Program-made: the position numbers and the translations under genes
Notes under the pieces: model-generated
What the model was told of the DNA's origin: nothing
Database searches by the model: none
What the model saw: the letters and a program-made list of their open reading frames with translations, nothing else
In this document: positions 1-64,000 of the stretch, piece by piece
Numbering within the stretch: the first letter of the stretch is position 1
Layout of the letters: each line of letters begins with the position of its first letter
From: Leptolyngbya sp. FACHB-321
Lineage (GTDB): Bacteria > Cyanobacteriota > Cyanobacteriia > Leptolyngbyales > Leptolyngbyaceae
Reading direction: 5' to 3'
Assembly: GCF_014695975.1 (NCBI RefSeq)
Contig: NZ_JACJPI010000042.1
Span: 62,001 to 126,000 of the forward strand
Length of the DNA: 64,000 nucleotides

Positions 1-218
1 TTTAGAATATAACGTCACCACATTGATTAAAGGTCTACAAGGCAGTTAAGAACGTGTTTAAAGGGCTAGATGTAATGTGAAGCACTGAGCGATCGCCCCT
101 ATCACTTTCAAAAGGTGGAAGCAATCGTTAAGTCTCTCTTTTGAAAGAGGGTTTAAGAGGGAACTGAGCGTTTTGCTACAGATAGTAGGACTTTTAAGAG
201 CTTTTTAGGGAAGAAAAA

Positions 219-995
219 ATGGCCGCAGTCAGCCTCGATATTGAGAATGTAACCGTTGCCTATCATGGCAAAGTAGCGTTACACAGCGCTTCGTTACAGC
301 TCAAAGCAGGAACCATTTGTGGCTTGGTAGGGATGAACGGTGCAGGCAAGTCTACGCTGTTTAAGGCAGTCATGGGTTTCGTCAAACCCGTGCATGGGCG
401 AGTGTTGGTAAATGGGTTGCCGATTCATCGCGTCCAAAAACAGAATTTGGTTGCTTATGTCCCCCAGGCAGAAGAGGTGGACTGGGATTTTCCGGTGAGC
501 GTTCAGGATGTGGTGATGATGGGGCGCTACGGCTACATGAATTTTCTGCGTATGCCGCGATCGTCTGATAAACAGGCTGTGCGGGATAGCCTGGAGCGAG
601 TCGAAATGTGGGAGTTGCGCGATCGCCAAATTGGAGAACTATCGGGTGGACAACGGAAACGTACCTTCTTTGCACGCGCTTTAGCGCAACAAGCAACCGT
701 GTTACTTCTAGATGAGCCGTTTGCTGGCGTTGATGTCAAAACCGAGAAAACAATGATTAGACTGCTGATGGAACTGCGTCAGACCAGTCACACAGTACTG
801 CTTTCCACCCATGATTTAGCCTCTATCACCACCTTTTGTGATCAGGTCGTGTTGATTAACCGCACAATTCTGGCGTATGGCGAAACTTCAGATGTCTTTA
901 CAGAAGAAAATCTTTCCCGCACCTTTGGTGGTTCAGTGATCGATTTGTCCCTGACGAAAAATAAATTAACTCCGGGTAAGCAAGAGGAGCAGTGA
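219..995 (+). CDS. mntA: ABC transporter ATP-binding protein, Mn/Zn-type (MntA-like)
   Basis: This is the cytoplasmic ATPase of a metal-ion importer of the manganese/zinc/iron chelate family; it would drive uptake through the permease encoded next to it. The 258-residue protein has a Walker A motif (GMNGAGKST, residues 38-46), a signature LSGGQ at 141-145, Walker B VLLLDEP at 161-167 and an H-loop STHD near 195. Its length is normal for the family. The start follows a purine-rich stretch (agggaag) at a usual distance. The stop overlaps the start of the permease, so the two genes are translationally coupled. In cyanobacterial mntCAB operons a substrate-binding gene comes first; none is seen in the 218 bases upstream. 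Metal specificity (Mn rather than Zn) is inferred from resemblance only. Confidence 0.85.
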   Translation: MAAVSLDIENVTVAYHGKVALHSASLQLKAGTICGLVGMNGAGKSTLFKAVMGFVKPVHGRVLVNGLPIHRVQKQNLVAYVPQAEEVDWDFPVSVQDVVMMGRYGYMNFLRMPRSSDKQAVRDSLERVEMWELRDRQIGELSGGQRKRTFFARALAQQATVLLLDEPFAGVDVKTEKTMIRLLMELRQTSHTVLLSTHDLASITTFCDQVVLINRTILAYGETSDVFTEENLSRTFGGSVIDLSLTKNKLTPGKQEEQ

Positions 996-1858
996 TGGAT
1001 TTAGTTCAGTGGTTTTCGGCACCGTTGCAGAGTGAGTTCATGGTAAGGGCAATTTGTGTAAGTGCTCTAGTAGGAATGGTCTGTTCAGCACTCTCTTGCT
1101 ACATGACTTTAAAGGGATGGGCTTTGATGGGCGATGCTGTTTCTCATGCCGTCATGCCAGGAGTTGTCATTGCTTATATGCTGAACCTTCCCCTTGCAGT
1201 TGGCGCGTTTGTCTTTGGCGTTGGTTCAGTCATTACGATCGGCTTTATCAAGGTGAAAACTCGTGTTAAAGAAGATACGGTTATTGGGTTAGTGTTTACC
1301 GGCTTTTTCGCCTTAGGTTTAGTGCTCGTTTCTAAAGTCAGAAGTTCCATTGACTTGACTCATATTCTCTTTGGCAACGTTCTAGGCATTTCGGATGCTG
1401 ATATTGTTCAAACGGTGATTATTAGTGTCATTACGTTAGCAACGCTGGCACTGTTACGCAAAGATTTAATTTTGTTTTGCTTTGATCCAACCCATGCCCG
1501 ATCGATCGGTTTAAACACAACGTTTCTGTACTACGTTTTGCTGTCTTTGTTGTCACTGACTGCCGTTGCAGGGCTTCAAACTGTTGGTATCATCTTAGTC
1601 GTTGCTATGTTAGTAACTCCGGGTGCAACTGCATATTTGTTGAGCGATCGCTTTGATTATATGGTGCTGATTGCAATGGCTTCTGGCGTTTTTTCTAGCG
1701 TTATAGGCACTTATATCAGCTACTACATTGATGGCGCTACGGGCGGCTGTATTGTTGTACTGCAAACGTTGCTCTTTGTGATAGCAATGGTTTTTGCACC
1801 CAAGCATGGCTTACTGGCTAAAGCTCAAACTGTTACCGAATCGGCTCCCAACCAATAA
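995..1858 (+). CDS. mntB: ABC transporter permease, Mn/Zn-type (MntB-like)
   Basis: Membrane permease of the ABC-3 family, forming the metal channel with the ATPase just upstream. The sequence is a succession of seven to nine hydrophobic helices and contains the family stretch GDAVSHAVMPG near residues 46-56. The ATG at 995 is preferred over the in-frame GTG at 992 because the ribosome binding site GAGGAG ends five bases before 995 but only two before 992. The ATG shares one base with the mntA stop codon, which is typical of coupled subunits. No solute-binding partner follows; the next gene is on the opposite strand. Confidence 0.85.
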   Translation: MDLVQWFSAPLQSEFMVRAICVSALVGMVCSALSCYMTLKGWALMGDAVSHAVMPGVVIAYMLNLPLAVGAFVFGVGSVITIGFIKVKTRVKEDTVIGLVFTGFFALGLVLVSKVRSSIDLTHILFGNVLGISDADIVQTVIISVITLATLALLRKDLILFCFDPTHARSIGLNTTFLYYVLLSLLSLTAVAGLQTVGIILVVAMLVTPGATAYLLSDRFDYMVLIAMASGVFSSVIGTYISYYIDGATGGCIVVLQTLLFVIAMVFAPKHGLLAKAQTVTESAPNQ

Positions 1859-1931
1859 CTTTCTCATACGCCTATTTCTTTTCTGTCGCCATAAGTGCTA
1901 CCTTACCGAACCAAGACGGTTGTAGCAGCAT

Positions 1932-2477
1932 TTAACTAATCGTTTGATAAAAGGTAAGGGCTGTGTTGCCATACACTTTTTGACGGCATATTTCTAAGAT
2001 GGAAGGTGTGAGAACGCTGAAGCGATAAGGGCTGTGTTCTACTGCTAATTCACCGTTCGGTGCTAGTAATTGAAGGTGCGCGATCGACTCAATAACTGGT
2101 TCATACAAATCACTGTGGTAGGGCGGATCAAAGTAAATACGATCAAACTGCTGACCCTCTAATGACTTGATGCGCTGCCTGACATCACCCCGCAGCACTT
2201 GAAATGTTTGCGTATCCTTCGCCACTTGCTGCCAGTTTTGCCGAATGATAGCGTTAGCGCGAGTGGATAGCTCAATGCCCACAACCACTGCTGCACCGCG
2301 ACAAAGCGCTTCTGCACCCATTGCACCACTGCCTGCACACAAATCGAGCCAGCGACAGCCCGCGATCGTGCCCTGCCAGATATTGAACAATGCCGATCGC
2401 ACCATTGCTAAGGTGGGTCGCGTCTCTTGTCCTGGCAGGGTCTTAAGCTGACGATTGCCGTAAATTCTCAAGCTCAT
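1932..2477 (-). CDS. rsmD: 16S rRNA (guanine(966)-N(2))-methyltransferase RsmD
   Basis: RsmD methylates N2 of G966 in 16S rRNA during 30S assembly, using S-adenosylmethionine. The 181-residue protein has the SAM-binding motif I LDLCAGSGAMG at residues 44-54 and the N6/N2-methyltransferase catalytic motif DPPY at 117-120. Its length matches the family. It lies directly downstream of hisH with a one-base overlap, so the two are probably cotranscribed even though their pathways are unrelated. The stop lies 74 bases from the convergent mntB gene. Confidence 0.92.
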   Translation of the reverse strand: MSLRIYGNRQLKTLPGQETRPTLAMVRSALFNIWQGTIAGCRWLDLCAGSGAMGAEALCRGAAVVVGIELSTRANAIIRQNWQQVAKDTQTFQVLRGDVRQRIKSLEGQQFDRIYFDPPYHSDLYEPVIESIAHLQLLAPNGELAVEHSPYRFSVLTPSILEICRQKVYGNTALTFYQTIS

Positions 2478-3121
2478 TAGGATGCCGTCACAACCTGCCT
2501 TGCCTGTACCAAATTAACGAAATTTGCCAAAATCTGTAGACCAGCAGTCGAAGATTTTTCAGGGTGAAATTGAACTGCCATGAGATTATTTTGGGCGATC
2601 GCGGCTGTCACTGTTTGACTGCCGTGTGTAATCGTTGCTGCACGCGCTTTTGGATCACTGGGATCGACGTAGTACGAGTGCACAAAATAGACCCACGGAT
2701 CTATAGGAAGGTCTTGCCAGAGTGGAGAATTGGGTTGTGCTAACTCCAATTGATTCCAACCCATGTGAGGAACTGTAATGCCGGGTTCGTGGCGAAAGCG
2801 TTTGACGGTACCGGCAACGATGCCTAAACCAGGTTCTTTCCCTTCTTCACTCGCCTCAAACAAAATTTGCAGCCCTAAGCAAATGCCTAGAAACGGTTTG
2901 CCACTAGCGATCGCCCGTTTGATCGGCGCTTCTAACTGGCGTGAACGCAAATGTTGTACGGCTGGGTCAAACGAGCCAACACCGGGCAGTACGATCGCCT
3001 CTGCCTGATCCAGAGCAGCAGGAGAATCGGTAATGATGGGAGTTGCGCCTGCTTTTTCTAGCCCCTTACAGGCAGAATGCAGGTTGCCCATGTCGTAGTC
3101 CACCACTGCGATCGTTGGCAT
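2477..3121 (-). CDS. hisH: Imidazole glycerol phosphate synthase subunit HisH
   Basis: Glutaminase subunit of IGP synthase in histidine synthesis; it releases ammonia from glutamine and channels it to HisF. This is a class I glutamine amidotransferase of 214 residues with the nucleophile Cys81 in GICLGLQ and the catalytic pair His186 and Glu188 in FHPEKS. The oxyanion loop PGVGSF lies at 46-51. It overlaps rsmD by one base. The hisF partner is not in the window; hisC is about 0.5 kb away on the same strand, separated by a small gene on the other strand. Confidence 0.95.
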   Translation of the reverse strand: MPTIAVVDYDMGNLHSACKGLEKAGATPIITDSPAALDQAEAIVLPGVGSFDPAVQHLRSRQLEAPIKRAIASGKPFLGICLGLQILFEASEEGKEPGLGIVAGTVKRFRHEPGITVPHMGWNQLELAQPNSPLWQDLPIDPWVYFVHSYYVDPSDPKARAATITHGSQTVTAAIAQNNLMAVQFHPEKSSTAGLQILANFVNLVQARQVVTAS

Positions 3122-3254
3122 TTTTCTTACCTTTACACACGTTCACTCTCTAGAATTGTAGTCTGCAAGCACTGTTGTCTACACGATCGGTCAAAACACA
3201 ACCGCTTAAAAAACTTTCTCTAAGAGAAATACGCACCTCAATTTGAGACCCATC

Positions 3255-3333
3255 GTTCTAGCCCTTTCCTCACTGACTCCTGACTCCTGATTTCTAACCC
3301 CCGACTCCCTAATCCCAACTCCCGATTCCCGCT
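3255..3333. repeat. Short tandem repeat tract (actcctg/actccc type)
   Basis: Degenerate 7-8 base units such as gactcctg and aactcccg run through this intergenic stretch between hisH and a small plus-strand gene. Similar low-complexity tracts occur at 7341, 7965, 8760, 23085, 50600 and 51250, all at gene junctions. Short tandemly repeated repetitive sequences of this kind are a known property of filamentous cyanobacterial genomes. Confidence 0.7.
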
Positions 3334-3335
3334 CT

Positions 3336-3617
3336 ATGTTCAAAGTTGTCACGCCAAGATTTTCGCAGACGTTCGAGCGCTGGACGGATGCCCTTAACAC
3401 AGCCAAAGCGCTGATACCTGAATGCAAAAGTCTGACCGAAGACATTCGCATTTTTCTGTTTGACGATCTGGTATGGGTCTACAGCCGCTTGCACAAGTAC
3501 CCGCAATACATTGGCGCAGGTATGTACGATCGCCTTGCTAGAATCTTTGTGCAAGAAGCGATGGCAGAGAACGAGGAGACAACAGCCAGCCAGGATGATG
3601 ATACAGAACCAGGCTGA
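3336..3617 (+). CDS. Conserved cyanobacterial hypothetical protein, 93 aa
   Basis: I do not recognise a function. The 93-residue product begins MFKVVTPRFSQTFERW and has the composition of a soluble helical protein with an acidic tail (TASQDDDTEPG). It contains conserved-looking aromatic and Arg positions (FLFDDLVWVYSRL, residues 41-53) but no metal or catalytic motif that I can see. There is no signal peptide or membrane segment. It is a single gene between hisH and hisC, on the opposite strand to both. The upstream tract is a short tandem repeat, so the promoter is probably compact or inside that repeat. Confidence 0.7.
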   Translation: MFKVVTPRFSQTFERWTDALNTAKALIPECKSLTEDIRIFLFDDLVWVYSRLHKYPQYIGAGMYDRLARIFVQEAMAENEETTASQDDDTEPG

Positions 3618-3635
3618 ATTTACGTCAGCGGACTG

Positions 3636-4709
3636 CTACACCAAATGGATTAGCGCTTCCACCAACACCTGGTTTTGCTCGTCCGTGCCAACGGTAATCC
3701 GCAACTTGTCGCTTAAACCAGCTTGATGGAAGTAGCGCACTAAAATACCGCGCTCTTTAAGTGCTAAATAGATTTGTTCAGCATTGCTTTGGGGCGGCTG
3801 TACCAGCAAAAAGTTAGCTTGCGAATCCCACAGGCGGAAGCCCAATTGCTTAAGCGCAATCGCCAGCGCTGCCCGCGAAGTTTTGACTTTGGCAGCACAC
3901 TCATTTTTGTACGCCTGATCGCGCATAGCAGCAGCACCTACTAACCCCGCGATCGCATCAATGTTGTAGCTGTCTTTAACTTTAAACAAGCCACTCAACA
4001 GCGTTGGATTAGCGATGCCAAAACCGAGTCGTAGCCCTGCTAGTGAGTACCCTTTAGATAACGTGCGCGTTACGATCACATGATCAAATTCATGCACCAG
4101 CGGCAATGCAGTTTCTTCGGCAAAGTCAACATATGCCTCATCAACCACCAGAACACCCGTAAGCCCTGCCGCTAGTTGGCGTAGTTCAGCGATCGACACC
4201 ACATGACCAGAGGGGCTGTTGGGCGACGCAATAAAGGTAACGGCACCATTCGCAGCAATGAGTTCCGCGATCGGCAAGCGATAGTCGTCTCCGTAGGGAA
4301 TCTCGATCGTGTCCGCTGGCTGCATTGCAGTTAAGGTGCGATACAGCACATAAGTCGGTACCGGATAAACTACTTTACGCTCAGTTTCAGCGCACGCACG
4401 AATGATGATATTCAAGATATCGTCACTGCCGTTGCCCACAATAATCCAGTCCATCGGCACGCCGAGCGCTTCACTGATCGCCTGCCGAAACTCATTGGCG
4501 TAGGGATCAGGATACCGTCGCAGCGACTCAGCCTTAAGCGTTTGCAACGCTGCGATCGCTGCTGGGGAGGGCGGATAAGGATTCTCGTTGGTATTTAGTT
4601 TAATGATGGGTGTGTCAGACTTTGGCTGCTCACCTGGCACATAGCCAGTCATCGCATCAATGGCGGGGCGGAAGTAGGTAGTCACGGCTCTAGGGATAGG
4701 TTCAGGCAA
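3636..4709 (-). CDS. hisC: Histidinol-phosphate aminotransferase HisC
   Basis: PLP-dependent class I/II aminotransferase that converts imidazole acetol phosphate to histidinol phosphate. The 357-residue length is standard. Key features are the substrate arm NTNENPYPPSP (39-49), the cofactor phosphate site GNGSDD (92-97), ASPNSPSG at 161-168 and the Schiff-base lysine Lys219 in RTLSKGYSLAGLRLG. It is probably a single-gene transcript. Broad-specificity HisC-type enzymes can also act on aromatic keto acids; the neighbouring hisH supports the histidine assignment. Confidence 0.94.
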   Translation of the reverse strand: MPEPIPRAVTTYFRPAIDAMTGYVPGEQPKSDTPIIKLNTNENPYPPSPAAIAALQTLKAESLRRYPDPYANEFRQAISEALGVPMDWIIVGNGSDDILNIIIRACAETERKVVYPVPTYVLYRTLTAMQPADTIEIPYGDDYRLPIAELIAANGAVTFIASPNSPSGHVVSIAELRQLAAGLTGVLVVDEAYVDFAEETALPLVHEFDHVIVTRTLSKGYSLAGLRLGFGIANPTLLSGLFKVKDSYNIDAIAGLVGAAAMRDQAYKNECAAKVKTSRAALAIALKQLGFRLWDSQANFLLVQPPQSNAEQIYLALKERGILVRYFHQAGLSDKLRITVGTDEQNQVLVEALIHLV

Positions 4710-4763
4710 ATGCGTTCGACAAAGGCTTTAGATAAGTGCTTTAGCTTATGGTGACGTTGGACA

Positions 4764-4874
4764 TCACTGCGAGAGAAACCCTGTTACCAGCAGCGGCACA
4801 AGAATAAGCGCAGCCACGATCGCAAGTAGCGTTCCGGGATCAATCTTGACAATGTTCTCGTTTGGATCGCGCAT
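4764..4874 (-). CDS. Candidate 36-aa single-pass membrane protein
   Basis: Reading the minus strand from the ATG at 4874 gives a 36-residue peptide starting MRDPNENIVKIDPGT, followed by one hydrophobic helix (LLAIVAALILVPLLVTGF) and a stop at 4764. An AAGG sequence lies five bases before the ATG. Charged N terminus plus one helix is the layout of small thylakoid or plasma-membrane subunits, but I do not recognise it as any known photosystem, cytochrome b6f or NDH subunit. It lies 54 bases upstream of hisC on the same strand and could share its transcript. Function is unknown. Confidence 0.5.
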   Translation of the reverse strand: MRDPNENIVKIDPGTLLAIVAALILVPLLVTGFLSQ

Positions 4875-4975
4875 TGAACCTTACTCGTCAGTATGTGAAC
4901 TTAGTTTAGTGGACTTAAGTTTAGAAGATCATAACTCTTTGCTCAAAGCCTGCTGTTTGCCCAAAGCTCCTAGAC

Positions 4976-5055
4976 AAACAGCAAAAAGCCCCTGAACGTC
5001 TTGCCGTGTTTCGACTTCAGGGGCTTTCTGTATTCGATTCGTACTCCTCACACAC
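4976..5055 (-). repeat. Hairpin repeat copy 1 (possible small RNA)
   Basis: The first of three near-identical units. A 12-bp stem (4985-4996 with 5016-5027), then one bulged base and three more pairs, encloses a 12-base loop. Read on the minus strand the stem is followed by TTTTTG, as in a factor-independent terminator, and is preceded by a conserved 25-base leader (rc of 5031-5055). The spacer to copy 2 is only about 60 bases. The unit could encode a small RNA of roughly 70 nt on the minus strand. Confidence 0.7.
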
Positions 5056-5114
5056 TTGCGAATATACCACAGATTTCTTCCTTGCGGTAGTCTTTTGCAG
5101 CACGATCACTTCAA

Positions 5115-5196
5115 ACAAGCAGCAAAAAGCCCCTGAACGTCTTGCCGTGTTTCGACTTCAGGGGCTTTCTGTATTCGATTCGTACTCCTCACACAT
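5115..5196 (-). repeat. Hairpin repeat copy 2 (possible small RNA)
   Basis: This copy matches copy 1 almost base for base: stem 5126-5137 with 5157-5168, the same 12-base loop and the same leader. Downstream on the plus strand (upstream for a minus-strand RNA) 5197-5330 is homologous to 5435-5570 next to copy 3, so the duplicated unit is about 240 bases. The block at 5203-5250, including ataatctcgcta and gtgacagatgttga, is almost unchanged between copies and is the best candidate promoter region. Confidence 0.7.
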
Positions 5197-5355
5197 CTAT
5201 AATCTCGCTACCAATCTACGCTTGCTATATCTCATGTGACAGATGTTGAGATGGGCAAGTGTGAATTACGTGTGTAAAGCAGACGACAGCACAATTAGAG
5301 CAAGGATTACAGCACTGACAACCAAAAAGTATTGTGACAATCCAACGATTTAGGC

Positions 5356-5436
5356 AAGCAACAAAAAGCCCCTGAGCGTCTTGCCGTGTTTCGACTTCAG
5401 GGGCTTTCTGTATTCGATTCGTACTCCTCACATATT
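5356..5436 (-). repeat. Hairpin repeat copy 3 (possible small RNA)
   Basis: This is the third copy, with stem 5365-5376 and 5396-5407. It has one substitution in the stem (position 5376), which changes an A-U pair to G-U if read on the plus strand or to A-C on the minus strand. Leader and loop are otherwise conserved. The upstream homologous block is 5435-5570. Three copies with a conserved hairpin and conserved flank argue for selection rather than a chance terminator. Confidence 0.7.
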
Positions 5437-5637
5437 CATAATCTCGCTACTAGCCTACGTTTGCTATACCTCTTGTGACAGATGTTGAAGTGGACAAGGG
5501 GGGATGAGCCCTGTGGAGCAGGCAACAGCACCGTTATGACAAGAGTTACAGGTCTCACAAGAGCAGATAGTGCAACGATTCGACGGCACCTCAACGGAAG
5601 CGCTATTGTTTAGAGCAGTGGACTCTAGACGATCGTC

Positions 5638-6123
5638 ATGAACAAACCGTTGGATGCAGAGCAGTCGATAGCGCTGTCTACTAGCATCAAAAGCAAAGCC
5701 AAAGCACCGTTTGACAATGCCTACCGTGCTGCACTGGCAACAAAAGGCGCAATCTACGTACAGGGATTTGTAGCCGTGTCCGGGCAGCCACACAAGCCGA
5801 TCGAGCACAGTTGGCTGGAACTGGAGGATTGCATCGTTGACCCGTCGCTGCCGCACTTTAACCGCCCCGCTACCGCACTCCACTACTTTCCTGCTCAACG
5901 CCTCACGGTGAAACAGTTGAAAGCCGCGATCGAAGAAGCGAAGGAAGACTATCCCGACGACGATCCACTACCAATCTATGGCAAGGCTCCCTACGAATAC
6001 TATGGCGATTTGATGCTGGGCGGCAAAGAGTATCTCGCAGCCCACAACGCCGCGATCGCCCAATGTCAGTCGCTAAACCAGCCAAAATCGACCTCTAATG
6101 GACACATCAGTGATGAGGGCTGA
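5638..6123 (+). CDS. Conserved cyanobacterial hypothetical protein, 161 aa
   Basis: I do not recognise a named family. The 161-residue soluble protein has a central segment IEHSWLELEDCIVDPSLPHF (residues 55-74); the H-W and D-P spacing recalls transglutaminase/papain-like folds, where such His and Asp residues are catalytic, but this is only a resemblance. It ends in a low-complexity polar tail. It is a lone plus-strand gene; the hairpin repeat locus lies directly upstream, and purK follows on the other strand. Confidence 0.7.
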   Translation: MNKPLDAEQSIALSTSIKSKAKAPFDNAYRAALATKGAIYVQGFVAVSGQPHKPIEHSWLELEDCIVDPSLPHFNRPATALHYFPAQRLTVKQLKAAIEEAKEDYPDDDPLPIYGKAPYEYYGDLMLGGKEYLAAHNAAIAQCQSLNQPKSTSNGHISDEG

Positions 6124-6192
6124 AGGTAAAAGCCTAATCGGTTTGACAGCCCGCAAGCTGCTATCTATTAGGGCTGCACTAGCTGCTAACGT

Positions 6193-7341
6193 TTAGCTGC
6201 CATACCAGATGGCTTCGATCGTACTCGCGATCACCTCTCCTTGCTGTGCGTCTTCCAGCAGCACCGTAATGTGCCCTAGCTTGCGCCCTGGACGAGATTC
6301 CTTTTTGCCGTACCAGTGCAAATGAGACTTCGGCATCGCGGCTAGCTGCTGTCGCTTAGCTTGATAGTCACTTTGAGACTGCTCATAGCCCAGAAGGTTG
6401 ACCATGACGGCTCCAGGCGACTGCATAGCTGGGCTACCTAACGGCAAACCACAGACCGATCGCAACTGTTGCTCAAATTGAGATGTTTCGCACGCATCCA
6501 GCGTGAAGTGCCCTGAGTTGTGCGTGCGTGGCGCAATCTCGTTTACCAACACCTTGCTATCAGCAGTGAGAAAGAACTCAATGCCAAACACGCCAACCAC
6601 TTGCAAGCTATCGAGTAGCGTCTGGACGATCGCTTCCACTTCTACAGCGATCACCGCACTCAGCTTGGCAGGCGCAAAGACACGCTGACATACTTGCTGC
6701 TCCTGCTGTGTTTCGACGATCGGATAGACAACAATCTCGCCTGTAGTGGAACGAGCGGCGATCGCTGCCAATTCCCGCTCAAACGGCACAAACGCCTCTA
6801 CCAATAACTGAGAGTCCTCCAACTGCGCCAGCGCCGCATTCAATGCCTGGGCATCCTTAATAATGAACGTGCCTTGACCGTCATACCCATGCCGACGGGT
6901 TTTTAGCACAAACGGAAAAGAGACCGGGACGTTTTGATCGCGTTCTTTTAGCGCTTGCTGCCAGGTGTTATCCCAAGCCGCAAACTGAGGCGTTGGCAGA
7001 CCTAATTTCTGTAAATAACAGCGCTGATGATACTTATCCAGCAGTGGCTTTAGCGACTCCAACCCTGGTCGAAAGCAGACTCCTTGCGCTACCAGTTGTG
7101 AAAGTGCTTCCAGATTGACAAACTCATTTTCAAAGGTGATGACATCGCATTGAGCCGCCAGTTGTGCCGTCGCCGTTGCATCATCGATCGCCCCCAGAAC
7201 CACCCCTGCCGCAATACTTACCGCTGGATCATCACGAGACGGTGTTTGCACCACCAATTCAACACCCAGTTTAGCGGCTGCGCCTGCCATCATCCAGGCA
7301 AGTTGCCCACCACCGATCACACCCACACGTTTAATCACCAT
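6193..7341 (-). CDS. purK: 5-(carboxyamino)imidazole ribonucleotide synthase PurK
   Basis: ATP-grasp enzyme of de novo purine synthesis that carboxylates AIR to N5-CAIR with bicarbonate and ATP. The 382-residue protein has the N-terminal preATP-grasp glycine loop GVIGGGQLAWM (7-17), the ATP-grasp segment PFVLKTRRHGYDGQGT with its flexible glycine loop, and the metal-binding stretch FGIEFFLTADSKVLVNEIAPR. Length is normal. The start is followed upstream by a short tandem repeat (ccctcat units) that separates it from the pentapeptide gene. PurE is not in the window. Confidence 0.94.
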   Translation of the reverse strand: MVIKRVGVIGGGQLAWMMAGAAAKLGVELVVQTPSRDDPAVSIAAGVVLGAIDDATATAQLAAQCDVITFENEFVNLEALSQLVAQGVCFRPGLESLKPLLDKYHQRCYLQKLGLPTPQFAAWDNTWQQALKERDQNVPVSFPFVLKTRRHGYDGQGTFIIKDAQALNAALAQLEDSQLLVEAFVPFERELAAIAARSTTGEIVVYPIVETQQEQQVCQRVFAPAKLSAVIAVEVEAIVQTLLDSLQVVGVFGIEFFLTADSKVLVNEIAPRTHNSGHFTLDACETSQFEQQLRSVCGLPLGSPAMQSPGAVMVNLLGYEQSQSDYQAKRQQLAAMPKSHLHWYGKKESRPGRKLGHITVLLEDAQQGEVIASTIEAIWYGS

Positions 7342-7372
7342 CCCTCATCCCTCATCCCTCAATCCCTCTTCT

Positions 7373-7900
7373 TTATTCCCTGCACCCTAACGACTCCCGC
7401 GTCTCCACACCCGTTTTAGAATTCACCCCACTTGCCATGCCGCACAATTCTCGAATCTGCACTTTGTCTAAAATTGCGTCACTGAAGTCAGTACCGTCGA
7501 TATTCACCGCTTCAAAAACGGTTCGGAGCATCATCGTATTCACCAAAACGGCATCGCTGAGATCAACCCGCGATAGCTTCACCTGATCCAGCATTGCCTG
7601 AGTCAAATCAGCACCGTGTAGGTTCGTTTCCGTCATCGTCGAAGCGCTAAAGACCGCCCCAGCCAGATCTGCATGAGCAAAATTCGTGCGGTTGAGATTG
7701 GCGTTCGAGAACTCTGCCACTCGCAACGATTGCCCAGAGAAATCTTTGCCTGCTAGTTCAGCATTGCTGTAAGAAGGCGGCGGCGTATATTGAGAAGAGT
7801 ATTTGGCACCTGTAACCGCCTGTGCTGGCACCGAAACCATACCGAATGTCAGCAACAACGCGAACAGCACGACAAAAAAGCGATTTATCAGCATTCGCAC
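7373..7900 (-). CDS. Exported pentapeptide-repeat protein
   Basis: The 175-residue product starts with a signal peptide (about residues 1-29, ending VPAQA) and continues with A(D/N)LXX pentapeptides, for example [18 protein letters not shown] and [23 protein letters not shown], which fold as a right-handed quadrilateral beta-helix. Similar proteins of this size in cyanobacteria are thylakoid-lumen proteins. A Cys near the C terminus (ELCGMASG) and another at SLGCRE could form a capping disulfide. The biochemical role of this family is not established. Confidence 0.85.
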
Positions 7901-7964
7901 AGCATGGAAACGACATCTCTTAGTGTAGTCAGAAGTGAAGCGATCGCCTTTGCTTTATCAATAC

Positions 7965-8043
7965 TCTGGGTTAGCTTTCAGCTTCTAGCCTTCAGCTTTT
8001 AGCGTTAAATGCCATGCTGACCGCTGACCGCTAATTGCTGACT
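7965..8043. repeat. Short tandem repeat tract (tagctttcagctt type)
   Basis: Units such as agctttcagcttctagccttcagctttt and gctgaccgctgaccgct fill the gap upstream of the pentapeptide gene and downstream of ureF. The tract carries no open frame or clear hairpin. It belongs to the same low-complexity class found at other junctions here. Confidence 0.6.
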
Positions 8044-8053
8044 TTTTGACTAT

Positions 8054-8743
8054 CTAGCTCCGAAATAAGCGGCTGTACTGAGTTTCATGCGCCATGCTTG
8101 CCAAGGCTAATCCCCAACTGCAACTGCCTAAGTCGTCATCTTGCAGCAGCAAAACCGCCTCAACGGCATCTTCGATCGCAGGCTGAAGCTGCAATAGTAA
8201 CTGCTGTCCGGTTGTTTGCCCCAGTGGAATCAGCTTGACACCGACATTGACCAGATTACTTGCCCAACTATGCAAATAGCCCAGCATGGCTGAAGGCAGG
8301 TCAATCTGCCATCGTACCGCTGCAAGGGCAAAGGCGATCGCAAAATGGCAGCCATCTTTTTGTAAAACAATACTTTGCGGTAGCTCTACAAGGTGCAAAT
8401 CTTGCAACAGCCGCAAGAGCGATCGCCCCATCTGCAAACTTTGGTGTCGCAACTCCTCCGTCTCACGCGCTGCCGATAGCCAGCGATTCCAGTCGCCCAA
8501 AGCATCCCAATCGTCTAGCTGACACGCTCTATAGGCACGTACCATGACCGCCGTTTCAACACGAATAGCACCATACCGAAGCTCCTGCACTAGCCAGCTT
8601 TCAAGCGCATCGCGATCGCTCAATCTGCCAGCCTCAGCTAACGCCTCAAGTCCTTCAGAATAGCTGTAAGCACCAACTGGCAACGCCGGACTCGCTAACT
8701 GCAACAACCGCAGCAATGCACCCTGATGATTGTTTTTTTCCAT
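8054..8743 (-). CDS. ureF: Urease accessory protein UreF
   Basis: UreF forms the UreD-UreF-UreG chaperone complex that loads nickel into urease. The 229-residue protein is all helical and shows the family N-terminal motif [16 protein letters not shown] (18-33). It also has the conserved central AIAFALAAV and the C-terminal region near TQYSRLFRS. It is downstream of ureE on the same strand, but 237 bases of repeat sequence separate them. ureG, ureD and the structural genes are not in the window, so the urease genes are dispersed, as in many cyanobacteria. Confidence 0.93.
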
Positions 8744-8756
8744 TTCTCTATCCTTC

Positions 8757-8975
8757 CATGCGCTTTCAGCAGTCAGCTTTCAGCGATTCAGTGACCAACC
8801 GATAAAACGCAATCAAAACCCTTCTATGAGCAGTCAGTTTTCAGCTTTCAGTGATCAGTAATTAACTGACAAAACGTAAGTAACTAGCTGACAAAACGCA
8901 ATCAAAAACCTCTAACGAAGCGGCACAAAATACGACTCTTCCACTCTTTCACTCTTTCACCTCCTCACTCTTCTC
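8757..8975. repeat. Duplicated low-complexity intergenic repeat between ureE and ureF
   Basis: Two related copies, about 8762-8816 and 8828-8905, contain cagtcag(c/t)tttcag followed by gataaaacgcaatcaaaa. The string gacaaaacg(c/t)aa occurs three times. A ctctttcactctttcac tract ends the region. Nothing coding is visible. Confidence 0.6.
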
Positions 8976-8980
8976 CTCCC

Positions 8981-9469
8981 TTAATGCCCATGCCCATAAG
9001 CCCCCGCCTCTGGATGAAATGGCTGAACTTCTTCAACAACGTGCAGACCTCGATGCTCTAATAAAGCGCGCAAGACAGGATCAGGAGACAGTCGCAAATA
9101 AGTTGGCATAATCTCTAGCGGTACGTGGCGGTTGCCGAGATGATATGCCGCTTGCAGCAACGGCAGTTCACTCTCAGCCGTGACGGTTAAAACAGGTTCT
9201 GGTTTGGCGCTCACCTGCACTACAAAGCCATCGTCAGACTGCAAAAAATCGCCATCGCGTAGCACAGTACCCCTGGGTAACTGAAGATAAACCGACTGTC
9301 CATCCAGGCTTTCAAAGCGGTAGCGCGATCGCGTTCGTTCCTCGGCTGTTAAAGCGAGGGTAAGGGCAACCGCTGCTTGTGGACTTACCGTTAAGCGTTG
9401 TGTCAGCGTTGTAATCACGGCTTCAGCTAACGTCCTTGCGTCTGGCATAGCGGGTCTAGAGCGTCTCAA
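8981..9469 (-). CDS. ureE: Urease accessory protein UreE
   Basis: Nickel metallochaperone that delivers Ni(II) for urease maturation. The 162-residue protein has an N-terminal UreE domain with beta-rich segments ([19 protein letters not shown], about 47-65) and a C-terminal metal-binding domain with [12 protein letters not shown], which includes the conserved interface His. It ends in the short histidine tail [11 protein letters not shown]. The annotated ATG may be early; MPDARTL at residue 8 is an alternative start. Neither has a strong ribosome binding site. Confidence 0.92.
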
Positions 9470-9695
9470 CCAAAGCTTAATGTATTCAACGTACTTTTAT
9501 GAAGCGATCGTCCCCGCTTCCGAAACGGGCTGATTTTTCAAGGAAGTTAAACAAAGTTCGCACCTCTGTTAAGTGCTTAGCTCATCTCATCACCAGTGGC
9601 AGCTAAACGGCTTCACCGTTAGTTGCGATCGCGTACCTGAGGCTGAGTGCGTAGCCTTCGCATGAGCTGTTCCTTTAGCCCCCAATGAACTCACG

Positions 9696-10256
9696 ATGGA
9701 TACCGTCATTGCGATTACAAAACAACCCTCATTGCTTCAAGCTGTACTGGAAGGCTTTATTGATGGCGTCTTGATTTTGTCTGAACAAGGTGAGTGGATA
9801 CACGCAAATGATCGCGCTCGCCACATTTGCGATCAACTCACAAAAGGCATCGCCCAGTCCGATCGCGTGCCTCAAGAAATCTGGCGAGCGTGTCAGTGCC
9901 TGATCGGCAGCCTTAATCTTTATCCCAATAAAGCATTGACGATCGAAGATGAAATCACTACAGGTCAAGCGGACTCCTATCGTGTACGAGCACAATGGCT
10001 GACCCTTGAACGCTTTCAGCGCCCTTGCTTACTGATCACGCTAGAAGATCGGCTTCAGTCTGTGCAGCAGGCGGCGATCGGTGAAGGGCAGCGTTACGGA
10101 CTCACCCCCCGTGAACTGGAAGTCTGGCTGCGTTACCGTGCTGGCTACTCCTACAAAGCGATCGCTGCAGAGCTTTACATCACCCATAATACGGTGAAGA
10201 AACACATGAAAAACATTCACGCCAAGCGTCAGATGGTAATGGCGATTGCAGATTGA
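9696..10256 (+). CDS. LuxR-type helix-turn-helix transcriptional regulator
   Basis: The 186-residue protein has an N-terminal PAS-like sensor region (about 10-115; LEGFIDGVLILSEQGEWIH is typical of the first PAS strands) and a C-terminal LuxR/GerE-type DNA-binding domain (about 128-180: LTPRELEVWLRYRAGYSYKA, then HNTVKKHMKNI as recognition helix). It has no receiver domain, so it is not a classical NarL response regulator. Small regulators like this are widespread in cyanobacteria. It sits 470 bases upstream of, and in the same direction as, the sugar operon at 10727, which it may control; that is inference. Confidence 0.82.
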   Translation: MDTVIAITKQPSLLQAVLEGFIDGVLILSEQGEWIHANDRARHICDQLTKGIAQSDRVPQEIWRACQCLIGSLNLYPNKALTIEDEITTGQADSYRVRAQWLTLERFQRPCLLITLEDRLQSVQQAAIGEGQRYGLTPRELEVWLRYRAGYSYKAIAAELYITHNTVKKHMKNIHAKRQMVMAIAD

Positions 10257-10395
10257 AGCAACTAGAGAGCTTAAAGACTGGCAGGTTCTTTAGCTAATTT
10301 TTCGCTTACTTATGGCAACAGACTGTAGGGGTTTTGAAGCTGAAGACTAACAGTCAAAAGATGGAGCTATACGCTCACACTCTATCAGCTTATAC

Positions 10396-10663
10396 TAGTA
10401 GCTTCATCATGGCTATATTTACTAGATCTGGTACGGATAGATATACTCCGTAGGTAAGCGAAGATCTTTTGATTGCCCTTATAGAGCAGCCATTGAAATT
10501 ATCATACCTTTACCGAAATCACTAACTACGTTAGTAACTTCATCTAGCTGCATGACTAAAGCCGCCACAGATAGGAATACTCCGTAGATAAACGGACATC
10601 TTTGTATTTCCTTCATAGAGCAGTCATCGAAATTACCATACCTTTACTGAAATCATTAAACGC
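10396..10663 (+). repeat. 134-bp tandem direct duplication with ATACTCCGTAG boxes
   Basis: Bases 10396-10529 and 10530-10663 are two diverged copies of one 134-bp unit. Each holds ATACTCCGTAG (10443-10453 and 10577-10587) followed by (g/a)taa(g/a)cg, then tagagcag(c/t)cat and catacctttac. The rest of the 10257-10726 gap shows no gene. Its position immediately upstream of the rfbF operon and the strict conservation of the boxes suggest a duplicated promoter or operator. Confidence 0.75.
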
Positions 10664-10726
10664 TAGGATTACTATTCAATCTATGAGCACGGGTCAGTTC
10701 GTCGCAAACTTTCAAAAGGTGGTTGC

Positions 10727-11500
10727 ATGAAAGCAGTAATCTTGGCAGGCGGCTTGGGTACACGATTGAGTGAAGAAACGACTATTAAGCCAAAACCAAT
10801 GGTTGAAGTGGGTGGACAACCCATTCTTTGGCACATTATGAAGACCTACTCTGCCCACGGAATCAATGATTTCGTCATTTGCTGCGGCTACAAAGGTTAC
10901 GTTATCAAAGAGTTTTTTGCAAACTACTTTTTGCGTATGTCAGATGTCACCTTTGATATGCGCTTTAATCAAATGAACATTCATGCCGGTAAAGCTGAAC
11001 CCTGGCGCGTCACGCTAGTTGATACTGGTGAAAATACGATGACAGGTGGACGGCTGAAGCGTGTGCAAGAGCACGTCGGCAATGAAACCTTCTGTTTTAC
11101 CTATGGTGATGGGGTAAGTAACGTCAACATCACTGAATTAGTTGCCTTTCATAAAGCAGAAGGTGTGTCAGCAACCCTTACCGCCGTACAGCCTCCCGGA
11201 CGGTTTGGTGCGATTTCACTGTCAAAAGAACAAACCAAAATTAATCAATTTCATGAGAAGCCAGGTGGCGATGGTGCCTGGATTAACGGTGGCTATTTTG
11301 TTCTCGAACCAGAAGTGATTGACTACATTACTGATGACTCTGTGATGTGGGAACATGAGCCTCTGCAAAAGATCGCTCAGGCTGGTAAGCTTAGTGCCTT
11401 TAGACACAGCGGTTTTTGGCAACCAATGGACACGCTTAAAGACAAAATGTATCTCGACGAGCTATGGAAAGAAGGGAAAGCACCCTGGAAAGTTTGGTAG
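10727..11500 (+). CDS. rfbF: Glucose-1-phosphate cytidylyltransferase RfbF
   Basis: Makes CDP-glucose from CTP and glucose 1-phosphate, the entry step to CDP-activated deoxy and branched sugars. The 257-residue protein has the nucleotidyltransferase start [17 protein letters not shown] (2-18), the [18 protein letters not shown] segment and a typical C terminus with [13 protein letters not shown]. Length matches the family. The start has an AAAGGTGG ribosome site. It is the first gene of a co-directional cluster; no CDP-glucose 4,6-dehydratase of the RfbG type follows it, unless the SDR at 12822 fills that role. Confidence 0.92.
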
Positions 11501-11584
11501 AAAGTTTGGTGGAAATACGACTGCTTTGCTAGCAGCGTTGGCGAGATAAGGGTTTAGCTATCACTTAAGCAGGGACAAGAATTT

Positions 11585-12799
11585 ATGTACGATTTTGCGA
11601 TCGTCGGTGGTGGCATCGTCGGTCTTTCTACGGGTGTCGCCTTGAGTCAGCGCTACCCAGATGCAAAGATATTGGTGCTTGAGAAAGAAAGTCGCTGGGC
11701 TTTTCATCAAACTGGTAACAATAGTGGCGTAATCCACTCTGGGTTGTATTACAAACCAGGCAGCTTTAAGGCAACGTTTTGCCGTGCAGGTGCCCAGTCA
11801 ATGGTTGCCTTTTGCCAGGAACATGACATCCCCTACGAAGTCTGCGGCAAAGTCATTGTTGCCACAGAAGAGAAAGAGTTACCGTTGCTGGAGAATCTTT
11901 ATCAGCGCGGCTTGCAGAATGATATTAAAGTCGCTCGCCTGACTGCTGAAGCAGTGCGTGAAATTGAGCCGCATGTTAACTGCATTGCCGGAGTACAGGT
12001 TTTTTCTACAGGCATTGCTGACTACAAAAAAGTCTGTCAAAAATACGCTGAACTCATTCAACTGAGCGGTGGCGATTTACGACTTAACACTAAAGTTCTA
12101 AAGATTGTTGAAACGGCGACTGGTCAAGTACTTGAAACTAATCAAGGCACCTTTGAAACGCAGTTTGTGATTAACTGTGCAGGCTTACACAGCGATCGTA
12201 TTGCCAAACTTGGTAACGTTGACCCGAAGGCAAAAATTGTGCCCTTCCGAGGGGAGTACTACGAGCTGACTCCCGAAAAACGCTACTTGGTTAAAGGTCT
12301 CATCTACCCTGTTCCAAACCCTGACTTCCCGTTTCTAGGCGTTCACTTTACCCGCATGATTGACGGCAGCGTCCATGCTGGTCCCAATGCAGTGCTGAGT
12401 CTCAAACGCGAAGGGTACAAAAAGACCGACTTTGACCTGGGTGACTTTGCTGAAGTGATGACCTACCCTGCCTTTTGGAAATTGGCTGCCAAGCACGCTG
12501 ATGAAGGGATTAAAGAGATCATTCGTTCTTTTAGCAAAGCAGCCTTTGTCCATAGCTTGCAGCGTTTAATCCCAGAAGTGCAAGCGGCGGATGTTGTGCC
12601 TACTCATGCAGGCGTTCGGGCACAGGCACTCATGAACGATGGTAAGTTGGTTGATGATTTTCTGATTATCAAAGGTCAGCAGTCTGTTCACGTTTGCAAC
12701 GCGCCCTCTCCTGCAGCAACCTCATCCATTGAAATTGGCAAAGCCATTGTTGCGCAAATCCCCGCGCCACAGCACTTACGCACCACCGTCAACGTTTAG
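11585..12799 (+). CDS. lhgO: L-2-hydroxyglutarate oxidase-like FAD-dependent oxidoreductase
   Basis: A DAO-family flavoprotein close to LhgO, which oxidises L-2-hydroxyglutarate. The 404-residue chain opens with the dinucleotide-binding motif AIVGGGIVGLSTG (5-17) and shows NNSGVIHSGLYYKPGS (about 48-63), typical of LhgO, plus a second FAD contact NCAGLHSDRIA. Its position between rfbF and sugar epimerase genes is odd for a housekeeping LhgO; it may oxidise a hydroxy-acid or alcohol group of a sugar intermediate, but this is inference. Ribosome binding and spacing to rfbF (84 bases) suggest one operon. Confidence 0.85.
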   Translation: MYDFAIVGGGIVGLSTGVALSQRYPDAKILVLEKESRWAFHQTGNNSGVIHSGLYYKPGSFKATFCRAGAQSMVAFCQEHDIPYEVCGKVIVATEEKELPLLENLYQRGLQNDIKVARLTAEAVREIEPHVNCIAGVQVFSTGIADYKKVCQKYAELIQLSGGDLRLNTKVLKIVETATGQVLETNQGTFETQFVINCAGLHSDRIAKLGNVDPKAKIVPFRGEYYELTPEKRYLVKGLIYPVPNPDFPFLGVHFTRMIDGSVHAGPNAVLSLKREGYKKTDFDLGDFAEVMTYPAFWKLAAKHADEGIKEIIRSFSKAAFVHSLQRLIPEVQAADVVPTHAGVRAQALMNDGKLVDDFLIIKGQQSVHVCNAPSPAATSSIEIGKAIVAQIPAPQHLRTTVNV

Positions 12800-12821
12800 C
12801 ATTGATTACTAGGAAGAAGCA

Positions 12822-13850
12822 ATGAAAGTACTGGTTACTGGAACAGAAGGGTATCTTGGTTCACTCTTGGCTCCCCTCTTGATGGAGCGTGGGCATGAAA
12901 TCACAGCGGTTGATACTGGCTACTATAAAGTTGGCTGGCTTTACAATGGCACAGACTTAACGGCTAAAACCCTTAACAAAGATATTCGCCACATTACCGT
13001 TGAAGATTTGGCGGGTATTGAAGCGATCGTTCACATGGCGGAACTGTCCAACGACCCAACGGGACAACTGTCGCCAACTATTACCTATGACATCAACCAT
13101 AAAGGTTCGGTGCGGCTGGCTGAACTGGCAAAAGCAGCGGGTGTACGGCGCTTTGTCTATATGTCTTCGTGTAGTGTGTATGGCGTTGCTAGCGGCGACG
13201 GTCTGACCACTGAAGAAACGCCTGTTAATCCTCAGACTGCGTATGCTGAATGCAAAACGCTTGTAGAGCGGGATTTGAAGCCACTCGCGGATGACAACTT
13301 TTCGCCCACGTTCATGCGGAATGCTACTGCCTTTGGTGCTTCTCCCCGGATGCGCTTTGACATTGTGCTGAACAATTTGGCTGGTCTTGCCTGGACGACG
13401 AAAGAAATTAAAATGATTAGCGACGGCACACCTTGGCGACCGCTGGTGCACGCGCTAGATATTGCCAAGTCGATCGCCTGTGCCTTAGAAGCACCCCGCG
13501 ACATTGTGCACAATCAGGTGTTTAACGTTGGTGATACGACTAATAACTACCGAGTCAAAGAAATTGCCGAAATCATTGCCAGCGTGTTTGAAGGCTGTCA
13601 ATTAAGCTTTGGCGATAGCGGCTCTGACAACCGCAGCTATCGCGTTTCCTTCGAGAAAATCAATACGCAACTACCAGGCTTTAAGTGCGATTGGAATGCC
13701 GAACGTGGTGCCCAGCAGCTTTTCGATCTATTTACCCGCATTGATATGACGAAAGAAGTCTTTGAGTCACGCGGCTTTACTCGTTTGAAACAGCTTGAGT
13801 ACCTGATTCGCACCCAACAAATTGACAAAGACTTCTTTTGGAGCAAGTAA
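12822..13850 (+). CDS. NAD-dependent epimerase/dehydratase (extended SDR)
   Basis: Nucleotide-sugar-modifying extended short-chain dehydrogenase of 342 residues. It has the Rossmann glycine motif GTEGYLG (7-13) and the catalytic set Ser115/Ser116 with Tyr141-x3-Lys145 (YAECK). The insertion GYYKVGWLYNG after the second strand is unlike standard RmlB or GalE. Substrate is unknown; by context it would act on a CDP-sugar or a keto-sugar made in this cluster. The gene starts 22 bases after lhgO with a GGAAGAAG ribosome site and shares one base with rfbC. Confidence 0.87.
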   Translation: MKVLVTGTEGYLGSLLAPLLMERGHEITAVDTGYYKVGWLYNGTDLTAKTLNKDIRHITVEDLAGIEAIVHMAELSNDPTGQLSPTITYDINHKGSVRLAELAKAAGVRRFVYMSSCSVYGVASGDGLTTEETPVNPQTAYAECKTLVERDLKPLADDNFSPTFMRNATAFGASPRMRFDIVLNNLAGLAWTTKEIKMISDGTPWRPLVHALDIAKSIACALEAPRDIVHNQVFNVGDTTNNYRVKEIAEIIASVFEGCQLSFGDSGSDNRSYRVSFEKINTQLPGFKCDWNAERGAQQLFDLFTRIDMTKEVFESRGFTRLKQLEYLIRTQQIDKDFFWSK

Positions 13851-14389
13851 TGAAATTCACAGAAACGAAGCTAAAAGGCGCATTTATTCTTGATTTGGAG
13901 CTGCGTAACGACGATCGCGGTGGTTTTGCCCGCACCTTCTGCGCCAAAGAATTTGAAGACCACGGACTGAAGCCAACTGTTGCTCAATGCAATCTGTCCT
14001 TTAACTACAAGGCAGGCACGCTGAGAGGGATGCACTATCAGGTTGCACCCGCCTGCGAAACCAAGCTAGTCCGCTGCACAAAGGGCGCTATCTACGATGT
14101 CATCATTGATATGCGTCCTGAGTCTCCCACTTACAGACAGCACATTGGCGTGGAATTGACGGCAGAAAATCGACGGGCGCTTTATGTGCCAGAACTATTT
14201 GCCCACGGTTATCAAGCGCTCACCGACGATGCCGAAGTCGTGTATCAAGTGGGTGAGTTTTACACTCCCGGCTACGAGCGCGGCTTGCGCTATGACGATC
14301 CTGCCTTCGGTATCGAATGGCCCCTTCCCGTAACGGTCATTTCTGAAAAGGATGCTGCCTGGTCCTTATTTGAAGCGGTTCCAGCCTAG
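13850..14389 (+). CDS. rfbC: dTDP-4-dehydrorhamnose 3,5-epimerase family protein (RfbC-like)
   Basis: Cupin-fold sugar epimerase of 179 residues. It carries the family landmark LRGMHYQ (58-64) with the catalytic His62, and the stretch VYQVGEFYTPG (131-141). In RmlC the enzyme epimerises C3 and C5 of a 4-keto-6-deoxy nucleotide sugar. Because this cluster starts from CDP-glucose, the real substrate may be a CDP-4-keto sugar. The ATG at 13850 overlaps the previous TAA by one base, so it is preferred to the earlier in-frame TTG at 13838. Confidence 0.88.
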   Translation: MKFTETKLKGAFILDLELRNDDRGGFARTFCAKEFEDHGLKPTVAQCNLSFNYKAGTLRGMHYQVAPACETKLVRCTKGAIYDVIIDMRPESPTYRQHIGVELTAENRRALYVPELFAHGYQALTDDAEVVYQVGEFYTPGYERGLRYDDPAFGIEWPLPVTVISEKDAAWSLFEAVPA

Positions 14390-14449
14390 GCGAAAAGGCT
14401 AAAATGCATTATTTGCCTTCAGGACACTGTTTTCTTCAGAAGGAAAGGC

Positions 14450-15385
14450 ATGAAGCTAAGTGTAATTTTGCCCTGCTACAACGGTGAGAAGACGATCGCG
14501 GTTCAACTTGAGTCACTGGCAAAACAACAGTGGGGTGGAACTTGGGAACTCATTGTCGTTAACAATGGCTCAACTGACCATTCAATGGAAATTGTTGAGG
14601 GCTACCGCGATCGCCTACCACACCTACGCATTGTCAATGCTTACACACCTCCTGGTCCGAGACTAGGCGTTGCTCACTCTTATAACACTGGTGTTCAGGC
14701 GGCAGACGGTGATGCTGTAGCCTTCTGTGAGGCAGATGACGAAGTTGCAACAGACTGGTTAGCTCAAATGGCAGAAGCGCTTGCTCAACACCAATGCGTA
14801 GCTGGTGCTTTGGAGTACACCCGGCTGAACGAACCCTGGATTCTTGAAGCTAATGGCAATGGGGCTCAATCAGAGGCACTTATAGTGGTAAAGCACAAGC
14901 CTTATCTTTCTTTTGCCTATGGCTGTAATTTGGGTATGAAACGCTCTGTCTACGAAACAGTCGGCGAGTTTGATACCTCCTTCCCCTGCGCTTGGGATAT
15001 GGACTATTCCTTTAGAGTGCAACTTGCAGGTATTCCGCTCCACTTCGCGCCTCAGATTGTCGTTCACTATCGCATTCGTCATACATGGCGCGATATTTAT
15101 CGTCAAGCGCGCCGATGGGGTGAAGACAACCCATTAATTCGGAAGCGGTATGGGGTTGGGATGGGCAAGCTTGAGCTCTTTAGAAGGACATTCGCGCTTT
15201 TGCAACATCTCTTACACAAGCCTCCTGTGTCAAAAAGAGCAGCTTTTTCTAACTGGTTATTTAGCTTCGGTTGGCAAGTTGGAGAGGTGCAGGGGCTGCT
15301 CAAACACTTTCTTTTCAGCTTTTTCACTAGTCCTCAACGTTCTAGCGTTGTCCCGCAGCATAAGCAGGAAATTCAAGTTCACTAA
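14450..15385 (+). CDS. Glycosyltransferase family 2
   Basis: Inverting GT-A glycosyltransferase of 311 residues. The N terminus KLSVILPCYNGEKTI and VVNNGSTDHS (about residues 36-45) are the GT2 nucleotide-binding strands; CEADDE (92-97) supplies the acidic metal site. A C-terminal hydrophobic stretch near LFSFGWQVGEVQGLLKHFLF may associate with the membrane. It probably transfers the sugar made by the surrounding enzymes. It lies 60 bases after rfbC with an AGAAGGAAAGG ribosome site. Confidence 0.88.
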   Translation: MKLSVILPCYNGEKTIAVQLESLAKQQWGGTWELIVVNNGSTDHSMEIVEGYRDRLPHLRIVNAYTPPGPRLGVAHSYNTGVQAADGDAVAFCEADDEVATDWLAQMAEALAQHQCVAGALEYTRLNEPWILEANGNGAQSEALIVVKHKPYLSFAYGCNLGMKRSVYETVGEFDTSFPCAWDMDYSFRVQLAGIPLHFAPQIVVHYRIRHTWRDIYRQARRWGEDNPLIRKRYGVGMGKLELFRRTFALLQHLLHKPPVSKRAAFSNWLFSFGWQVGEVQGLLKHFLFSFFTSPQRSSVVPQHKQEIQVH

Positions 15386-15427
15386 GAACATTTGCGCCAC
15401 TTAAAAGATTCTTGTAGGAGATTACTC

Positions 15428-16738
15428 ATGTTTATTGTTGATACTGCCCTGAAAGCACGTGCCGAAGCAGGAAAGCCCATTAAAGTTGGCATGATTGGTG
15501 CTGGCTTTATGGGTCGTGGCATTGCAAACCAGATTGCAAACTCGGTGCCAGGGATGGAGCTGGTTGCTATTTTTAACCGTAATTTGGATGGGGCAAAGCG
15601 TGCCTATACAGAAGCGGGTATCGAAACCTTCCAGGTTGTAAACACGGTTGCTGATTTAGAAGCCTCTGTTGCACAAGGTAAGTATGCGGTAACGGATGAT
15701 GCAATGTTGCTGTGCCGCGCCGAGGGGATTGATGCGCTGATTGAGGTCACGGGCACGATCGAGTTTGGTGCCGCAGTGGTGCTAGAGGCGATCGCTCACA
15801 AGAAGCACGTTGTCTTGATGAATGCTGAACTCGATGGCACCATCGGACCCATCCTCAAGGTTTATGCCGATCGCGCGGGTGTAGTGCTCTCTGCTTGTGA
15901 TGGCGATCAACCAGGTGTCGAGATCAACCTTTACCGCTTTGTCAAAAGCATTGGTCTCACACCGTTGCTCTGTGGTAATATCAAAGGCTTGCAAGACCCG
16001 TATCGCAACCCTACTACCCAGGAAGGGTTTGCCAAGAAGTGGGGGCAACAGGCGCATATGGTCACCAGTTTTGCCGACGGTAGCAAAATCTCCTTTGAGC
16101 AGGCGATCGTGGCTAACGCAACGGGGATGAAGGTTGCTAAACGCGGGATGTTGGGCTACGACTTCTCTGGGCACGTCGATGAAATGACCAGTATGTATGA
16201 CATTGACCAACTCAAATCTCTGGGCGGCATTGTCGATTATGTAGTGGGCGCAAAGCCGGGTCCTGGTGTCTTTGTTTTTGGCACCCACGACGATCCCAAG
16301 CAGCGGCACTATCTCAACCTCTACAAGTTGGGTGAAGGTCCGCTGTACAGCTTCTACACACCGTATCACCTCTGCCACTTTGAAGTGCCCCTATCCGTAG
16401 CGCGGGTCGTGTTGTTTCATGATGCTGTCATGGCTCCGATCGCTGCCCCTGTTGTCGATGTCATTACCGTTGCCAAGATTGACCTGAAAGCAGGCGAAAC
16501 GCTAGATGGCATTGGCTTCTACATGACCTATGGACAGTGCGAAAACTCTGAGGTTGTGCAGGCGGAGAATCTTTTGCCTATGGGTTTGGCAGAGGGTTGC
16601 CGACTGAAGCGCGATCTTCCTAAAGACCGGGCGCTAACCTATGACGATGTGGAATTGCCGCCAAATCGCCTTTCCGATAAGCTGCGGGCAGAGCAAAATG
16701 CTTACTTTGCTCCTACCCCAGTCTTTGCCACTGTGTAA
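15428..16738 (+). CDS. Homoserine-dehydrogenase-like oxidoreductase with SAF domain
   Basis: A 436-residue NAD(P)-dependent oxidoreductase with an N-terminal Rossmann domain (KVGMIGAGFMGRGIA, about 20-34), a homoserine-dehydrogenase-like NAD-binding fold and a C-terminal SAF/antifreeze-like domain (about 345-420). The family occurs in sugar or polyol gene clusters; its exact reaction is not known to me. The ATG at 15428 is chosen over the earlier TTG at 15392 because TAGGAG precedes it by seven bases. It closes the operon and is followed by a strong terminator at 16805-16863. Confidence 0.82.
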   Translation: MFIVDTALKARAEAGKPIKVGMIGAGFMGRGIANQIANSVPGMELVAIFNRNLDGAKRAYTEAGIETFQVVNTVADLEASVAQGKYAVTDDAMLLCRAEGIDALIEVTGTIEFGAAVVLEAIAHKKHVVLMNAELDGTIGPILKVYADRAGVVLSACDGDQPGVEINLYRFVKSIGLTPLLCGNIKGLQDPYRNPTTQEGFAKKWGQQAHMVTSFADGSKISFEQAIVANATGMKVAKRGMLGYDFSGHVDEMTSMYDIDQLKSLGGIVDYVVGAKPGPGVFVFGTHDDPKQRHYLNLYKLGEGPLYSFYTPYHLCHFEVPLSVARVVLFHDAVMAPIAAPVVDVITVAKIDLKAGETLDGIGFYMTYGQCENSEVVQAENLLPMGLAEGCRLKRDLPKDRALTYDDVELPPNRLSDKLRAEQNAYFAPTPVFATV

Positions 16739-16804
16739 CGGCTATCGCAACAGCTAGCTTGGTCTGTCCTAGCCTTTTGAGGCGATCGCAGTAGCACATT
16801 GAAG

Positions 16805-16863
16805 AAAACCGAGTTTCTAAACGTCAGGCTTAACAGTCTAATGTTTAAAGAAACTCGGTTTTT
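16805..16863 (+). terminator. Terminator of the rfbF-SAF operon
   Basis: A perfect 14-bp stem (16805-16818 with 16849-16862) closes on a 30-base loop and ends in a TTTTT run. It lies 66 bases after the last gene of the operon. Confidence 0.85.
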
Positions 16864-16952
16864 GCGTTAGTCAAAGCACTCTTGTCCGCCCTGCCTCTGC
16901 TATCCTTTCGTCAAATAGTGCTTTTCTCAATGAATCATTGAAGAGTAACGCT

Positions 16953-17789
16953 GTGCGATCGCTCGTTCGGTTAGGTATTGCGCTTCTTATCGTTCTGCTT
17001 GGGCTGGTTAACTACTGTAGCAGCACCGCTGAAAACCCCATTACAGGCGAGAAGCAAAATGTGCAGCTATCGGTGCAACAGGAAATAGTATTAGGGCTAG
17101 AAGCACGGCAGCAGATGGTGGCTCAACATAATGGCTTGCATCCTGACCCTCTGCTTCAGCAGTATGTCAATCAGGTCGGTAAGCAGATCGTGGAGCGATC
17201 GACCGCATTCCGATCCCCCTATCCCTTTGAGTTTCACCTATTGCGTGACTCGCGTGCCATCAATGCTTTTGCACTACCGGGAGGGCAGGTCTTTCTTACC
17301 GTTGCTTTACTGAGACAATTAACCTCTGAAGCACAACTGGCAGCCGTGTTCGGTCACGAAATCGGTCATGTGGTGGCGCGTCATGGTGCCGAGCATCTAA
17401 CAAAGCACCCGGTTAGCCAGTTACCAGTCTCTGCTATTAATGCCACTACAAACGATCGCCAGGACAAAGCGGCAGTACTGGCACAAACAGTTAAGCAACT
17501 GGTGAGTCTGCGCTACGGACGTGATGATGAATTGGAGAGCGATCGACTGGGCTTACGGTTTATGACCGAAGCAGGCTATGACCCGCAAGGCTTTGTTCAA
17601 CTGATACAAAGCTTGGGAGTCACGCGGCAAGATGGACGACCACCAGCCTTTTTTAGCACTCACCCTAGCCCCGATAATCGTGTGAAGCGGTTACAAACAT
17701 TGATTACCCAAACGTATCCGCAAGGTCTTCCCAGAAACTTGAAGAACAACCGTGAGATATTTGCTCAAATGGTGCAAGCCCGCCTTTAA
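16953..17789 (+). CDS. M48 family metallopeptidase, membrane-anchored
   Basis: Zinc protease of the BepA/LoiP/Oma1-like M48 group. From a TTG at 16938 the chain would be 283 residues; the GTG at 16953 is preferred because GAAGAG lies seven bases upstream. The zinc motif HEIGH is at residues 140-144 of the longer form and a third ligand Glu is in DELESDRLGL (about 195-204). One N-terminal hydrophobic helix (LGIALLIVLLGLVNYC) anchors or exports it; the following Cys does not fit a good lipobox. A role in periplasmic protein quality control is inferred from the family. Confidence 0.87.
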   Translation: MRSLVRLGIALLIVLLGLVNYCSSTAENPITGEKQNVQLSVQQEIVLGLEARQQMVAQHNGLHPDPLLQQYVNQVGKQIVERSTAFRSPYPFEFHLLRDSRAINAFALPGGQVFLTVALLRQLTSEAQLAAVFGHEIGHVVARHGAEHLTKHPVSQLPVSAINATTNDRQDKAAVLAQTVKQLVSLRYGRDDELESDRLGLRFMTEAGYDPQGFVQLIQSLGVTRQDGRPPAFFSTHPSPDNRVKRLQTLITQTYPQGLPRNLKNNREIFAQMVQARL

Positions 17790-17808
17790 GCAACCCTTTC
17801 CATAAGGC

Positions 17809-19488
<1,680 letters not shown>

Positions 19489-19740
19489 TTAGGGAAGAAA
19501 TAGAGTAAGGGACTTGCCTGGTGTCGTATCCAACTCATTCTGCCATAAGGAAGAGAGATGGGGGGATGCGGAATGAGGAGTGAAGGCTCAGAGCTTGCTG
19601 GAGTGGGGACAGATAAGAAAAGCTCTTTTATGTTGCTGATTGTATGTAAGGGACTTCGATAGACTGTTGAGCTGCATTCATAATGTGTCTAAAGGCAAAA
19701 GCATCAGCAGTGCACTAAACAAAAACCGCGATCGAGGATT

Positions 19741-20667
19741 ATGCAAAAAACTTTGATGAGCGTTGGCTTGCTCCTTTTAAGCCTGGGATCATTGCCGGGG
19801 GGAGTAGTAATGCCCCAACCCGCTCAGGCTCAGGCAAAACCATCAAAAACTACCGCACCGACCAAACCCACTGGGGCAGGTGGACTTACGGGTACGTCTG
19901 GCATTCGCTTGAAGAATCCTGCTGGTGCCGCAGGACTCACACAAAAATGGCAAACCTTTAAGGCACCCGGACTTGAGCTATCGCTACCCGAAAACTATCG
20001 CGGCGGTAGCCCTAACACGACAGGCTTGCAGACGTTGATTAAAGGCATTCGATCGCTGGGTTCAGACTACGAGAAAATTGCCAGCATGGTAGAGCAAAAC
20101 CCTGAGACGTTCCTGCTAATTGCGGTAGATCCAAAGCCTGATGTGAGTGGCGGCATTACTAACGTGGTCGTGAGCGCGGTTAAGGTGCCAGAAACGGTCA
20201 CGGTAGACGCCTACCTTGATGCAGCAATGAAGTCATTGCCGACTCCAATGCGAACGATCGAGCGCAAAACAGTGCAGGTGGGTCAAAAGCCAGCTGGACG
20301 CTTGGTAACAGAAGTAAGCGTACCGTCTAGCACTCAAGCAGATGGGCTGCGGCAGTTGATTTACGTGATCAAAGAGGGCACAATGCTGTGGACAGTCGCT
20401 TACTCGACCCGATCGGGCGACTATCAGCAGCGGCTAGCCATGTTTGAGCAAAGCATTGCTTCCTTCACGGTGCAAAGTGATCAAACGCCTGGTAGCGGTT
20501 CAGCCGTGCCCAAACAACCTGCTAGTACGCCTGGAAGCACGTTGCCTGGAAGCAAGCCGGCACAGCCGAGCAAGCCGAAGCCTGCTAGCACAGCACCTGC
20601 ACAGGAAGCAAAGCCAAACACCAGCGAACCTGCTAGCGATCGCACAGGTGACCGGAAGCAGCCGTAA
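19741..20667 (+). CDS. Exported PsbP-like hypothetical protein with Pro/Ser-rich tail
   Basis: The 308-residue protein opens with a signal peptide (about 1-30, ending AQAQA). A Ser/Thr/Gly linker follows, and a globular domain (about 70-250) has the pattern of PsbP-like lumenal proteins: GLELSLPENYRGG, RTIERKTVQVGQKPAGRLV, YVIKEGTMLWTVAYST and a final FEQSIASFTVQ helix-strand. The last 60 residues are a low-complexity Pro/Ser/Lys/Ala tail. The PsbP assignment is by pattern only. The gene is single and ends in a bidirectional terminator shared with psbY. Confidence 0.72.
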   Translation: MQKTLMSVGLLLLSLGSLPGGVVMPQPAQAQAKPSKTTAPTKPTGAGGLTGTSGIRLKNPAGAAGLTQKWQTFKAPGLELSLPENYRGGSPNTTGLQTLIKGIRSLGSDYEKIASMVEQNPETFLLIAVDPKPDVSGGITNVVVSAVKVPETVTVDAYLDAAMKSLPTPMRTIERKTVQVGQKPAGRLVTEVSVPSSTQADGLRQLIYVIKEGTMLWTVAYSTRSGDYQQRLAMFEQSIASFTVQSDQTPGSGSAVPKQPASTPGSTLPGSKPAQPSKPKPASTAPAQEAKPNTSEPASDRTGDRKQP

Positions 20668-20726
20668 ACTACTGGTTCCTATCATCCACTGGCTGACGAC
20701 TCAACCTCTTGCCAAAATTCTTTCTT

Positions 20727-20769
20727 AAAAAAGCGATCGCCCTTCTTAAAGAAAGACGATCGCTTTTTT
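20727..20769. terminator. Bidirectional terminator between 19741 gene and psbY
   Basis: A 13-bp stem (20727-20739 with 20757-20769) has six A on one side and six T on the other, so it can terminate transcription from both directions between the convergent genes. The stem contains the HIP1 core GCGATCG. Confidence 0.85.
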
Positions 20770-20795
20770 GCTAAACCTCAAGCGATTAAGCCAGT

Positions 20796-20918
20796 CTAGT
20801 CTTTAGAAGTGAATGTTTGAAACTGCCGAAGGGCAGCTTGACCAATGTTAAACACTGCCCAACCAGCCGCCGCAGCAATGGGAAGCAGCACAACCACTAT
20901 GCGAAGATCTAAGTCCAT
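20796..20918 (-). CDS. psbY: Photosystem II protein PsbY
   Basis: PsbY is a one-helix subunit at the edge of photosystem II, near cytochrome b559. The minus strand encodes 40 residues: MDLDLRIVVVLLPIAAAAGW followed by AVFNIGQAALRQF and a short polar end. This matches the family pattern, a charged N terminus, the VVVLLP and AAGWA-x-NI core and a basic stromal tail. An AGAGG lies eight bases before the ATG. It is a single-gene unit convergent with the exported protein gene. Confidence 0.88.
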   Translation of the reverse strand: MDLDLRIVVVLLPIAAAAGWAVFNIGQAALRQFQTFTSKD

Positions 20919-20990
20919 GTCTGGAGCCTCTCTCTTAAAGATTCTTGAATGATTCTCATATTCCATTTTTACGCAAAAGGCTCCGTTTTC

Positions 20991-21536
20991 CTAGCCCTTA
21001 GACGTAAATCCTAAGTCAGTACCCTTTCCAGCATGAACCAGCGCTAACGTTTCGTAACGTTTGGCATGGTCGATGAGTTCTTCTGCTTCTACATCCGAAA
21101 GCTGTCGCAGCACTTTGCCAGGAATGCCAACAACGAGCGATCGGGCGGGTACATCCTTTGTCACCACCGCTCCTGCCCCGACAATGCTGCCTGTACCAAC
21201 TCGCACACCATCCAACACAATGGCTCCAATGCCAATCAAGCAGCCACGTTCAACGTGAGCACTGTGGATGACCGCGCGGTGTCCGACTGTAACGTGATCC
21301 TCCAAGACCGTTGGGTTACCAGGATCGCCATGCAAGATTGCGCCATCCTGAACATTCGTACTCTCGCCGATGACGATCGCCTCTACATCACCGCGCACAA
21401 CGGCTCCGTACCAGATACTTGCTCCGGCGGCGATCGTCACCTGCCCAATAACCGTTGCGTTGGCAGCAACAAACGCAGCTTGAGAGTAGTCTGGAACAGT
21501 CCAAAAAGCAGGATAGGGTTGGGGTTGATTAGTCAC
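20991..21536 (-). CDS. Gamma carbonic anhydrase family protein
   Basis: A left-handed beta-helix hexapeptide-repeat protein of 181 residues. Repeats such as ATVIGQVTIAAGASIWYGAV and IGIGAIVLDGVRVGTGSIVG are clear. The three histidines expected to bind zinc occur in LHGDP, VGHRAVIHSAHV. It resembles YrdA/PaaY and the short cyanobacterial gamma-CA-like proteins; the longer CcmM with RbcS-like repeats is a different architecture. Enzymatic activity is not certain, as many family members have none detected. It is divergent from the TIGR02652 gene. Confidence 0.87.
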   Translation of the reverse strand: MTNQPQPYPAFWTVPDYSQAAFVAANATVIGQVTIAAGASIWYGAVVRGDVEAIVIGESTNVQDGAILHGDPGNPTVLEDHVTVGHRAVIHSAHVERGCLIGIGAIVLDGVRVGTGSIVGAGAVVTKDVPARSLVVGIPGKVLRQLSDVEAEELIDHAKRYETLALVHAGKGTDLGFTSKG

Positions 21537-21647
21537 AGTAAAGGATCGTAAAGAAAGGACTTATAAAATTGCTGTTAGGGGCGACAGCAACCTAGAGAGT
21601 ATAATAAAGCCACTGGCAGTGACGCATAAGAACAGGCATATCCGTCC

Positions 21648-22160
21648 TTGATGATTAACCTTAGTTTGCAATATCCAATCTTTGGACCGGAGATTCAGTG
21701 CCCGCACTGCCGCCAGACCATTCCGGCGTTGACGCTCACAGACACTTACTTGTGCCAGCGACACGGCGCTTTTGAGTCAGACCCTAAAACAGGCGAATTA
21801 GTCCATCTGCAATCTGGGCGGCACTGGCGGCAGTGGGAAAACGAGTGGTATCGGCAGCATACTCACCCAGACGGCATCCGGTTTGAAATTCATGAAGCGC
21901 TCGATCGACTTTACACCCAGGGCTATCGCGCCACCCGCGTCATCATTGCTCTACGCTACAAAGATTTGATCAGCACTTATCTAGAGCGCAGCACGCCCTG
22001 GCGGGGGCAGGCAGATTCTCAGCGACCGCGCCTGTATGGGCTACCCGTCGAGTTTAGTCCCGATCCCAAGGAAAACCCTTGCTGGGACGTGATTAATTTT
22101 GACTTGGATAAAGAACCGGGCGCACCTGTTCAGTATCCCTATTTTCGGCTCTTTGAATGA
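21648..22160 (+). CDS. TIGR02652 family cyanobacterial protein
   Basis: A 170-residue protein of the cyanobacteria-only family TIGR02652, function unknown. The N terminus has a zinc-ribbon-like half, CPHCRQ (residues 18-23), and a second Cys/His pair in YLCQRHGAFE. The remainder (RTLYTQGYRAT..., SPDPKENPCWDVINFDLD) is conserved in my memory of the family. The zinc pattern suggests nucleic-acid or protein binding. The gene ends next to a 30-bp perfect palindrome. Confidence 0.82.
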   Translation: MMINLSLQYPIFGPEIQCPHCRQTIPALTLTDTYLCQRHGAFESDPKTGELVHLQSGRHWRQWENEWYRQHTHPDGIRFEIHEALDRLYTQGYRATRVIIALRYKDLISTYLERSTPWRGQADSQRPRLYGLPVEFSPDPKENPCWDVINFDLDKEPGAPVQYPYFRLFE

Positions 22161-22162
22161 AT

Positions 22163-22192
22163 GGTAGGGACGTTACATGTAACGTCCCTACC
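22163..22192. repeat. 30-bp perfect palindrome between convergent genes
   Basis: GGTAGGGACGTTACA and its exact complement follow each other without a loop. This palindrome resembles a dispersed repeat I remember from other cyanobacterial genomes. It separates the convergent genes at 21648 and 22196 and could act as a bidirectional stop, although no T run follows. Confidence 0.8.
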
Positions 22193-22195
22193 GAA

Positions 22196-23008
22196 TTATT
22201 GCTTCCATGCCTGCGGTTGCTGGAAGTGATAAATGTCTTTGATCGCCTGTACCCAGCCATCCGCAAGTGATGCCAGTATGCGATCGCCCTTCTCCCTGGT
22301 AGCCGTCGTGGGATCGCCCAGAACACCGCTTTTGGTGAGATCGCGCGTTACCCAGGCAAACGGCAAGTTCCCTTCCATACTCAGCAAGCTAGCGTCCGAT
22401 AGCCCGTGAGGATACTCTGCGATCGCTCGTTCCATCTTCACCTGTTCCGGCAAGATTGACAGCAGCAGGCTCGTTTCGGCATCACCCGCATGAATGCCTA
22501 ACGCCTGTTCTTTGGCAGTGAGCACCTCGTTTGCCATATTGGGCACTCGCCACGTAAACAGCGGCAACACGACAAAATCTTCATAGCGCTGGTGCAAATC
22601 TCGTGCCACCACTTCAATCACCTGCGGCTGCCCTCCGTGGGAGTTAACAAACGCTAGCTTGCGAAAGCCTGCACGATAGATGCTGTCGCCGACCTCCATC
22701 AGCGTTGCAATCAAGGTTTGGACACTCAGCGTAATTGTTCCTGGAAAATGCCAGTGTTCGTTTGATTTGCCGTAGTACAGTGATGGCAGCGCATAAGCGG
22801 GCACACTAACAGGTAGCTGCTGTAGGGCTTTGCCAATAACAGCCTGCCCGATCGCTATATCAACGGCTAGCGGTAAATGCGGTCCGTGCTGCTCGATCGC
22901 GGCAACAGGCTGGATAATCACTACATTGTCTTTGTCTGGCATTGCCTGAATATCCGTCCATGTCAGGTAAGCAAAGAAGCGATCGGGTGGAATAAAACCG
23001 TGCAGCAT
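22196..23008 (-). CDS. Creatininase family protein
   Basis: Metal-dependent amidohydrolase of the creatininase / MftE-like family, about 270 residues from the ATG at 23008. Landmarks are QPVAAIEQHGPHLPLAVDIA (Glu and His metal ligands), the strand FVNSHGGQPQ and HAGDAETSLLL. The open frame reaches back to 23077, but those 23 residues come from a low-complexity aaaggat repeat and lack a ribosome site, so the shorter form is chosen. Its substrate is unknown; the family also includes formamide hydrolases of flavin breakdown. Confidence 0.87.
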   Translation of the reverse strand: MLHGFIPPDRFFAYLTWTDIQAMPDKDNVVIIQPVAAIEQHGPHLPLAVDIAIGQAVIGKALQQLPVSVPAYALPSLYYGKSNEHWHFPGTITLSVQTLIATLMEVGDSIYRAGFRKLAFVNSHGGQPQVIEVVARDLHQRYEDFVVLPLFTWRVPNMANEVLTAKEQALGIHAGDAETSLLLSILPEQVKMERAIAEYPHGLSDASLLSMEGNLPFAWVTRDLTKSGVLGDPTTATREKGDRILASLADGWVQAIKDIYHFQQPQAWKQ

Positions 23009-23079
23009 GTGGGAAAGGATAAAGTGGGAAAGGATAAAGGATAAATTATCAAGGATGAAAAGTTTCGAGTTTTGCATAC

Positions 23080-23175
23080 ATTCTGACTACTAGCGCCTTT
23101 GCCTTTAGCCTCTTGCCTTCAGTCTTTAGCCTCTTGCCTTCTGCCTTCTGCCCTTTGCCTTTAGCCTTCTAACCC
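23080..23175. repeat. Short tandem repeat tract (gccttcagtcttta type)
   Basis: The tract repeats gcctttagcctcttgccttc-like units about six times, between two divergent genes. Any promoter for the RNase III gene at 23178 must lie inside or across it. Confidence 0.7.
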
Positions 23176-23177
23176 AA

Positions 23178-23633
23178 ATGTCCACCGTCCTCGAAGAACA
23201 ACTCGGCTATTTTTTCTTTGATAAGCGCATTCTGACGCGAGCGTTGACCCGCAAAGCGTATGCGTTAGAGCAACGTCAAAAAAATGAGCACTGTGACGAC
23301 CAAGAGATTTACCGCACTCTAGGCGATGCCGTGCTGAAAACCGTGCTGACAGAACTGCTGATTCGGGCAGGCTCCGACACGCGACAAGACATCACCACCA
23401 GAAAAATCGAGCTAGAGCGCGAAGAAAACCTGGCAAGAATTAGTCAGGCGATCGGCATTGGCTATGTGCTGAAGCTGGGCATTGGCGAAAAGCAGCAGCG
23501 TGCCTACGATCAACCGTATGTGCTTGCCGAAAGCCTGGAAGCAGTCATTGGCGGCATTTACTTCGACGGTGGCTTTAGCGCTGCCAGGGAAACTATTCGA
23601 CGACTCTTTAAGGACGTTTTTCCGATCGAGTAG
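23178..23633 (+). CDS. Ribonuclease III domain protein (Mini-III-like)
   Basis: The 151-residue protein is a stand-alone RNase III catalytic domain without a double-stranded RNA-binding domain. It has the signature YRTLGDAVLKTVLTELL (about 49-65) and the second acidic helix ESLEAVIGGIYFDGG, which contribute the Mg-binding Glu and Asp residues. Full-length RNase III (about 230 residues) has an extra C-terminal domain missing here. Stand-alone domains include the 23S rRNA maturase MrnC and cyanobacterial homologues. Confidence 0.82.
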   Translation: MSTVLEEQLGYFFFDKRILTRALTRKAYALEQRQKNEHCDDQEIYRTLGDAVLKTVLTELLIRAGSDTRQDITTRKIELEREENLARISQAIGIGYVLKLGIGEKQQRAYDQPYVLAESLEAVIGGIYFDGGFSAARETIRRLFKDVFPIE

Positions 23634-23905
23634 CGTTTGCCCAGCACAGGCGACCGCTTCCTCTCTTTAGCGACTGAGGGACTATGGAGGGCGATCGCTG
23701 TTACTGTCACGGCCTGAAAGTGCAAGTGGCGCTCAGACGTAGCGCAAAAAAGCTCGCTCTTACGTCTTCCTTTAGATGCCTCGACCTCAACCTGTAGACT
23801 CATGTTTTAGTAAACTCCTACCTCTATCGTGAGTGAGTTCGGGAGAAGCCGTTTTGTCAGACTTTCAAAACAGCTTAAATCTAAAATTTGTATGGAGAGG
23901 AAACC

Positions 23906-24637
23906 ATGTTTTTTCACAAGAAAGAGCTTATCCATAACGTTGACATTAAGGAAGCAAATCCTCGGTACGCTCAACTATTGCTAGAGCAATTTGGTGGCGC
24001 TACTGGCGAACTTTCGGCAGCATTGCAGTACTGGGTGCAGTCGTTCCACGTTGAAGATGCTGGTATGCGCGATATGTTGCAAGACATCGCGATCGAAGAA
24101 TTTAGCCATCTTGAAATGGTGGGCAAACTGATCGAAGGACACACCAAAAACGTCGATCAAACAGAGGCTTACAAAAGCACGTTGTTTGCTGTGCGCGGTA
24201 TGGGTCCCCACTTTCTCGATAGCCAGGGAAGCGCATGGACGGCAGCCTACCTGAACGAAGGTGGCGACATTGTGCGTGATCTGAGAGCTAATATTGCCGC
24301 AGAAGCCGGAGCACGTCAGACCTACGAAGAACTGATCAAGCTGGCAACTGATGAAGGAACCAAGCAAACGCTGACGCATCTGTTGACGCGAGAAATTTCT
24401 CACACCAAGATGTTTATGAAAGCACTGGAATCGTTGGGCAAATTGGATGATCCATTCTTTGGCAACATTCAACCCGATGAAACCGTTGATCTTTACTTTA
24501 ACCTGTCAACCAACGGGGAGAAAGATGAGCGCGGTCCCTGGAATTCGGACGAAAACTTTGAGTACGTTGCAGACCCTAGTGCAAAAGGTAAAGCCCCAGC
24601 GCAAACTCAACCTAAGAATCCACCCGTGCGGCTATAG
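23906..24637 (+). CDS. Manganese catalase
   Basis: Dimanganese catalase that decomposes hydrogen peroxide, 243 residues from the ATG at 23906, which has GGAGAGG just upstream (an earlier in-frame ATG at 23888 is less likely). The ferritin-like four-helix bundle shows the metal ligands Glu35, Glu65 and His68 (IEEFSHLE) and the second set in AAEAGARQTYEEL and REISHTKMF. The C terminus is a short Pro-rich tail rather than the long extension of some homologues. It is single and followed by a terminator. It fits the oxidative-stress theme of the window. Confidence 0.9.
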   Translation: MFFHKKELIHNVDIKEANPRYAQLLLEQFGGATGELSAALQYWVQSFHVEDAGMRDMLQDIAIEEFSHLEMVGKLIEGHTKNVDQTEAYKSTLFAVRGMGPHFLDSQGSAWTAAYLNEGGDIVRDLRANIAAEAGARQTYEELIKLATDEGTKQTLTHLLTREISHTKMFMKALESLGKLDDPFFGNIQPDETVDLYFNLSTNGEKDERGPWNSDENFEYVADPSAKGKAPAQTQPKNPPVRL

Positions 24638-24724
24638 AGTAGCTTTAGCGGCTGAAGTAGCGGCTATACGGAAAAAACCTGCCGCCGCAGATTGCAAAGC
24701 GCTTGCGTTTCGATAATTCCCATT

Positions 24725-24764
24725 GATCCCCTCAACCTTCTTCAAGAAGGGAATTGAGGGGATC
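24725..24764 (+). terminator. Terminator after Mn-catalase
   Basis: An 11-bp perfect stem (24725-24735 with 24754-24764) lies 88 bases after the catalase stop; a short tttgt run follows. Confidence 0.75.
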
Positions 24765-24949
24765 TTGCTTTGTAGCGTATCGCAAGGAAATTGCTATCAG
24801 AGGGCGTGGCAGTAGCAGTTCAGCTTAGTTCTGGATTTTTGTACTGCTACGCTCTTGAATGTTGAAGGGGCGTGGTGCGCTTTTTTACAGTTAACTTGTC
24901 GCTAGAGCGCGCGCGCTCTCCCGTTAATTACTATCAGTTGGCTATGGCT

Positions 24950-25135
24950 CTAGTACTGTAAAGTCGATAAAGAGTAGCTGTTTTTCTTTTGCCAGCAATA
25001 GCCAACTTCTTTAGCAGTTTTATAATCCTTCTGGGTCGAAATTAAGCGTCCTCGTCGCGCGATCGCTACACGTTCTTGATCCAGCGTACGAAGTTCGACT
25101 GACTCTTCAATCAGAAAAATTGAATAAAACAACAT
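24950..25135 (-). CDS. Possible 61-aa hypothetical protein
   Basis: A minus-strand frame of 61 residues (MLFYSIFLIEESVELRTLDQ at the start) in the long gap between catalase and the Crp gene. It has ordinary protein-like composition with Arg/Lys-rich middle (RVAIARRGRLISTQKDYKTA), but no ribosome site and no family that I recognise. An inverted repeat gaagccg / cggcttc at 25140-25167 lies just upstream of its start and could equally be a plus-strand terminator. Treat it as uncertain. Confidence 0.25.
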   Translation of the reverse strand: MLFYSIFLIEESVELRTLDQERVAIARRGRLISTQKDYKTAKEVGYCWQKKNSYSLSTLQY

Positions 25136-25339
25136 AGAAGAAGCCGCTCACTTGCGTCGGCTTCATTCTTGGCACACTCTAAAAAATTCGTCTGTACGCT
25201 TTTGAGCATTGTAAGGTTTTAGAAGCAATTGTTGTAAGGAGTAGCCGTTTGTTTACAGAGATATGTATTTACTAGCTTTACTCACAGTCCTTTACATCTC
25301 TCCAAAATCAAGTAATTTTGTTTAACTTACAACCTCAAT

Positions 25340-25447
25340 GATCAGCGGTTAGGCGTAATTATTTATCAGCTCCATGTCGAAAGCTCCTGTCAAGGTCTCA
25401 AGGCTCTAGCCCCATGTGTCGGCGGGTTTCGACTGCGCTCAACCCGG
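25340..25447 (-). repeat. Dispersed repeat family A, copy A1 (partial)
   Basis: It contains the family core gggtttcgactgcgctcaac and, read on the minus strand, the end block ataaataattacgc. Related copies lie at about 29196, 30665, 41950 and 60692. It lies 290 bases upstream of the Crp-family regulator. Confidence 0.65.
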
Positions 25448-25585
25448 CTTCTAAAGTTTATTTAACTTCTAACGTTAGTTATGAGGATATAGAACGTTTA
25501 AAACGTCTACGCCAACTCTTTTCAAATTAGGTCAACTACTCCTCTATCTATCACCGTACAGACCTCCCTCTTTAAAGGAGATAAG

Positions 25586-25628
25586 CTAGCTTTTGCTCTG
25601 CAAAGGAGAGCAGAGAGCTAGATTTTTT
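25586..25628 (+). terminator. Terminator-like hairpin in the leader of the Crp gene
   Basis: The outer stem CTAGCT/AGCTAG (25586-25591 with 25616-25621) and inner stem GCTCT/AGAGC (25595-25599 with 25607-25611) are followed by six T. It lies on the same strand and 112 bases upstream of the Crp-type gene, with no gene ending upstream on that strand for about 950 bases, so it could be an attenuator in its leader. Confidence 0.55.
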
Positions 25629-25740
25629 ATTTGAATCTAATTAGAAAATACATTTTATGACCTCCTGGGTTGAGCTTTACACTCTTTTCCTTGTGCCGTC
25701 GATGTCTTTTTCTCGAAGGGCTTTATAGGGAAGGTTTACT

Positions 25741-26463
25741 ATGTCTAATGCTCAAGCTTTTAACACATCAGAGAATTTTTTATTGGCAGCGCTGCCAACC
25801 GAAGATTATCAGAGACTTCAGCAGTACATGGAGTTGGTTGATCTCCCGCTGCGCCAGACTATTTATGATCTAGGTGAACCAATCACTCATGTTTACTTTC
25901 CAAGGGGTGCTGTTGTTTCATTAGTGATCACAATGGAAGATGGCTCAATTATGGAAGCAGGTATGGTTGGGCGTGAAGGCATGGCAGGTCTGCCAGCACT
26001 ACTTAGCGGCAAGACCAAAGCCCATCATGGGTTTGTCCAAATTGCCGGTCAAGCGTGGCGTTTGAGTGTAACCGCCCTAAAAGCTGAGTTCGATCGCGGT
26101 GACAGCTTTCAAAAATTGGTGCTCCGCTACTTTCAGGCACTTTTTACCCAGGTCGCGCAAACGGGTGTGTGCAATCGGTTTCATACAACTGAGGAACGGT
26201 TAGCCCGCTGGTTGCTGTTGGTGTCAGACTGTGTGCAAGCGGACGAGTTTAACCTCACGCAGGAGTTTATTGCTCAGATGATTGGTGTCCGTCGAGCGGG
26301 TGTAACCGTTGCTGCTATCACACTCAATCAGGCTGGGTTGCTTCGCTACACTCGCGGTCACATTAAGATCATTGATCGCTCTGGGTTAGAAGCTTTTTCC
26401 TGCGAGTGTTACCAGATGGTACGAGATGAGTTTGCCTGGCTCTACAATCCTTCCGCGACGTAA
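25741..26463 (+). CDS. Crp/Fnr family transcriptional regulator
   Basis: A 240-residue regulator with an N-terminal cyclic-nucleotide-binding-like beta barrel (about 15-130; DLGEPITHVYFPRGAVVSLV) and a C-terminal winged helix (about 160-225) with the recognition helix in QMIGVRRAGVTVAAITL. The barrel lacks the RxS phosphate cassette of cAMP-binding Crp, so another ligand or none is likely. Similar Crp-like proteins are abundant in cyanobacteria, often controlling light or stress responses. Its leader carries a repeat A copy and a terminator-like hairpin. Confidence 0.87.
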   Translation: MSNAQAFNTSENFLLAALPTEDYQRLQQYMELVDLPLRQTIYDLGEPITHVYFPRGAVVSLVITMEDGSIMEAGMVGREGMAGLPALLSGKTKAHHGFVQIAGQAWRLSVTALKAEFDRGDSFQKLVLRYFQALFTQVAQTGVCNRFHTTEERLARWLLLVSDCVQADEFNLTQEFIAQMIGVRRAGVTVAAITLNQAGLLRYTRGHIKIIDRSGLEAFSCECYQMVRDEFAWLYNPSAT

Positions 26464-26637
26464 TGTGCCTATGGTAGTAATTTGTTGAGCTAGAACTCAT
26501 CGGCAAAAGGTGAAACGAGCACCTGATGCTTCAGCCTCAAACAGTTAAAAGAAGAATCTGAAAGTAGCGTGGCTTTTGTTTAAAACCGTACCGACACCAC
26601 CGTCGCTATCAGAGTATGCTCCTTTTCAACAAAAGAT

Positions 26638-27018
26638 TTAGGTTGCGGGACACCAGTTGCCAACTCTTGCAAGCAAATCGTCCATATCAACAGGTTTATT
26701 GATGACATCGTTTGCTCCCACTGCTAGCGCCTGATCGACATCGATATCTCGATCAGCCGTAATAAGCACGATCGGCAGCAACGAAAGCTCTCTGCTTTTA
26801 CGAAGGCATTGGGTCACTTCCAAGCCATTCATTTCAGGCATCATGACATCGAGTAATACCAGGTCGGGTGGCGATTCTTTGATTTTTGAAAGTGCCTCAG
26901 CACCACTATCTGCTAGCTCTACCCGATAACCTTCCATTTCAAGGACAAGTTGCAGCAAAAGTAGATTGTCGGCAACATCATCGACAACCAGTACAGAATA
27001 TTCTTGATGGTGAATCAT
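26638..27018 (-). CDS. Single-domain response regulator
   Basis: A stand-alone receiver domain (CheY-like) of 126 residues. It has the acidic pair Asp13-Asp14, the phosphoacceptor Asp57 in LVLLDVMMPEM and Lys in the NKPVDMDDLL loop. Without an output domain it probably serves as a phosphorelay shuttle or protein-binding switch. It is divergent from another response regulator at 27206, and a large hybrid kinase sits at 30774, which may be the partner; this is inference from distance only. Confidence 0.88.
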   Translation of the reverse strand: MIHHQEYSVLVVDDVADNLLLLQLVLEMEGYRVELADSGAEALSKIKESPPDLVLLDVMMPEMNGLEVTQCLRKSRELSLLPIVLITADRDIDVDQALAVGANDVINKPVDMDDLLARVGNWCPAT

Positions 27019-27205
27019 TTTAAGGAGAATTTAAAGGGGGTTAATTAAGACTATCTTGTGCCGTTATAGTGCTCCTTTTCAGATTGCACTGAGTCAATCC
27101 TCAGGAAGAGATTTTAGTTCGGATAGACGTCCTCCTCGTTTTTTCGGCGGGGGGATTTTCTTTTTCTGAAAAAGTTTTTATAGGTGTGTCGCTACAGGGG
27201 GTTTC

Positions 27206-27658
27206 ATGTCTCAAACCGAACTAGCTAACGATGGAGCAACTATAACACCAATCGATTTTCCTCTTTTAGACGGTTTGCGCGTGCTGGTAGTGGATGATGA
27301 CCCTGATACGCGGTCGTTGTTTGCTTTTGTGCTCCAAGAGAAGGGTGCTGTGGTAAGCGCAGAAGCGTCTGCTGAAGCCGCAATGGCGGCGATGGAAGAA
27401 ATACCCTTTGATTTACTGATTAGCGATATTGGGTTGCCAAATATTGATGGCTACAGACTACTTCGTCAGGTGAGAGCGCTACCAGTAGCACCAAACGCGC
27501 AGATTCCAGCAATGGCAATTACAGGTTTTGCAGATGAGCAGACGCAGCTACAAATTTTGGCGGCAGGCTTTCAACGAATGTTAGTGAAACCAACCGATAT
27601 TGATCAATTTGTGGCAATTGTAGCGGAACTAGTTGGACGATCGCAGCAGATAGTCTAA
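27206..27658 (+). CDS. Single-domain response regulator
   Basis: A 150-residue protein: about 20 leading residues, then a receiver domain with Asp30-Asp31-Asp32, phosphoacceptor Asp74 in LLISDIGLPNIDGY and the switch Lys in VKPTDIDQF. The receiver resembles the last domain of the hybrid kinase at 30774 (same LLISDIGMP-DGY pattern), which suggests it derived from such a kinase or works in its relay. No output domain follows. Confidence 0.88.
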   Translation: MSQTELANDGATITPIDFPLLDGLRVLVVDDDPDTRSLFAFVLQEKGAVVSAEASAEAAMAAMEEIPFDLLISDIGLPNIDGYRLLRQVRALPVAPNAQIPAMAITGFADEQTQLQILAAGFQRMLVKPTDIDQFVAIVAELVGRSQQIV

Positions 27659-27981
27659 CACTCTAGCGAAAAAAGGTAACAAATGCAATTTTGGCGCTCA
27701 AACAAAAAAGATAAATATTGCTTTAGCAAACCCTACAAAAAGATAAAACTGACTTTGCTGAACCCAGGTAATTTTTGGCTTCGTTAATCGGTGTTTATGT
27801 ACACTTTCAGCCTTTACATTCTAGGTTTAAATATTGTACGAATGTTAGATGAAACCAACTGTTAAAGCCGCCATTTCAAACAGGTCTTTCTATGCCTTCA
27901 GAGAGTGTAAACAAATATTTCTTAAGGATACTGTTTAGCTATAGGGGCTACCGAATTTTGAATAGTGCGGGCAAATGATGT
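27659..27981. other. AT-rich intergenic region
   Basis: This 323-bp stretch upstream of the PAS-Crp gene is AT-rich. The only open frame is 34 codons (27683-27787), basic, with a weak AAGG before it; I do not consider it established. No clear hairpin or repeat is visible. Confidence 0.5.
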
Positions 27982-29157
27982 ATGAGCAATCTTAATTCTT
28001 TAAGCCGACGTGCAAAGCTAGCTGGTGAGCGATCGCTAGAGCTATATCGCAATGCTAATGATTCGTCCTTGCCCTCTCACGATCTTTTGTCCAGCGCTTT
28101 GATGGAGCTTGGTCTTGTTTCGGAGGCATTGGAGGGCGCGATCGATGAGATCGCTTATAAAACGAAGCAGTTAGCAATCGTTCAAACGGAGATTGAAGCC
28201 GAACGTCAACGTTATTTAGATTTACTAGAGTTTGTGCCAGATGGCTGCTTTGTAACCGATGCCAAGGCTGTCGTTTTAGAAGTAAATCGTGTGGGTGCTG
28301 CCTTGGTGAATGCACAGCCACACGCGTTAGTTGGTAAGTCGCTTACAAGTTTAATTTACCCAGAAGATTTATCGCTGTTTCAAGTCAAGCTTTCGCAAGT
28401 AATGCAGCAGTATCGAGCGAACAATGGAACCGAGTTTTCGGTACGGCTTCGTCGTCAGTCCGACAGCTTTTTTCCTGCGACTCTAACGGTAAATGTACTT
28501 CGCCAACCAAATGGCGAATTAGGGTCTATACAGTGGCTAGTGCGAGATGTGACGGAGCGCAAGCGAGCAGAAGCTGCGTTAGCCCATCCTCACTATGATC
28601 CTGCGCTCGATCGTCCACTGGTGCAATTTGGCAAAGGAGAGGTTATTCCATTGGAGCCTCAGACAATCTGGCTCGTCATCGATGGAGTAGTTAAAATCAC
28701 GACCTTGTCCGATCGAGGAGAAGAGATGCTAGTAGGGCTGTTAGGCGAACCAATGGTGTTTGGTTCAAGCTTGACGGCGTTGCAGACTTATCAGGCAGTG
28801 GCGCTCTCTGATGTCAAACTGGCGGCAATCTCGCTTTCAGAGGTGGCGCAGTCTCCTCCGTTAGCTCAGGCAGTGTTGCGATCGCTCCAACAACGGCTCC
28901 AGCAGACCGAAAGCTTGCTCGCCATTAACGGGCAGATGCGCGTAGAAGAGCGGTTAAACCGCCTCCTGGTTTTGCTAAAGCAAGCGATCGGGCAACCCGT
29001 AGAGCAAGGTACTCGACTGCGTGCGCGCCTGACGCATCAGGATTTTGCCAGCGCTTGCTGTACCACACGCGTAACCGTGACCCGGCTCTTAGGCAAGTTG
29101 CAAGAGCAAGGTAAGGTCGCCCAAGATGCCAAAAACCACATAGTTTTCAAAGATTAA
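27982..29157 (+). CDS. PAS domain-Crp/Fnr fusion regulator
   Basis: The 391-residue protein joins a PAS sensor to a Crp-type transcription factor. Residues 1-75 are helical, probably a coiled coil; about 76-205 form the PAS domain (LLEFVPDGCFVTDAKAVVLE, with the PAC end WLVRDVTERKRAE); about 210-305 are a cNMP-binding-like barrel (VIPLEPQTIWLVIDGVVKIT); the last 80 residues are a winged helix (TRVTVTRLLGKLQEQGKV). PAS domains usually feed kinases or cyclases, so direct coupling to a Crp output makes this a one-component sensor. Ligand unknown. Confidence 0.85.
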   Translation: MSNLNSLSRRAKLAGERSLELYRNANDSSLPSHDLLSSALMELGLVSEALEGAIDEIAYKTKQLAIVQTEIEAERQRYLDLLEFVPDGCFVTDAKAVVLEVNRVGAALVNAQPHALVGKSLTSLIYPEDLSLFQVKLSQVMQQYRANNGTEFSVRLRRQSDSFFPATLTVNVLRQPNGELGSIQWLVRDVTERKRAEAALAHPHYDPALDRPLVQFGKGEVIPLEPQTIWLVIDGVVKITTLSDRGEEMLVGLLGEPMVFGSSLTALQTYQAVALSDVKLAAISLSEVAQSPPLAQAVLRSLQQRLQQTESLLAINGQMRVEERLNRLLVLLKQAIGQPVEQGTRLRARLTHQDFASACCTTRVTVTRLLGKLQEQGKVAQDAKNHIVFKD

Positions 29158-29195
29158 ACCTTAAACCTGTTAGCTCTGCCTGCCTGACGCATCCT

Positions 29196-29321
29196 GAGTT
29201 TCGGCTGCGCTCAACCCACCTACCAACAGGGCTGAGAGCCTTGGAACTTTGGCGTGAGCGCTTAATCGAACGTGCAATTGAAATGGGTCTTATCAATAAT
29301 TGCGCCCAGCTACTCATAAGG
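29196..29321 (+). repeat. Dispersed repeat family A, copy A2
   Basis: It runs from gagtttcggctgcgctcaac to aataattgcgcccagctact, in the same orientation as copy A4 at 60692, with which the last 50 bases agree closely. The remaining gap 29322-29626 contains no gene; it is presumably the leader of the following gene. Confidence 0.7.
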
Positions 29322-29626
29322 CTGACAAGTTATACTAACTCCCCTTTTGCACGCTGCAATTAAGCCTCCTCTGCCTATAGCTTTCTCTTTTATAAGAGGA
29401 TTGAGAAGGATCAAGTACGGGAATCCATAACCAGCATTTTTGGCATTGGTATTAATGTAGACAGATTTTTTAGCTCACGGCGTGACGCGAAACCTGCCTA
29501 AAGAGCAGATGCGATCCCCAACTCGAAACCGCTATAAATACAGCTTGAGACATTCATTTCTGTTAGTCAGTCAGGTCTGACATAGGAATGATCTTATTTA
29601 CAAACGACACGACAGGAGTTTATGAC

Positions 29627-30367
29627 ATGACCGCAGGTAGCCCTGACCTGGGAGAACAAGCCCTCAGCAAAATTGTAGAGGCAGGAATGACAAGCCAACT
29701 GGATGAAGCCGAAAACGTTGATGTGGATATTCGGACGAATCCGGTAAAGCTGGTGCAAGGAGAAGTAGACTCCGTGACGATCGTCGGCAAAGGTCTGGTA
29801 ATGAAACAGGATTTGCGGATGGAAACCCTGGAAATTAACACAGACAAGATTTCAATCAATCCTCTTAGCGCTATTTTTGGCAACATTGAATTCAACCAAT
29901 CGACCAACGCTGAAGCTCACATTGTTTTACTAGACAGCGATTTAAACCGAGCGCTTAGCTCTGATTTTGTTCAAGCCAAATTATGTGGTTTGAAAATGAC
30001 AGTTGAGGGGCAGCTAGTGACGATCGACGTTAAGAAAGCAGAAGTATCGCTACCTGGTAACAATCAACTGGTTGTTAACTCTGATTTTTTGCTTGTAGAG
30101 TCTGGTGAAAGCAAACAGCTTACTGCCACTGCTGTTCCGAAGGTGCAGCAAAATGGACAGTGCATTGCTTTAGACGTTCTGTCTGCTGAGGGGCAGGGTC
30201 TAACAGACGAATTGACCACTGCTATTTTTGACCAGATTGCTAGCCTTCTAGATCTGCGAAACTTTAAGCTTCCAGTTGCTTCCTTTCAAGTTCACACCTT
30301 AGAGGCGCAGCAAGGCAAATTGGTGATTCATGCGACGACGGAGATTGACAAAATACCGTCGGCGTAA
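29627..30367 (+). CDS. DUF2993 (LmeA-like) phospholipid-binding protein
   Basis: A 246-residue protein of the DUF2993/LmeA family, common in cyanobacteria and actinobacteria; a lipid-binding or lipid-transfer role is inferred from mycobacterial LmeA. The N terminus has GEQALSKIVEAGMTSQLDEA and the first beta strands with VDIRTNPVKLVQGEVDSVTI. There is no signal peptide. The ATG at 29627 is preferred to the one at 29588 because AGGAG precedes it by nine bases. Dispersed repeat A2 lies upstream. Confidence 0.82.
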   Translation: MTAGSPDLGEQALSKIVEAGMTSQLDEAENVDVDIRTNPVKLVQGEVDSVTIVGKGLVMKQDLRMETLEINTDKISINPLSAIFGNIEFNQSTNAEAHIVLLDSDLNRALSSDFVQAKLCGLKMTVEGQLVTIDVKKAEVSLPGNNQLVVNSDFLLVESGESKQLTATAVPKVQQNGQCIALDVLSAEGQGLTDELTTAIFDQIASLLDLRNFKLPVASFQVHTLEAQQGKLVIHATTEIDKIPSA

Positions 30368-30505
30368 TGCTCAACGCTGTTAGGAGAGAGCGCTGGTATG
30401 GCAAAGGGATGAAGGATGAAGGACAAATAGAAGTCCTTCTTCAAAGGAGATTTCAGAGTTTATAGCAAACGGATAAAGGATGTAGCTTGCTTCCGCTCTG
30501 TGGTG

Positions 30506-30580
30506 GGATAAATCGAAACCCTTGCTCAAAGGAAGCCTCAAGGTTTATGTCTGTTCTATACGTTCTCTTTAATTGCTATC
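30506..30580 (+). repeat. Dispersed repeat family B, copy B1
   Basis: It contains aatcgaaacccttgctcaaa and aaggtttatgtctgtt followed by cgttctctt. The inverse complement at 55204-55273 is close to identical. A ggatgaaggatgaagga run lies near both copies. The 30368-30505 stretch is AT-rich with no gene. Confidence 0.7.
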
Positions 30581-30664
30581 GGTCTGTCCTGACATTTTCT
30601 TTGACTGCTATACCAGGCAGGCTGTAGAGCATCAGGTGGGGATGTTTCATTAATGTCCCTCCCT

Positions 30665-30770
30665 GCCCTGTATAGGATAGTCTTAAGGCTCTTAGTTCTG
30701 CGTGTCGGCGAGTTGAGCGCAGTCGAAATCTGATCTCTCAGTAATGCTAATTTAGCGCTCCTAACTACGG
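30665..30770 (-). repeat. Dispersed repeat family A, copy A5
   Basis: On the minus strand it matches the left half of copies A4 and A3: ggagcgctaaatta, then the palindromic core and gccgacac. It abuts the stop codon of the hybrid kinase and could serve as its 3-prime end. Confidence 0.65.
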
Positions 30771-30773
30771 AAT

Positions 30774-33700
30774 TTATAGGAGTAGATTTGACCGTTTATA
30801 GTTTGTGGCAGTGCCGTTTAGGTTTGAGGCACACGTTGCGCCAACGATGCTGATTAGGGCATCTGGCTCGACTGGTTTCGAGATATGTTTTTGAAAGCCA
30901 ACTGCGATCGCTCGGCGTTGGTTATACTCTCCGGCATACGCAGTGAGCGCGATCGCCAACATGTTTCCCCCTTGCTCTGGCGGCATAGCGCGGATCTGCT
31001 GCATGAGCGTATAGCCATCCATTTCTGGCATCCCAATATCACTGATCAACAGATCAAAGCGCGTTTGCTTCAAAACGTCTAGTGCTTCAGCAGCAGAGGT
31101 CACTGGGGTGACGATCGCCCCACTCTGCTTCAGCGTAAAAGTAATCAAATTGCGTGAATCATCATCATCATCAACCAACAAAACGTTGACTGCTTGTAAC
31201 GGCTGGGCACTGGCAGCAAGTGTTGGCAAAGCATCTTCTTGTGCCTGTTGTCTTGCGCCACTCTCCTTGAGAAGCGGCAACCTTACTGTAAAAGTGGCAC
31301 CCTGTCCTTCGCCTGGGCTAGCAACTTGAACGGTGCCGCCATGCAGTTCTACTAAATGACGCACGATCGCCAACCCTAAGCCCAGCCCACCAAATTTACG
31401 GGTGGTTCTACCGTCCTCCTGACGGAAGTATTCAAACACATAGGGCAGAAAATCAGGAGCAATACCTTTACCAGTATCAGCCACTTGAACTTGGGCGTAA
31501 GTCGTCTGACGTCCAGAGTTATTTGCTTGAGGCACTGTCACTAAGGATAGCCGCACCTCGATCTGCCCCTCTTCAGGTGTAAATTTAACGGCATTGGAAA
31601 GCAGATTCCAGATGACTTGCTGTAAACGAGCGGCATCGCCTAAGACGTGCGCTGCTGAAGGATCAAGCATGGTTTGAACTTGAATCGACTTGGCTTCTGC
31701 TGCTAATCGCACCGTTTCTAGCGCTGCCTCAATCGAAGACACCAGATCGACAGGAACCATATTCAGGTTCAATTTGCCCTGGAGAATACGAGAGACATCT
31801 AATAAATCTTCAATCAGTTGAGTTTGCAATTTAGCATTGCGCTCGATCGTCTCTAGCGCGCGCTCCGTCTGTGTTGTATCTAAATTGCCAGCGCGAAGCA
31901 TTTTCGACCAGCCTAGAATCGGGTTGAGGGGCGATCGTAGCTCATGCGATAGCACTGCCAAAAACTCATCTTTGATCCGGTTGGCGGCTTCTGCTTCTTC
32001 CCGTGCGAGGCGTTCTCGGTTGAGCAAATGTTCGCGTTCTTGTTCAGCCTGCTTACGACTGGTGATGTCAGTTGTAGAGCCAACGACGCGCTTTACCTGC
32101 CCTTGCTGATTGCGGATGAGGTAGCCTCGATCCCAAACATTGAGCCAGTGCCCATCACGATGACGCACCCGATATTCAAACTCGTAGCGATCGCTATCAC
32201 TCTCAAAAACAGGAGTGATTACAGCATGAATGTGCGCCAGGTCTTCAGGATGGATGCGTTCAGCCCACCACTCTCTTGCAGCCGGGACATCTTCGGGATG
32301 AATACCAATCAGCCGATATAAGCCTTCTGAACGATAGACCTGATGCGTTTCTAAGTCCCAGTCATAGACCACACCATCCACTGCATAGGTCGAGAGTCGA
32401 AAGCGCTCTTCGCTCTGATACAGTGCGGTTTCGACTTGCTTACGATCTTCAATATCAATACAGGAACCAATGTAGCCTAGGAAGTCGCCTTCGGCTGTAA
32501 ACCGGGGTGCGGCTGAATTAACAATGCAGCGATACACCCCATCAAAGCGCTTTAGACGGTACTCTATCTGGAACGGTTGGCGAGCCTCAAAAGAAGTGAC
32601 GTAGACTGCCAAACAATGCTGGAAGTCGTCGGGGTGAACGCCATCTGCCCAGCCATTACCTCTCTCTTGTTCGATCATCCGTCCTGTAAAGTTGAGCCAC
32701 GGCTGGTTGAAATAATAACAAAGGGTATCGGTGCCAGACATCCAGATCAGCACAGGCGCGCTGTCTGCCATCTGCCGGAAACGTGCTTCACTTTCGCGCA
32801 GTTCGGCTTCTGCCTGTTTGCGATCGGTGATATTGCGCCCTTCTGTCAGAATTAGAATGACATCGCCCTCTTCGTTCGTAATTGGGTAGAACGAAAGGTC
32901 AAACGTGCTCAGTTCACCCGATGGATTAATGATGGGTGCTTCGTAACGGATAAACTCACCGCCTGCTGCCTGTATCACGGCTTGTCGCACTCTTTCCGGT
33001 GCCTTTGGCGTGTACCGAAACCATTCTGTTTGCCAAAAGGGTAGCCCAAGCACGTCATCGTGCTGGCTAATGCCAAACTCAAGTGATGCACGATTGGCTT
33101 CGAGTAACGTGCCATCGGGTGAGAGCAGTACCACGTAGGCATCTGTTCCGTCATAAATGGCACGAAGTTGCTGTGCCGATTTACGCAAGTCTGCCTCAGC
33201 CTGCTTGCGAGCGGTGATATCAGTGCCAAGGACAGTCAACCCATCAGATGATGGATAAACCCGGTGGTCATACCAACGATTCCACGCTGCATAAAAATAC
33301 TCAGCGTGGCTCGGCGTTTGCTCATGGAACGCTTGCTGAAATTGCACATAAATGTCAGTATTCACAGTATCTGGGAACAAGTCCCAAAAGCAGTAACCAA
33401 GCACCTGGTCACGCTCCATTGAAACCATCTCGCACAAGCGATTGTTCACGTAGGTAAAACGCCAATCGCGATCGAGGACATAAAAGGCATCATTAATGCT
33501 AGAGAGAATCGTCTCAGCGTGCTGCTTTGCCAGTTCTGCTTCTAACCGAAGTACCTGCTCCTGCTGTGTTGCGGCTCGTCGTAATTGTGCCAGTTTCAAA
33601 CATGACTCTACTCTTGCCAGCAATTCACGAGCAGAAAACGGCTTTGTCAAATAGTCATCAGCACCTGCTGCGAGTCCTTCGATGCGTGACTCTTCTCCAG

Positions 33701-35837
33701 CACGAGCCGACAGCAGAATCAAGGGAATCTCTTTGGTGCGTTCATCAGCACGAAGCGCCCGCAGCAGCCCAAACCCATCGAGCCGGGGCATCATCACATC
33801 GCTCAAGACCAAACCGGGAGGTTGTTGGGCAATGGCTTCCAGAGCTGCTAAACCATCATTAGCGGTTTCAACCTCCCAGTACACACTGAGCAAGCGTTGC
33901 ACATAGCCCCGCATATCAGCGTTGTCATCAACCAGAAGAATGCGAACGGAAGTAGGGAGTGAGGAGTAGGGAGTAGGGGTCGATAGCTCTTCCACGTTCC
34001 CCATTCCCCATTCCCCATTTCCCACTGCTGGTAACCAGCGCGACGCTTCTTCAATGTAAGAATCGGCTCTTAGGGCAGTGGGTGTATAGGTGCGTACCCC
34101 AAGGCGATCGTGCGGGAGATGCGCTGAGCCAAGCGGAAGGTTGATCGTAAATCTTGTGCCACGATCGACCTGGCTGGTAACGCGAATTGTGCCACCATGC
34201 AGCTTAACAAGGTCTTGTACCAGAGCCAGCCCGATGCCAGTCCCTTCATAGGTGCGCGATCGTGTGTCACTGACCCGATGGAACCGTTTAAACAATTGCG
34301 GCAATTCAGCCGCAGGGATACCGACTCCTGTATCTTCAATACTTAACTCAACGGCATCATCAACCTGCTGTAAGCGAACGGTAATGCCGCCTGTAAAGGT
34401 AAACTTAAACGCATTGGAAAGCAGATTGAGTACAATCTTTTCCCACATTTCGCGATCGACATACACAGGTTCCGGCAAGGTCCTACAATCAACCTGTAAG
34501 GTCATGCCTGCTCGTTCAATCAGCGAACGAAAAAGACTGGTAAGTTCGGTCGTAAAACTGGCTAAATCAATTGGCTCATAGATAGCTTGCACTCGATCGG
34601 CTTCAGTCCGAGAGAAATCTAGCAGCGTATTGACCAGTTTTTGCAAGCGCAACCCATTGCGCTGCACCAACTGTAGCTGTTCCCGCTCGTCTGGTTGCAA
34701 CCGTTCGTCAAGCGTCTGCGACAGTTCCTCTAATGGACTCAACATTAACGTGAGCGGTGTGCGAAATTCGTGGCTAACGTTGTTGAAGAATGCCGTTTTA
34801 GCGCGATCGAGTTCTGCCAGTGCTTCGGCTCGCTTGCGTTCTTCTTCGTATGCTTGGGCATTGGCAATACTGGCTGCAATCTGAGCCGTCACCAGATCAA
34901 CGAAGCCGCGATAGCTGCTGTCAAAGAGCCTGAATGGATTTAAGCCAGCGACCAAAACACCTGCTTGCCCTGTCTGACCAGACGAAGCGAGCGGCACTAC
35001 GACTGCCTGATGCGGTGGTTGCGACCAGGCACCTGTAGGCAAACTGCCAAACGTTGCCGCTAAATCAGAGAGCAAACAGGACTGATGCGTCTTGATAACG
35101 TCTGCAAACGACCAAATTGTATTGGCAGTCAGATCCACCACTGCTGGAACAGCAGGATGGGTATGATCGATACCAGAAGTGCCTGCTAAGACCAGTCGCT
35201 GTTGATCTGACTCAAGCAGATACAGCATGGCAAAGGGCAGGTCGTAAGGGTTGGTTCCCAAACAACTGGCACTAAGGGTACAGGCTTGATGAAAGGTACG
35301 AGCATCAGCTGTTTTAGCTGCCAGTTCTTGCAGCAGCGCTAACTGACGTTCACCAATAATGCGCTGTGTATCATCCGTATTAGCGCAAAGAATGCCGCCT
35401 GTACCACCTTGGTCGTCTGGGACAGGGCTATAGGAAAATGTGTAGTAGGTTTCTTCTGGGTAGCTGTTGCGCTCCATAATCAACAGCAGGGCTTCATCAT
35501 ACGTGCCCTCATTTTTGAGCATGGCTGATGCTGCCCGTGGGCTGACTTGATCCCAAATTTCTTGCCACACTACAGAGGCGGGTTGCCCAAGTGCTTGCGG
35601 ATGTTTGCCACCGACGATCGCTTTATACGCATCGTTGTAAAGATTAATCAGCTCATCGCCCCACCAAACAAACATGGGTTGACGTGAGGTCAGCATAATA
35701 CGCACAGAGGTTTTTAAGCTCTGCGACCACTGCTCTACGGCACCAAGTGGAGTTTGCGACCAGTCGTGCGATCGCATCAGCATTGCCATTTCACTACTGC
35801 CTGCAAAAAGCTGTTCAGCCGCTTGCTGCTGGGTCAT
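30774..35837 (-). CDS. Multi-sensor hybrid histidine kinase with two kinase cores
   Basis: A 1687-residue soluble sensor. Order: PAS-like (about 25-150), GAF (about 165-330), HisKA with phosphoacceptor near His356 (NVSHEFRTPL) and HATPase (to about 590), receiver with Asp near 680 (LVLSDVMMPRLDG), four PAS domains (about 770-1260), a second HisKA with His near 1296 (LSHELRSPLNP), HATPase, and a final receiver with Asp near 1599 (LLISDIGMPEMDGY). There are no transmembrane segments, so it senses internal cues. Near residues 600-626 a short tandem repeat is translated in frame (see findings). Single-domain response regulators at 26638 and 27206 are plausible partners. Confidence 0.9.
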   Translation of the reverse strand: MTQQQAAEQLFAGSSEMAMLMRSHDWSQTPLGAVEQWSQSLKTSVRIMLTSRQPMFVWWGDELINLYNDAYKAIVGGKHPQALGQPASVVWQEIWDQVSPRAASAMLKNEGTYDEALLLIMERNSYPEETYYTFSYSPVPDDQGGTGGILCANTDDTQRIIGERQLALLQELAAKTADARTFHQACTLSASCLGTNPYDLPFAMLYLLESDQQRLVLAGTSGIDHTHPAVPAVVDLTANTIWSFADVIKTHQSCLLSDLAATFGSLPTGAWSQPPHQAVVVPLASSGQTGQAGVLVAGLNPFRLFDSSYRGFVDLVTAQIAASIANAQAYEEERKRAEALAELDRAKTAFFNNVSHEFRTPLTLMLSPLEELSQTLDERLQPDEREQLQLVQRNGLRLQKLVNTLLDFSRTEADRVQAIYEPIDLASFTTELTSLFRSLIERAGMTLQVDCRTLPEPVYVDREMWEKIVLNLLSNAFKFTFTGGITVRLQQVDDAVELSIEDTGVGIPAAELPQLFKRFHRVSDTRSRTYEGTGIGLALVQDLVKLHGGTIRVTSQVDRGTRFTINLPLGSAHLPHDRLGVRTYTPTALRADSYIEEASRWLPAVGNGEWGMGNVEELSTPTPYSSLPTSVRILLVDDNADMRGYVQRLLSVYWEVETANDGLAALEAIAQQPPGLVLSDVMMPRLDGFGLLRALRADERTKEIPLILLSARAGEESRIEGLAAGADDYLTKPFSARELLARVESCLKLAQLRRAATQQEQVLRLEAELAKQHAETILSSINDAFYVLDRDWRFTYVNNRLCEMVSMERDQVLGYCFWDLFPDTVNTDIYVQFQQAFHEQTPSHAEYFYAAWNRWYDHRVYPSSDGLTVLGTDITARKQAEADLRKSAQQLRAIYDGTDAYVVLLSPDGTLLEANRASLEFGISQHDDVLGLPFWQTEWFRYTPKAPERVRQAVIQAAGGEFIRYEAPIINPSGELSTFDLSFYPITNEEGDVILILTEGRNITDRKQAEAELRESEARFRQMADSAPVLIWMSGTDTLCYYFNQPWLNFTGRMIEQERGNGWADGVHPDDFQHCLAVYVTSFEARQPFQIEYRLKRFDGVYRCIVNSAAPRFTAEGDFLGYIGSCIDIEDRKQVETALYQSEERFRLSTYAVDGVVYDWDLETHQVYRSEGLYRLIGIHPEDVPAAREWWAERIHPEDLAHIHAVITPVFESDSDRYEFEYRVRHRDGHWLNVWDRGYLIRNQQGQVKRVVGSTTDITSRKQAEQEREHLLNRERLAREEAEAANRIKDEFLAVLSHELRSPLNPILGWSKMLRAGNLDTTQTERALETIERNAKLQTQLIEDLLDVSRILQGKLNLNMVPVDLVSSIEAALETVRLAAEAKSIQVQTMLDPSAAHVLGDAARLQQVIWNLLSNAVKFTPEEGQIEVRLSLVTVPQANNSGRQTTYAQVQVADTGKGIAPDFLPYVFEYFRQEDGRTTRKFGGLGLGLAIVRHLVELHGGTVQVASPGEGQGATFTVRLPLLKESGARQQAQEDALPTLAASAQPLQAVNVLLVDDDDDSRNLITFTLKQSGAIVTPVTSAAEALDVLKQTRFDLLISDIGMPEMDGYTLMQQIRAMPPEQGGNMLAIALTAYAGEYNQRRAIAVGFQKHISKPVEPDALISIVGATCASNLNGTATNYKRSNLLL
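33955..34032. repeat. In-frame short tandem repeat inside the hybrid kinase
   Basis: Plus-strand text ggagtgaggagtagggagta and ccccattccccattccccat is of the intergenic low-complexity kind, yet it lies inside the kinase reading frame, encoding about 26 residues (VGNGEWGMGNVEELSTPTPY) between the first ATPase domain and its receiver. Confidence 0.75.
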
Positions 35838-36253
35838 GCCCTCACACCTCCATTCAGCCCAAACTAGTAAACGACGATCGCAGCTAAGGACTCCTAACTA
35901 AGCAGGGTTAAACACACAAGGAGCTTTCTGGCAAACAAAAGACCCGTAGGGGCAGCTTTGATACCAATGTGATCGGCTATTCGCAAAGCTTCTAGCAAAA
36001 TCTGCCCCCTACAAGCGGTACACTCTTCTCAGAAATCTCCTAAGCTGCTGCCCTTCTACCTAAATATTTTCGCAGAAAGCTACTGCTGATGTCTTGTAGT
36101 ACGTTAGCGAGGGCTAAAACCAGCGCTACAAAAGCACTAACGTATACCTTAAAGCTCTTTAATCCTCCTGAATGCTCCTTAGAAAGAAGCGATCGAAACC
36201 GCTTAAAGTTACTTGTTAAGAGAAAACTGGCAGACAATTTAAGACATGAGTTT
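35838..36253. other. Intergenic region upstream of the hybrid kinase
   Basis: This gap includes an 8-base inverted pair around ggggcagctttgataccaat / aatctgccccctac. A minus-strand frame of 65 codons (36040-36237) with a hydrophobic stretch begins at TTG and is not convincing. No other gene is visible. Confidence 0.4.
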
Positions 36254-36281
36254 AAGCCCTTTTCCTTAGAGAAAAGGGCTT
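36254..36281. terminator. Hairpin AAGCCCTTTTC / GAAAAGGGCTT
   Basis: A perfect 11-bp stem with a 6-base loop. Neither side carries a long T run, so it may be a weak terminator or a structural element in the gap between the alcohol dehydrogenase and kinase genes. Confidence 0.45.
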
Positions 36282-36374
36282 GAGTAAGGATTATTTACCT
36301 TGGCATTTAGCCATGCTAGCCACTGAATCAACCAATCACTAATTGCAGCAATGTCAAAGATATTTGTCTTTAAT

Positions 36375-36410
36375 AGCGTTCTGCAACACAAGTTGATGAT
36401 GCAGAACGCT
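36375..36410 (-). terminator. Terminator after alcohol dehydrogenase
   Basis: A perfect 11-bp stem (36375-36385 with 36400-36410) lies 9 bases past the stop of the minus-strand dehydrogenase. Confidence 0.65.
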
Positions 36411-36419
36411 GTTTTGACC

Positions 36420-37589
36420 TTACGGCTTCAGCACAACTTTGATGCATTTATCTTTCTTGTGCTTAAAGATCTCATACCCGCGTGGGGCATCAGCCAGAGG
36501 CATAGGATGAGTGATCACAAACGAAGGATCAATATCACCGTTTTGAATGTGCTCCAATAGTGGTTGCAGATAACGATGAACGTGGGTTTGCCCCATTTTG
36601 AAGGTCAACCCTTTGTTAAACGCAGCACCCATGGGCACTTTATCTAGCAAACCACCGTAGACACCCGGCATCGAAACATATCCACCTTTGCGGCAGGCAA
36701 CAATCAGTTGACGCAGCGCGGTTGGTCGATCGGTTTCAAGGCGCACCGCTTGCTTTGCCTTATCGTACAGGGCATCAAGACCAGTGCCATGTGCTTCCAT
36801 CCCAACCGCATCAATCACGGAATCAGGACCACGCCCCCCGGTCATCTCCTTGACGGCTTCGCCAGCATCCACCTCCTCGTAGTTGATGACTTCTGCTTTA
36901 CCCTGTTCTTTTGCCATTTGCAGACGTTCGGGAACGCGATCGATCGCGATCACCCGTTCGGCACCCAGCAGGTAAGCACTGCGAATAGCAAACTGCCCAA
37001 CTGGACCGCAACCCCAAACCGCAACTGTGTCACCGGGTTGGATGTTGCAGTTTTCGGCTGCCATGTAGCCAGTAGGGAAAATATCGGTCAGGAACAAAAC
37101 TTGCTCATCGGTCAGCCCATCGGGAATCTTGAACAGACCGACATCTGCAAAGGGTACCCGCGCATATTCTGCCTGCCCGCCAGCGTAACCGCCAAACAAA
37201 TGGGAATACCCAAACAAACCTGCAGCGGAATAACCATAGAGTTTTTCAGCCATCCAGGCATTTGGGTTGCTGTTGTCACAAAGGGACGACAACTCACGGC
37301 TACAAAAATAGCAACTGCCACAAGAAATGGTGAAGGGAACAACGACGCGATCGCCAATTTGCAGGTTCTTTACTGAAGGACCTAATTCAACCACTTCTCC
37401 CATAAACTCATGACCCAAAATATCCCCAGATTTCATTGAGGGAATAAAGCCATCATAAAGATGTAAGTCGGAGCCACAAATGGCGGTAGAAGTAATTTTG
37501 ACGATCGCATCACGGGGATTGAGAATTTTAGGATCGGGCACATTATCTACCCGAACATCATTGGCACCATGCCAGCAAACTGCTTTCAT
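36420..37589 (-). CDS. Zinc-dependent alcohol dehydrogenase (formaldehyde dehydrogenase-like)
   Basis: Medium-chain dehydrogenase/reductase of 389 residues. It shows the catalytic zinc residues in [13 protein letters not shown] and [10 protein letters not shown], four structural-zinc cysteines ([16 protein letters not shown]), and the Rossmann motif [10 protein letters not shown]. The insert and length fit the FdhA-type, glutathione-independent formaldehyde dehydrogenase-like group. ATG 37589 is used; the frame extends 3 codons to a TTG. It is about 75 percent like the paralogue at 38575 by eye; two small exported genes lie between them. Confidence 0.9.
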
Positions 37590-37652
37590 TAAATACAAAC
37601 TCCCAGCGACAGTAAACTAATTGAGGCGAAATAATGCACTCGTAGCCAGGAG

Positions 37653-38021
37653 CTAATCAAAGGTGTCTTTCACAGCATCAGCCGCACGTTCAAAGGCACC
37701 ACGAGTATTCTTGCCTACATTCTTAGCAGCTTGTTTGGTGCGGGTATTACGCCCACTTTGAGGCGATTTTTTACCCGGAGGTGTTCCACCCTCTTCGCCA
37801 GTGCGAAAGGTGCGTCGATAGTCTTGAGTTGCCGCTTGAAGATTGTGGTAAGACCGATTGACGGCGCTACTGTCACCCTTAACGTTAGACACATCATTAG
37901 TCGAGCGAGAGTCAGCTGCCAAAGCACTTTGAGCCACATGGCTAAAGGCTGTGCCTAGAAACAAAGCAACAGTAAGCAGTGAAATGGTGAAAAACTTACG
38001 TAGTTGAGCAATACGATTCAT
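37653..38021 (-). CDS. Small exported protein, helical and charged (paralogue of 38102)
   Basis: A 122-residue product with an N-terminal signal or anchor (MNRIAQLRKFFTISLLTVAL, cleaved near SALAAD) and a Gly/Lys/Arg-rich mature part ending in an amphipathic helix (TKQAAKNVGKNTRGAFERAA). The start has AGAGGA eight bases upstream. The IAQLRK(F/S)F start and the A-E-R-A/T-A-D helix are shared with the neighbour at 38102, so the two are a tandem duplicate. The helical, hydrophilic composition is LEA-like; the function is unknown. Confidence 0.7.
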   Translation of the reverse strand: MNRIAQLRKFFTISLLTVALFLGTAFSHVAQSALAADSRSTNDVSNVKGDSSAVNRSYHNLQAATQDYRRTFRTGEEGGTPPGKKSPQSGRNTRTKQAAKNVGKNTRGAFERAADAVKDTFD

Positions 38022-38101
38022 GAGTTTGTCCTCTGCGAAAAAGTAGGTGTGCGTTAAAATTTGCGATGATTGAACTTTGAGATGGTTAAACAGCACCGTG
38101 T

Positions 38102-38476
38102 TTATGGCTTGATGTCATTCAAGAAATCTTTGGTGCTTTGTGGTAGAGGTTCATCCAAATTGAGCTTCTCGCGTACGTTGTCAGCCGTGCGCTCGATCGC
38201 ATTCTTGGCTTGTCCAGTTGCTTTTTTGGCTGCTTGCTTCGTGTAAGCAGAGTCTTCTTTCAGCTCTTTTTTGTAACTCTTGGCTTTATCCTCAAGTCGG
38301 GAATGAGCTTCATCAGGGCTAGTAGCCTGATCGATTTCATAAGCAGCCGCTTCAGGGGTCAGTGGTGCGGCGATCGCAGCCGTCTGCAAATCACCAACAA
38401 ACAGAGAACCTAAAAGCAACACAACAGCGACCAAAAAGGCGCTGAAAGATTTACGTAATTGAGCTATATAAATCAC
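38102..38476 (-). CDS. Small exported protein, helical and charged (paralogue of 37653)
   Basis: A 124-residue protein from a GTG at 38476 with GAGGAG six bases upstream; the frame runs on to 38554 without a better start. The signal segment is IAQLRKSFSAFLVAVVLLLG. The mature part has a run of Lys/Glu/Ala residues (LEDKAKSYKKELKEDSAYTK, then KKATGQAKNAIERTADNVRE) that would form an amphipathic helix. It resembles stress-induced LEA-like proteins by composition, but no family is recognised. Confidence 0.7.
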   Translation of the reverse strand: MIYIAQLRKSFSAFLVAVVLLLGSLFVGDLQTAAIAAPLTPEAAAYEIDQATSPDEAHSRLEDKAKSYKKELKEDSAYTKQAAKKATGQAKNAIERTADNVREKLNLDEPLPQSTKDFLNDIKP

Positions 38477-38574
38477 AAAAAACTCCTCGATAAAATCTAA
38501 GGTTGAAATGAACTGAGAAAGAGTGCTTATAGAGAGCAATATTCTTATAAGCACTGGGTAAGGAGTGCTGAGTT

Positions 38575-39744
38575 TTAGGGTTTTAGCAGCACTTTGACAC
38601 AGCGATCTTGCTTATGTTTGAAGATCTCGTAGGCGTGCTTTGTGTCATCTAGGGGCAGGGTGTGCGTAAACACAAAGGATGGATCAATGTCGCCGTTCAA
38701 AACATGCTCCAAAAGGCGGGGCATATACTTCTGACCGTGCATTTGTCCCATCTTGAGAGTTAGCCCTTTGTTAAACGCAGCACCCATCGGCATTTTGTCC
38801 ACAAAGCCGCTGTAGACACCCATAACGACAACGGTGCCGCCTTTACGACAGGCAACAATCATCTGACGCAAGACGTGAGGGCGATCAGTTTCTAGACGTA
38901 CTGCCTGCTTAGCTTTGTCGTAAAACCCTTCCAGCCCCATCCCATGCGCTTCTAACCCAACCGCATCCACGCAGGCGTCAGGACCTCGTCCTCCTGTCAT
39001 CTCTTTAAGTGCTTCACCAGCATCCATTTCTTCATAGTTGATGGTTTCGGCACCACCTTTTTCCCTTGCAAGCTGCAACCGCTCTGGTACGCGATCAATG
39101 GCAATGACCCGCTCGGCACCCAGCAAGTAAGCACTCCGTATGGTGAATAGACCCACCGGACCACAACCCCAGACTGCGACTGTATCACCGGGTTGAATGT
39201 CACATAAATCGGCACCCATATAGCCGGTAGGGAACGCATCCGAAATCGGCAGCAGTTGCTCATCAGGTAAATGGTCTGGCACTTTAATTGACCCTAAGTC
39301 AGCAAAGGGAACACGTATATATTCCGCTTGAGACCCTGCCAAACCACCAAATAAATGGGAGTAACCAAAGATAGCGGCTGTCCCAAAACCAAAGAGGGGT
39401 TCTTGCATCCAGCCGTTAGGATTAGAGTTGTCGCACAAAGACCACTTCTGTTGCTGGCAATAGAAGCACTGTCCACAACCAACAATCGATGATGCAACAA
39501 CGCGATCACCCCGCCGTAGCTGCTTTACCTCATGCCCAACATCAACCACTTCCCCCATGAATTCGTGACCAATAATGTCACCGGGCTTCATAGAAGGGAT
39601 GTAACCATCGTAGATATGGAGATCTGATCCACAGATAGTTGTTGACGTGATTTTGAGAATAGCATCACGCGGATTCAGGATTTTGGGGTCTGGTACGGTT
39701 TCAACTCGCACATCATGAGCGCCGTGCCAGCAAACAGCTTTCAT
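38575..39744 (-). CDS. Zinc-dependent alcohol dehydrogenase (paralogue)
   Basis: A 389-residue medium-chain dehydrogenase with the same motifs as the copy at 36420: [23 protein letters not shown], the cysteine cluster [16 protein letters not shown] and [10 protein letters not shown]. The two paralogues lie on the same strand, 1 kb apart, with the two small exported genes between them. Such dehydrogenases often sit in stress gene sets; the physiological substrate (formaldehyde or another aldehyde) is not shown by the sequence. Confidence 0.9.
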
Positions 39745-39809
39745 CGTTTATTTGGCTCCTAAAAATTGCATTAGGGGTTAGGAAGGGAATCCCATCCCCT
39801 AACGTTGCA

Positions 39810-40514
39810 TTAGCTTCTACAGGCTGGCTGACCTTCAGTAGTGGCAATTTCACCCGCTTCCATCAATTGCTTAAAGCGGTTAAGTTCGTCACCAATTTGT
39901 TGTTCGGGTTCTTCGCCAAACAGTTTGGCTAGAGCACTGCCCAAAACGCCACCAGGAGGGTTGTATTCGATGACGACTTTCACTTCTGTACCCCGATTGC
40001 CAGGAGCGGGCTTGAAGCGAACAAAACCGGAATTATCCACATCGGCACCTTCGATCGAAGCCCATGCAATTAATTCATTGGGACGATCGTCAATAATATC
40101 GGCATCCCATTCAATACTTTGTCCCATTGGGGCTTTGGCTACCCAGTGCGATCGCCGCATATCCATCACAGTAACGGATTGCACATGCCTCATAAACGTC
40201 GGCAGGTTGGCAAAGTCATGCCAGTAGGCATAGAGTTCTGCGGCTGGCTTATTGATTGTGACTGTTCGCTCTGCCCGAATGACCTTGTTCAAACCAACAG
40301 CATCAGTGACGACAGTGGGTAGGCTCTTTTCACTTTGAGCGCCGTGATAGGCAAGGCTACCACCTGCTATAGCAGTCAAGACGCCACGCAGCGATCGCTG
40401 CTGCAAACCAAAGAGCACCATGGCACCGCCGCCAATGATTGAAGCCCACCGTTCAGTATCACCCGGCGATGAAGCTGACGGTTGATCGTTTTGTATGGTC
40501 GTAATCTCTTCCAT
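39810..40514 (-). CDS. SRPBCC family protein with N-terminal DUF2892-like membrane region
   Basis: A 234-residue protein. About residues 20-60 are two hydrophobic segments (WASIIGGGAMVLFGLQ, RGVLTAIAGGSLAYHG) of DUF2892 type, and about 75-215 form a START-like SRPBCC domain (VTINKPAAELYAYWHDFANL; VKVVIEYNPPGGVLG). SRPBCC folds bind hydrophobic ligands. A Cys occurs at QPACRS at the end. It lies between two dehydrogenase genes on the same strand in the stress island, with a 65-base gap to the downstream dehydrogenase. Confidence 0.82.
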   Translation of the reverse strand: MEEITTIQNDQPSASSPGDTERWASIIGGGAMVLFGLQQRSLRGVLTAIAGGSLAYHGAQSEKSLPTVVTDAVGLNKVIRAERTVTINKPAAELYAYWHDFANLPTFMRHVQSVTVMDMRRSHWVAKAPMGQSIEWDADIIDDRPNELIAWASIEGADVDNSGFVRFKPAPGNRGTEVKVVIEYNPPGGVLGSALAKLFGEEPEQQIGDELNRFKQLMEAGEIATTEGQPACRS

Positions 40515-40619
40515 AATTTCACGTTCTCCTGCGATCGTGTTTGTTAATGCCGTTTGCTAAAACCAAAGCTCCATGAACTTGGCTCTGTTCCATGCCAGTT
40601 CGTGTTTACATCTGGTTGC

Positions 40620-41636
40620 TTAACTCTTGCCACCCGATGCCTGGTTTGCCAGCAGGGCTAAAACGGCGGCTCCCACAGTTCCGGCAACGCCCCATCCGAG
40701 GGCAGGATGCCGATCGAACCAATCGGTAACGCTAGGTATCGTAAGATTGCCAAAGTCACCTTCAATGTGATCGTGTTCTGCTACTGGCTCGTAGAGATTA
40801 TTTGGTGCGTCTGCTGACTTCAATTCATCTGTTTTCTGCCCCTTGAAACCTGTCAGCACTAACAGGGAATCAACTAACGATGGGGAAACCCGTTGCAAAA
40901 CGTCTAGAACCTTGCCAACGTCACCAACGATAAAATCGCGTGTGGGATGTTCGGCGGTATAGAGGATGGCATCCACAACCAGGCTAGGTTCGTAATAGGG
41001 AGGAATACCAGTTGGTTTTACGCCCAGTTTAGTCAAGCCATTGTTATAAAACGGCGTATTAATCACTGCTGGTTTGATGCTGGTAACACTGACTCCACTG
41101 CCCTCGTGCTGCAATTCAACTCGAAGCGATTCGAGAAAACCTTCCACACCATGTTTCGCGCACGAATAAGGGCTTTGCAGAGGAAGCGCCCGTCGCCCTT
41201 CCATTGAGGAAATGTGGATTAGAGCACCTTGCCCTTCACGCTTAAGATGGGGTAAGGCAACCATGGCACCATAAACCTGTCCCATTAAGGTGACATCAAT
41301 GACACGGTTAAACTCTTCTGGTGTCACTTGCTCAAACGGTGCAAAAACGCCAGTTGCAGAGGAGTGCACCCAGGTATCCAAGCGTCCATACGTAGCAACG
41401 GCTTTGTCAGCGATCGCTTGCACCTGTTCAAAGACAGAGACATCCGCTGTAACCGCTGTTGCCTCACCACCAAGCTGGTGGATTTCATTAACTAACGATG
41501 CTAAGCCTGATTCGCTCCGAGCTGACACTACAACCTTGGCACCGCGTTGTGCAAAGCGAAGTGCGGCTTCACGCCCGATGCCGCTTGAGGCTCCAACAAT
41601 GGCGACGATCTGCTGTGCTATTGGCTTAAGTTGCAT
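40620..41636 (-). CDS. SDR oxidoreductase with C-terminal membrane anchor
   Basis: Classical short-chain dehydrogenase of 338 residues. Residues 1-250 hold the Rossmann motif GASSGIG (15-21) and the catalytic Tyr near 158 in YSCAKHG. An acidic linker follows, and the last 30 residues are a membrane segment (LGWGVAGTVGAAVLALLANQ). This arrangement puts the catalytic domain on a membrane surface. It shares the strand and the stress-island context with the SRPBCC gene. Substrate unknown. Confidence 0.85.
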   Translation of the reverse strand: MQLKPIAQQIVAIVGASSGIGREAALRFAQRGAKVVVSARSESGLASLVNEIHQLGGEATAVTADVSVFEQVQAIADKAVATYGRLDTWVHSSATGVFAPFEQVTPEEFNRVIDVTLMGQVYGAMVALPHLKREGQGALIHISSMEGRRALPLQSPYSCAKHGVEGFLESLRVELQHEGSGVSVTSIKPAVINTPFYNNGLTKLGVKPTGIPPYYEPSLVVDAILYTAEHPTRDFIVGDVGKVLDVLQRVSPSLVDSLLVLTGFKGQKTDELKSADAPNNLYEPVAEHDHIEGDFGNLTIPSVTDWFDRHPALGWGVAGTVGAAVLALLANQASGGKS

Positions 41637-41949
41637 TCCTGCTCCTAAAAACGGTTTTATCGATTTGATTGATTTCGTTACTTTTGTTTGTCTAGCGCAC
41701 GTTGTAATGAGTGCGACTTACCAGTTGCCTATCCCAATAGCAAAAGCAAATGGGTCAATCCTTTAAAGCACCTCTCTAAGCTACTGAGAATGACGGTTTC
41801 ATCCGTCCATCACTGGGAAGAGGCGTTGTCTGTCTGAGGGAGGAGCATCTGTTAAGCAATGCCGTAGCAAGGTTACGTTGTAGCAATGCTGCTGATAACA
41901 GTAAATTGGAAAGCAACTGTATCAGTAGTAAAGATTCCGCAGATCGTTA

Positions 41950-42124
41950 GGCAAATTATTGAAGGTGCATTGAGACTTTGCGTTCGGCTAAGCATCCCTC
42001 AGCTTGAGCGCTTAGGTCGAAAGCTTATGCCGAAGTCTCAATGCTTTTAATCCTGTGTGCCAGCGGGTTGAGCGTAGTCGAAACCCAGTCTTTGCGTGGT
42101 GCTTAATTTAGCCCTCCTACTTAG
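41950..42124 (-). repeat. Dispersed repeat family A, copy A3
   Basis: On the minus strand the order is ctaagtag, aggagggctaaattaagcac, core gggtttcgactacgctcaac, gcattgagactt and aagctttcgacc, matching copy A4 at 60692 nearly step for step. It lies between the SDR and the plus-strand glycosyltransferase. The rest of 41637-42182 has no gene that I can support. Confidence 0.75.
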
Positions 42125-42182
42125 TAGAGGCTATCTGTTATAAAGCAATGGTGTTTATAACGACCGAGAGAAGATTGCAACT

Positions 42183-43316
42183 ATGACGCCTCCTGCACAC
42201 TGCGCCTCTTCTGCGCTTCGGATTGTGGTTTATACCGATGCAATGGGTATTGGTGGCGCAGAAATTAGCCTGGGTCATTTAGTTGCCCATGTGTTGAGCG
42301 ACATTGCCATTACTGTCGTAGGAGTCTCACAACGTGTTGTAGACGCGATCGCCGTTCAACGTCCTCAGACTCAAGGGCTTGTGCTGCCTGCAACGGGCAT
42401 TCAATCGCTGCTGGCACATCTAACAACATTCCATCAACTACAGCCGGATGTGGTGCATTTCAATCTCTGTACGCCGTGGGCGTGTGCAAGTGGGTTGGTT
42501 GCAGCACTATCGTTACCGAATGCGCGAGTCGTGCGAGTGGATCAATTACCGTTACGCACGACGGGCGCGATCGAACTATGGCGCACACGCGCTTTATCCC
42601 TACGTGTGGATGCCCATGTTGCGGTTGGTGAGGCATCTGCAAGGCGAATGGAAGATTTTTATGCACTGGGTCGGCATACTGTTCTTTCGGTGCCCAATGG
42701 TGTGCCTGCTGAAGTGAGCCACCCTTATATGCCAGTTAAGCAGCATGATGGCTTATTGATTGGCAGCGTGGGGCGGCTAGACGCAATGAAAGCACATGAT
42801 GTTTTGCTACGAGCGATCGCCCAGGTAGACAACGTACAGGTGGAAATTTTGGGCGAAGGTGAACAACGCACAACCTTAGAAGCACTGGCAGTTGAGTTAG
42901 GCATTCACGATCGCGTCAGCTTACCAGGATGGATTGAGCAACCCCGCGAGCGCTTACATCAGTACGATCTTTTCGTGCTGCCGTCGCGTTCTGAGGGTTT
43001 TCCATTGGCGATCGTGGAGGCGATGTTAGCCGCACGCCCAGTAATCGCAACACGGGTAGGCAGTATTGCCGAAGCCGTTATTCCTGATGAAACAGGCATC
43101 TTAATTGAGAAAGATGATGTAGCAGGTCTGGTGTCTGCGTTATGCCGTTTAAGAGATGATGCCGCGCTGCGTGAACGCTTAGGGCAGCAGGGACAAGCAC
43201 TGGCAAATGCACGTTTTACAGCGCTACAGATGGCTAAGCGCTATGAAGAAATTTGGCAGAAAGTCGTGTCAATGCCGCGATCGCCCCGACTGTATGTACC
43301 GCGCCCCTGCGATTAA
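42183..43316 (+). CDS. Glycosyltransferase family 4 protein
   Basis: Retaining GT-B glycosyltransferase of 377 residues. The N-terminal half has the glycine loop TDAMGIGGAEISLGH (about 19-33); the C-terminal half has GSVGRLDAMKAHDVLL and the donor-binding motif SRSEGFPLAIVEAM. It is alone on the plus strand at the edge of the glycan cluster, convergent with the HliP gene. Donor and acceptor cannot be read from sequence. Confidence 0.88.
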   Translation: MTPPAHCASSALRIVVYTDAMGIGGAEISLGHLVAHVLSDIAITVVGVSQRVVDAIAVQRPQTQGLVLPATGIQSLLAHLTTFHQLQPDVVHFNLCTPWACASGLVAALSLPNARVVRVDQLPLRTTGAIELWRTRALSLRVDAHVAVGEASARRMEDFYALGRHTVLSVPNGVPAEVSHPYMPVKQHDGLLIGSVGRLDAMKAHDVLLRAIAQVDNVQVEILGEGEQRTTLEALAVELGIHDRVSLPGWIEQPRERLHQYDLFVLPSRSEGFPLAIVEAMLAARPVIATRVGSIAEAVIPDETGILIEKDDVAGLVSALCRLRDDAALRERLGQQGQALANARFTALQMAKRYEEIWQKVVSMPRSPRLYVPRPCD

Positions 43317-43331
43317 TGGTTATCACACAAA

Positions 43332-43371
43332 AGCTGCTAGCAACACCCAGGAAGGGTTGAGGCTAGCAGCT
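43332..43371. terminator. Terminator between the GT4 gene and HliP
   Basis: A perfect 10-bp stem (43332-43341 with 43362-43371) with an inner ACCC/GGGT pairing separates the convergent genes. Confidence 0.7.
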
Positions 43372-43431
43372 ACATTATTTGCCTAGAGATTGGAGGTTTA
43401 GTTCAACGTGAATACCCTTAAGAAACTGTTC

Positions 43432-43635
43432 TTAAGAAGCGAGGTGGAGCAAACGGACAACGCTGTAACCAGCAAGATCCCATAGCAAGTAAGCTACAAA
43501 GCCAATCATTGCCAGGCGACCGTTCCAAAGTTCAGCTTGAGGAGTCCAACCAAACAGCCATGCGTTGCGGTCTTTGCCGTTAAAAGCAGGAGCGGCTGTG
43601 GGGGTTAAAACGGATTTATCGGTAGAGGATTGCAT
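43432..43635 (-). CDS. High-light-inducible protein (one-helix chlorophyll-binding)
   Basis: A 67-residue HliP/SCP that binds chlorophyll and carotenoid in the thylakoid membrane and helps dissipate light energy. It has the signature ELWNGRLAMIGFVAYLLWD: Glu, Asn and Arg are the chlorophyll-binding and dimer contacts. The ATG at 43635 is preferred because AAGGA precedes it; the frame extends ten codons further. A high-light regulatory box lies upstream at 43705-43722. Confidence 0.9.
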   Translation of the reverse strand: MQSSTDKSVLTPTAAPAFNGKDRNAWLFGWTPQAELWNGRLAMIGFVAYLLWDLAGYSVVRLLHLAS

Positions 43636-43704
43636 GGTTGATTTCCTTAACTCAGTTGATTCCATTACTGTAACGATTCATAAAGGATGCCTACTCTACC
43701 AAAA

Positions 43705-43722
43705 GTTACAGATCGTTACATG
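43705..43722. promoter_or_regulatory. HLR1-like box upstream of the hliP gene
   Basis: GTTACAGATCGTTACATG contains two direct GTTACA repeats in the spacing of the HLR1 motif, the binding site of the response regulator RpaB at high-light genes in cyanobacteria. It is 70 bases upstream of the HliP start codon. Binding is inferred from the match. Confidence 0.7.
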
Positions 43723-43785
43723 ATCAGTTGCATCGCTTGTATAACCATACGGAATGCTACCTGAAAGCGTTATCCCAGTTACTTT

Positions 43786-45033
43786 TTACTGTTTAAGCGC
43801 ACCAAGATTGAGTACAGGATTTAGCAAGGCTGATTGGTAGAGTTGCAGATGTGCGTCTGCGATCGCATCCCATACCAAAGTTTGAGTAATGGTACGACTT
43901 GCGTGTTTCAGTTGCTTGCCGTTTGTACGATCGTGCAAAAGTTCAGTGAGCGCGATCGCTAGCTCGTTGACATCACGAGGGGGAACGAGGCGAAGGCAAT
44001 TCTCTAGCTCACGATCAGGGGAGTCAGGTTGGGTTGCAATCACAGGCAAATCGTGCGCCAGCAGTGCCAGTAGGGAACCGCTTTTTAACGTGACACCGTG
44101 ATTAAAGGGCAGCACACCTATATCAGCGCCAGACAGATAACAGGAGGCAGTTTCAGCAGACACGTAGCCTGTGAAATGAACGGTTTCGCCTAGCTCTAAA
44201 GCAGCCACCCGCGTGTGTAATTGCTGCCAGTAGGTGGTTGCTTGCTCACCTACCAATGCCAAACTTTCCACACCACCAATGAGGAGCAACCGGGCATGGG
44301 GATGGGTAGCAAGGACTTGTTTGAAGGCAGGCAGCAGCGTTTCTAACCCTTTCACAGGATGCAGAAAGCCGAAGAAGGCAATGATTTCTGTCTCCGCTGC
44401 CCAGCCACGCACTTCGCGCAACGTTTGACGAGCACTGGTTTTGTCAATCGGAACAATATCAATATTGGGCGCGATCGCTAGACGATGAAGGCGATCGCTC
44501 AAGGCTGGCAGTCGCTCTCGTAGGGCTATTTCAGCATCAGCATTTGTGGTGATAATGACATTGCTGCACGTTAGCAGAAACCCATCTTCTCGATCCCACC
44601 AGCCGTGGTGCTGACCCCATTGCTTCAACCATTCCAGCAGAGGCGGCGGTAACCAGCGGGGTTGCCATTCCCACCAACCGTATTCATGCACTGTAACGAC
44701 GATCGGCTGATGCCAACCCGTTGCCCGCAGCAGTAAGGGCAGCAAAAAGATGGCGCGTTCAAAGCCATATGTCCCAGCCGCGTGCTGAATATGCAGAACA
44801 TCTGTAGGCATAGCGTGGAGCGCTCGCACCAGTGGGATCAGTGAAGACAAGCGCCAGTCTCGCACTGCCCCAATAATGTCTGGTGTATTCGCCGTTTGGG
44901 CAGCAGTATGGGTCGTCATGACAACGGATTGAATGCCCCGTTGCTCAAGACTGGTGCGGAGGCGATCGGTGTAGTGAGCCACGCCACAGCGGGTCGGTTC
45001 ATAGGTGCCTGCAATCAGCGTGACGTGAACCAT
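43786..45033 (-). CDS. Glycosyltransferase family 4 protein
   Basis: GT-B glycosyltransferase of 415 residues. The N terminus has the acceptor/donor opening TLIAGTYEPTRCGVAHYTDR, and the C-terminal domain has FFGFLHPVKGLETLLPAF and a donor-site region near GADIGVLPFNHGVTLKSGSL. It is the last gene of the minus-strand glycan cluster and starts 31 bases after the GT9 gene at 45065. Its sugar and product are unknown. Confidence 0.85.
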   Translation of the reverse strand: MVHVTLIAGTYEPTRCGVAHYTDRLRTSLEQRGIQSVVMTTHTAAQTANTPDIIGAVRDWRLSSLIPLVRALHAMPTDVLHIQHAAGTYGFERAIFLLPLLLRATGWHQPIVVTVHEYGWWEWQPRWLPPPLLEWLKQWGQHHGWWDREDGFLLTCSNVIITTNADAEIALRERLPALSDRLHRLAIAPNIDIVPIDKTSARQTLREVRGWAAETEIIAFFGFLHPVKGLETLLPAFKQVLATHPHARLLLIGGVESLALVGEQATTYWQQLHTRVAALELGETVHFTGYVSAETASCYLSGADIGVLPFNHGVTLKSGSLLALLAHDLPVIATQPDSPDRELENCLRLVPPRDVNELAIALTELLHDRTNGKQLKHASRTITQTLVWDAIADAHLQLYQSALLNPVLNLGALKQ

Positions 45034-45064
45034 AGGAAGTGAGCCATAGGGATAGAACGGATTC

Positions 45065-46252
45065 CTAACAAACGGGCAGAGAAGCCTGCAACAGCGCTAA
45101 TCCAGCTTCAACCACCTGTTCGGGTGCAATGTCTAAACACTCCAGCTTGAAGGGGCAGGTGAACGCATAGCAGGGGCTACAGTCGGTTGGCTGGCGCAGC
45201 AGTCGTGCAGCGGTATGGCGCGGTTGCCACTGGCATTCGTATTCGGTGCCTGCAAATAAAATAACGCTGGGGGTACGAGTGGCATCAGCGAGATGCATGG
45301 TAGAAGTGTTGTTGCTCAACATCAGGCTTGCTCTAGCAATCAGCGCTGACAGTTCGGCAAGACTGGTGTGCCCAATGAGGTCGATCGCACACGTACCCAA
45401 CTGTTCCAACAAAGGCGCACTGTGAGCACGATCGTTCGCTACACCTGTCACCACAACGCGATAACCCGTTTTTGCTGCTAACTGCTGGGCTGCAACCGCA
45501 AAGCGATCGGCAGCGTAATTACGTGACTGGCAGCTTGCCCAGGGATTGAGCAAAATGTATGGCTCGTCGGGTTTCAACCCTTGCTCTAATAGTTTTGCGG
45601 CTGCACTGTGCTGAGCGGCGGTCGGTATTTGAATGCGGAGGCTACGATCGCTGACGGGGAAACCGACGGCTTCGATCAAGCGCAAGTTTCGTTCCACTTG
45701 ATGCATCGTATCCAGCCCTGCTTTAACCTCGGTTGTCAGGACAGAACCACCCCATTCTTTAGACTGCCCCAAGCGTAAGGGTATGCCTGCCAAATAGCAC
45801 ATAAAGCCTGCCGGATGAGGCGTTTGGCTAAAGCTTGTGAAGATAATTGCCGCATCAAACTGGCGATCGCGCAGGGTTTGAATGAATGCCTGCTCGCGAT
45901 CGGGATCAAACCCTAGTTTGCCTAAGTCTTGCCACAGTGCCCGACACGGTAAAACCTCATCCACCCACGGCAAGACTGCGGCTGCCTGCGCTCCCCCAGG
46001 GCTTGCCATTAAGGTTAAACGGGCGGCTGGCAAGGCTGCTTTCAGCGCACCCAGGGCAGGGCTGGTCATCAATACATCGCCAATGTTGTCTAGCCGCATC
46101 ACCAGGAGGTTACGGACGGATGACCATTGCTGCTGTAGGGCGCGATCAGCGGGGATCGGGGCGATCGCGTGCAGCTTAGAGTCGGGAGCGTTGAGTTCTG
46201 GGCTTGGCATTCCGAGTTCTGAGGTGGATGGTTCAAGTTCTGCGTTTGGCAA
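45065..46252 (-). CDS. Glycosyltransferase family 9 (heptosyltransferase-like)
   Basis: A 395-residue GT9 enzyme of the type that transfers heptose from ADP-heptose in LPS core synthesis. Motifs are LLVMRLDNIGDVLMTSPAL (about 49-67), LNPWASCQSRNYAADRF and SNNTSTMHLADAT, plus a Cys-rich end (CSPCYAFTCPFKLEC). The first 40 residues (NAELEPSTSELGMPSPELNA) are repetitive and look like translated intergenic repeat, not part of the fold. It abuts the GT9 gene at 46253 without a gap. Confidence 0.84.
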   Translation of the reverse strand: MPNAELEPSTSELGMPSPELNAPDSKLHAIAPIPADRALQQQWSSVRNLLVMRLDNIGDVLMTSPALGALKAALPAARLTLMASPGGAQAAAVLPWVDEVLPCRALWQDLGKLGFDPDREQAFIQTLRDRQFDAAIIFTSFSQTPHPAGFMCYLAGIPLRLGQSKEWGGSVLTTEVKAGLDTMHQVERNLRLIEAVGFPVSDRSLRIQIPTAAQHSAAAKLLEQGLKPDEPYILLNPWASCQSRNYAADRFAVAAQQLAAKTGYRVVVTGVANDRAHSAPLLEQLGTCAIDLIGHTSLAELSALIARASLMLSNNTSTMHLADATRTPSVILFAGTEYECQWQPRHTAARLLRQPTDCSPCYAFTCPFKLECLDIAPEQVVEAGLALLQASLPVC

Positions 46253-46340
46253 TCAGAGGTTAGAGGTCGAAGAATTAAGTTCCAAGCTCGACGTTCCGAG
46301 TTCTAAGCTTGACACTCCGAGTTCTAAGCTTGAATGACCG
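46253..46340. repeat. Tandem repeat encoding the SSLELG tail
   Basis: The plus-strand text ttccgagttctaagcttgac recurs three times with small changes and spans the C-terminal coding end of the GT9 gene. The same kind of repeat encodes the N terminus of the adjoining GT9 gene. Confidence 0.75.
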
Positions 46341-47383
46341 AGTTCAGAGGTTGGTCGTTTAACGCTAGAGGCTAAAGGTTGTAGAAAGGGCGCGGCAGCA
46401 GCTAGGACTTCGGCAGGTGAGATGTCCTCCAGGCAAGTGTGCCAGCGATCGAAGGGGCATTCGCCGCTATACCAACAGCGCTGCGTGGTGAAGTTGTTGA
46501 TTTGGCGTTCAGGGCAGTCTGGGTAGCCTTGTAGATTGATGTGCGGTGCGGGTTGTCCGTAACGCTCGTGCCAGGAGGGACCAAACAGCGTGATGGTTGG
46601 CGTTTGCAGAGCGGCGGCAATGCGAGCGGGTCCCGTATCGGCTGCAATCACTAACGCAGCGGTTGCCATCAGTGCTGCCAGCGATCGTAAGGTTCCCGGT
46701 GCCCACACCTTCGCAGTACCGCCGATCGCTTCCACAATCTGTGCTGACTCAGGATCAGAGCCAATAGGCACCACGATCGTGGCGTTGTACTGTTGCTGTA
46801 AGGCTTGCCCCACCCGCACAAAGTTTGCCGTTGACCACCGCTTAATCGCCATCCCGGCATCTGGATACAGAACGACGAGGGGCTGGGCGATCGCGCCAAG
46901 CTGCTGCTGTACGTGGCATTGTTCGGCAGGCAAGAGATGCAGTTGCGCGGGTGCGCTGTCAGCAGGTGTAATCAAACCTTCGGCTTGCAGGATTTGCAAA
47001 AAGCGATCGCCAACCTTCTGGTTGGGTGGCGGCGATCGCCAGAGATTCGTCACTACGCGAGGGGCACTGCTCTGCTGTAGCAACGTGTCAATGCCGTCAT
47101 AGTTTGTATCCGACACAATTAAGTCGAAAGACTGGCGTCTTAGCACTGCCTCAATAGCGCTTCGAGCAAGGTGAGGTGCATCAGGCTGGGGTTTAAGGCA
47201 AACCACTTCATGAATCAGAGGATCGCTTTGGATCAGTTCGCCACCTGATGCAAAGGTTAAAACAGTGAGTTTTGCTTGTGGGTAAGCACGACCCAACGCT
47301 TGAATTGCAGGCAGGGCAATCGACACGTCACCAATGCCGCCCAGCAACTCGATAAAGAGAATGGACTGTACGTCTGGCTTCAT
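46253..47383 (-). CDS. Glycosyltransferase family 9 (heptosyltransferase-like) with repetitive tail
   Basis: A 376-residue GT9 protein: LFIELLGGIGDVSIALPAIQ near the N terminus, LYPDAGMAIKRWSTANFVRV and AADTGPARIAAALQTPTITL, and a Cys-containing end (CPERQINNFTTQRCWYSGEC). The last 30 residues are a repeat of SSLELG(V/T/N) type that comes from a tandem DNA repeat at 46253-46340. It overlaps the next gene upstream (47380) by 4 bases, indicating coupling. Confidence 0.84.
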   Translation of the reverse strand: MKPDVQSILFIELLGGIGDVSIALPAIQALGRAYPQAKLTVLTFASGGELIQSDPLIHEVVCLKPQPDAPHLARSAIEAVLRRQSFDLIVSDTNYDGIDTLLQQSSAPRVVTNLWRSPPPNQKVGDRFLQILQAEGLITPADSAPAQLHLLPAEQCHVQQQLGAIAQPLVVLYPDAGMAIKRWSTANFVRVGQALQQQYNATIVVPIGSDPESAQIVEAIGGTAKVWAPGTLRSLAALMATAALVIAADTGPARIAAALQTPTITLFGPSWHERYGQPAPHINLQGYPDCPERQINNFTTQRCWYSGECPFDRWHTCLEDISPAEVLAAAAPFLQPLASSVKRPTSELGHSSLELGVSSLELGTSSLELNSSTSNL

Positions 47384-48210
47384 TTCCTAGAAAAAGGCTG
47401 CTCGGTTGACCAGTCGATCGCGTTGTCAGCAGCAACAAGGCGATCGGGAATCGTCGTTGGTACTTCCTGGTGATAAGCGCCGGAGGGTATGAGTCCACAA
47501 CCGCCATAACGCGCCATCAGTTCAAGCTGCACCCGCACATCTTCGCCACCGTGCTCTGGTGGCAGGTCACGCCAAAAGTTAAAACCACCAATGCCGCGAA
47601 GTTTGTCAGCGTCGTACAGTACGCAGCCTGCCACCCAGGCAACTTTATACTTGCGTGGATGGTTAACGGCTAATCCTAAACGCTGCTGCACGTGGTAGAG
47701 ATTTGCCGCATTGTGCAGCCGCCATCGCTCCCATTGCGGTGTATCGGGTCTCACCAGTTCTGGCTGTACAGCACCCTGCCAAAACTCGATCGCCTGCTCA
47801 TGAGGACGCACATCCTGGTGAAAACTCAAGCCATGCATAGCGTTGCCCACAAACCCACAGCCTTCTGTTTGAATGGCTGACAATAGCTGTTGAATGACGT
47901 TTGCTTCTAAGATCACATCGTCATCCAGATAAAGAACGTAAGGAGCGATCGCCTGATCAAGAAGAAATTGACGCTGTTCCGCAATGCCCCAACGCGGTAA
48001 GTGCTTGTGTTGATCAACGCTATGCCCATGCGCTTGCAGCACCCGCAAGACTGCCTGCACTTCGCCTGTCGCAAGGGGATTACTGCCCTCTGTCTGATCA
48101 GAAATGACAATCCGAAAGTTCTGAAAGGTCTGGGCAATAAGGCTGGTCAGCGTGACGGCTAACGCTGTGGGACGGTTACAGGTGGGAATCAAGACATCTA
48201 CCAATGTCAT
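47380..48210 (-). CDS. Glycosyltransferase family 2
   Basis: GT-A glycosyltransferase, 276 residues from the ATG at 48210, which overlaps the stop of the previous gene as ATGA. The opening TLVDVLIPTCNRPTALAVTL and the acidic cluster YLDDDVI (about 100-106) are the GT2 nucleotide and metal sites. Further motifs are VAWVAGCVLYDADKL and PPEHGGEDV, the latter a likely catalytic base region. It sits in the middle of the GT9 operon. Donor unknown. Confidence 0.86.
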   Translation of the reverse strand: MTLVDVLIPTCNRPTALAVTLTSLIAQTFQNFRIVISDQTEGSNPLATGEVQAVLRVLQAHGHSVDQHKHLPRWGIAEQRQFLLDQAIAPYVLYLDDDVILEANVIQQLLSAIQTEGCGFVGNAMHGLSFHQDVRPHEQAIEFWQGAVQPELVRPDTPQWERWRLHNAANLYHVQQRLGLAVNHPRKYKVAWVAGCVLYDADKLRGIGGFNFWRDLPPEHGGEDVRVQLELMARYGGCGLIPSGAYHQEVPTTIPDRLVAADNAIDWSTEQPFSRK

Positions 48211-49469
48211 CGCCAGACCTCCCGTGCCGTTGGCACCCGTGTTGCTGATTGACAATTGCCCTCAAGGCTAACCGTCAGCGCCGGTCGGGTCAGTATGGTT
48301 GCCATTGGGTCTGGTTCGATCGTGGATGGGCTGCCAGCCAGCAGTTCACATGCGGCTTTAAAGACCTCATCAGGAGTCACCAACTGCAAACAGTGATGAT
48401 GCCCTTCAGGGCAAAGACTTTTGTAGCAAAACTTGCACGGCACATCATGAAACAACACGCGATTGGGCACTCCCCAGGGTGTATGCTGCGGATTGGTCAA
48501 CGCATATAAATCAACGACAGGCGTACCCACAGCCGCAGCAAGATGAGCGGGACCTGTGTTATTGGCAAGAAGAAGAGGGGCGATCGCCAGCAGCGCTGCC
48601 ATTTCTGCCAGATCCAGCACACCAACTAGGGAAAAGGACTCCATAGCCATTGCTGCTTGAATGCTTTCGACGAGCGATCGTTCTGGCTCTGTCCCTGTAA
48701 ACACAACCTGACAGTTGGCATCCAGCACTAAACGACGTGCAACGGCAGCAAAGCCTTCTGCCGCATAGCGTCGTGACGGGGCTGTGGCACCCGGATGGAT
48801 GACGACCCACGGTTGCTCTCTGTTAAGTCCAAGCCGCGATAAATGGTCAAACACTTGTTGATAATCGCTCTCTGGCACCTGTAACGACAGACGCTCATCA
48901 GTAATGTGGAACCCGACGCTAGCGACAAGATCCAGTTGACGACGCACTTCATGACGAATGCCACTGCTGGGTTCTGGGTCAAGCACCCAGTTGGTAAGGA
49001 GTTGATAGGGGTTTTCGTGGCAGTGCGCCAGCCGTAACGGGATATCCGCCAGGTAGCACAGCAATGCAGACGGTAAGGGATTTTGGCTAAACACAGTAAA
49101 AATCACGGCTGCGTCAAAGTTGCCCTCCCGTAAGGTTTCCACCATTGCTAGTTCGGGACGGCTATTTAAACGTGGTGACGTTGCCTTCATCCACGGCGGA
49201 TCGTAGGTCATCACCTGATCAATTTCTGGCACTAAAGCCGCAATTTCAGCCCCCGATCGTGACGTGAGTAAGGTAATGTGGCGATTGCCCGCTAACGCCT
49301 TAATCGCTGGAGTGGTCATCAACACATCGCCGATCGCATCTAACCGGATACATAAAATCTTTTTTGCCTGTTGCCATTGGTCTTTTAAGTTCGGTTCTGG
49401 TACATTCAGCGCTTGTAACCCAATTGCTTGAAAATTGAGCGCTTGTAAACCTGGCTCTTGCAAACTCAT
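48207..49469 (-). CDS. Glycosyltransferase family 9 (heptosyltransferase-like)
   Basis: A 420-residue GT9 enzyme with KILCIRLDAIGDVLMTTPAI (about 38-57), VIHPGATAPSRRYAAEGFAA and LANNTGPAHLAAAVGTP, then a Cys/His-rich stretch (CKFCYKSLCPEGHHHC) near 338-353 that may bind metal. The first 30 residues are repetitive (GLQALN twice), again suggesting a repeat-derived N terminus. It overlaps the kinase gene upstream by 4 bases. Confidence 0.86.
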   Translation of the reverse strand: MSLQEPGLQALNFQAIGLQALNVPEPNLKDQWQQAKKILCIRLDAIGDVLMTTPAIKALAGNRHITLLTSRSGAEIAALVPEIDQVMTYDPPWMKATSPRLNSRPELAMVETLREGNFDAAVIFTVFSQNPLPSALLCYLADIPLRLAHCHENPYQLLTNWVLDPEPSSGIRHEVRRQLDLVASVGFHITDERLSLQVPESDYQQVFDHLSRLGLNREQPWVVIHPGATAPSRRYAAEGFAAVARRLVLDANCQVVFTGTEPERSLVESIQAAMAMESFSLVGVLDLAEMAALLAIAPLLLANNTGPAHLAAAVGTPVVDLYALTNPQHTPWGVPNRVLFHDVPCKFCYKSLCPEGHHHCLQLVTPDEVFKAACELLAGSPSTIEPDPMATILTRPALTVSLEGNCQSATRVPTAREVWR

Positions 49470-50557
49470 GCAACCTCCTTTGTTGATGGATTACGTTCAG
49501 CACCGCTGCACCATAGGGATGCCTGGTTAGCCAATGGTTCAATCTGCAATGGCAGGGCAGCGCTAGCTGTTTGCAATTCTTCCATTGAGCAAGTTGCAGT
49601 GCCGTCTTTGGCAATCACTACTGCCGCTGCCGTAACCGCTAGTTCTGCTGCGATCACGACAGGGGCGTTACTTGCTAGAGCAAGGGTCAACGCGCTGATA
49701 AAGGTATCGCCTGCACCCGTTGTCTGCCTGCAAGTGGTAGGTTTTGCCTCAATCGGCTGAGGGGCTTGCTCTCGTTGCAAAATGATGGCACCCTCTGCAT
49801 CTAGCGTCACAATAACCATCTTGGCTCCCGTCAGGTCAAGCAGCCGATCACGCTGTCGCGCTATAGAATCAAGGCGAGTTCCCATATCAGGCATAGAATC
49901 CGCAGTCCCCACTGGGTCAGTCAGCAGGCGACAGGCTTCGTCGTAATTGGGTTTGACAACCGTTGCACTTAGCGATCGATAGCGTGCCAACCGTTTGGAA
50001 TCCACAACCAGCAATGTTGGTGCAGCGACTTGGAGGGTGGCGATCGTGTCCATCACTCGTTGGGTCAGCAGACCATAGCTGTAATCAGAAATGATGACAG
50101 CATCACAGGGTGGCACCAGAGCTTGCAGTCGTTCAATCAATTGCTGTTCAATCTCAGGCGCGATCGCGTCAGTGCTGCCCTGATCAAGCCGCACTACCAT
50201 TTGAGAGGCTGCCATAATGCGCTGTTTGGCTAACGTATGGCGAGAGGGTTGCACCAAAAGTCCATCGGTTTCAAGCCCACAGTGCTCTAGCGTTTGCCGC
50301 AATCGATCGCCATCTCCATCATCCCCAATCACCGATAGAAAGGACACCCGCGCCCCAAGCGCATGAAGATTGACAGCCACGTTGGCGGCACCCCCTGGAC
50401 GATCGCTACGATCGTTCAGCGTCACGACTGGAACCGGAGCCTCCTGGCACAGACGGTTTGCACTACCCATCAAATAGCTGTCTAGCATGGCTTCACCCAG
50501 CACAACGATATGGCGATCGACGAACGTATTGATTAAGCCAGGTAAATTCGTGTACAT
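49466..50557 (-). CDS. rfaE1: PfkB-family heptose-7-phosphate kinase (RfaE1-like)
   Basis: Ribokinase-family enzyme similar to the N-terminal half of HldE, which phosphorylates D-glycero-D-manno-heptose 7-phosphate at C1. The 363-residue protein has GGAANVAVNLHALGARVSFL near 54-73 and the PfkB signature TTGAGDTFISALTLAL with its catalytic Asp. It lacks the cytidylyltransferase-like domain of full-length HldE; that activity (RfaE2/HldC) is not encoded in the window. It heads the GT9/GT2 operon. Confidence 0.84.
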   Translation of the reverse strand: MYTNLPGLINTFVDRHIVVLGEAMLDSYLMGSANRLCQEAPVPVVTLNDRSDRPGGAANVAVNLHALGARVSFLSVIGDDGDGDRLRQTLEHCGLETDGLLVQPSRHTLAKQRIMAASQMVVRLDQGSTDAIAPEIEQQLIERLQALVPPCDAVIISDYSYGLLTQRVMDTIATLQVAAPTLLVVDSKRLARYRSLSATVVKPNYDEACRLLTDPVGTADSMPDMGTRLDSIARQRDRLLDLTGAKMVIVTLDAEGAIILQREQAPQPIEAKPTTCRQTTGAGDTFISALTLALASNAPVVIAAELAVTAAAVVIAKDGTATCSMEELQTASAALPLQIEPLANQASLWCSGAERNPSTKEVA

Positions 50558-50599
50558 GGATGTTGGTCTTGAATAGTAGCCAGCAATTCTAAGCGTTTT

Positions 50600-50705
50600 G
50601 AGTTCAGCTTTTAGCCTTCAGCCTTTAGCCTTTTGTCCTCTGCCTCCCATCGCCTGACGCTCTGGAAAGTCTGCCCTCTGCCCTCCGCCCTCTGCCTTCC
50701 CAATT
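50600..50705. repeat. Short tandem repeat tract (cttcagcctttagcc / ctgccctc types)
   Basis: Intergenic repeat units, partly overlapping the 3-prime coding end of gmhB: its last 23 residues (GGGQRADFPERQAMGGRGQK) are read from this low-complexity DNA. Confidence 0.7.
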
Positions 50706-51247
50706 ATTGCTGCCGCTTCAGCCAAATCCATCGTTATGTAATGGGGTTCTCGATCGGCTGAACGTAGCCATTCCGTTTCATTACCATTATTGAGCAGAAT
50801 CGTTTGGCAACCAGCACTCCGACCCGCTTCCACGTCGTTGAGAATATCGCCGATAAACCAGGATGCCGTTAAGTCAATAGCATGGTCACGGGCAGCTTGA
50901 ATTAATAAACCAGGAGCCGGTTTACGACAGGCACAGGCGATCGCATATTCCGCTACAGTGCCCTCTGGATGATGGGGACAATAGTAAAAGCCAGCCAGTG
51001 ACACATTGAATGGTTTCAACAGCGCGTGCAAGCGTTGTTCAACTGCTGCCAATGCCGACTCAGGAAAATAGCCGCGTGCGACTCCAGATTGGTTAGAAAT
51101 AACAATCAGTTGATAACCCATCTGATGCATCTGCTCTAGCCCTACGCCTGCACCCACCGTCAAGCGCATCTGTGCGGGATCAACGTTGTACGGTACATCT
51201 TCAATTAATGTGCCATCTTTATCCAAAAACACGGCTCGATGCTTCAT
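50618..51247 (-). CDS. gmhB: D-glycero-D-manno-heptose 1,7-bisphosphate phosphatase GmhB
   Basis: HAD phosphatase that removes the C7 phosphate of heptose 1,7-bisphosphate in ADP-heptose synthesis. The 209-residue protein starts with the nucleophile motif VFLDKDGTLIED (6-17), then VISNQSGVARG, the zinc-site YYCPHHPEG with cysteines in ACACRKP, and the acidic motif FIGDILNDVEAG. The core is about 185 residues; the rest is a repeat-derived tail. It is grouped with the kinase and the GmhA fusion, so the pathway assignment is firm. Confidence 0.9.
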   Translation of the reverse strand: MKHRAVFLDKDGTLIEDVPYNVDPAQMRLTVGAGVGLEQMHQMGYQLIVISNQSGVARGYFPESALAAVEQRLHALLKPFNVSLAGFYYCPHHPEGTVAEYAIACACRKPAPGLLIQAARDHAIDLTASWFIGDILNDVEAGRSAGCQTILLNNGNETEWLRSADREPHYITMDLAEAAAIIGKAEGGGQRADFPERQAMGGRGQKAKG

Positions 51248-51348
51248 CTCGTGGCTCCTGACTCCTGAATTCAGCTATCAGCTTTGAGCTTTCGGCTTTC
51301 AGCGTGGAGTTTCTTCCTACTTCTGACTCCTAGCTCCTAACCCCTCAC
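51245..51348. repeat. Short tandem repeat tract (gctcctgactcctga types)
   Basis: Low-complexity units between gmhB and the SDR gene, of the same family as other junction repeats. Confidence 0.6.
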
Positions 51349-51353
51349 CGCTT

Positions 51354-52079
51354 TCAAGGCCACGACGATTCCTGCATGGGCAACACCATCACTTCAGGGA
51401 TTACCGTTGCCTCTGGCTGAGATAGCACATAGCGAATGGTATCTGCAACGTTTTTGGGATCTTGGAGTTTCTCCAGAGGGGTATCGGGAAAGCGATCGAG
51501 AATAAAGGGTGTTTGCATTCCACCCGCTAGCACAGCCGTAACTTTAATCCCATGAGGACGGGCTTCCACATGAAGGGCATGGCTAAAGCCTAAAAGACCC
51601 CATTTGCTAGCGTGATAGGCAGATGCATTTGCCCAGGCACGCTTCGATGCAGTAGAGGCAATGTTAATAATGTGCCCTCGTTTCTGTTGCTGCATAGTGG
51701 GTAACACCTGTTTTGAAAGGACGAATGGCGCACGCAGATTGACTGCCAGCACGCGATCCCACTCGGCGATCGTCAATTCATCCACTGGCAAGGTGACATC
51801 AGTACCCGCATTATTAATCAGAATATCTAACCGACCAAATTCGCTCACAATTTCTGCGACGGCTGCTTCTACTTGATGTTCATCACAAACGTCTAGCCGT
51901 ATCGCTTTGGCTTTACCGCCATCTGCCTGAATCTCTAAGGCGATGGTTTCAGCTAACTCTTCACGAATATCTGCCACGATCGCGATCGCGCCTTCAGTAC
52001 CCAACATTCGGCAAATGGCTTCGCCTAGACCACGCCCACCACCTGTTACCAGTGCTACTTTTCCGGTTAGCTCATTCAT
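51354..52079 (-). CDS. Short-chain dehydrogenase/reductase
   Basis: Classical SDR of 241 residues: TGGGRGLGEAIC (12-23) is the cofactor loop, NNAGTDVT follows, and the catalytic Ser-Tyr-Lys is in STASKRAWANASAYHASKWG. It resembles 3-oxoacyl-ACP reductase-like enzymes by general pattern, but that fold is used for many substrates. Within this cluster it could reduce or epimerise a sugar; it is not the extended ADP-heptose epimerase RfaD. There is a 34-base gap to the upstream GmhA-fusion gene. Confidence 0.82.
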   Translation of the reverse strand: MNELTGKVALVTGGGRGLGEAICRMLGTEGAIAIVADIREELAETIALEIQADGGKAKAIRLDVCDEHQVEAAVAEIVSEFGRLDILINNAGTDVTLPVDELTIAEWDRVLAVNLRAPFVLSKQVLPTMQQQKRGHIINIASTASKRAWANASAYHASKWGLLGFSHALHVEARPHGIKVTAVLAGGMQTPFILDRFPDTPLEKLQDPKNVADTIRYVLSQPEATVIPEVMVLPMQESSWP

Positions 52080-52113
52080 AATTTAAGTCTCCTTCCACTT
52101 TTTGTCCTTTCTA

Positions 52114-54075
52114 TTAGCCGATGGGCGCTGGGAACTGATCAGGCGCAATGGCTTTACCGTCAGGCGCAATGGCTTTACCGAGCTGGCGCTCGATCGCCTG
52201 AAGATGGTTTGCTAGGGGCTGACGGCTCACTACAGATGACGGTGCCACAAACCACTGTTCCACCAGTTCACAGAGCAGATGAATAATGACAATTTGTACT
52301 TCTTGAATATGCTGCGGCTCAGACGATGGCACCAGCAGGCAGTGGTCTGCCAACAAGCGCAACTCACCCCCATCGCCCCCTAAAATAGCAAGCGTCTGCA
52401 TTCCCAGCGATCGCGCCACTGTAAAAGCCTGCACCACATTTTGCGATCGTCCACTAGTGCTAATGCCGATCAGCACATCACCCGCTTTACCAAAGGACTC
52501 CACTTGACGCGCAAATACATTGTCATAGCCCATATCATTTGCCCAGGCAGTTAACACTGCGCTATCTGCCGTTAGCGCCATAGCTGGAAAGCCCGGTCGG
52601 TCTCCACACCGAAAGCGACCCACAAACTCTGCGGCACAGTGTTGAGCATCGGCGGCGCTGCCACCATTGCCACACAGCAGCACTTTCCCGCCTTGTTGAA
52701 AGCAATCACTGAGCATGGCTGCCGCTGACAAAATTGAGTCCTGTAGCTGCTGCCGTGATGTTTGTAGGGCGGTTAAGGCACCATCGAACCGACGATCAAT
52801 CAGTACCAGAGCATTAATAGTAGACCGCTGCTCGGGTTGATTCTCCGCAACAACGCGCTCGTAGAGGCGTGCAATTGCAGTCGTGACTGTCTGCCAGGTG
52901 AACAAAGCGTTAGCGCGTTTGATCGCTTGCTGCCGGAAGGTAGAGAGCAATTCAGGCTGCTGATAAAGATAAGCCAGACGTTCAGCGATCGCCACTGGCT
53001 CGTTAGGTGGTACTAGATAACCTGTTTCGCCATCCCGCACCGTAAATTTAATGCCGCCTACATTGGCACCAATCACAGGTGTGCCACACGCCATCGCTTC
53101 GATTGGTGTAATGCCAAACGGCTCGTACCAGGGCGTTGTGATAAATACATCGGCAGCGCTGTAGTAATACTTCAACATTTCGCGCCGCTGACGACCCATA
53201 AAGATGACGCGATCGCTGACTCCAACCTCAGCAGCGATCGCTTTCAGCCGAGACACTTCGGCAGTGATGCGTGAGTCAAAATCATTACCATCACCACCAA
53301 CTACAATCAAATGTGCGGGCGTTTGGTAGTCCTGAATCAGATGCGCCAGACTCCGAATTACTGTATCAATACCTTTGCGGGGCACCATGCGACCCAGTTG
53401 CAAAAGGACACGCTCATTGGCAGGCAATCCTAAAGCAACGCGAGCCAGCGGCTTACTCAGTGGCTCAAACTCCGTTGGGTTAAACCCACAGGGAATGATC
53501 ACAATCTTGCTAGGGTCAGCATGGTAAAGCTGGCACAAGTCTTCCTCATCTTGAGGGCATTCGGCAATAATGGCATTCGCTTCAGCCGCAATGCGGTCTT
53601 CGATCGCAAACCGCTCATCAGGAAATTCATCTGCCTTGCCCTGATGCAAACGGCGCACCCGACCCAGTGCGTGAAACGTCATAACAAAAGGAATGCCCAA
53701 CTGTCGCTTGACATCAGCCGCTACCAGACCCGACATCCAGAAGTTAGCGTGGATGAGGTCATAGGTGACAGTTTGACGCTTGCAAAACTGAAGCACATAC
53801 GCGGTAAAGTCTGCCATAAACGGCAGTAGATCTTCTTTGCGAACGTGTGTTGCCGGACCAGCAGGAACATGAATCAGGCGCACCCCATCAACCCAGTCAG
53901 CGATTTCTGGCAAAAGGGTATGATCGCGTCGCGTAAACACATCCACCGTATAGCCCATTGCCGCTAAATGTTTGGCAAGCTGCCCAACGTAGACATTTTG
54001 TCCGCCGCTGTCAACGCCACCCAATACACCGAAGGGAGATGCGTGTTCGCTAATTAATGCAAGCCGTCGTTTCAT
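52114..54075 (-). CDS. Fusion: GT4 glycosyltransferase + SIS-domain sedoheptulose-7-phosphate isomerase (GmhA)
   Basis: A 653-residue two-domain protein. Residues 1-420 are a GT4 of the sucrose-synthase/SqdX-like type (GGVDSGGQNVYVGQLAKHLA near 18-37; LLQLGRMVPRKGIDTVI; EPFGITPIEAMACGTPVIG). Residues about 440-620 are an SIS domain like GmhA (LLCGNGGSAADAQHCAAEFV; ISTSGRSQNV; QEVQIVIIHLLCELVE), which makes D-glycero-D-manno-heptose 7-phosphate from sedoheptulose 7-phosphate. The end has a small tandem duplication (GKAIAPD twice). It overlaps the upstream glycosyltransferase gene by 4 bases. Confidence 0.88.
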   Translation of the reverse strand: MKRRLALISEHASPFGVLGGVDSGGQNVYVGQLAKHLAAMGYTVDVFTRRDHTLLPEIADWVDGVRLIHVPAGPATHVRKEDLLPFMADFTAYVLQFCKRQTVTYDLIHANFWMSGLVAADVKRQLGIPFVMTFHALGRVRRLHQGKADEFPDERFAIEDRIAAEANAIIAECPQDEEDLCQLYHADPSKIVIIPCGFNPTEFEPLSKPLARVALGLPANERVLLQLGRMVPRKGIDTVIRSLAHLIQDYQTPAHLIVVGGDGNDFDSRITAEVSRLKAIAAEVGVSDRVIFMGRQRREMLKYYYSAADVFITTPWYEPFGITPIEAMACGTPVIGANVGGIKFTVRDGETGYLVPPNEPVAIAERLAYLYQQPELLSTFRQQAIKRANALFTWQTVTTAIARLYERVVAENQPEQRSTINALVLIDRRFDGALTALQTSRQQLQDSILSAAAMLSDCFQQGGKVLLCGNGGSAADAQHCAAEFVGRFRCGDRPGFPAMALTADSAVLTAWANDMGYDNVFARQVESFGKAGDVLIGISTSGRSQNVVQAFTVARSLGMQTLAILGGDGGELRLLADHCLLVPSSEPQHIQEVQIVIIHLLCELVEQWFVAPSSVVSRQPLANHLQAIERQLGKAIAPDGKAIAPDQFPAPIG

Positions 54076-55064
54076 GCTCTACCTCGTACTAACGTAGGGG
54101 GTGTTGAGTCACGTTGCCGCTCCTCCGTACCTGTAGCCAGTGCAAACGCAGCATCCCAATCACGGGTAAACCGTTGGATGTTGAACCGTTCTTCAGCACA
54201 GCGGCGTGCGCCTTCACCCAGACGATGCGCCTCTGCTGGGTCATGAAGTAACTGCTGCATCACTGCCACTAGGCGATCGATATCTGTATCCACATAGCCA
54301 GAAACGCCGTTCTCAACCACAGTTGCCAGCTCAGTTGTGGCTAAACCAACGATCGGCATACCGACCATCATGGCTTCACAGACAGCCAACCCCAGACTGG
54401 TATACCGGATGGGATTAAAAAAGAAACGATACCGTGACTGAAAGGCAGGCAGTTGCAGATGTGGAATTTCACCTAAACCACCATCGTTTGTGCCCATGCC
54501 AACCAAATCCAGTGGTACCTGCTGCTGCACGCGCTCAAAAATATCAGCACCGAGCCGACGACCGCGCGATCGCAAGCCATTTACCACCACCAGACCGCGA
54601 TCGAGTTCACCCGTGTAGCGCACATCCGGCACCATAACACCATGCTCAATGACACAAGTGGGTGTACGGCGACTGTCCCACATCAACGCATTAAACGGTG
54701 TGACATGAACTAACAGGATATTTGCATCGTCAACTGGATGGCACGTATTGGTTGGATGCTCTTGCGGTGGGTCATGCTCCAGGTAAAGGCGCGGCAACTG
54801 GCGCTGGGCTGCCGAGAGAATCTCGTACTGATCGTCCTGATAGTTTTTGCGCGACTGAAACAGCACACAATCAAACTCTTGCTCACGCACCGCTTCAGCA
54901 GGCACATCATGCACATTGTCTGACCACGGAAGTCCTCCCAAACGCCCTCCATAGCCTTCGGGATGCCCTGGTTTTACAGGCAAGTAAAAGTGATGACGGG
55001 ATTGCGTCAGGTAGTAAAGATAACTTCCATGCACATGCCAGGTTAAGATGCGTAATGGACGCAT
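54072..55064 (-). CDS. Glycosyltransferase family 4-like protein
   Basis: A 330-residue GT-B-like protein from the ATG at 55064; an earlier in-frame start at 55124 adds 20 residues unlike the fold. The opening RPLRILTWHVHGSYLYYLTQ is typical of a subgroup of cyanobacterial enzymes, and the donor site is YTSLGLAVCEAMMVGMPIVG. It has no clear DxD motif. It is the upstream-most gene of the heptose operon. Specificity is unknown. Confidence 0.82.
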   Translation of the reverse strand: MRPLRILTWHVHGSYLYYLTQSRHHFYLPVKPGHPEGYGGRLGGLPWSDNVHDVPAEAVREQEFDCVLFQSRKNYQDDQYEILSAAQRQLPRLYLEHDPPQEHPTNTCHPVDDANILLVHVTPFNALMWDSRRTPTCVIEHGVMVPDVRYTGELDRGLVVVNGLRSRGRRLGADIFERVQQQVPLDLVGMGTNDGGLGEIPHLQLPAFQSRYRFFFNPIRYTSLGLAVCEAMMVGMPIVGLATTELATVVENGVSGYVDTDIDRLVAVMQQLLHDPAEAHRLGEGARRCAEERFNIQRFTRDWDAAFALATGTEERQRDSTPPTLVRGRA

Positions 55065-55203
55065 GACGATCACATAGTAATTTTTACTTAAGAGTTTGCA
55101 CGACTTGTAACACGAACCCCGCAAGCCGTAGTGGGCTTAGAGTTATAGCCCACTTAAACGGACTAAACCGTTCTCTAGAAAGGAGTGCTTACCAAACGCC
55201 GCT

Positions 55204-55273
55204 ATAGCAGTCGAAGAGAACGTTAGGACAGACATAAACCTTAAAGCATCCTTTAAGCAAGGGCTTCGATTCA
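55204..55273 (-). repeat. Dispersed repeat family B, copy B2
   Basis: Read on the minus strand it matches copy B1 at 30506: gaagcccttgcttaaagga, then aaggtttatgtctgtcctaa and cgttctctt. The surrounding gap 55065-55412 contains no further gene. Confidence 0.7.
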
Positions 55274-55412
55274 TCTCTCATCCTTCATCCTGCTGCTATA
55301 CATTCCCATCTTTAACAGTGTTCTTAAGGGATAGAACTCAGATGGGGTCTGGCTTAAATGGTTTTAGCAGAACTCAAATATCTGGCTGTACAGCCCATAT
55401 TTAAGTACGCCT

Positions 55413-56681
55413 CTATCTATAGTGAATGGCTGCATGGCAACTTTCATCGGATATTTGCCCAATATGTGGTTGATCCCAATGTTCATCAACTGTGCATTTG
55501 CACAACTTATGCCCATCACCGTGGAGCGATCGTAAAAAGAGAGCCAGCCGAATCTGCATGGCAGCATCAAAACGACGTGGATCAAGTCCAGTCAGCAGGG
55601 TGATTTTTTCCAGGCGGTAGCTAAGCGTATTGCGATGGATTGACAGCCGACTTGCAGTGGTTGAAAGGCAGCAATTTTCAAAAAAGAACACATCCAGCGT
55701 TTCAAGCAGTTCAGATTCCTGATCCAGAGGGCTGAGTAAATATCTAGCCAGATCAATCTTGGTACGTTCATGGGAAAGACCCACAAAAGCAGCAATGCCT
55801 AGCCCATCTAAGCAATGAACCTGATTTTGACCGGAAAACCGCTTACCCAGCGATAGTGCAGCACGTGCATCTTGATAGGAAGATGCCAACCCCTTTAAAG
55901 TCGGGTGATAGCGACCAATGCCAATGTTAATAGTGGTGCGTGTGTCGCCTCGCAATCGATCGAGCAAGGCTGCTCCAGCTCGTTTCAGGGCAATCAGGTT
56001 TGCCCAAGAGGCATCAACGTGTCTTGGTTCATCCTCGCCGTTCGTCCATGCCGCTAAATCTTGTGTACTGCTGGCTTTAAGTACCGCGATTTCACCATCG
56101 CCGATATAGGCACAAATGGTATCGTTCGGTAAGTGAAAGAAGCTAACTACACTGCTAATCACAAGCTGGGCACGGCGCAAAATTTGTGCCGATGGTTCCA
56201 GTTCTCTTAGGGCGATCGTAGACAGAATATAATCAGCGGCATCAATTAAAAGCACGGCACGAGGGCGGGTGAGATCCATGCCCAAAATCTGACCTTCTCG
56301 TAGCAGGTTGACTTCGCTAGCGTTAGAGCCGCGCAACAGATCATGGATAAATTTGTTCTTCAGCTCATGCTGATCGGGTCGCGTTGCTGTGGCTTGACTT
56401 AGCAATAATTCCACTAGCACCTGCGCCGGACGGAGCGAGATCGCTTCGCTTTGCGCTGACCGAACAATGAGTACCTCTCCCATTTGCCCATCAAAATGGA
56501 TGGGAATGCTTAGAACTGGAGCATCGATTGCCTCATGCTTGGCGTAAAGGGCACTTTCTGCATGAAGGTCACTCATTGCCACTACCGTGCCTTGCTCATT
56601 CAATACCGAAACGTTTGCTGCCAAAAGTTGAGCGAGCCGCTCTGCAATGACGATCGCCACCTGTTTAAACTGCTGAGTCAT
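55413..56681 (-). CDS. PucR/CdaR-type transcriptional regulator
   Basis: A 422-residue regulator with an N-terminal sensing region (about 1-110; VAIVIAERLAQLLAANVSVL), a central GGDEF-like CdaR region (about 170-300; TINIGIGRYHPTLKGLASSY) and a C-terminal PucR helix-turn-helix (about 330-390; LSTTASRLSIHRNTLSYRLE). PucR/CdaR proteins sense purines, sugar acids or related metabolites. Its gene overlaps the GT9 gene at 56678 by 4 bases, so they are cotranscribed; the regulator may respond to a sugar made by the neighbouring cluster. That link is inference. Confidence 0.83.
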   Translation of the reverse strand: MTQQFKQVAIVIAERLAQLLAANVSVLNEQGTVVAMSDLHAESALYAKHEAIDAPVLSIPIHFDGQMGEVLIVRSAQSEAISLRPAQVLVELLLSQATATRPDQHELKNKFIHDLLRGSNASEVNLLREGQILGMDLTRPRAVLLIDAADYILSTIALRELEPSAQILRRAQLVISSVVSFFHLPNDTICAYIGDGEIAVLKASSTQDLAAWTNGEDEPRHVDASWANLIALKRAGAALLDRLRGDTRTTINIGIGRYHPTLKGLASSYQDARAALSLGKRFSGQNQVHCLDGLGIAAFVGLSHERTKIDLARYLLSPLDQESELLETLDVFFFENCCLSTTASRLSIHRNTLSYRLEKITLLTGLDPRRFDAAMQIRLALFLRSLHGDGHKLCKCTVDEHWDQPHIGQISDESCHAAIHYR

Positions 56682-57775
56682 ACGAGTGTGTCTCCTTGCT
56701 CCACACGTTTCAGCCCCACTAGTGTTGCTTCTCTAGAGACAAGGGACAGTTGTAAAAGCATTTCTGCTTGCGCGATCGCATCCGCCAACGTGTCATTTTC
56801 CGCAGCACAAACGATACGATGCCGCGTGCGATTAAGGGGTGCCCATCGAGCCGGATCAGAGGTTGTAAAGATTACCACACTGGGCACTTGGAGGGCAGCC
56901 GCTAAATGAGAAACACCCGTATCGTTGCAAATGAGCAAGCATGCCCCTTTCAGCAAAACAGCCAAAGCACCCAAATTAGTACTACCAGCAAGATTGATTG
57001 ATGGAGCCTGCATAAAGCGGGCAACTGCCTGCGTTAACGGCACCTCTTCTAATGATCCTGTCAGCACAATCTGATAGCCGTGCCGCGCCAAGGCATCTGC
57101 TATGATGGCAAACCGCTTAGGAGACCAACGGCGATCAACAACACTGGCACCAGGATGAATGCAGATATAACGCCCGACCTGAAGAGAATGGGCTGTGGCG
57201 ATCGCCGCCATTGCCTTGTAATCTGCCTCGCAAAGTGGAAACTCTAACTCGTCCCCTTGCGCGGGTAGACCTAAAAATTCCATCAGCCGGATATAACGTC
57301 GTATCTCTGATTCCTCATGTAGATAAGGTAAAAAACTACTTGGTTCGGGACAGTATTGCCCAGTCAGAAAAAAGCCAGCAGTACGCTTAGCACCTAGTAA
57401 CACGGTGAGCGGATTGGTCAGAATGCCGCTGCCCTGCATTTGCAAAGCCAAATCAAAGCGTTTCTTCTGTACGGTTGCAAGAAAAGTGGGAAATGCCTGA
57501 AGCTGTAGCGCTTGCTCCGGCAAACCGGGATAGCCTGGAAAGGGCAGTAGGTCATCCATATACTGATGGAACCGTTCCACTAAGGGCTGCATTTTTGGCA
57601 ATCCCATCAGCGTAATTTTGGCATAAGGTAAGGCAGTACGCAGCGATCGTAACGCTGGGACAATGCAGAGAAAGTCCCCTAATCCAGCCAGCGATCGCAC
57701 CACCACAATATGCTTGAAATTAGCACGATGCCCTCGCTCGAACATCGAAGTTTTTGATGATGCCCGCTGATTCAT
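56678..57775 (-). CDS. Glycosyltransferase family 9 (heptosyltransferase-like)
   Basis: A 365-residue GT9 enzyme: VVRSLAGLGDFLCIVPALRS near residues 25-44, IHPGASVVDRRWSPKRFAII and LICNDTGVSHLAAALQVPSV in the C-terminal domain. Unlike the three other GT9 genes of the cluster it has no repeat-derived tail or Cys-rich end. It is upstream of the PucR/CdaR gene in a two-gene operon, apart from the main cluster. Confidence 0.86.
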   Translation of the reverse strand: MNQRASSKTSMFERGHRANFKHIVVVRSLAGLGDFLCIVPALRSLRTALPYAKITLMGLPKMQPLVERFHQYMDDLLPFPGYPGLPEQALQLQAFPTFLATVQKKRFDLALQMQGSGILTNPLTVLLGAKRTAGFFLTGQYCPEPSSFLPYLHEESEIRRYIRLMEFLGLPAQGDELEFPLCEADYKAMAAIATAHSLQVGRYICIHPGASVVDRRWSPKRFAIIADALARHGYQIVLTGSLEEVPLTQAVARFMQAPSINLAGSTNLGALAVLLKGACLLICNDTGVSHLAAALQVPSVVIFTTSDPARWAPLNRTRHRIVCAAENDTLADAIAQAEMLLQLSLVSREATLVGLKRVEQGDTLV

Positions 57776-58181
57776 AACAGTGTTAGCTGCTCAGTTCACT
57801 ACTACGTTCAGCAGTTTAGTGGTTTATTCTTTCTTGCGCGTCTATCTGTAGATTTGGTCTTGCTCCAGATGGCGTTACCAGCGTTAAGGTAAAAATGACT
57901 CTCTCCATAACAGTTTCTAGGAAAAACTTTGAGCACTGCACCCTTTAAATTCAGAGCCAGCCGTACTCCAACGTTATTTAGAGAAACTTTGGCTTCATTT
58001 TTATCAGTTTCGACGTTCGATCGTTAGTATCTGTACTTAACGCTCCAAGCAAGCTTAAAAAAATTTGCTTCTTACACTAAAATTTTTGACGTTTATAGCC
58101 GAAGTGCAAGCATCTTGCCTCCATAGACAAAACGCTTGCACTACTTAACTTATTTCCAGAATTTGCTAAAGAGTTTAGTCT
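57776..58181. other. Intergenic region with a long-loop hairpin
   Basis: No gene is visible in these 406 bp. A 9-bp perfect inverted repeat agtgcaagc / gcttgcact (58103-58111 with 58134-58142) lies 40 bases after the stop of the minus-strand lipoprotein gene and may be its terminator. Confidence 0.5.
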
Positions 58182-58835
58182 TTAGTTTGCTGAACGGCTC
58201 ACAGCATTAGCCGAATCAGCTGCCTTGTCTTGAGCAAACTCACCTGCACGGTTCAACACTTTACCAGCTTTATCGATTGGCTCTTTAACACCACGGGAGA
58301 TGTCCTTACCAGCCGCTTCCGCATTTTGTTTTGCCTGGTCAAGACCACGCGACGCTTTTTCTGGTACGTCTTTCACATTACGCTCAACATTCTTGGGACC
58401 CCGATTGCTGAACTCTTTTAGGCTATCCTTAGCCTCGTCAGCTGCTTTAGAAACATCTTCACCAATGTTTTCAATACGCTCATTCAGGGGTGTGCCGCTG
58501 CGGTAGTTTTTAACATACTGTTCAGGGCTATCAATGCTCTTCTCGTCAATGTTGCGCTGTACCCGATCTCTTAGGGCTTTAGCTTTTGCATCGACACTAC
58601 CTTTATCGAGGCGACGATTAGAATCAGTATCCTCAAAGTTGTTCATACCACCTTTATAGGGCTGAACTTGACCTGGAGTAATGGGATCTTTAACGCCAGG
58701 ATTTTTCATTGATGATGTATCGGTTGCATTTGCACGACTGCAAGCGGTACTAAATAGCATCAACAGACTTACCGTGGCGATCGTTAGAATTCGACTCAAC
58801 TGAATGCCCTTAAAAAAGGAAAAAACTTTGTTCAT
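58182..58835 (-). CDS. Helical lipoprotein, LEA-like
   Basis: A 217-residue lipoprotein. The signal segment ends in a lipobox (LFSTAC, Cys at about 33). The mature part is hydrophilic and Lys/Asp/Glu/Ala-rich, with long predicted amphipathic helices (EDVSKAADEAKDSLKEFSNR, then SRGLDQAKQNAEAAGKDISR). Composition and helix pattern resemble group 3 LEA proteins, but I do not recognise an assigned family. A paralogous layout is seen at 59168 in the same direction. Confidence 0.68.
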   Translation of the reverse strand: MNKVFSFFKGIQLSRILTIATVSLLMLFSTACSRANATDTSSMKNPGVKDPITPGQVQPYKGGMNNFEDTDSNRRLDKGSVDAKAKALRDRVQRNIDEKSIDSPEQYVKNYRSGTPLNERIENIGEDVSKAADEAKDSLKEFSNRGPKNVERNVKDVPEKASRGLDQAKQNAEAAGKDISRGVKEPIDKAGKVLNRAGEFAQDKAADSANAVSRSAN

Positions 58836-59167
58836 TCTATTACTCCGTTAGTGCTAATTATGTTGCTCAATCTTTGTCAGACCTTATAGTCAATCTTTAA
58901 AGGCTGCTTAATTTAAAGAGTCGCGTTTCTACTGCTTAAGAGACTAAAACTTTCACGCTATAGGAGCACTAAGGCAACTATGTTGGAAAGGATATAGCCT
59001 ACCGCCGCAGGTGGAAACATTAGGATGATTAAGTAAACCTACGACGGTGAACTTCGTCTCAGTAGTCACGAACTCAACTGTCGAAACCTTGCAAACAGCC
59101 TCACAATGTTATTGAGGGGCTATTGATCGACTGCATGGTTCAACCTGACTAAAAACCAGGAGGGGTA
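58836..59167. other. Intergenic region between lipoprotein genes
   Basis: Nothing coding is evident. Some short inverted repeats are present but none has a terminator-like T run. Confidence 0.4.
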
Positions 59168-59719
59168 CTAATGATCGGACTGTACTACACCTGATTGGTC
59201 GATCGCCTTCTCAGTGTCACCGGTCAAATGCTTGCCAGCTTCTTTGAACGTTTGACCTGCTTTTTCCAAAATTTTGACATCTGGATCACTGCGATCGATC
59301 ACCTCTTGCGCCTTCTCTGGAATTTGCTTCGCTTCTTTTACCGTGTCTCTCGTCGGATTTCCAGGCTGGCTTGTACTTGTACCTGCATTGGAATTCTTGC
59401 GAGCCGAAACAACTTGGTCAGATATAGAGCGTTCTGTTTGCTTAGGGTTTGCAGCTAACAGCCCTAATCCCGGAAGTTCAGCACGATCGCGCTTTTTAAC
59501 AGCAGAATCGGTAGACATTTTGTACTCGGTATAACCGTCCCCGCCACCTTTATGGGGGTTGTTTTGTCCACCCATTTGCACCGGCGGATTGTTGGGACGA
59601 GCGCCAGTAGCAGTTCCGTTACTACAAGCAACATTTAAAAGCAGCAGAAAGCTTGCTGCAAAAGCAGTAAAAAGCTTGCCAAGATGCAGCCGTTTACAGA
59701 AGGCAAAAAGTGTATCCAT
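59168..59719 (-). CDS. Helical lipoprotein, LEA-like (second copy)
   Basis: A 183-residue lipoprotein with signal segment and lipobox LNVAC (Cys near 32). The mature part has Gly/Asn-rich start (NGTATGARPNNPPVQMGGQN) and a charged helical C-terminal half (TVKEAKQIPEKAQEVIDRSD; AGQTFKEAGKHLTGDTEKAI). Layout is like the protein at 58182, although sequence similarity is limited to composition and the signal region. Together with the small exported proteins at 37653 and 38102 they suggest a group of stress-related exported proteins. Confidence 0.68.
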   Translation of the reverse strand: MDTLFAFCKRLHLGKLFTAFAASFLLLLNVACSNGTATGARPNNPPVQMGGQNNPHKGGGDGYTEYKMSTDSAVKKRDRAELPGLGLLAANPKQTERSISDQVVSARKNSNAGTSTSQPGNPTRDTVKEAKQIPEKAQEVIDRSDPDVKILEKAGQTFKEAGKHLTGDTEKAIDQSGVVQSDH

Positions 59720-59849
59720 AAATCCATTTCCTCATTTCTACATAGGGCAGACGGTTAAATCAAAAAGATTCAACAGTCTTAATTGCATGCCTGGTCCAAT
59801 TCCTTCAATTAAGCTTTGATGCCTAATAGCGTTGGAAGACTTCGCCTTA

Positions 59850-60332
59850 CTATTGTTGGTCTTCTTTGCGCTCAAGATCTTGATGAAGGGCAACGCGAGA
59901 AACGACGTTGTAAGCATCAGAACCGGGGTGAGCAATTTCTTCTGTACCTTCGGTAGAGCCAGCAATCTCTTTCCAGGCTTCTAGACCACCTTTAATCACA
60001 GCTACATTGGTGTAACCTGCTTCTCTTAACTTGGTTGCTGCCTGCGTCGATTCTTCTTCAGTCGCGCCATAAATGTAAATATCACGCTCTTTAGCAATTG
60101 GAATCGTGTCACCAACCAACTTATCTGGAGGCATGGGCATCGCTCCCATGATGTGACCCGCATTGAAGGATTCACGATCGCGTACATCAAGGATAGTAAG
60201 CGCAGGTTCGCCCCACTCTAAGCGCGATTTCAAATCATGAGCCGATGACTCAGTTTTAAAACCAGGTGGTGTAGGAGTTATGTTAGGCAGAGCATCTTTT
60301 GCTGACTTGATAGCATCTTCAAGGTTTCCCAT
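59850..60332 (-). CDS. Rhodanese-like domain protein lacking the active-site cysteine
   Basis: A 160-residue single rhodanese domain. It has the N-terminal signature LTILDVRDRESFNAGHIMGA (about 46-65), and the second half AVIKGGLEAWKEIAG near 113-127. The loop that normally starts with the catalytic Cys reads IYIYGATEEES (85-95), so Cys is replaced (Gly89 in its place). Sulfurtransferase activity is therefore unlikely; such domains often bind or regulate partners. It lies downstream of the hemerythrin gene on the same strand. Confidence 0.85.
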   Translation of the reverse strand: MGNLEDAIKSAKDALPNITPTPPGFKTESSAHDLKSRLEWGEPALTILDVRDRESFNAGHIMGAMPMPPDKLVGDTIPIAKERDIYIYGATEEESTQAATKLREAGYTNVAVIKGGLEAWKEIAGSTEGTEEIAHPGSDAYNVVSRVALHQDLERKEDQQ

Positions 60333-60651
60333 GGCTGTTAATAAATACGTAACGTCAGTGTTAACAATAACAATAAACTTTAGGTGAGTACTCTTCCTAG
60401 AGGATGAGGATTTCTCCCGGTAGAATAAAGTTTGATTTCAATAGAATAAGCCTAGGAAACAGAAAAATATTAGCTTTGATTTTCTCAATCACTGCTTAAT
60501 CTAGACGTGTGCAAGGTATGGAAATACACCTTTTCGCTTTACATGATCAAGCGGCATCTCATTAACTTAGATGATGAAGCTGCCTTCGCACGTTACTAGC
60601 ATAAAACAGTGCAAACGAAATGCACAGTAAGCTCATAAATCCGTACTCGTT

Positions 60652-60681
60652 GGGTTGGTAGATTATACCAACCCTTTTTTT
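60652..60681 (+). terminator. Plus-strand terminator without an upstream gene
   Basis: A 9-bp perfect stem (60652-60660 with 60666-60674), 5-base loop and a seven-T run. The neighbouring genes are on the minus strand, so the terminator must serve an unannotated plus-strand transcript starting between about 60400 and 60640. Confidence 0.75.
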
Positions 60682-60691
60682 AAGAAATTTC

Positions 60692-60907
60692 TTAAGTAGA
60701 AGGGCTAAATTAAGCACCACTAAGAGATTGGGTTTCGAGTGCGCTTAACCCGCCGACATAAAAGGACTGAGAGCATTGAGACTTTAGTATGAGCTTTTGA
60801 CCTGAGAGTCCATGCCGAAGGACACTCAGGCTTCGACATTAAGCTTAGCCGAAACGTCAAACGCGCAATCGAAATGAGTTTATAAATAATTACGCTCAGC
60901 TACTTAG
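60692..60907 (+). repeat. Dispersed repeat family A, copy A4 (longest)
   Basis: A 216-bp element with ends ttaagtag and ctacttag that form an imperfect terminal inverted repeat. Inside are the palindromic core gggtttcgagtgcgcttaac, gcattgagactt, a hairpin ctgagagtcc / ggacactcag and the block ataaataattacgc. The other copies share subsets of these parts. No open reading frame is present. Confidence 0.75.
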
Positions 60908-60963
60908 AAACAGGAGTACATTTACTCAAACGTTAGAGTAAGAGTAAATATGTTTAAAAGAAA

Positions 60964-60985
60964 GGGGCGCACATAAGTGCGCCCC
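60964..60985 (-). terminator. Terminator of the hemerythrin gene
   Basis: A 9-bp GC-rich stem (60964-60972 with 60977-60985), tight loop and a T-rich run on the minus strand, 35 bases after the stop codon. Confidence 0.85.
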
Positions 60986-61020
60986 AATGGTCTTTTAGGT
61001 AACAACTAAACAATTAAAGC

Positions 61021-62064
61021 TTAGTGAAGGGCAGCCTTTAGCTGATCTTGTAGCTGGCTTTTCGCTGCTTTAAATTGAGTTGCCATTTGTTCACTTTGGT
61101 CGCTGCTACAGTTATTACGGATAGCGGCGAACATAGTGCTCTCTTCCTGCCGGACGTGATCCATGACAATATCTTTGAGCTGATTAACCTTGGTCTTAAA
61201 TTGAGAATCAGCAGGATTTAGCGACTTGATTTCATCCAGCAAGACTGTCATCTGAGCCTGCTCATCGTATAGCTCTTGAGTATCGTGGTCGCCGTAGAAA
61301 GAGCGAATTGCAGGATAAACAACTTGCTCTTCTGCTTTAGCATGAACCGTCAAGTCTTTGTAGATTTGACCAAAGTACTCTTGGATCTTCTGCGGATCAT
61401 TCGATTGGTTAAGTTCAGTAAAGAGGACGTTAACCTTCTGGTGATCCATGCGAATCACATCCTGAATGTTCATGTCAGACTTGTCAGAGTTTTGAGTAAT
61501 GACGCTGCCTGCTACGCCTGTTACGGCTGCTACTGCATCTTGTACTCGTGCCCACAAGCCTTGATCGGCTTCTTCTCCAGTTAGCTCACGTACACCCAAG
61601 ACTTCAAGCACACCTTTCAGTTGCTCTTGGTGAGCACGGTTCTCAAAGTTAACTGTGTTAAGGGGAGCGATCGCCGCTTCAACATCAGCACCAACCTTTT
61701 GTGCTGCCTTATGCACGAGTATGCCACTCATGGCTTGTTGATGCTTAAGTAACTCGTGCTGAAACACTTTCTCATACAGAGATAGCTCTGAGCCTTCAGC
61801 TAGTTGCTTCGCTTTCTCTACGAGTTCAGTTACCGTTTCTTTCGGTTCTTCTTTGATACCGTACTGAACAATGACTGTATCCAAGATGCCCAGGTTTTTT
61901 TGGTCATCCTTAAGCATGTCTTGGAAACGATCGCGGATGTTGGCATCGGGAATTGTAGGAAGCAGCGTTTGTTCGTTGCTGATCAACAGCTCTTGAATCG
62001 CTTTGATGCTAGCAAGTTGCTGACCAATTGCAGCACGTTTTGCGTCGTTGAGTGTGGAAACCAT
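61021..62064 (-). CDS. Hemerythrin-domain protein with N-terminal helical domain
   Basis: A 347-residue protein. Residues 1-190 are helical (KRAAIGQQLASIKAIQELLI; EVLGVRELTGEE) and may form a separate ferritin-like domain. The last half is a hemerythrin HHE domain with the iron-binding His and Glu positions in RMDHQKVNVLFTEL, VHAKAEEQVVYPAI and DHVRQEESTMFAAI. Such domains bind a diiron centre and sense or handle oxygen or nitric oxide. It is a single-gene unit with its own terminator. Confidence 0.85.
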   Translation of the reverse strand: MVSTLNDAKRAAIGQQLASIKAIQELLISNEQTLLPTIPDANIRDRFQDMLKDDQKNLGILDTVIVQYGIKEEPKETVTELVEKAKQLAEGSELSLYEKVFQHELLKHQQAMSGILVHKAAQKVGADVEAAIAPLNTVNFENRAHQEQLKGVLEVLGVRELTGEEADQGLWARVQDAVAAVTGVAGSVITQNSDKSDMNIQDVIRMDHQKVNVLFTELNQSNDPQKIQEYFGQIYKDLTVHAKAEEQVVYPAIRSFYGDHDTQELYDEQAQMTVLLDEIKSLNPADSQFKTKVNQLKDIVMDHVRQEESTMFAAIRNNCSSDQSEQMATQFKAAKSQLQDQLKAALH

Positions 62065-62317
62065 TAGTTACTCTCTCTCTTCTGAAGGATTAGTGAAGGA
62101 TTAGGAAATCGGACAAAATCAAATTCGTAACAGCTTTTACAGCGAAAGCCATTAATGAACTAGCAATATTTGTCTATGAAAGACTGCCTCTGCTTCGACA
62201 AAGCTGCTAACTAATAGCCTGTATAAACAGCAAGAACAGTTAGCAGTGTTGTCGTAGAACAGCTAAAGCGTCAATGAGCAGAATCTAAACGGGACAGAAT
62301 TTAAGCGGGTACTCTTA

Positions 62318-62962
62318 CTACTGCACTGTTGTAGTTGTAGTAGTGCGGGGACTACGAGTACCGATCGATGCACCAATCAATGATGATGCCAGACCTAGCA
62401 AAGAACCAATTGCAAAAGACCAACCGACCTTAGCGGCATTCCCAGCAATATCACGGGTCTGCTGAGCGGTTACATTTACATCGGGAGAGGCAGCCGGATT
62501 AGGAAGACCAGCTCCAGACTGCTGCGCCTGGTTAATTACTTCACCAGCATTTGATGCCGCAATACCAAACGCACCTGCAACACCATTAGAAAGCAACCAT
62601 GCGCTGATTGCTAAGGTCGTTGCCCAAAGAATGGCACCATTCAGTAAGCCAGTGCTGCGATTCATGGGTCCGCAAGCACGAGTCGTCGTCCAGCCGCCCA
62701 GAAAGAGCGAAATGAGCAGACTGATAATTGCCCAAATACCAACAGCGGAACCTACACCACCTGCATCTGACCGAGGAGACCCTGAACCAGAAATGCTAGA
62801 CAAGCCGATCGCAGCGCCTAACGCACTCAACACTAACTGAGTACTTAGAGCAACAACGAGACCAGCAATGATTGGACCCCACCGTACGCGATCGTGATAA
62901 TCGGCGACAGGAAGGGTGGAGCGCTCTACCACGTTATTGATAGGTCTATCTGCGTATGCCAT
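62318..62962 (-). CDS. Membrane protein with four predicted helices
   Basis: A 214-residue integral membrane protein, function not recognised. Hydrophobic segments are about 33-53 (GLVVALSTQLVLSALGAAIG), 76-95, 107-130 and 180-205. The loop between the third and fourth helix is polar and Asn/Gln/Ala-rich; the end is TTTTTTVQ. Its start codon and ribosome site can base-pair with an upstream element (see feature at 62962-63083). By neighbours it is part of a stress gene set. Confidence 0.78.
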   Translation of the reverse strand: MAYADRPINNVVERSTLPVADYHDRVRWGPIIAGLVVALSTQLVLSALGAAIGLSSISGSGSPRSDAGGVGSAVGIWAIISLLISLFLGGWTTTRACGPMNRSTGLLNGAILWATTLAISAWLLSNGVAGAFGIAASNAGEVINQAQQSGAGLPNPAASPDVNVTAQQTRDIAGNAAKVGWSFAIGSLLGLASSLIGASIGTRSPRTTTTTTVQ

Positions 62963-63083
62963 AGTTTATGCCTTTAACTCATTTACACTGGTTCCTGCAT
63001 CAAATGGGATTAATTGCAGCAGGGGAATGTAAATAGAGTAGGCAACAGTTGATCTGCCTACCCCTATCCACAGGCATAAACTA
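62962..63083 (-). promoter_or_regulatory. Structured leader that can mask the start site of the gene at 62318
   Basis: A perfect 12-bp inverted repeat (62962-62973 with 63072-63083) spans the Shine-Dalgarno AGG and the first base of the start codon. Between the arms is a second hairpin, 63038-63044 with 63055-63061, and AGGGG / CCCCT (63021-63025 with 63061-63065) extends it. In the mRNA the upstream arm would sequester the ribosome site, as in RNA thermometers or translational switches. Confidence 0.55.
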
Positions 63084-63630
63084 CTAAGCAAGGCTGTAAA
63101 GTTTATTTAGCAGTCTATAGATGCAACAGGCGCAGCATTGAGTGACCGCTTTTGCCACTATGCATTTAGGACGACAAGCCGACAGCCAAGCGCTTGAGTG
63201 CTGCTTTTTTGAAGACCAATATATTACTTAATCTGTAGACTTACTACTTGTGGAGTATCTACCAATTCAGTGTAATGCTGCCTTAAATCATCTTTACAGC
63301 TTAGTGTTCCTCTCTTTATTAAGTACAGTTTAAGGAACTGAATCGTAGTTATATTTACAAGCTGCTGGTAGTTAAAGTTGCCTTGCTAATCTTTGCTCTC
63401 TGCTCTCTTGAATCTATATCTAGCTTCAATTGTGGGTGTCTCTTTGAAAACAAGATCATAAACAAATATAAAGAGCGTCTTATTAAGCAACTGCAAAATT
63501 TTGCTGCTTCACTCTTTGTTAAAAACAGGTAAAGGCATCGGATCTTCTTTTAGAGGGAGGTAAGGCAAGAAACAAATTTCTATAGTCGTACAAGAACGCT
63601 CGCACTCGTTAAGAGAAAAGAGGAAAAAAC
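63084..63630. other. Intergenic region upstream of the PRC-barrel gene
   Basis: About 550 bases without a convincing gene. It is AT-rich with no long inverted repeat; the last 30 bases hold the ribosome site for the PRC-barrel gene. Confidence 0.4.
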
Positions 63631-64000
63631 ATGGCTCTCTATAAAATCAAAGACTTCGATCCAGACTATCGCCAGCATTTCGACAACCAAGATTTTTTGA
63701 GTTTCGATCTTTACAGTGGCAATGAAAAAGTTGGCTCCGTTGACAACCTTTTGGTTGATGAACAAGGCAACTTCCGCTATTTAGTGGTCAACACAGGTAT
63801 TTGGGTTTTCGGCAAGAAAGTGTTGCTCCCAATCGGTCGCGCTCGGATCTCTTACCAAGAGAACCGGATTTATGCAGACAACCTCAGCCGAGAACAAGTA
63901 GAAGGCTTGCCTGAGTTCGACGAAAAAGCAACTGTTGATTATGACCATGAAGAGCGTGTACGTGGCTCTTACCGCTCAGGTGCTACACCAACTGCTGGTA
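63631..64000 (+). CDS. PRC-barrel domain protein (truncated by the window end)
   Basis: The first 123 residues of a plus-strand protein run to the end of the window without a stop. The ATG at 63631 follows AGAGG. Residues 20-105 fit a PRC-barrel domain (LYSGNEKVGSVDNLLVDEQG, then FRYLVVNTGIWVFGKKVLLP), a beta-barrel fold found in stress and photosynthetic proteins in cyanobacteria. The second part is charged (DYDHEERVRGSYRSGATPTA). The full length cannot be judged. Confidence 0.8.
   Translation, partial: MALYKIKDFDPDYRQHFDNQDFLSFDLYSGNEKVGSVDNLLVDEQGNFRYLVVNTGIWVFGKKVLLPIGRARISYQENRIYADNLSREQVEGLPEFDEKATVDYDHEERVRGSYRSGATPTAG

Follow-up and report, generated by a model that had tools for sequence, protein, structure and literature searches.

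Yfr2 is one of the two almost universal cyanobacterial small RNAs (sRNAs) and interacts with Yfr1 (PMC6778093). The family is characterised by the Cyano-1 motif (PMC8400943), and its RNAs were described as carrying a 12-nt central loop on a long stem interrupted at position -4, with a conserved 5′ stretch that was predicted to be unpaired (PMC2662882). The interaction with Yfr1 was reported in Prochlorococcus and, by gel shifts, in Nostoc, and sequestration of Yfr1 was proposed (PMC6778093, PMC6974561). Prochlorococcus Yfr2 is reported to be induced under high light and in late nitrogen starvation, and Yfr2 genes are described as present in multiple copies at unconserved loci (PMC6778093). For Nostoc, "four repeats" are mentioned, and the available portion of that paper leaves unstated whether they are tandem (PMC6974561).

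In a 64-kb stretch of Leptolyngbya DNA (the whole stretch that was analysed, here called the window), three units on the minus strand are copies of this known family. They resemble Yfr2 in matching the family model, in having a conserved 5′ leader, a long interrupted stem capped by a 12-nt loop and a terminator-like 3′ end, in occurring as several copies per genome and in their computed pairing with Yfr1. They differ from the family as described in that three copies share one intergenic space and the site is conserved in the genus. NsiR1 is likewise an sRNA encoded in tandem repeats, but no Rfam family other than Cyano-1 exceeded its threshold here. In Prochlorococcus MED4 (Yfr10-Yfr2), a yfr2-type gene also adjoins another sRNA gene, but the neighbour there has the Yfr1 motif, whereas the neighbours here are further Yfr2 units (PMC2518516). 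Our literature search, which included the available portions of PMC6974561, PMC2518516, PMC4734099 and PMC8400943, returned no description of tandem yfr2 genes; the family paper of Gierga et al. 2009 was outside its scope. The distinctive point here is that one yfr2 gene seems to have been multiplied into a row of three. Our preferred reading, with a probability of about 0.92, is that these are tandem yfr2 genes derived from local duplication, each predicted to give a minus-strand RNA that possibly titrates Yfr1, which would give a higher or re-tuned Yfr2 dosage.

Identity and fold of the three units

Each unit is matched over 78 nt of the minus strand by the Rfam model RF01701 (Cyano-1), the gathering score of which is 41 bits (Table 1). 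Copy 1 has the highest score of the three, and copy 3 exceeds the gathering score by 1.9 bits. Copy 1 scored 84.2 bits with our own model R1, which was partly built from copy 1. Cyano-1 was the sole family reaching its gathering score in the Rfam scan of the window; in the 941-base stretch, four other kinds of weaker Rfam matches were far below their own gathering scores. The preliminary description had seen no match to a known sRNA, which was wrong, since all three units exceed the gathering score of the published Yfr2/Cyano-1 family. Its proposal of a tandem small-RNA family on the minus strand is supported by the RF01701 match of all three units, the conserved leader and the covarying hairpin; the Rfam covariance-model search that it had suggested was run, and Cyano-1 was matched in every unit.

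Table 1. Features of the Yfr2 locus and its neighbours (window coordinates)
Feature	Position	Strand	Remarks
Yfr2/Cyano-1 unit, copy 1	4980..5057	-	RF01701 48.8 bits; nearest to hisC
Yfr2/Cyano-1 unit, copy 2	5121..5198	-	RF01701 47.2 bits
Yfr2/Cyano-1 unit, copy 3	5360..5437	-	RF01701 42.9 bits
12-nt loop GAAACACGGCAA, copy 1	5001..5012	-	sequence and fold
12-nt loop, copy 2	5142..5153	-	sequence and fold
12-nt loop, copy 3	5381..5392	-	sequence and fold
5′ leader GUGUGUGAGGAGUAC, copy 1	5041..5055	-	complementary to ACUCCUCACAC in Yfr1
5′ leader, copy 2	5182..5196	-	complementary to ACUCCUCACAC in Yfr1
5′ leader, copy 3	5421..5435	-	complementary to ACUCCUCACAC in Yfr1
Conserved upstream element, copy 2	5233..5254	-	1 mismatch to CCANYTNNANATCTGTCACAAG; CTGTCA starts 50 nt before GTGAGGAG
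Conserved upstream element, copy 3	5472..5493	-	0 mismatches to CCANYTNNANATCTGTCACAAG; CTGTCA starts 50 nt before GTGAGGAG
-10-like TATATT, copy 1	5061..5066	-	by eye; TGG precedes
-10-like GATTAT, copy 2	5199..5204	-	by eye
-10-like GATTAT, copy 3	5438..5443	-	by eye
hisC-like aminotransferase	3636..4709	-	PF00155, 1.7e-54; downstream of units, same strand
Class-I glutamine amidotransferase gene, read as hisH	2477..3121		PF00117
161-aa conserved gene	5638..6123	+	divergent; other side of units from hisC

A repeat comparison placed 81-nt copies at 4974-5054, 5115-5195 and 5354-5434, with the second 99% and the third 94% identical to the first. Folding of the minus strand gave each copy a long stem of 15+3 pairs with an interruption, followed by a TTTTT end; the stem of copy 1 has five pairs more. 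The folding z-scores of copies 1 to 3 were -3.94, -4.16 and -4.07, and 1, 0 and 0 of 200 shuffles folded as well. The three near-identical minus-strand hairpins of the preliminary description were thus borne out, as were the fixed 12-base loop and the TTTTT end in each copy, and its 12-bp stem was too short. An upstream block of ~130 bases, said to be common to copies 2 and 3, was also recovered: these copies share 206 nt at 83% identity (5116-5321 and 5355-5560), and their likeness runs roughly 125 nt past the unit.

The arrangement of a 12-nt loop, three pairs, an interruption and then at least 15 pairs is a Yfr2-type stem. The interruption was also present in the consensus of an alignment of 35 units (A1), made up of six units from this genome and the 29 best-scoring units of relatives, with weaker units of relatives left out. 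The conserved 5′ stretch of Yfr2 (GUGUGAGGAG) is present as GTGAGGAG in all three units; this leader is unpaired both in the 35-unit consensus and in copy 3's centroid structure, and is partly in weak pairs in the minimum-energy fold of each copy. A generic terminator scan, which takes loops of 3-8 nt only, found none at the locus, where the loop is 12 nt. The flanks and the copies differ from one another, so it is unlikely that the assembler wrote one stretch three times.

Neighbourhood and origin of the triplet

The gene downstream of the units is called hisC here because of its PF00155 match and because the neighbouring gene is read as hisH. The literature search found no paper joining hisC with Yfr2, its copies and promoter. 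The 161-aa protein encoded on the other side matched no Pfam or NCBIfam family and has relatives at 42 cyanobacterial loci (43 loci minus L109 of Clostridia). Within flanks of up to 3 kb, shorter at contig ends, Yfr2 units were found at 7 of the 42, which are those of six congeners and of a Kastovskya (L098).

Six genomes of the same genus each have one high-scoring unit at this site, where three are present here; the congener assemblies are drafts of about 40 to 700 contigs, in which a tandem copy may be collapsed. The unit adjoins the 161-aa gene in 6/6 congener stretches and hisC in five; hisC was not found in the stretch of G006. A weak match on the strand opposite the G006 unit (23.1 bits, E 0.021) is the hairpin read backwards and was not counted as a further unit. 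Two genomes of other genera have kept one of the neighbours, G010 having hisC and G019 the 161-aa gene. Identity among the three window units is 94-97%, and with the remaining units of the 35-unit alignment it is no higher than 86%. With 22 of its 32 inner branches open, the tree of units resolves the order of duplication poorly. The window units may form one local clade, for which the tree is too weak as proof, and gene conversion is possible. From these comparisons, the triplet would most simply be a lineage-specific local expansion of one yfr2 gene.

Between the Yfr2 units and hisC, the minus strand encodes a small protein of 36 aa (window 4764-4874) that has a single hydrophobic stretch. 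Five of the six congeners have kept it at the corresponding position, with 67-77% identity over 30-36 residues; it matched no Pfam family, and its NCBIfam Sec61beta match was sub-threshold (14 bits, cut-off 55).

DNA upstream of the units

The upstream region most like those of the congeners' single copies is that of copy 3, which aligned with five of the six congeners above all 300 shuffles (for G001, 19 of 300 shuffles were as high). The region upstream of copy 2 scored above all 300 shuffles for G004 only, with 9 to 51 of 300 shuffles as high for the other five congeners. Scores of the copy 1 upstream region against copies 2 and 3 were not used and are partly an artefact, because the 160 nt upstream of copy 1 take in copy 2 together with some of the DNA upstream of it.

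In copies 2 and 3, the distance from the start of the hexamer CTGTCA to GTGAGGAG is exactly 50 nt, as it is in five of the six congeners; at the same position, G001 has CCGTCACAG, with CCGTCA instead of CTGTCA. The element came to notice in the congeners, before the count over all 35 units was made. Because the genomes share ancestry, the following counts overstate the support. In 21 of the 35 units, the best match to CTGTCACAA at -56 to -46 covered 7 or more of the 9 positions (shuffles: mean 0.538, maximum 4). Of the 12 units from the genus, 8 reached this level (shuffle mean 0.14, maximum 2), as did 13 of the 23 from other genera (shuffle mean 0.33, maximum 2). In six control windows of the same width, the count for each group was 0 in five and 1 in the sixth. 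At 7 of 9, the match was not reached by copy 1, by the three other units of this genome or by 10 of the 23 units from other genera. When the 21 sites were aligned, a second conserved half, CCA.TT, appeared 12 to 7 nt before the first. The element is thus bipartite, CCA.TT....ATCTGTCACAAG, and is located about 50 nt ahead of the yfr2 leader in several genera. When one mismatch at most was allowed, a search of this genome for the full pattern hit copies 2 and 3 and no other place; when up to three were allowed, it hit 11 sites, versus 5 with the reversed pattern as control. That the position stays constant from genus to genus points to a regulator, of which the element is perhaps the binding site.

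The HLR1 consensus of RpaB, KTTACAWW-N2-KTTACAWW (PMC13421787), was compared as a candidate identity of the element. At the N2 spacing, the best matches in copies 2 and 3 were 10 and 11 of 16, and over the 35 upstream regions the mean best match was 10.00 versus 9.38 in shuffles (0/200 as high). The resemblance to HLR1 is thus weak and falls short of a good site, and HLR1/RpaB was not taken as the identity of the element. At Prochlorococcus yfr2 promoters, a GntR regulator binds the motif CGRE1 (PMC6778093). Among the 10 papers listed of 2,095 partial matches, our search found none in which the CTGTCAC element and Yfr2 occur together (the CGRE1 paper was outside its scope), and the portions of the literature covered name no yfr2 regulator of non-marine cyanobacteria. 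As a tentative extension, which we hold at clearly less than even odds, the locus may be two-tiered: copies 2 and 3 would be controlled by a dedicated regulator through CCA.TT....ATCTGTCACAAG, copy 1 would give Yfr2 independently of it, and in non-marine cyanobacteria a yfr2 regulator would bind this element.

The upstream sequence makes it plausible that each unit is transcribed separately. The -10-like hexamers in Table 1 were picked by eye; a sigma-70 promoter scan at the locus found no full site (0 versus 1.0 in shuffles). A variant compatible with the preferred reading is that one or two units are active and that the rest, chiefly copy 1, are decaying or are transcribed by read-through. 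The absence from copy 1 of the upstream element common to copies 2 and 3 and the congeners speaks for this variant, but copy 1 outscores the other two in Rfam, its leader and loop are intact, and its TATATT is spaced 8 nt from TGTGAGG, the same spacing as that of TATTAT in G004. We regard the variant as possible but doubtful.

Conservation, distribution and computed pairing with Yfr1

Each unit closes in a G+C-rich stem followed by TTTTT, and the hairpin may well terminate transcription; the units also lie upstream of hisC on its own strand. They might therefore be tandem intrinsic terminators and nothing else, for example stopping a transcript before hisC. However, a terminator can do without an invariant loop and a conserved leader, whereas the loop sequence GAAACA.GG is invariant in 35/35 aligned units and GTGAGGAG is at least 90% conserved in each column. 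Units are also present at other loci of the same genome, and terminators alone are a very improbable explanation.

The RNAalifold consensus of the 35 units has 17 pairs, 16 of them with two-sided changes. In this structure, 98.0% of 590 cells are paired versus 79.7% in shuffles, and 96 cells have two-sided changes compared with a shuffled mean of 20.5 and with 14-25 in slid versions, a control that favours the consensus structure since it was derived from the same alignment. None of 500 shuffles was as high on any of five measures. In L005, L026 and L032, much of the stem is replaced and the pairing is kept. The covariation supports the hairpin. Sequence conservation is concentrated in the leader and the loop, in agreement with the published description of Yfr2 (PMC2662882).

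RF01701 matches were found in 54 of the 58 genomes searched, this genome among them. The model R1, built from A1, was used on 42 genomes of the family, and a search of related genomes for the same hairpin, which the preliminary description had proposed, thus found units in 42/42: at least six here and at least 1 to 4 in each of the other 41. These counts come from the best-scored part of the first-look candidates in each genome (for this one, the best 150 of 633 in one search and the best 150 of 1259 in another) and may be low. The earlier text had named a dispersed palindrome lacking the leader as the result that would contradict it; instead, all six copies found in the 6.7 Mb of this genome have the GTGAGGAG leader. 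A dispersed repeat or mobile palindrome that landed three times by chance, to which the near-identity of the units and the two copies in a seemingly duplicated segment (L003 and L006) would be congenial, is extremely improbable in view of the copy number of at least six in 6.7 Mb, the use of the same site by the congeners, the strong compensatory change in the stem and the low number of units, one to four found per genome, across the other 41 members of the family.

Three further units of this genome were located outside the window, on contigs C64, C54 and C7. Those on C64 (L003) and C7 (L006) are both flanked by a methyltransferase-like gene on one side and a DUF5131 gene on the other, and the DNA upstream is also similar in the two. 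Pfam covered one flanking gene per locus; the pair looks like a segmental duplication. Tandem arrangement of Yfr2 units is rare among the genomes searched: besides this genome, one other of the 42 has units less than 300 nt apart (G016, 299 nt from start to start). The two G016 units (L049, 3083-3152 and 3382-3451) have equal scores, and the genome belongs to a different genus of the same family.

One Yfr1 was found in this genome (RF01116, 58.8 bits). A pattern search for the Yfr1 motif followed by a T-run found none, whereas the Rfam model found it. The gene adjoins a thioredoxin gene, which is also the published neighbourhood of yfr1 (PMC6778093). The unpaired ACTCCTCACAC of Yfr1 is complementary to the unit leaders, and cofolding with Yfr1 gave gains of -21.3, -17.9 and -17.2 kcal/mol for copies 1 to 3 through the leaders. 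Shuffled Yfr1 gave means of -10.2, -7.5 and -8.4 kcal/mol, with 0/200 as good for each copy. In duplexfold, which takes no account of intramolecular structure, the best Yfr1 duplexes of copies 1 and 2 run mostly via the hairpin arms and not the leader.

In the preferred reading of tandem yfr2 genes, an ancestral single yfr2 gene between hisC and the 161-aa gene would have been locally duplicated to three units. Each unit would give a minus-strand RNA of ~75-80 nt that ends at its own hairpin and U-run. The leader GUGUGAGGAGU is computed to pair with ACUCCUCACAC of Yfr1, and Yfr1 could thereby be drawn off its mRNA targets; the loop GAAACA.GG would be a second contact, a mechanism taken from the published Prochlorococcus and Nostoc work. 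Copies 2 and 3, with the upstream element, would likely keep the ancestral control, and copy 1 would be under different control or be a read-through product. The probable outcome of the triplication would be a Yfr2 dosage that is higher or re-tuned relative to Yfr1.

Apart from the triplication and the upstream element, the finding is an ordinary one, as the sRNA family is well known. The local triplication, with one copy devoid of the upstream element, is a natural experiment in dosage and promoter, and the putative element offers a concrete sequence for seeking a yfr2 regulator outside the marine picocyanobacteria.
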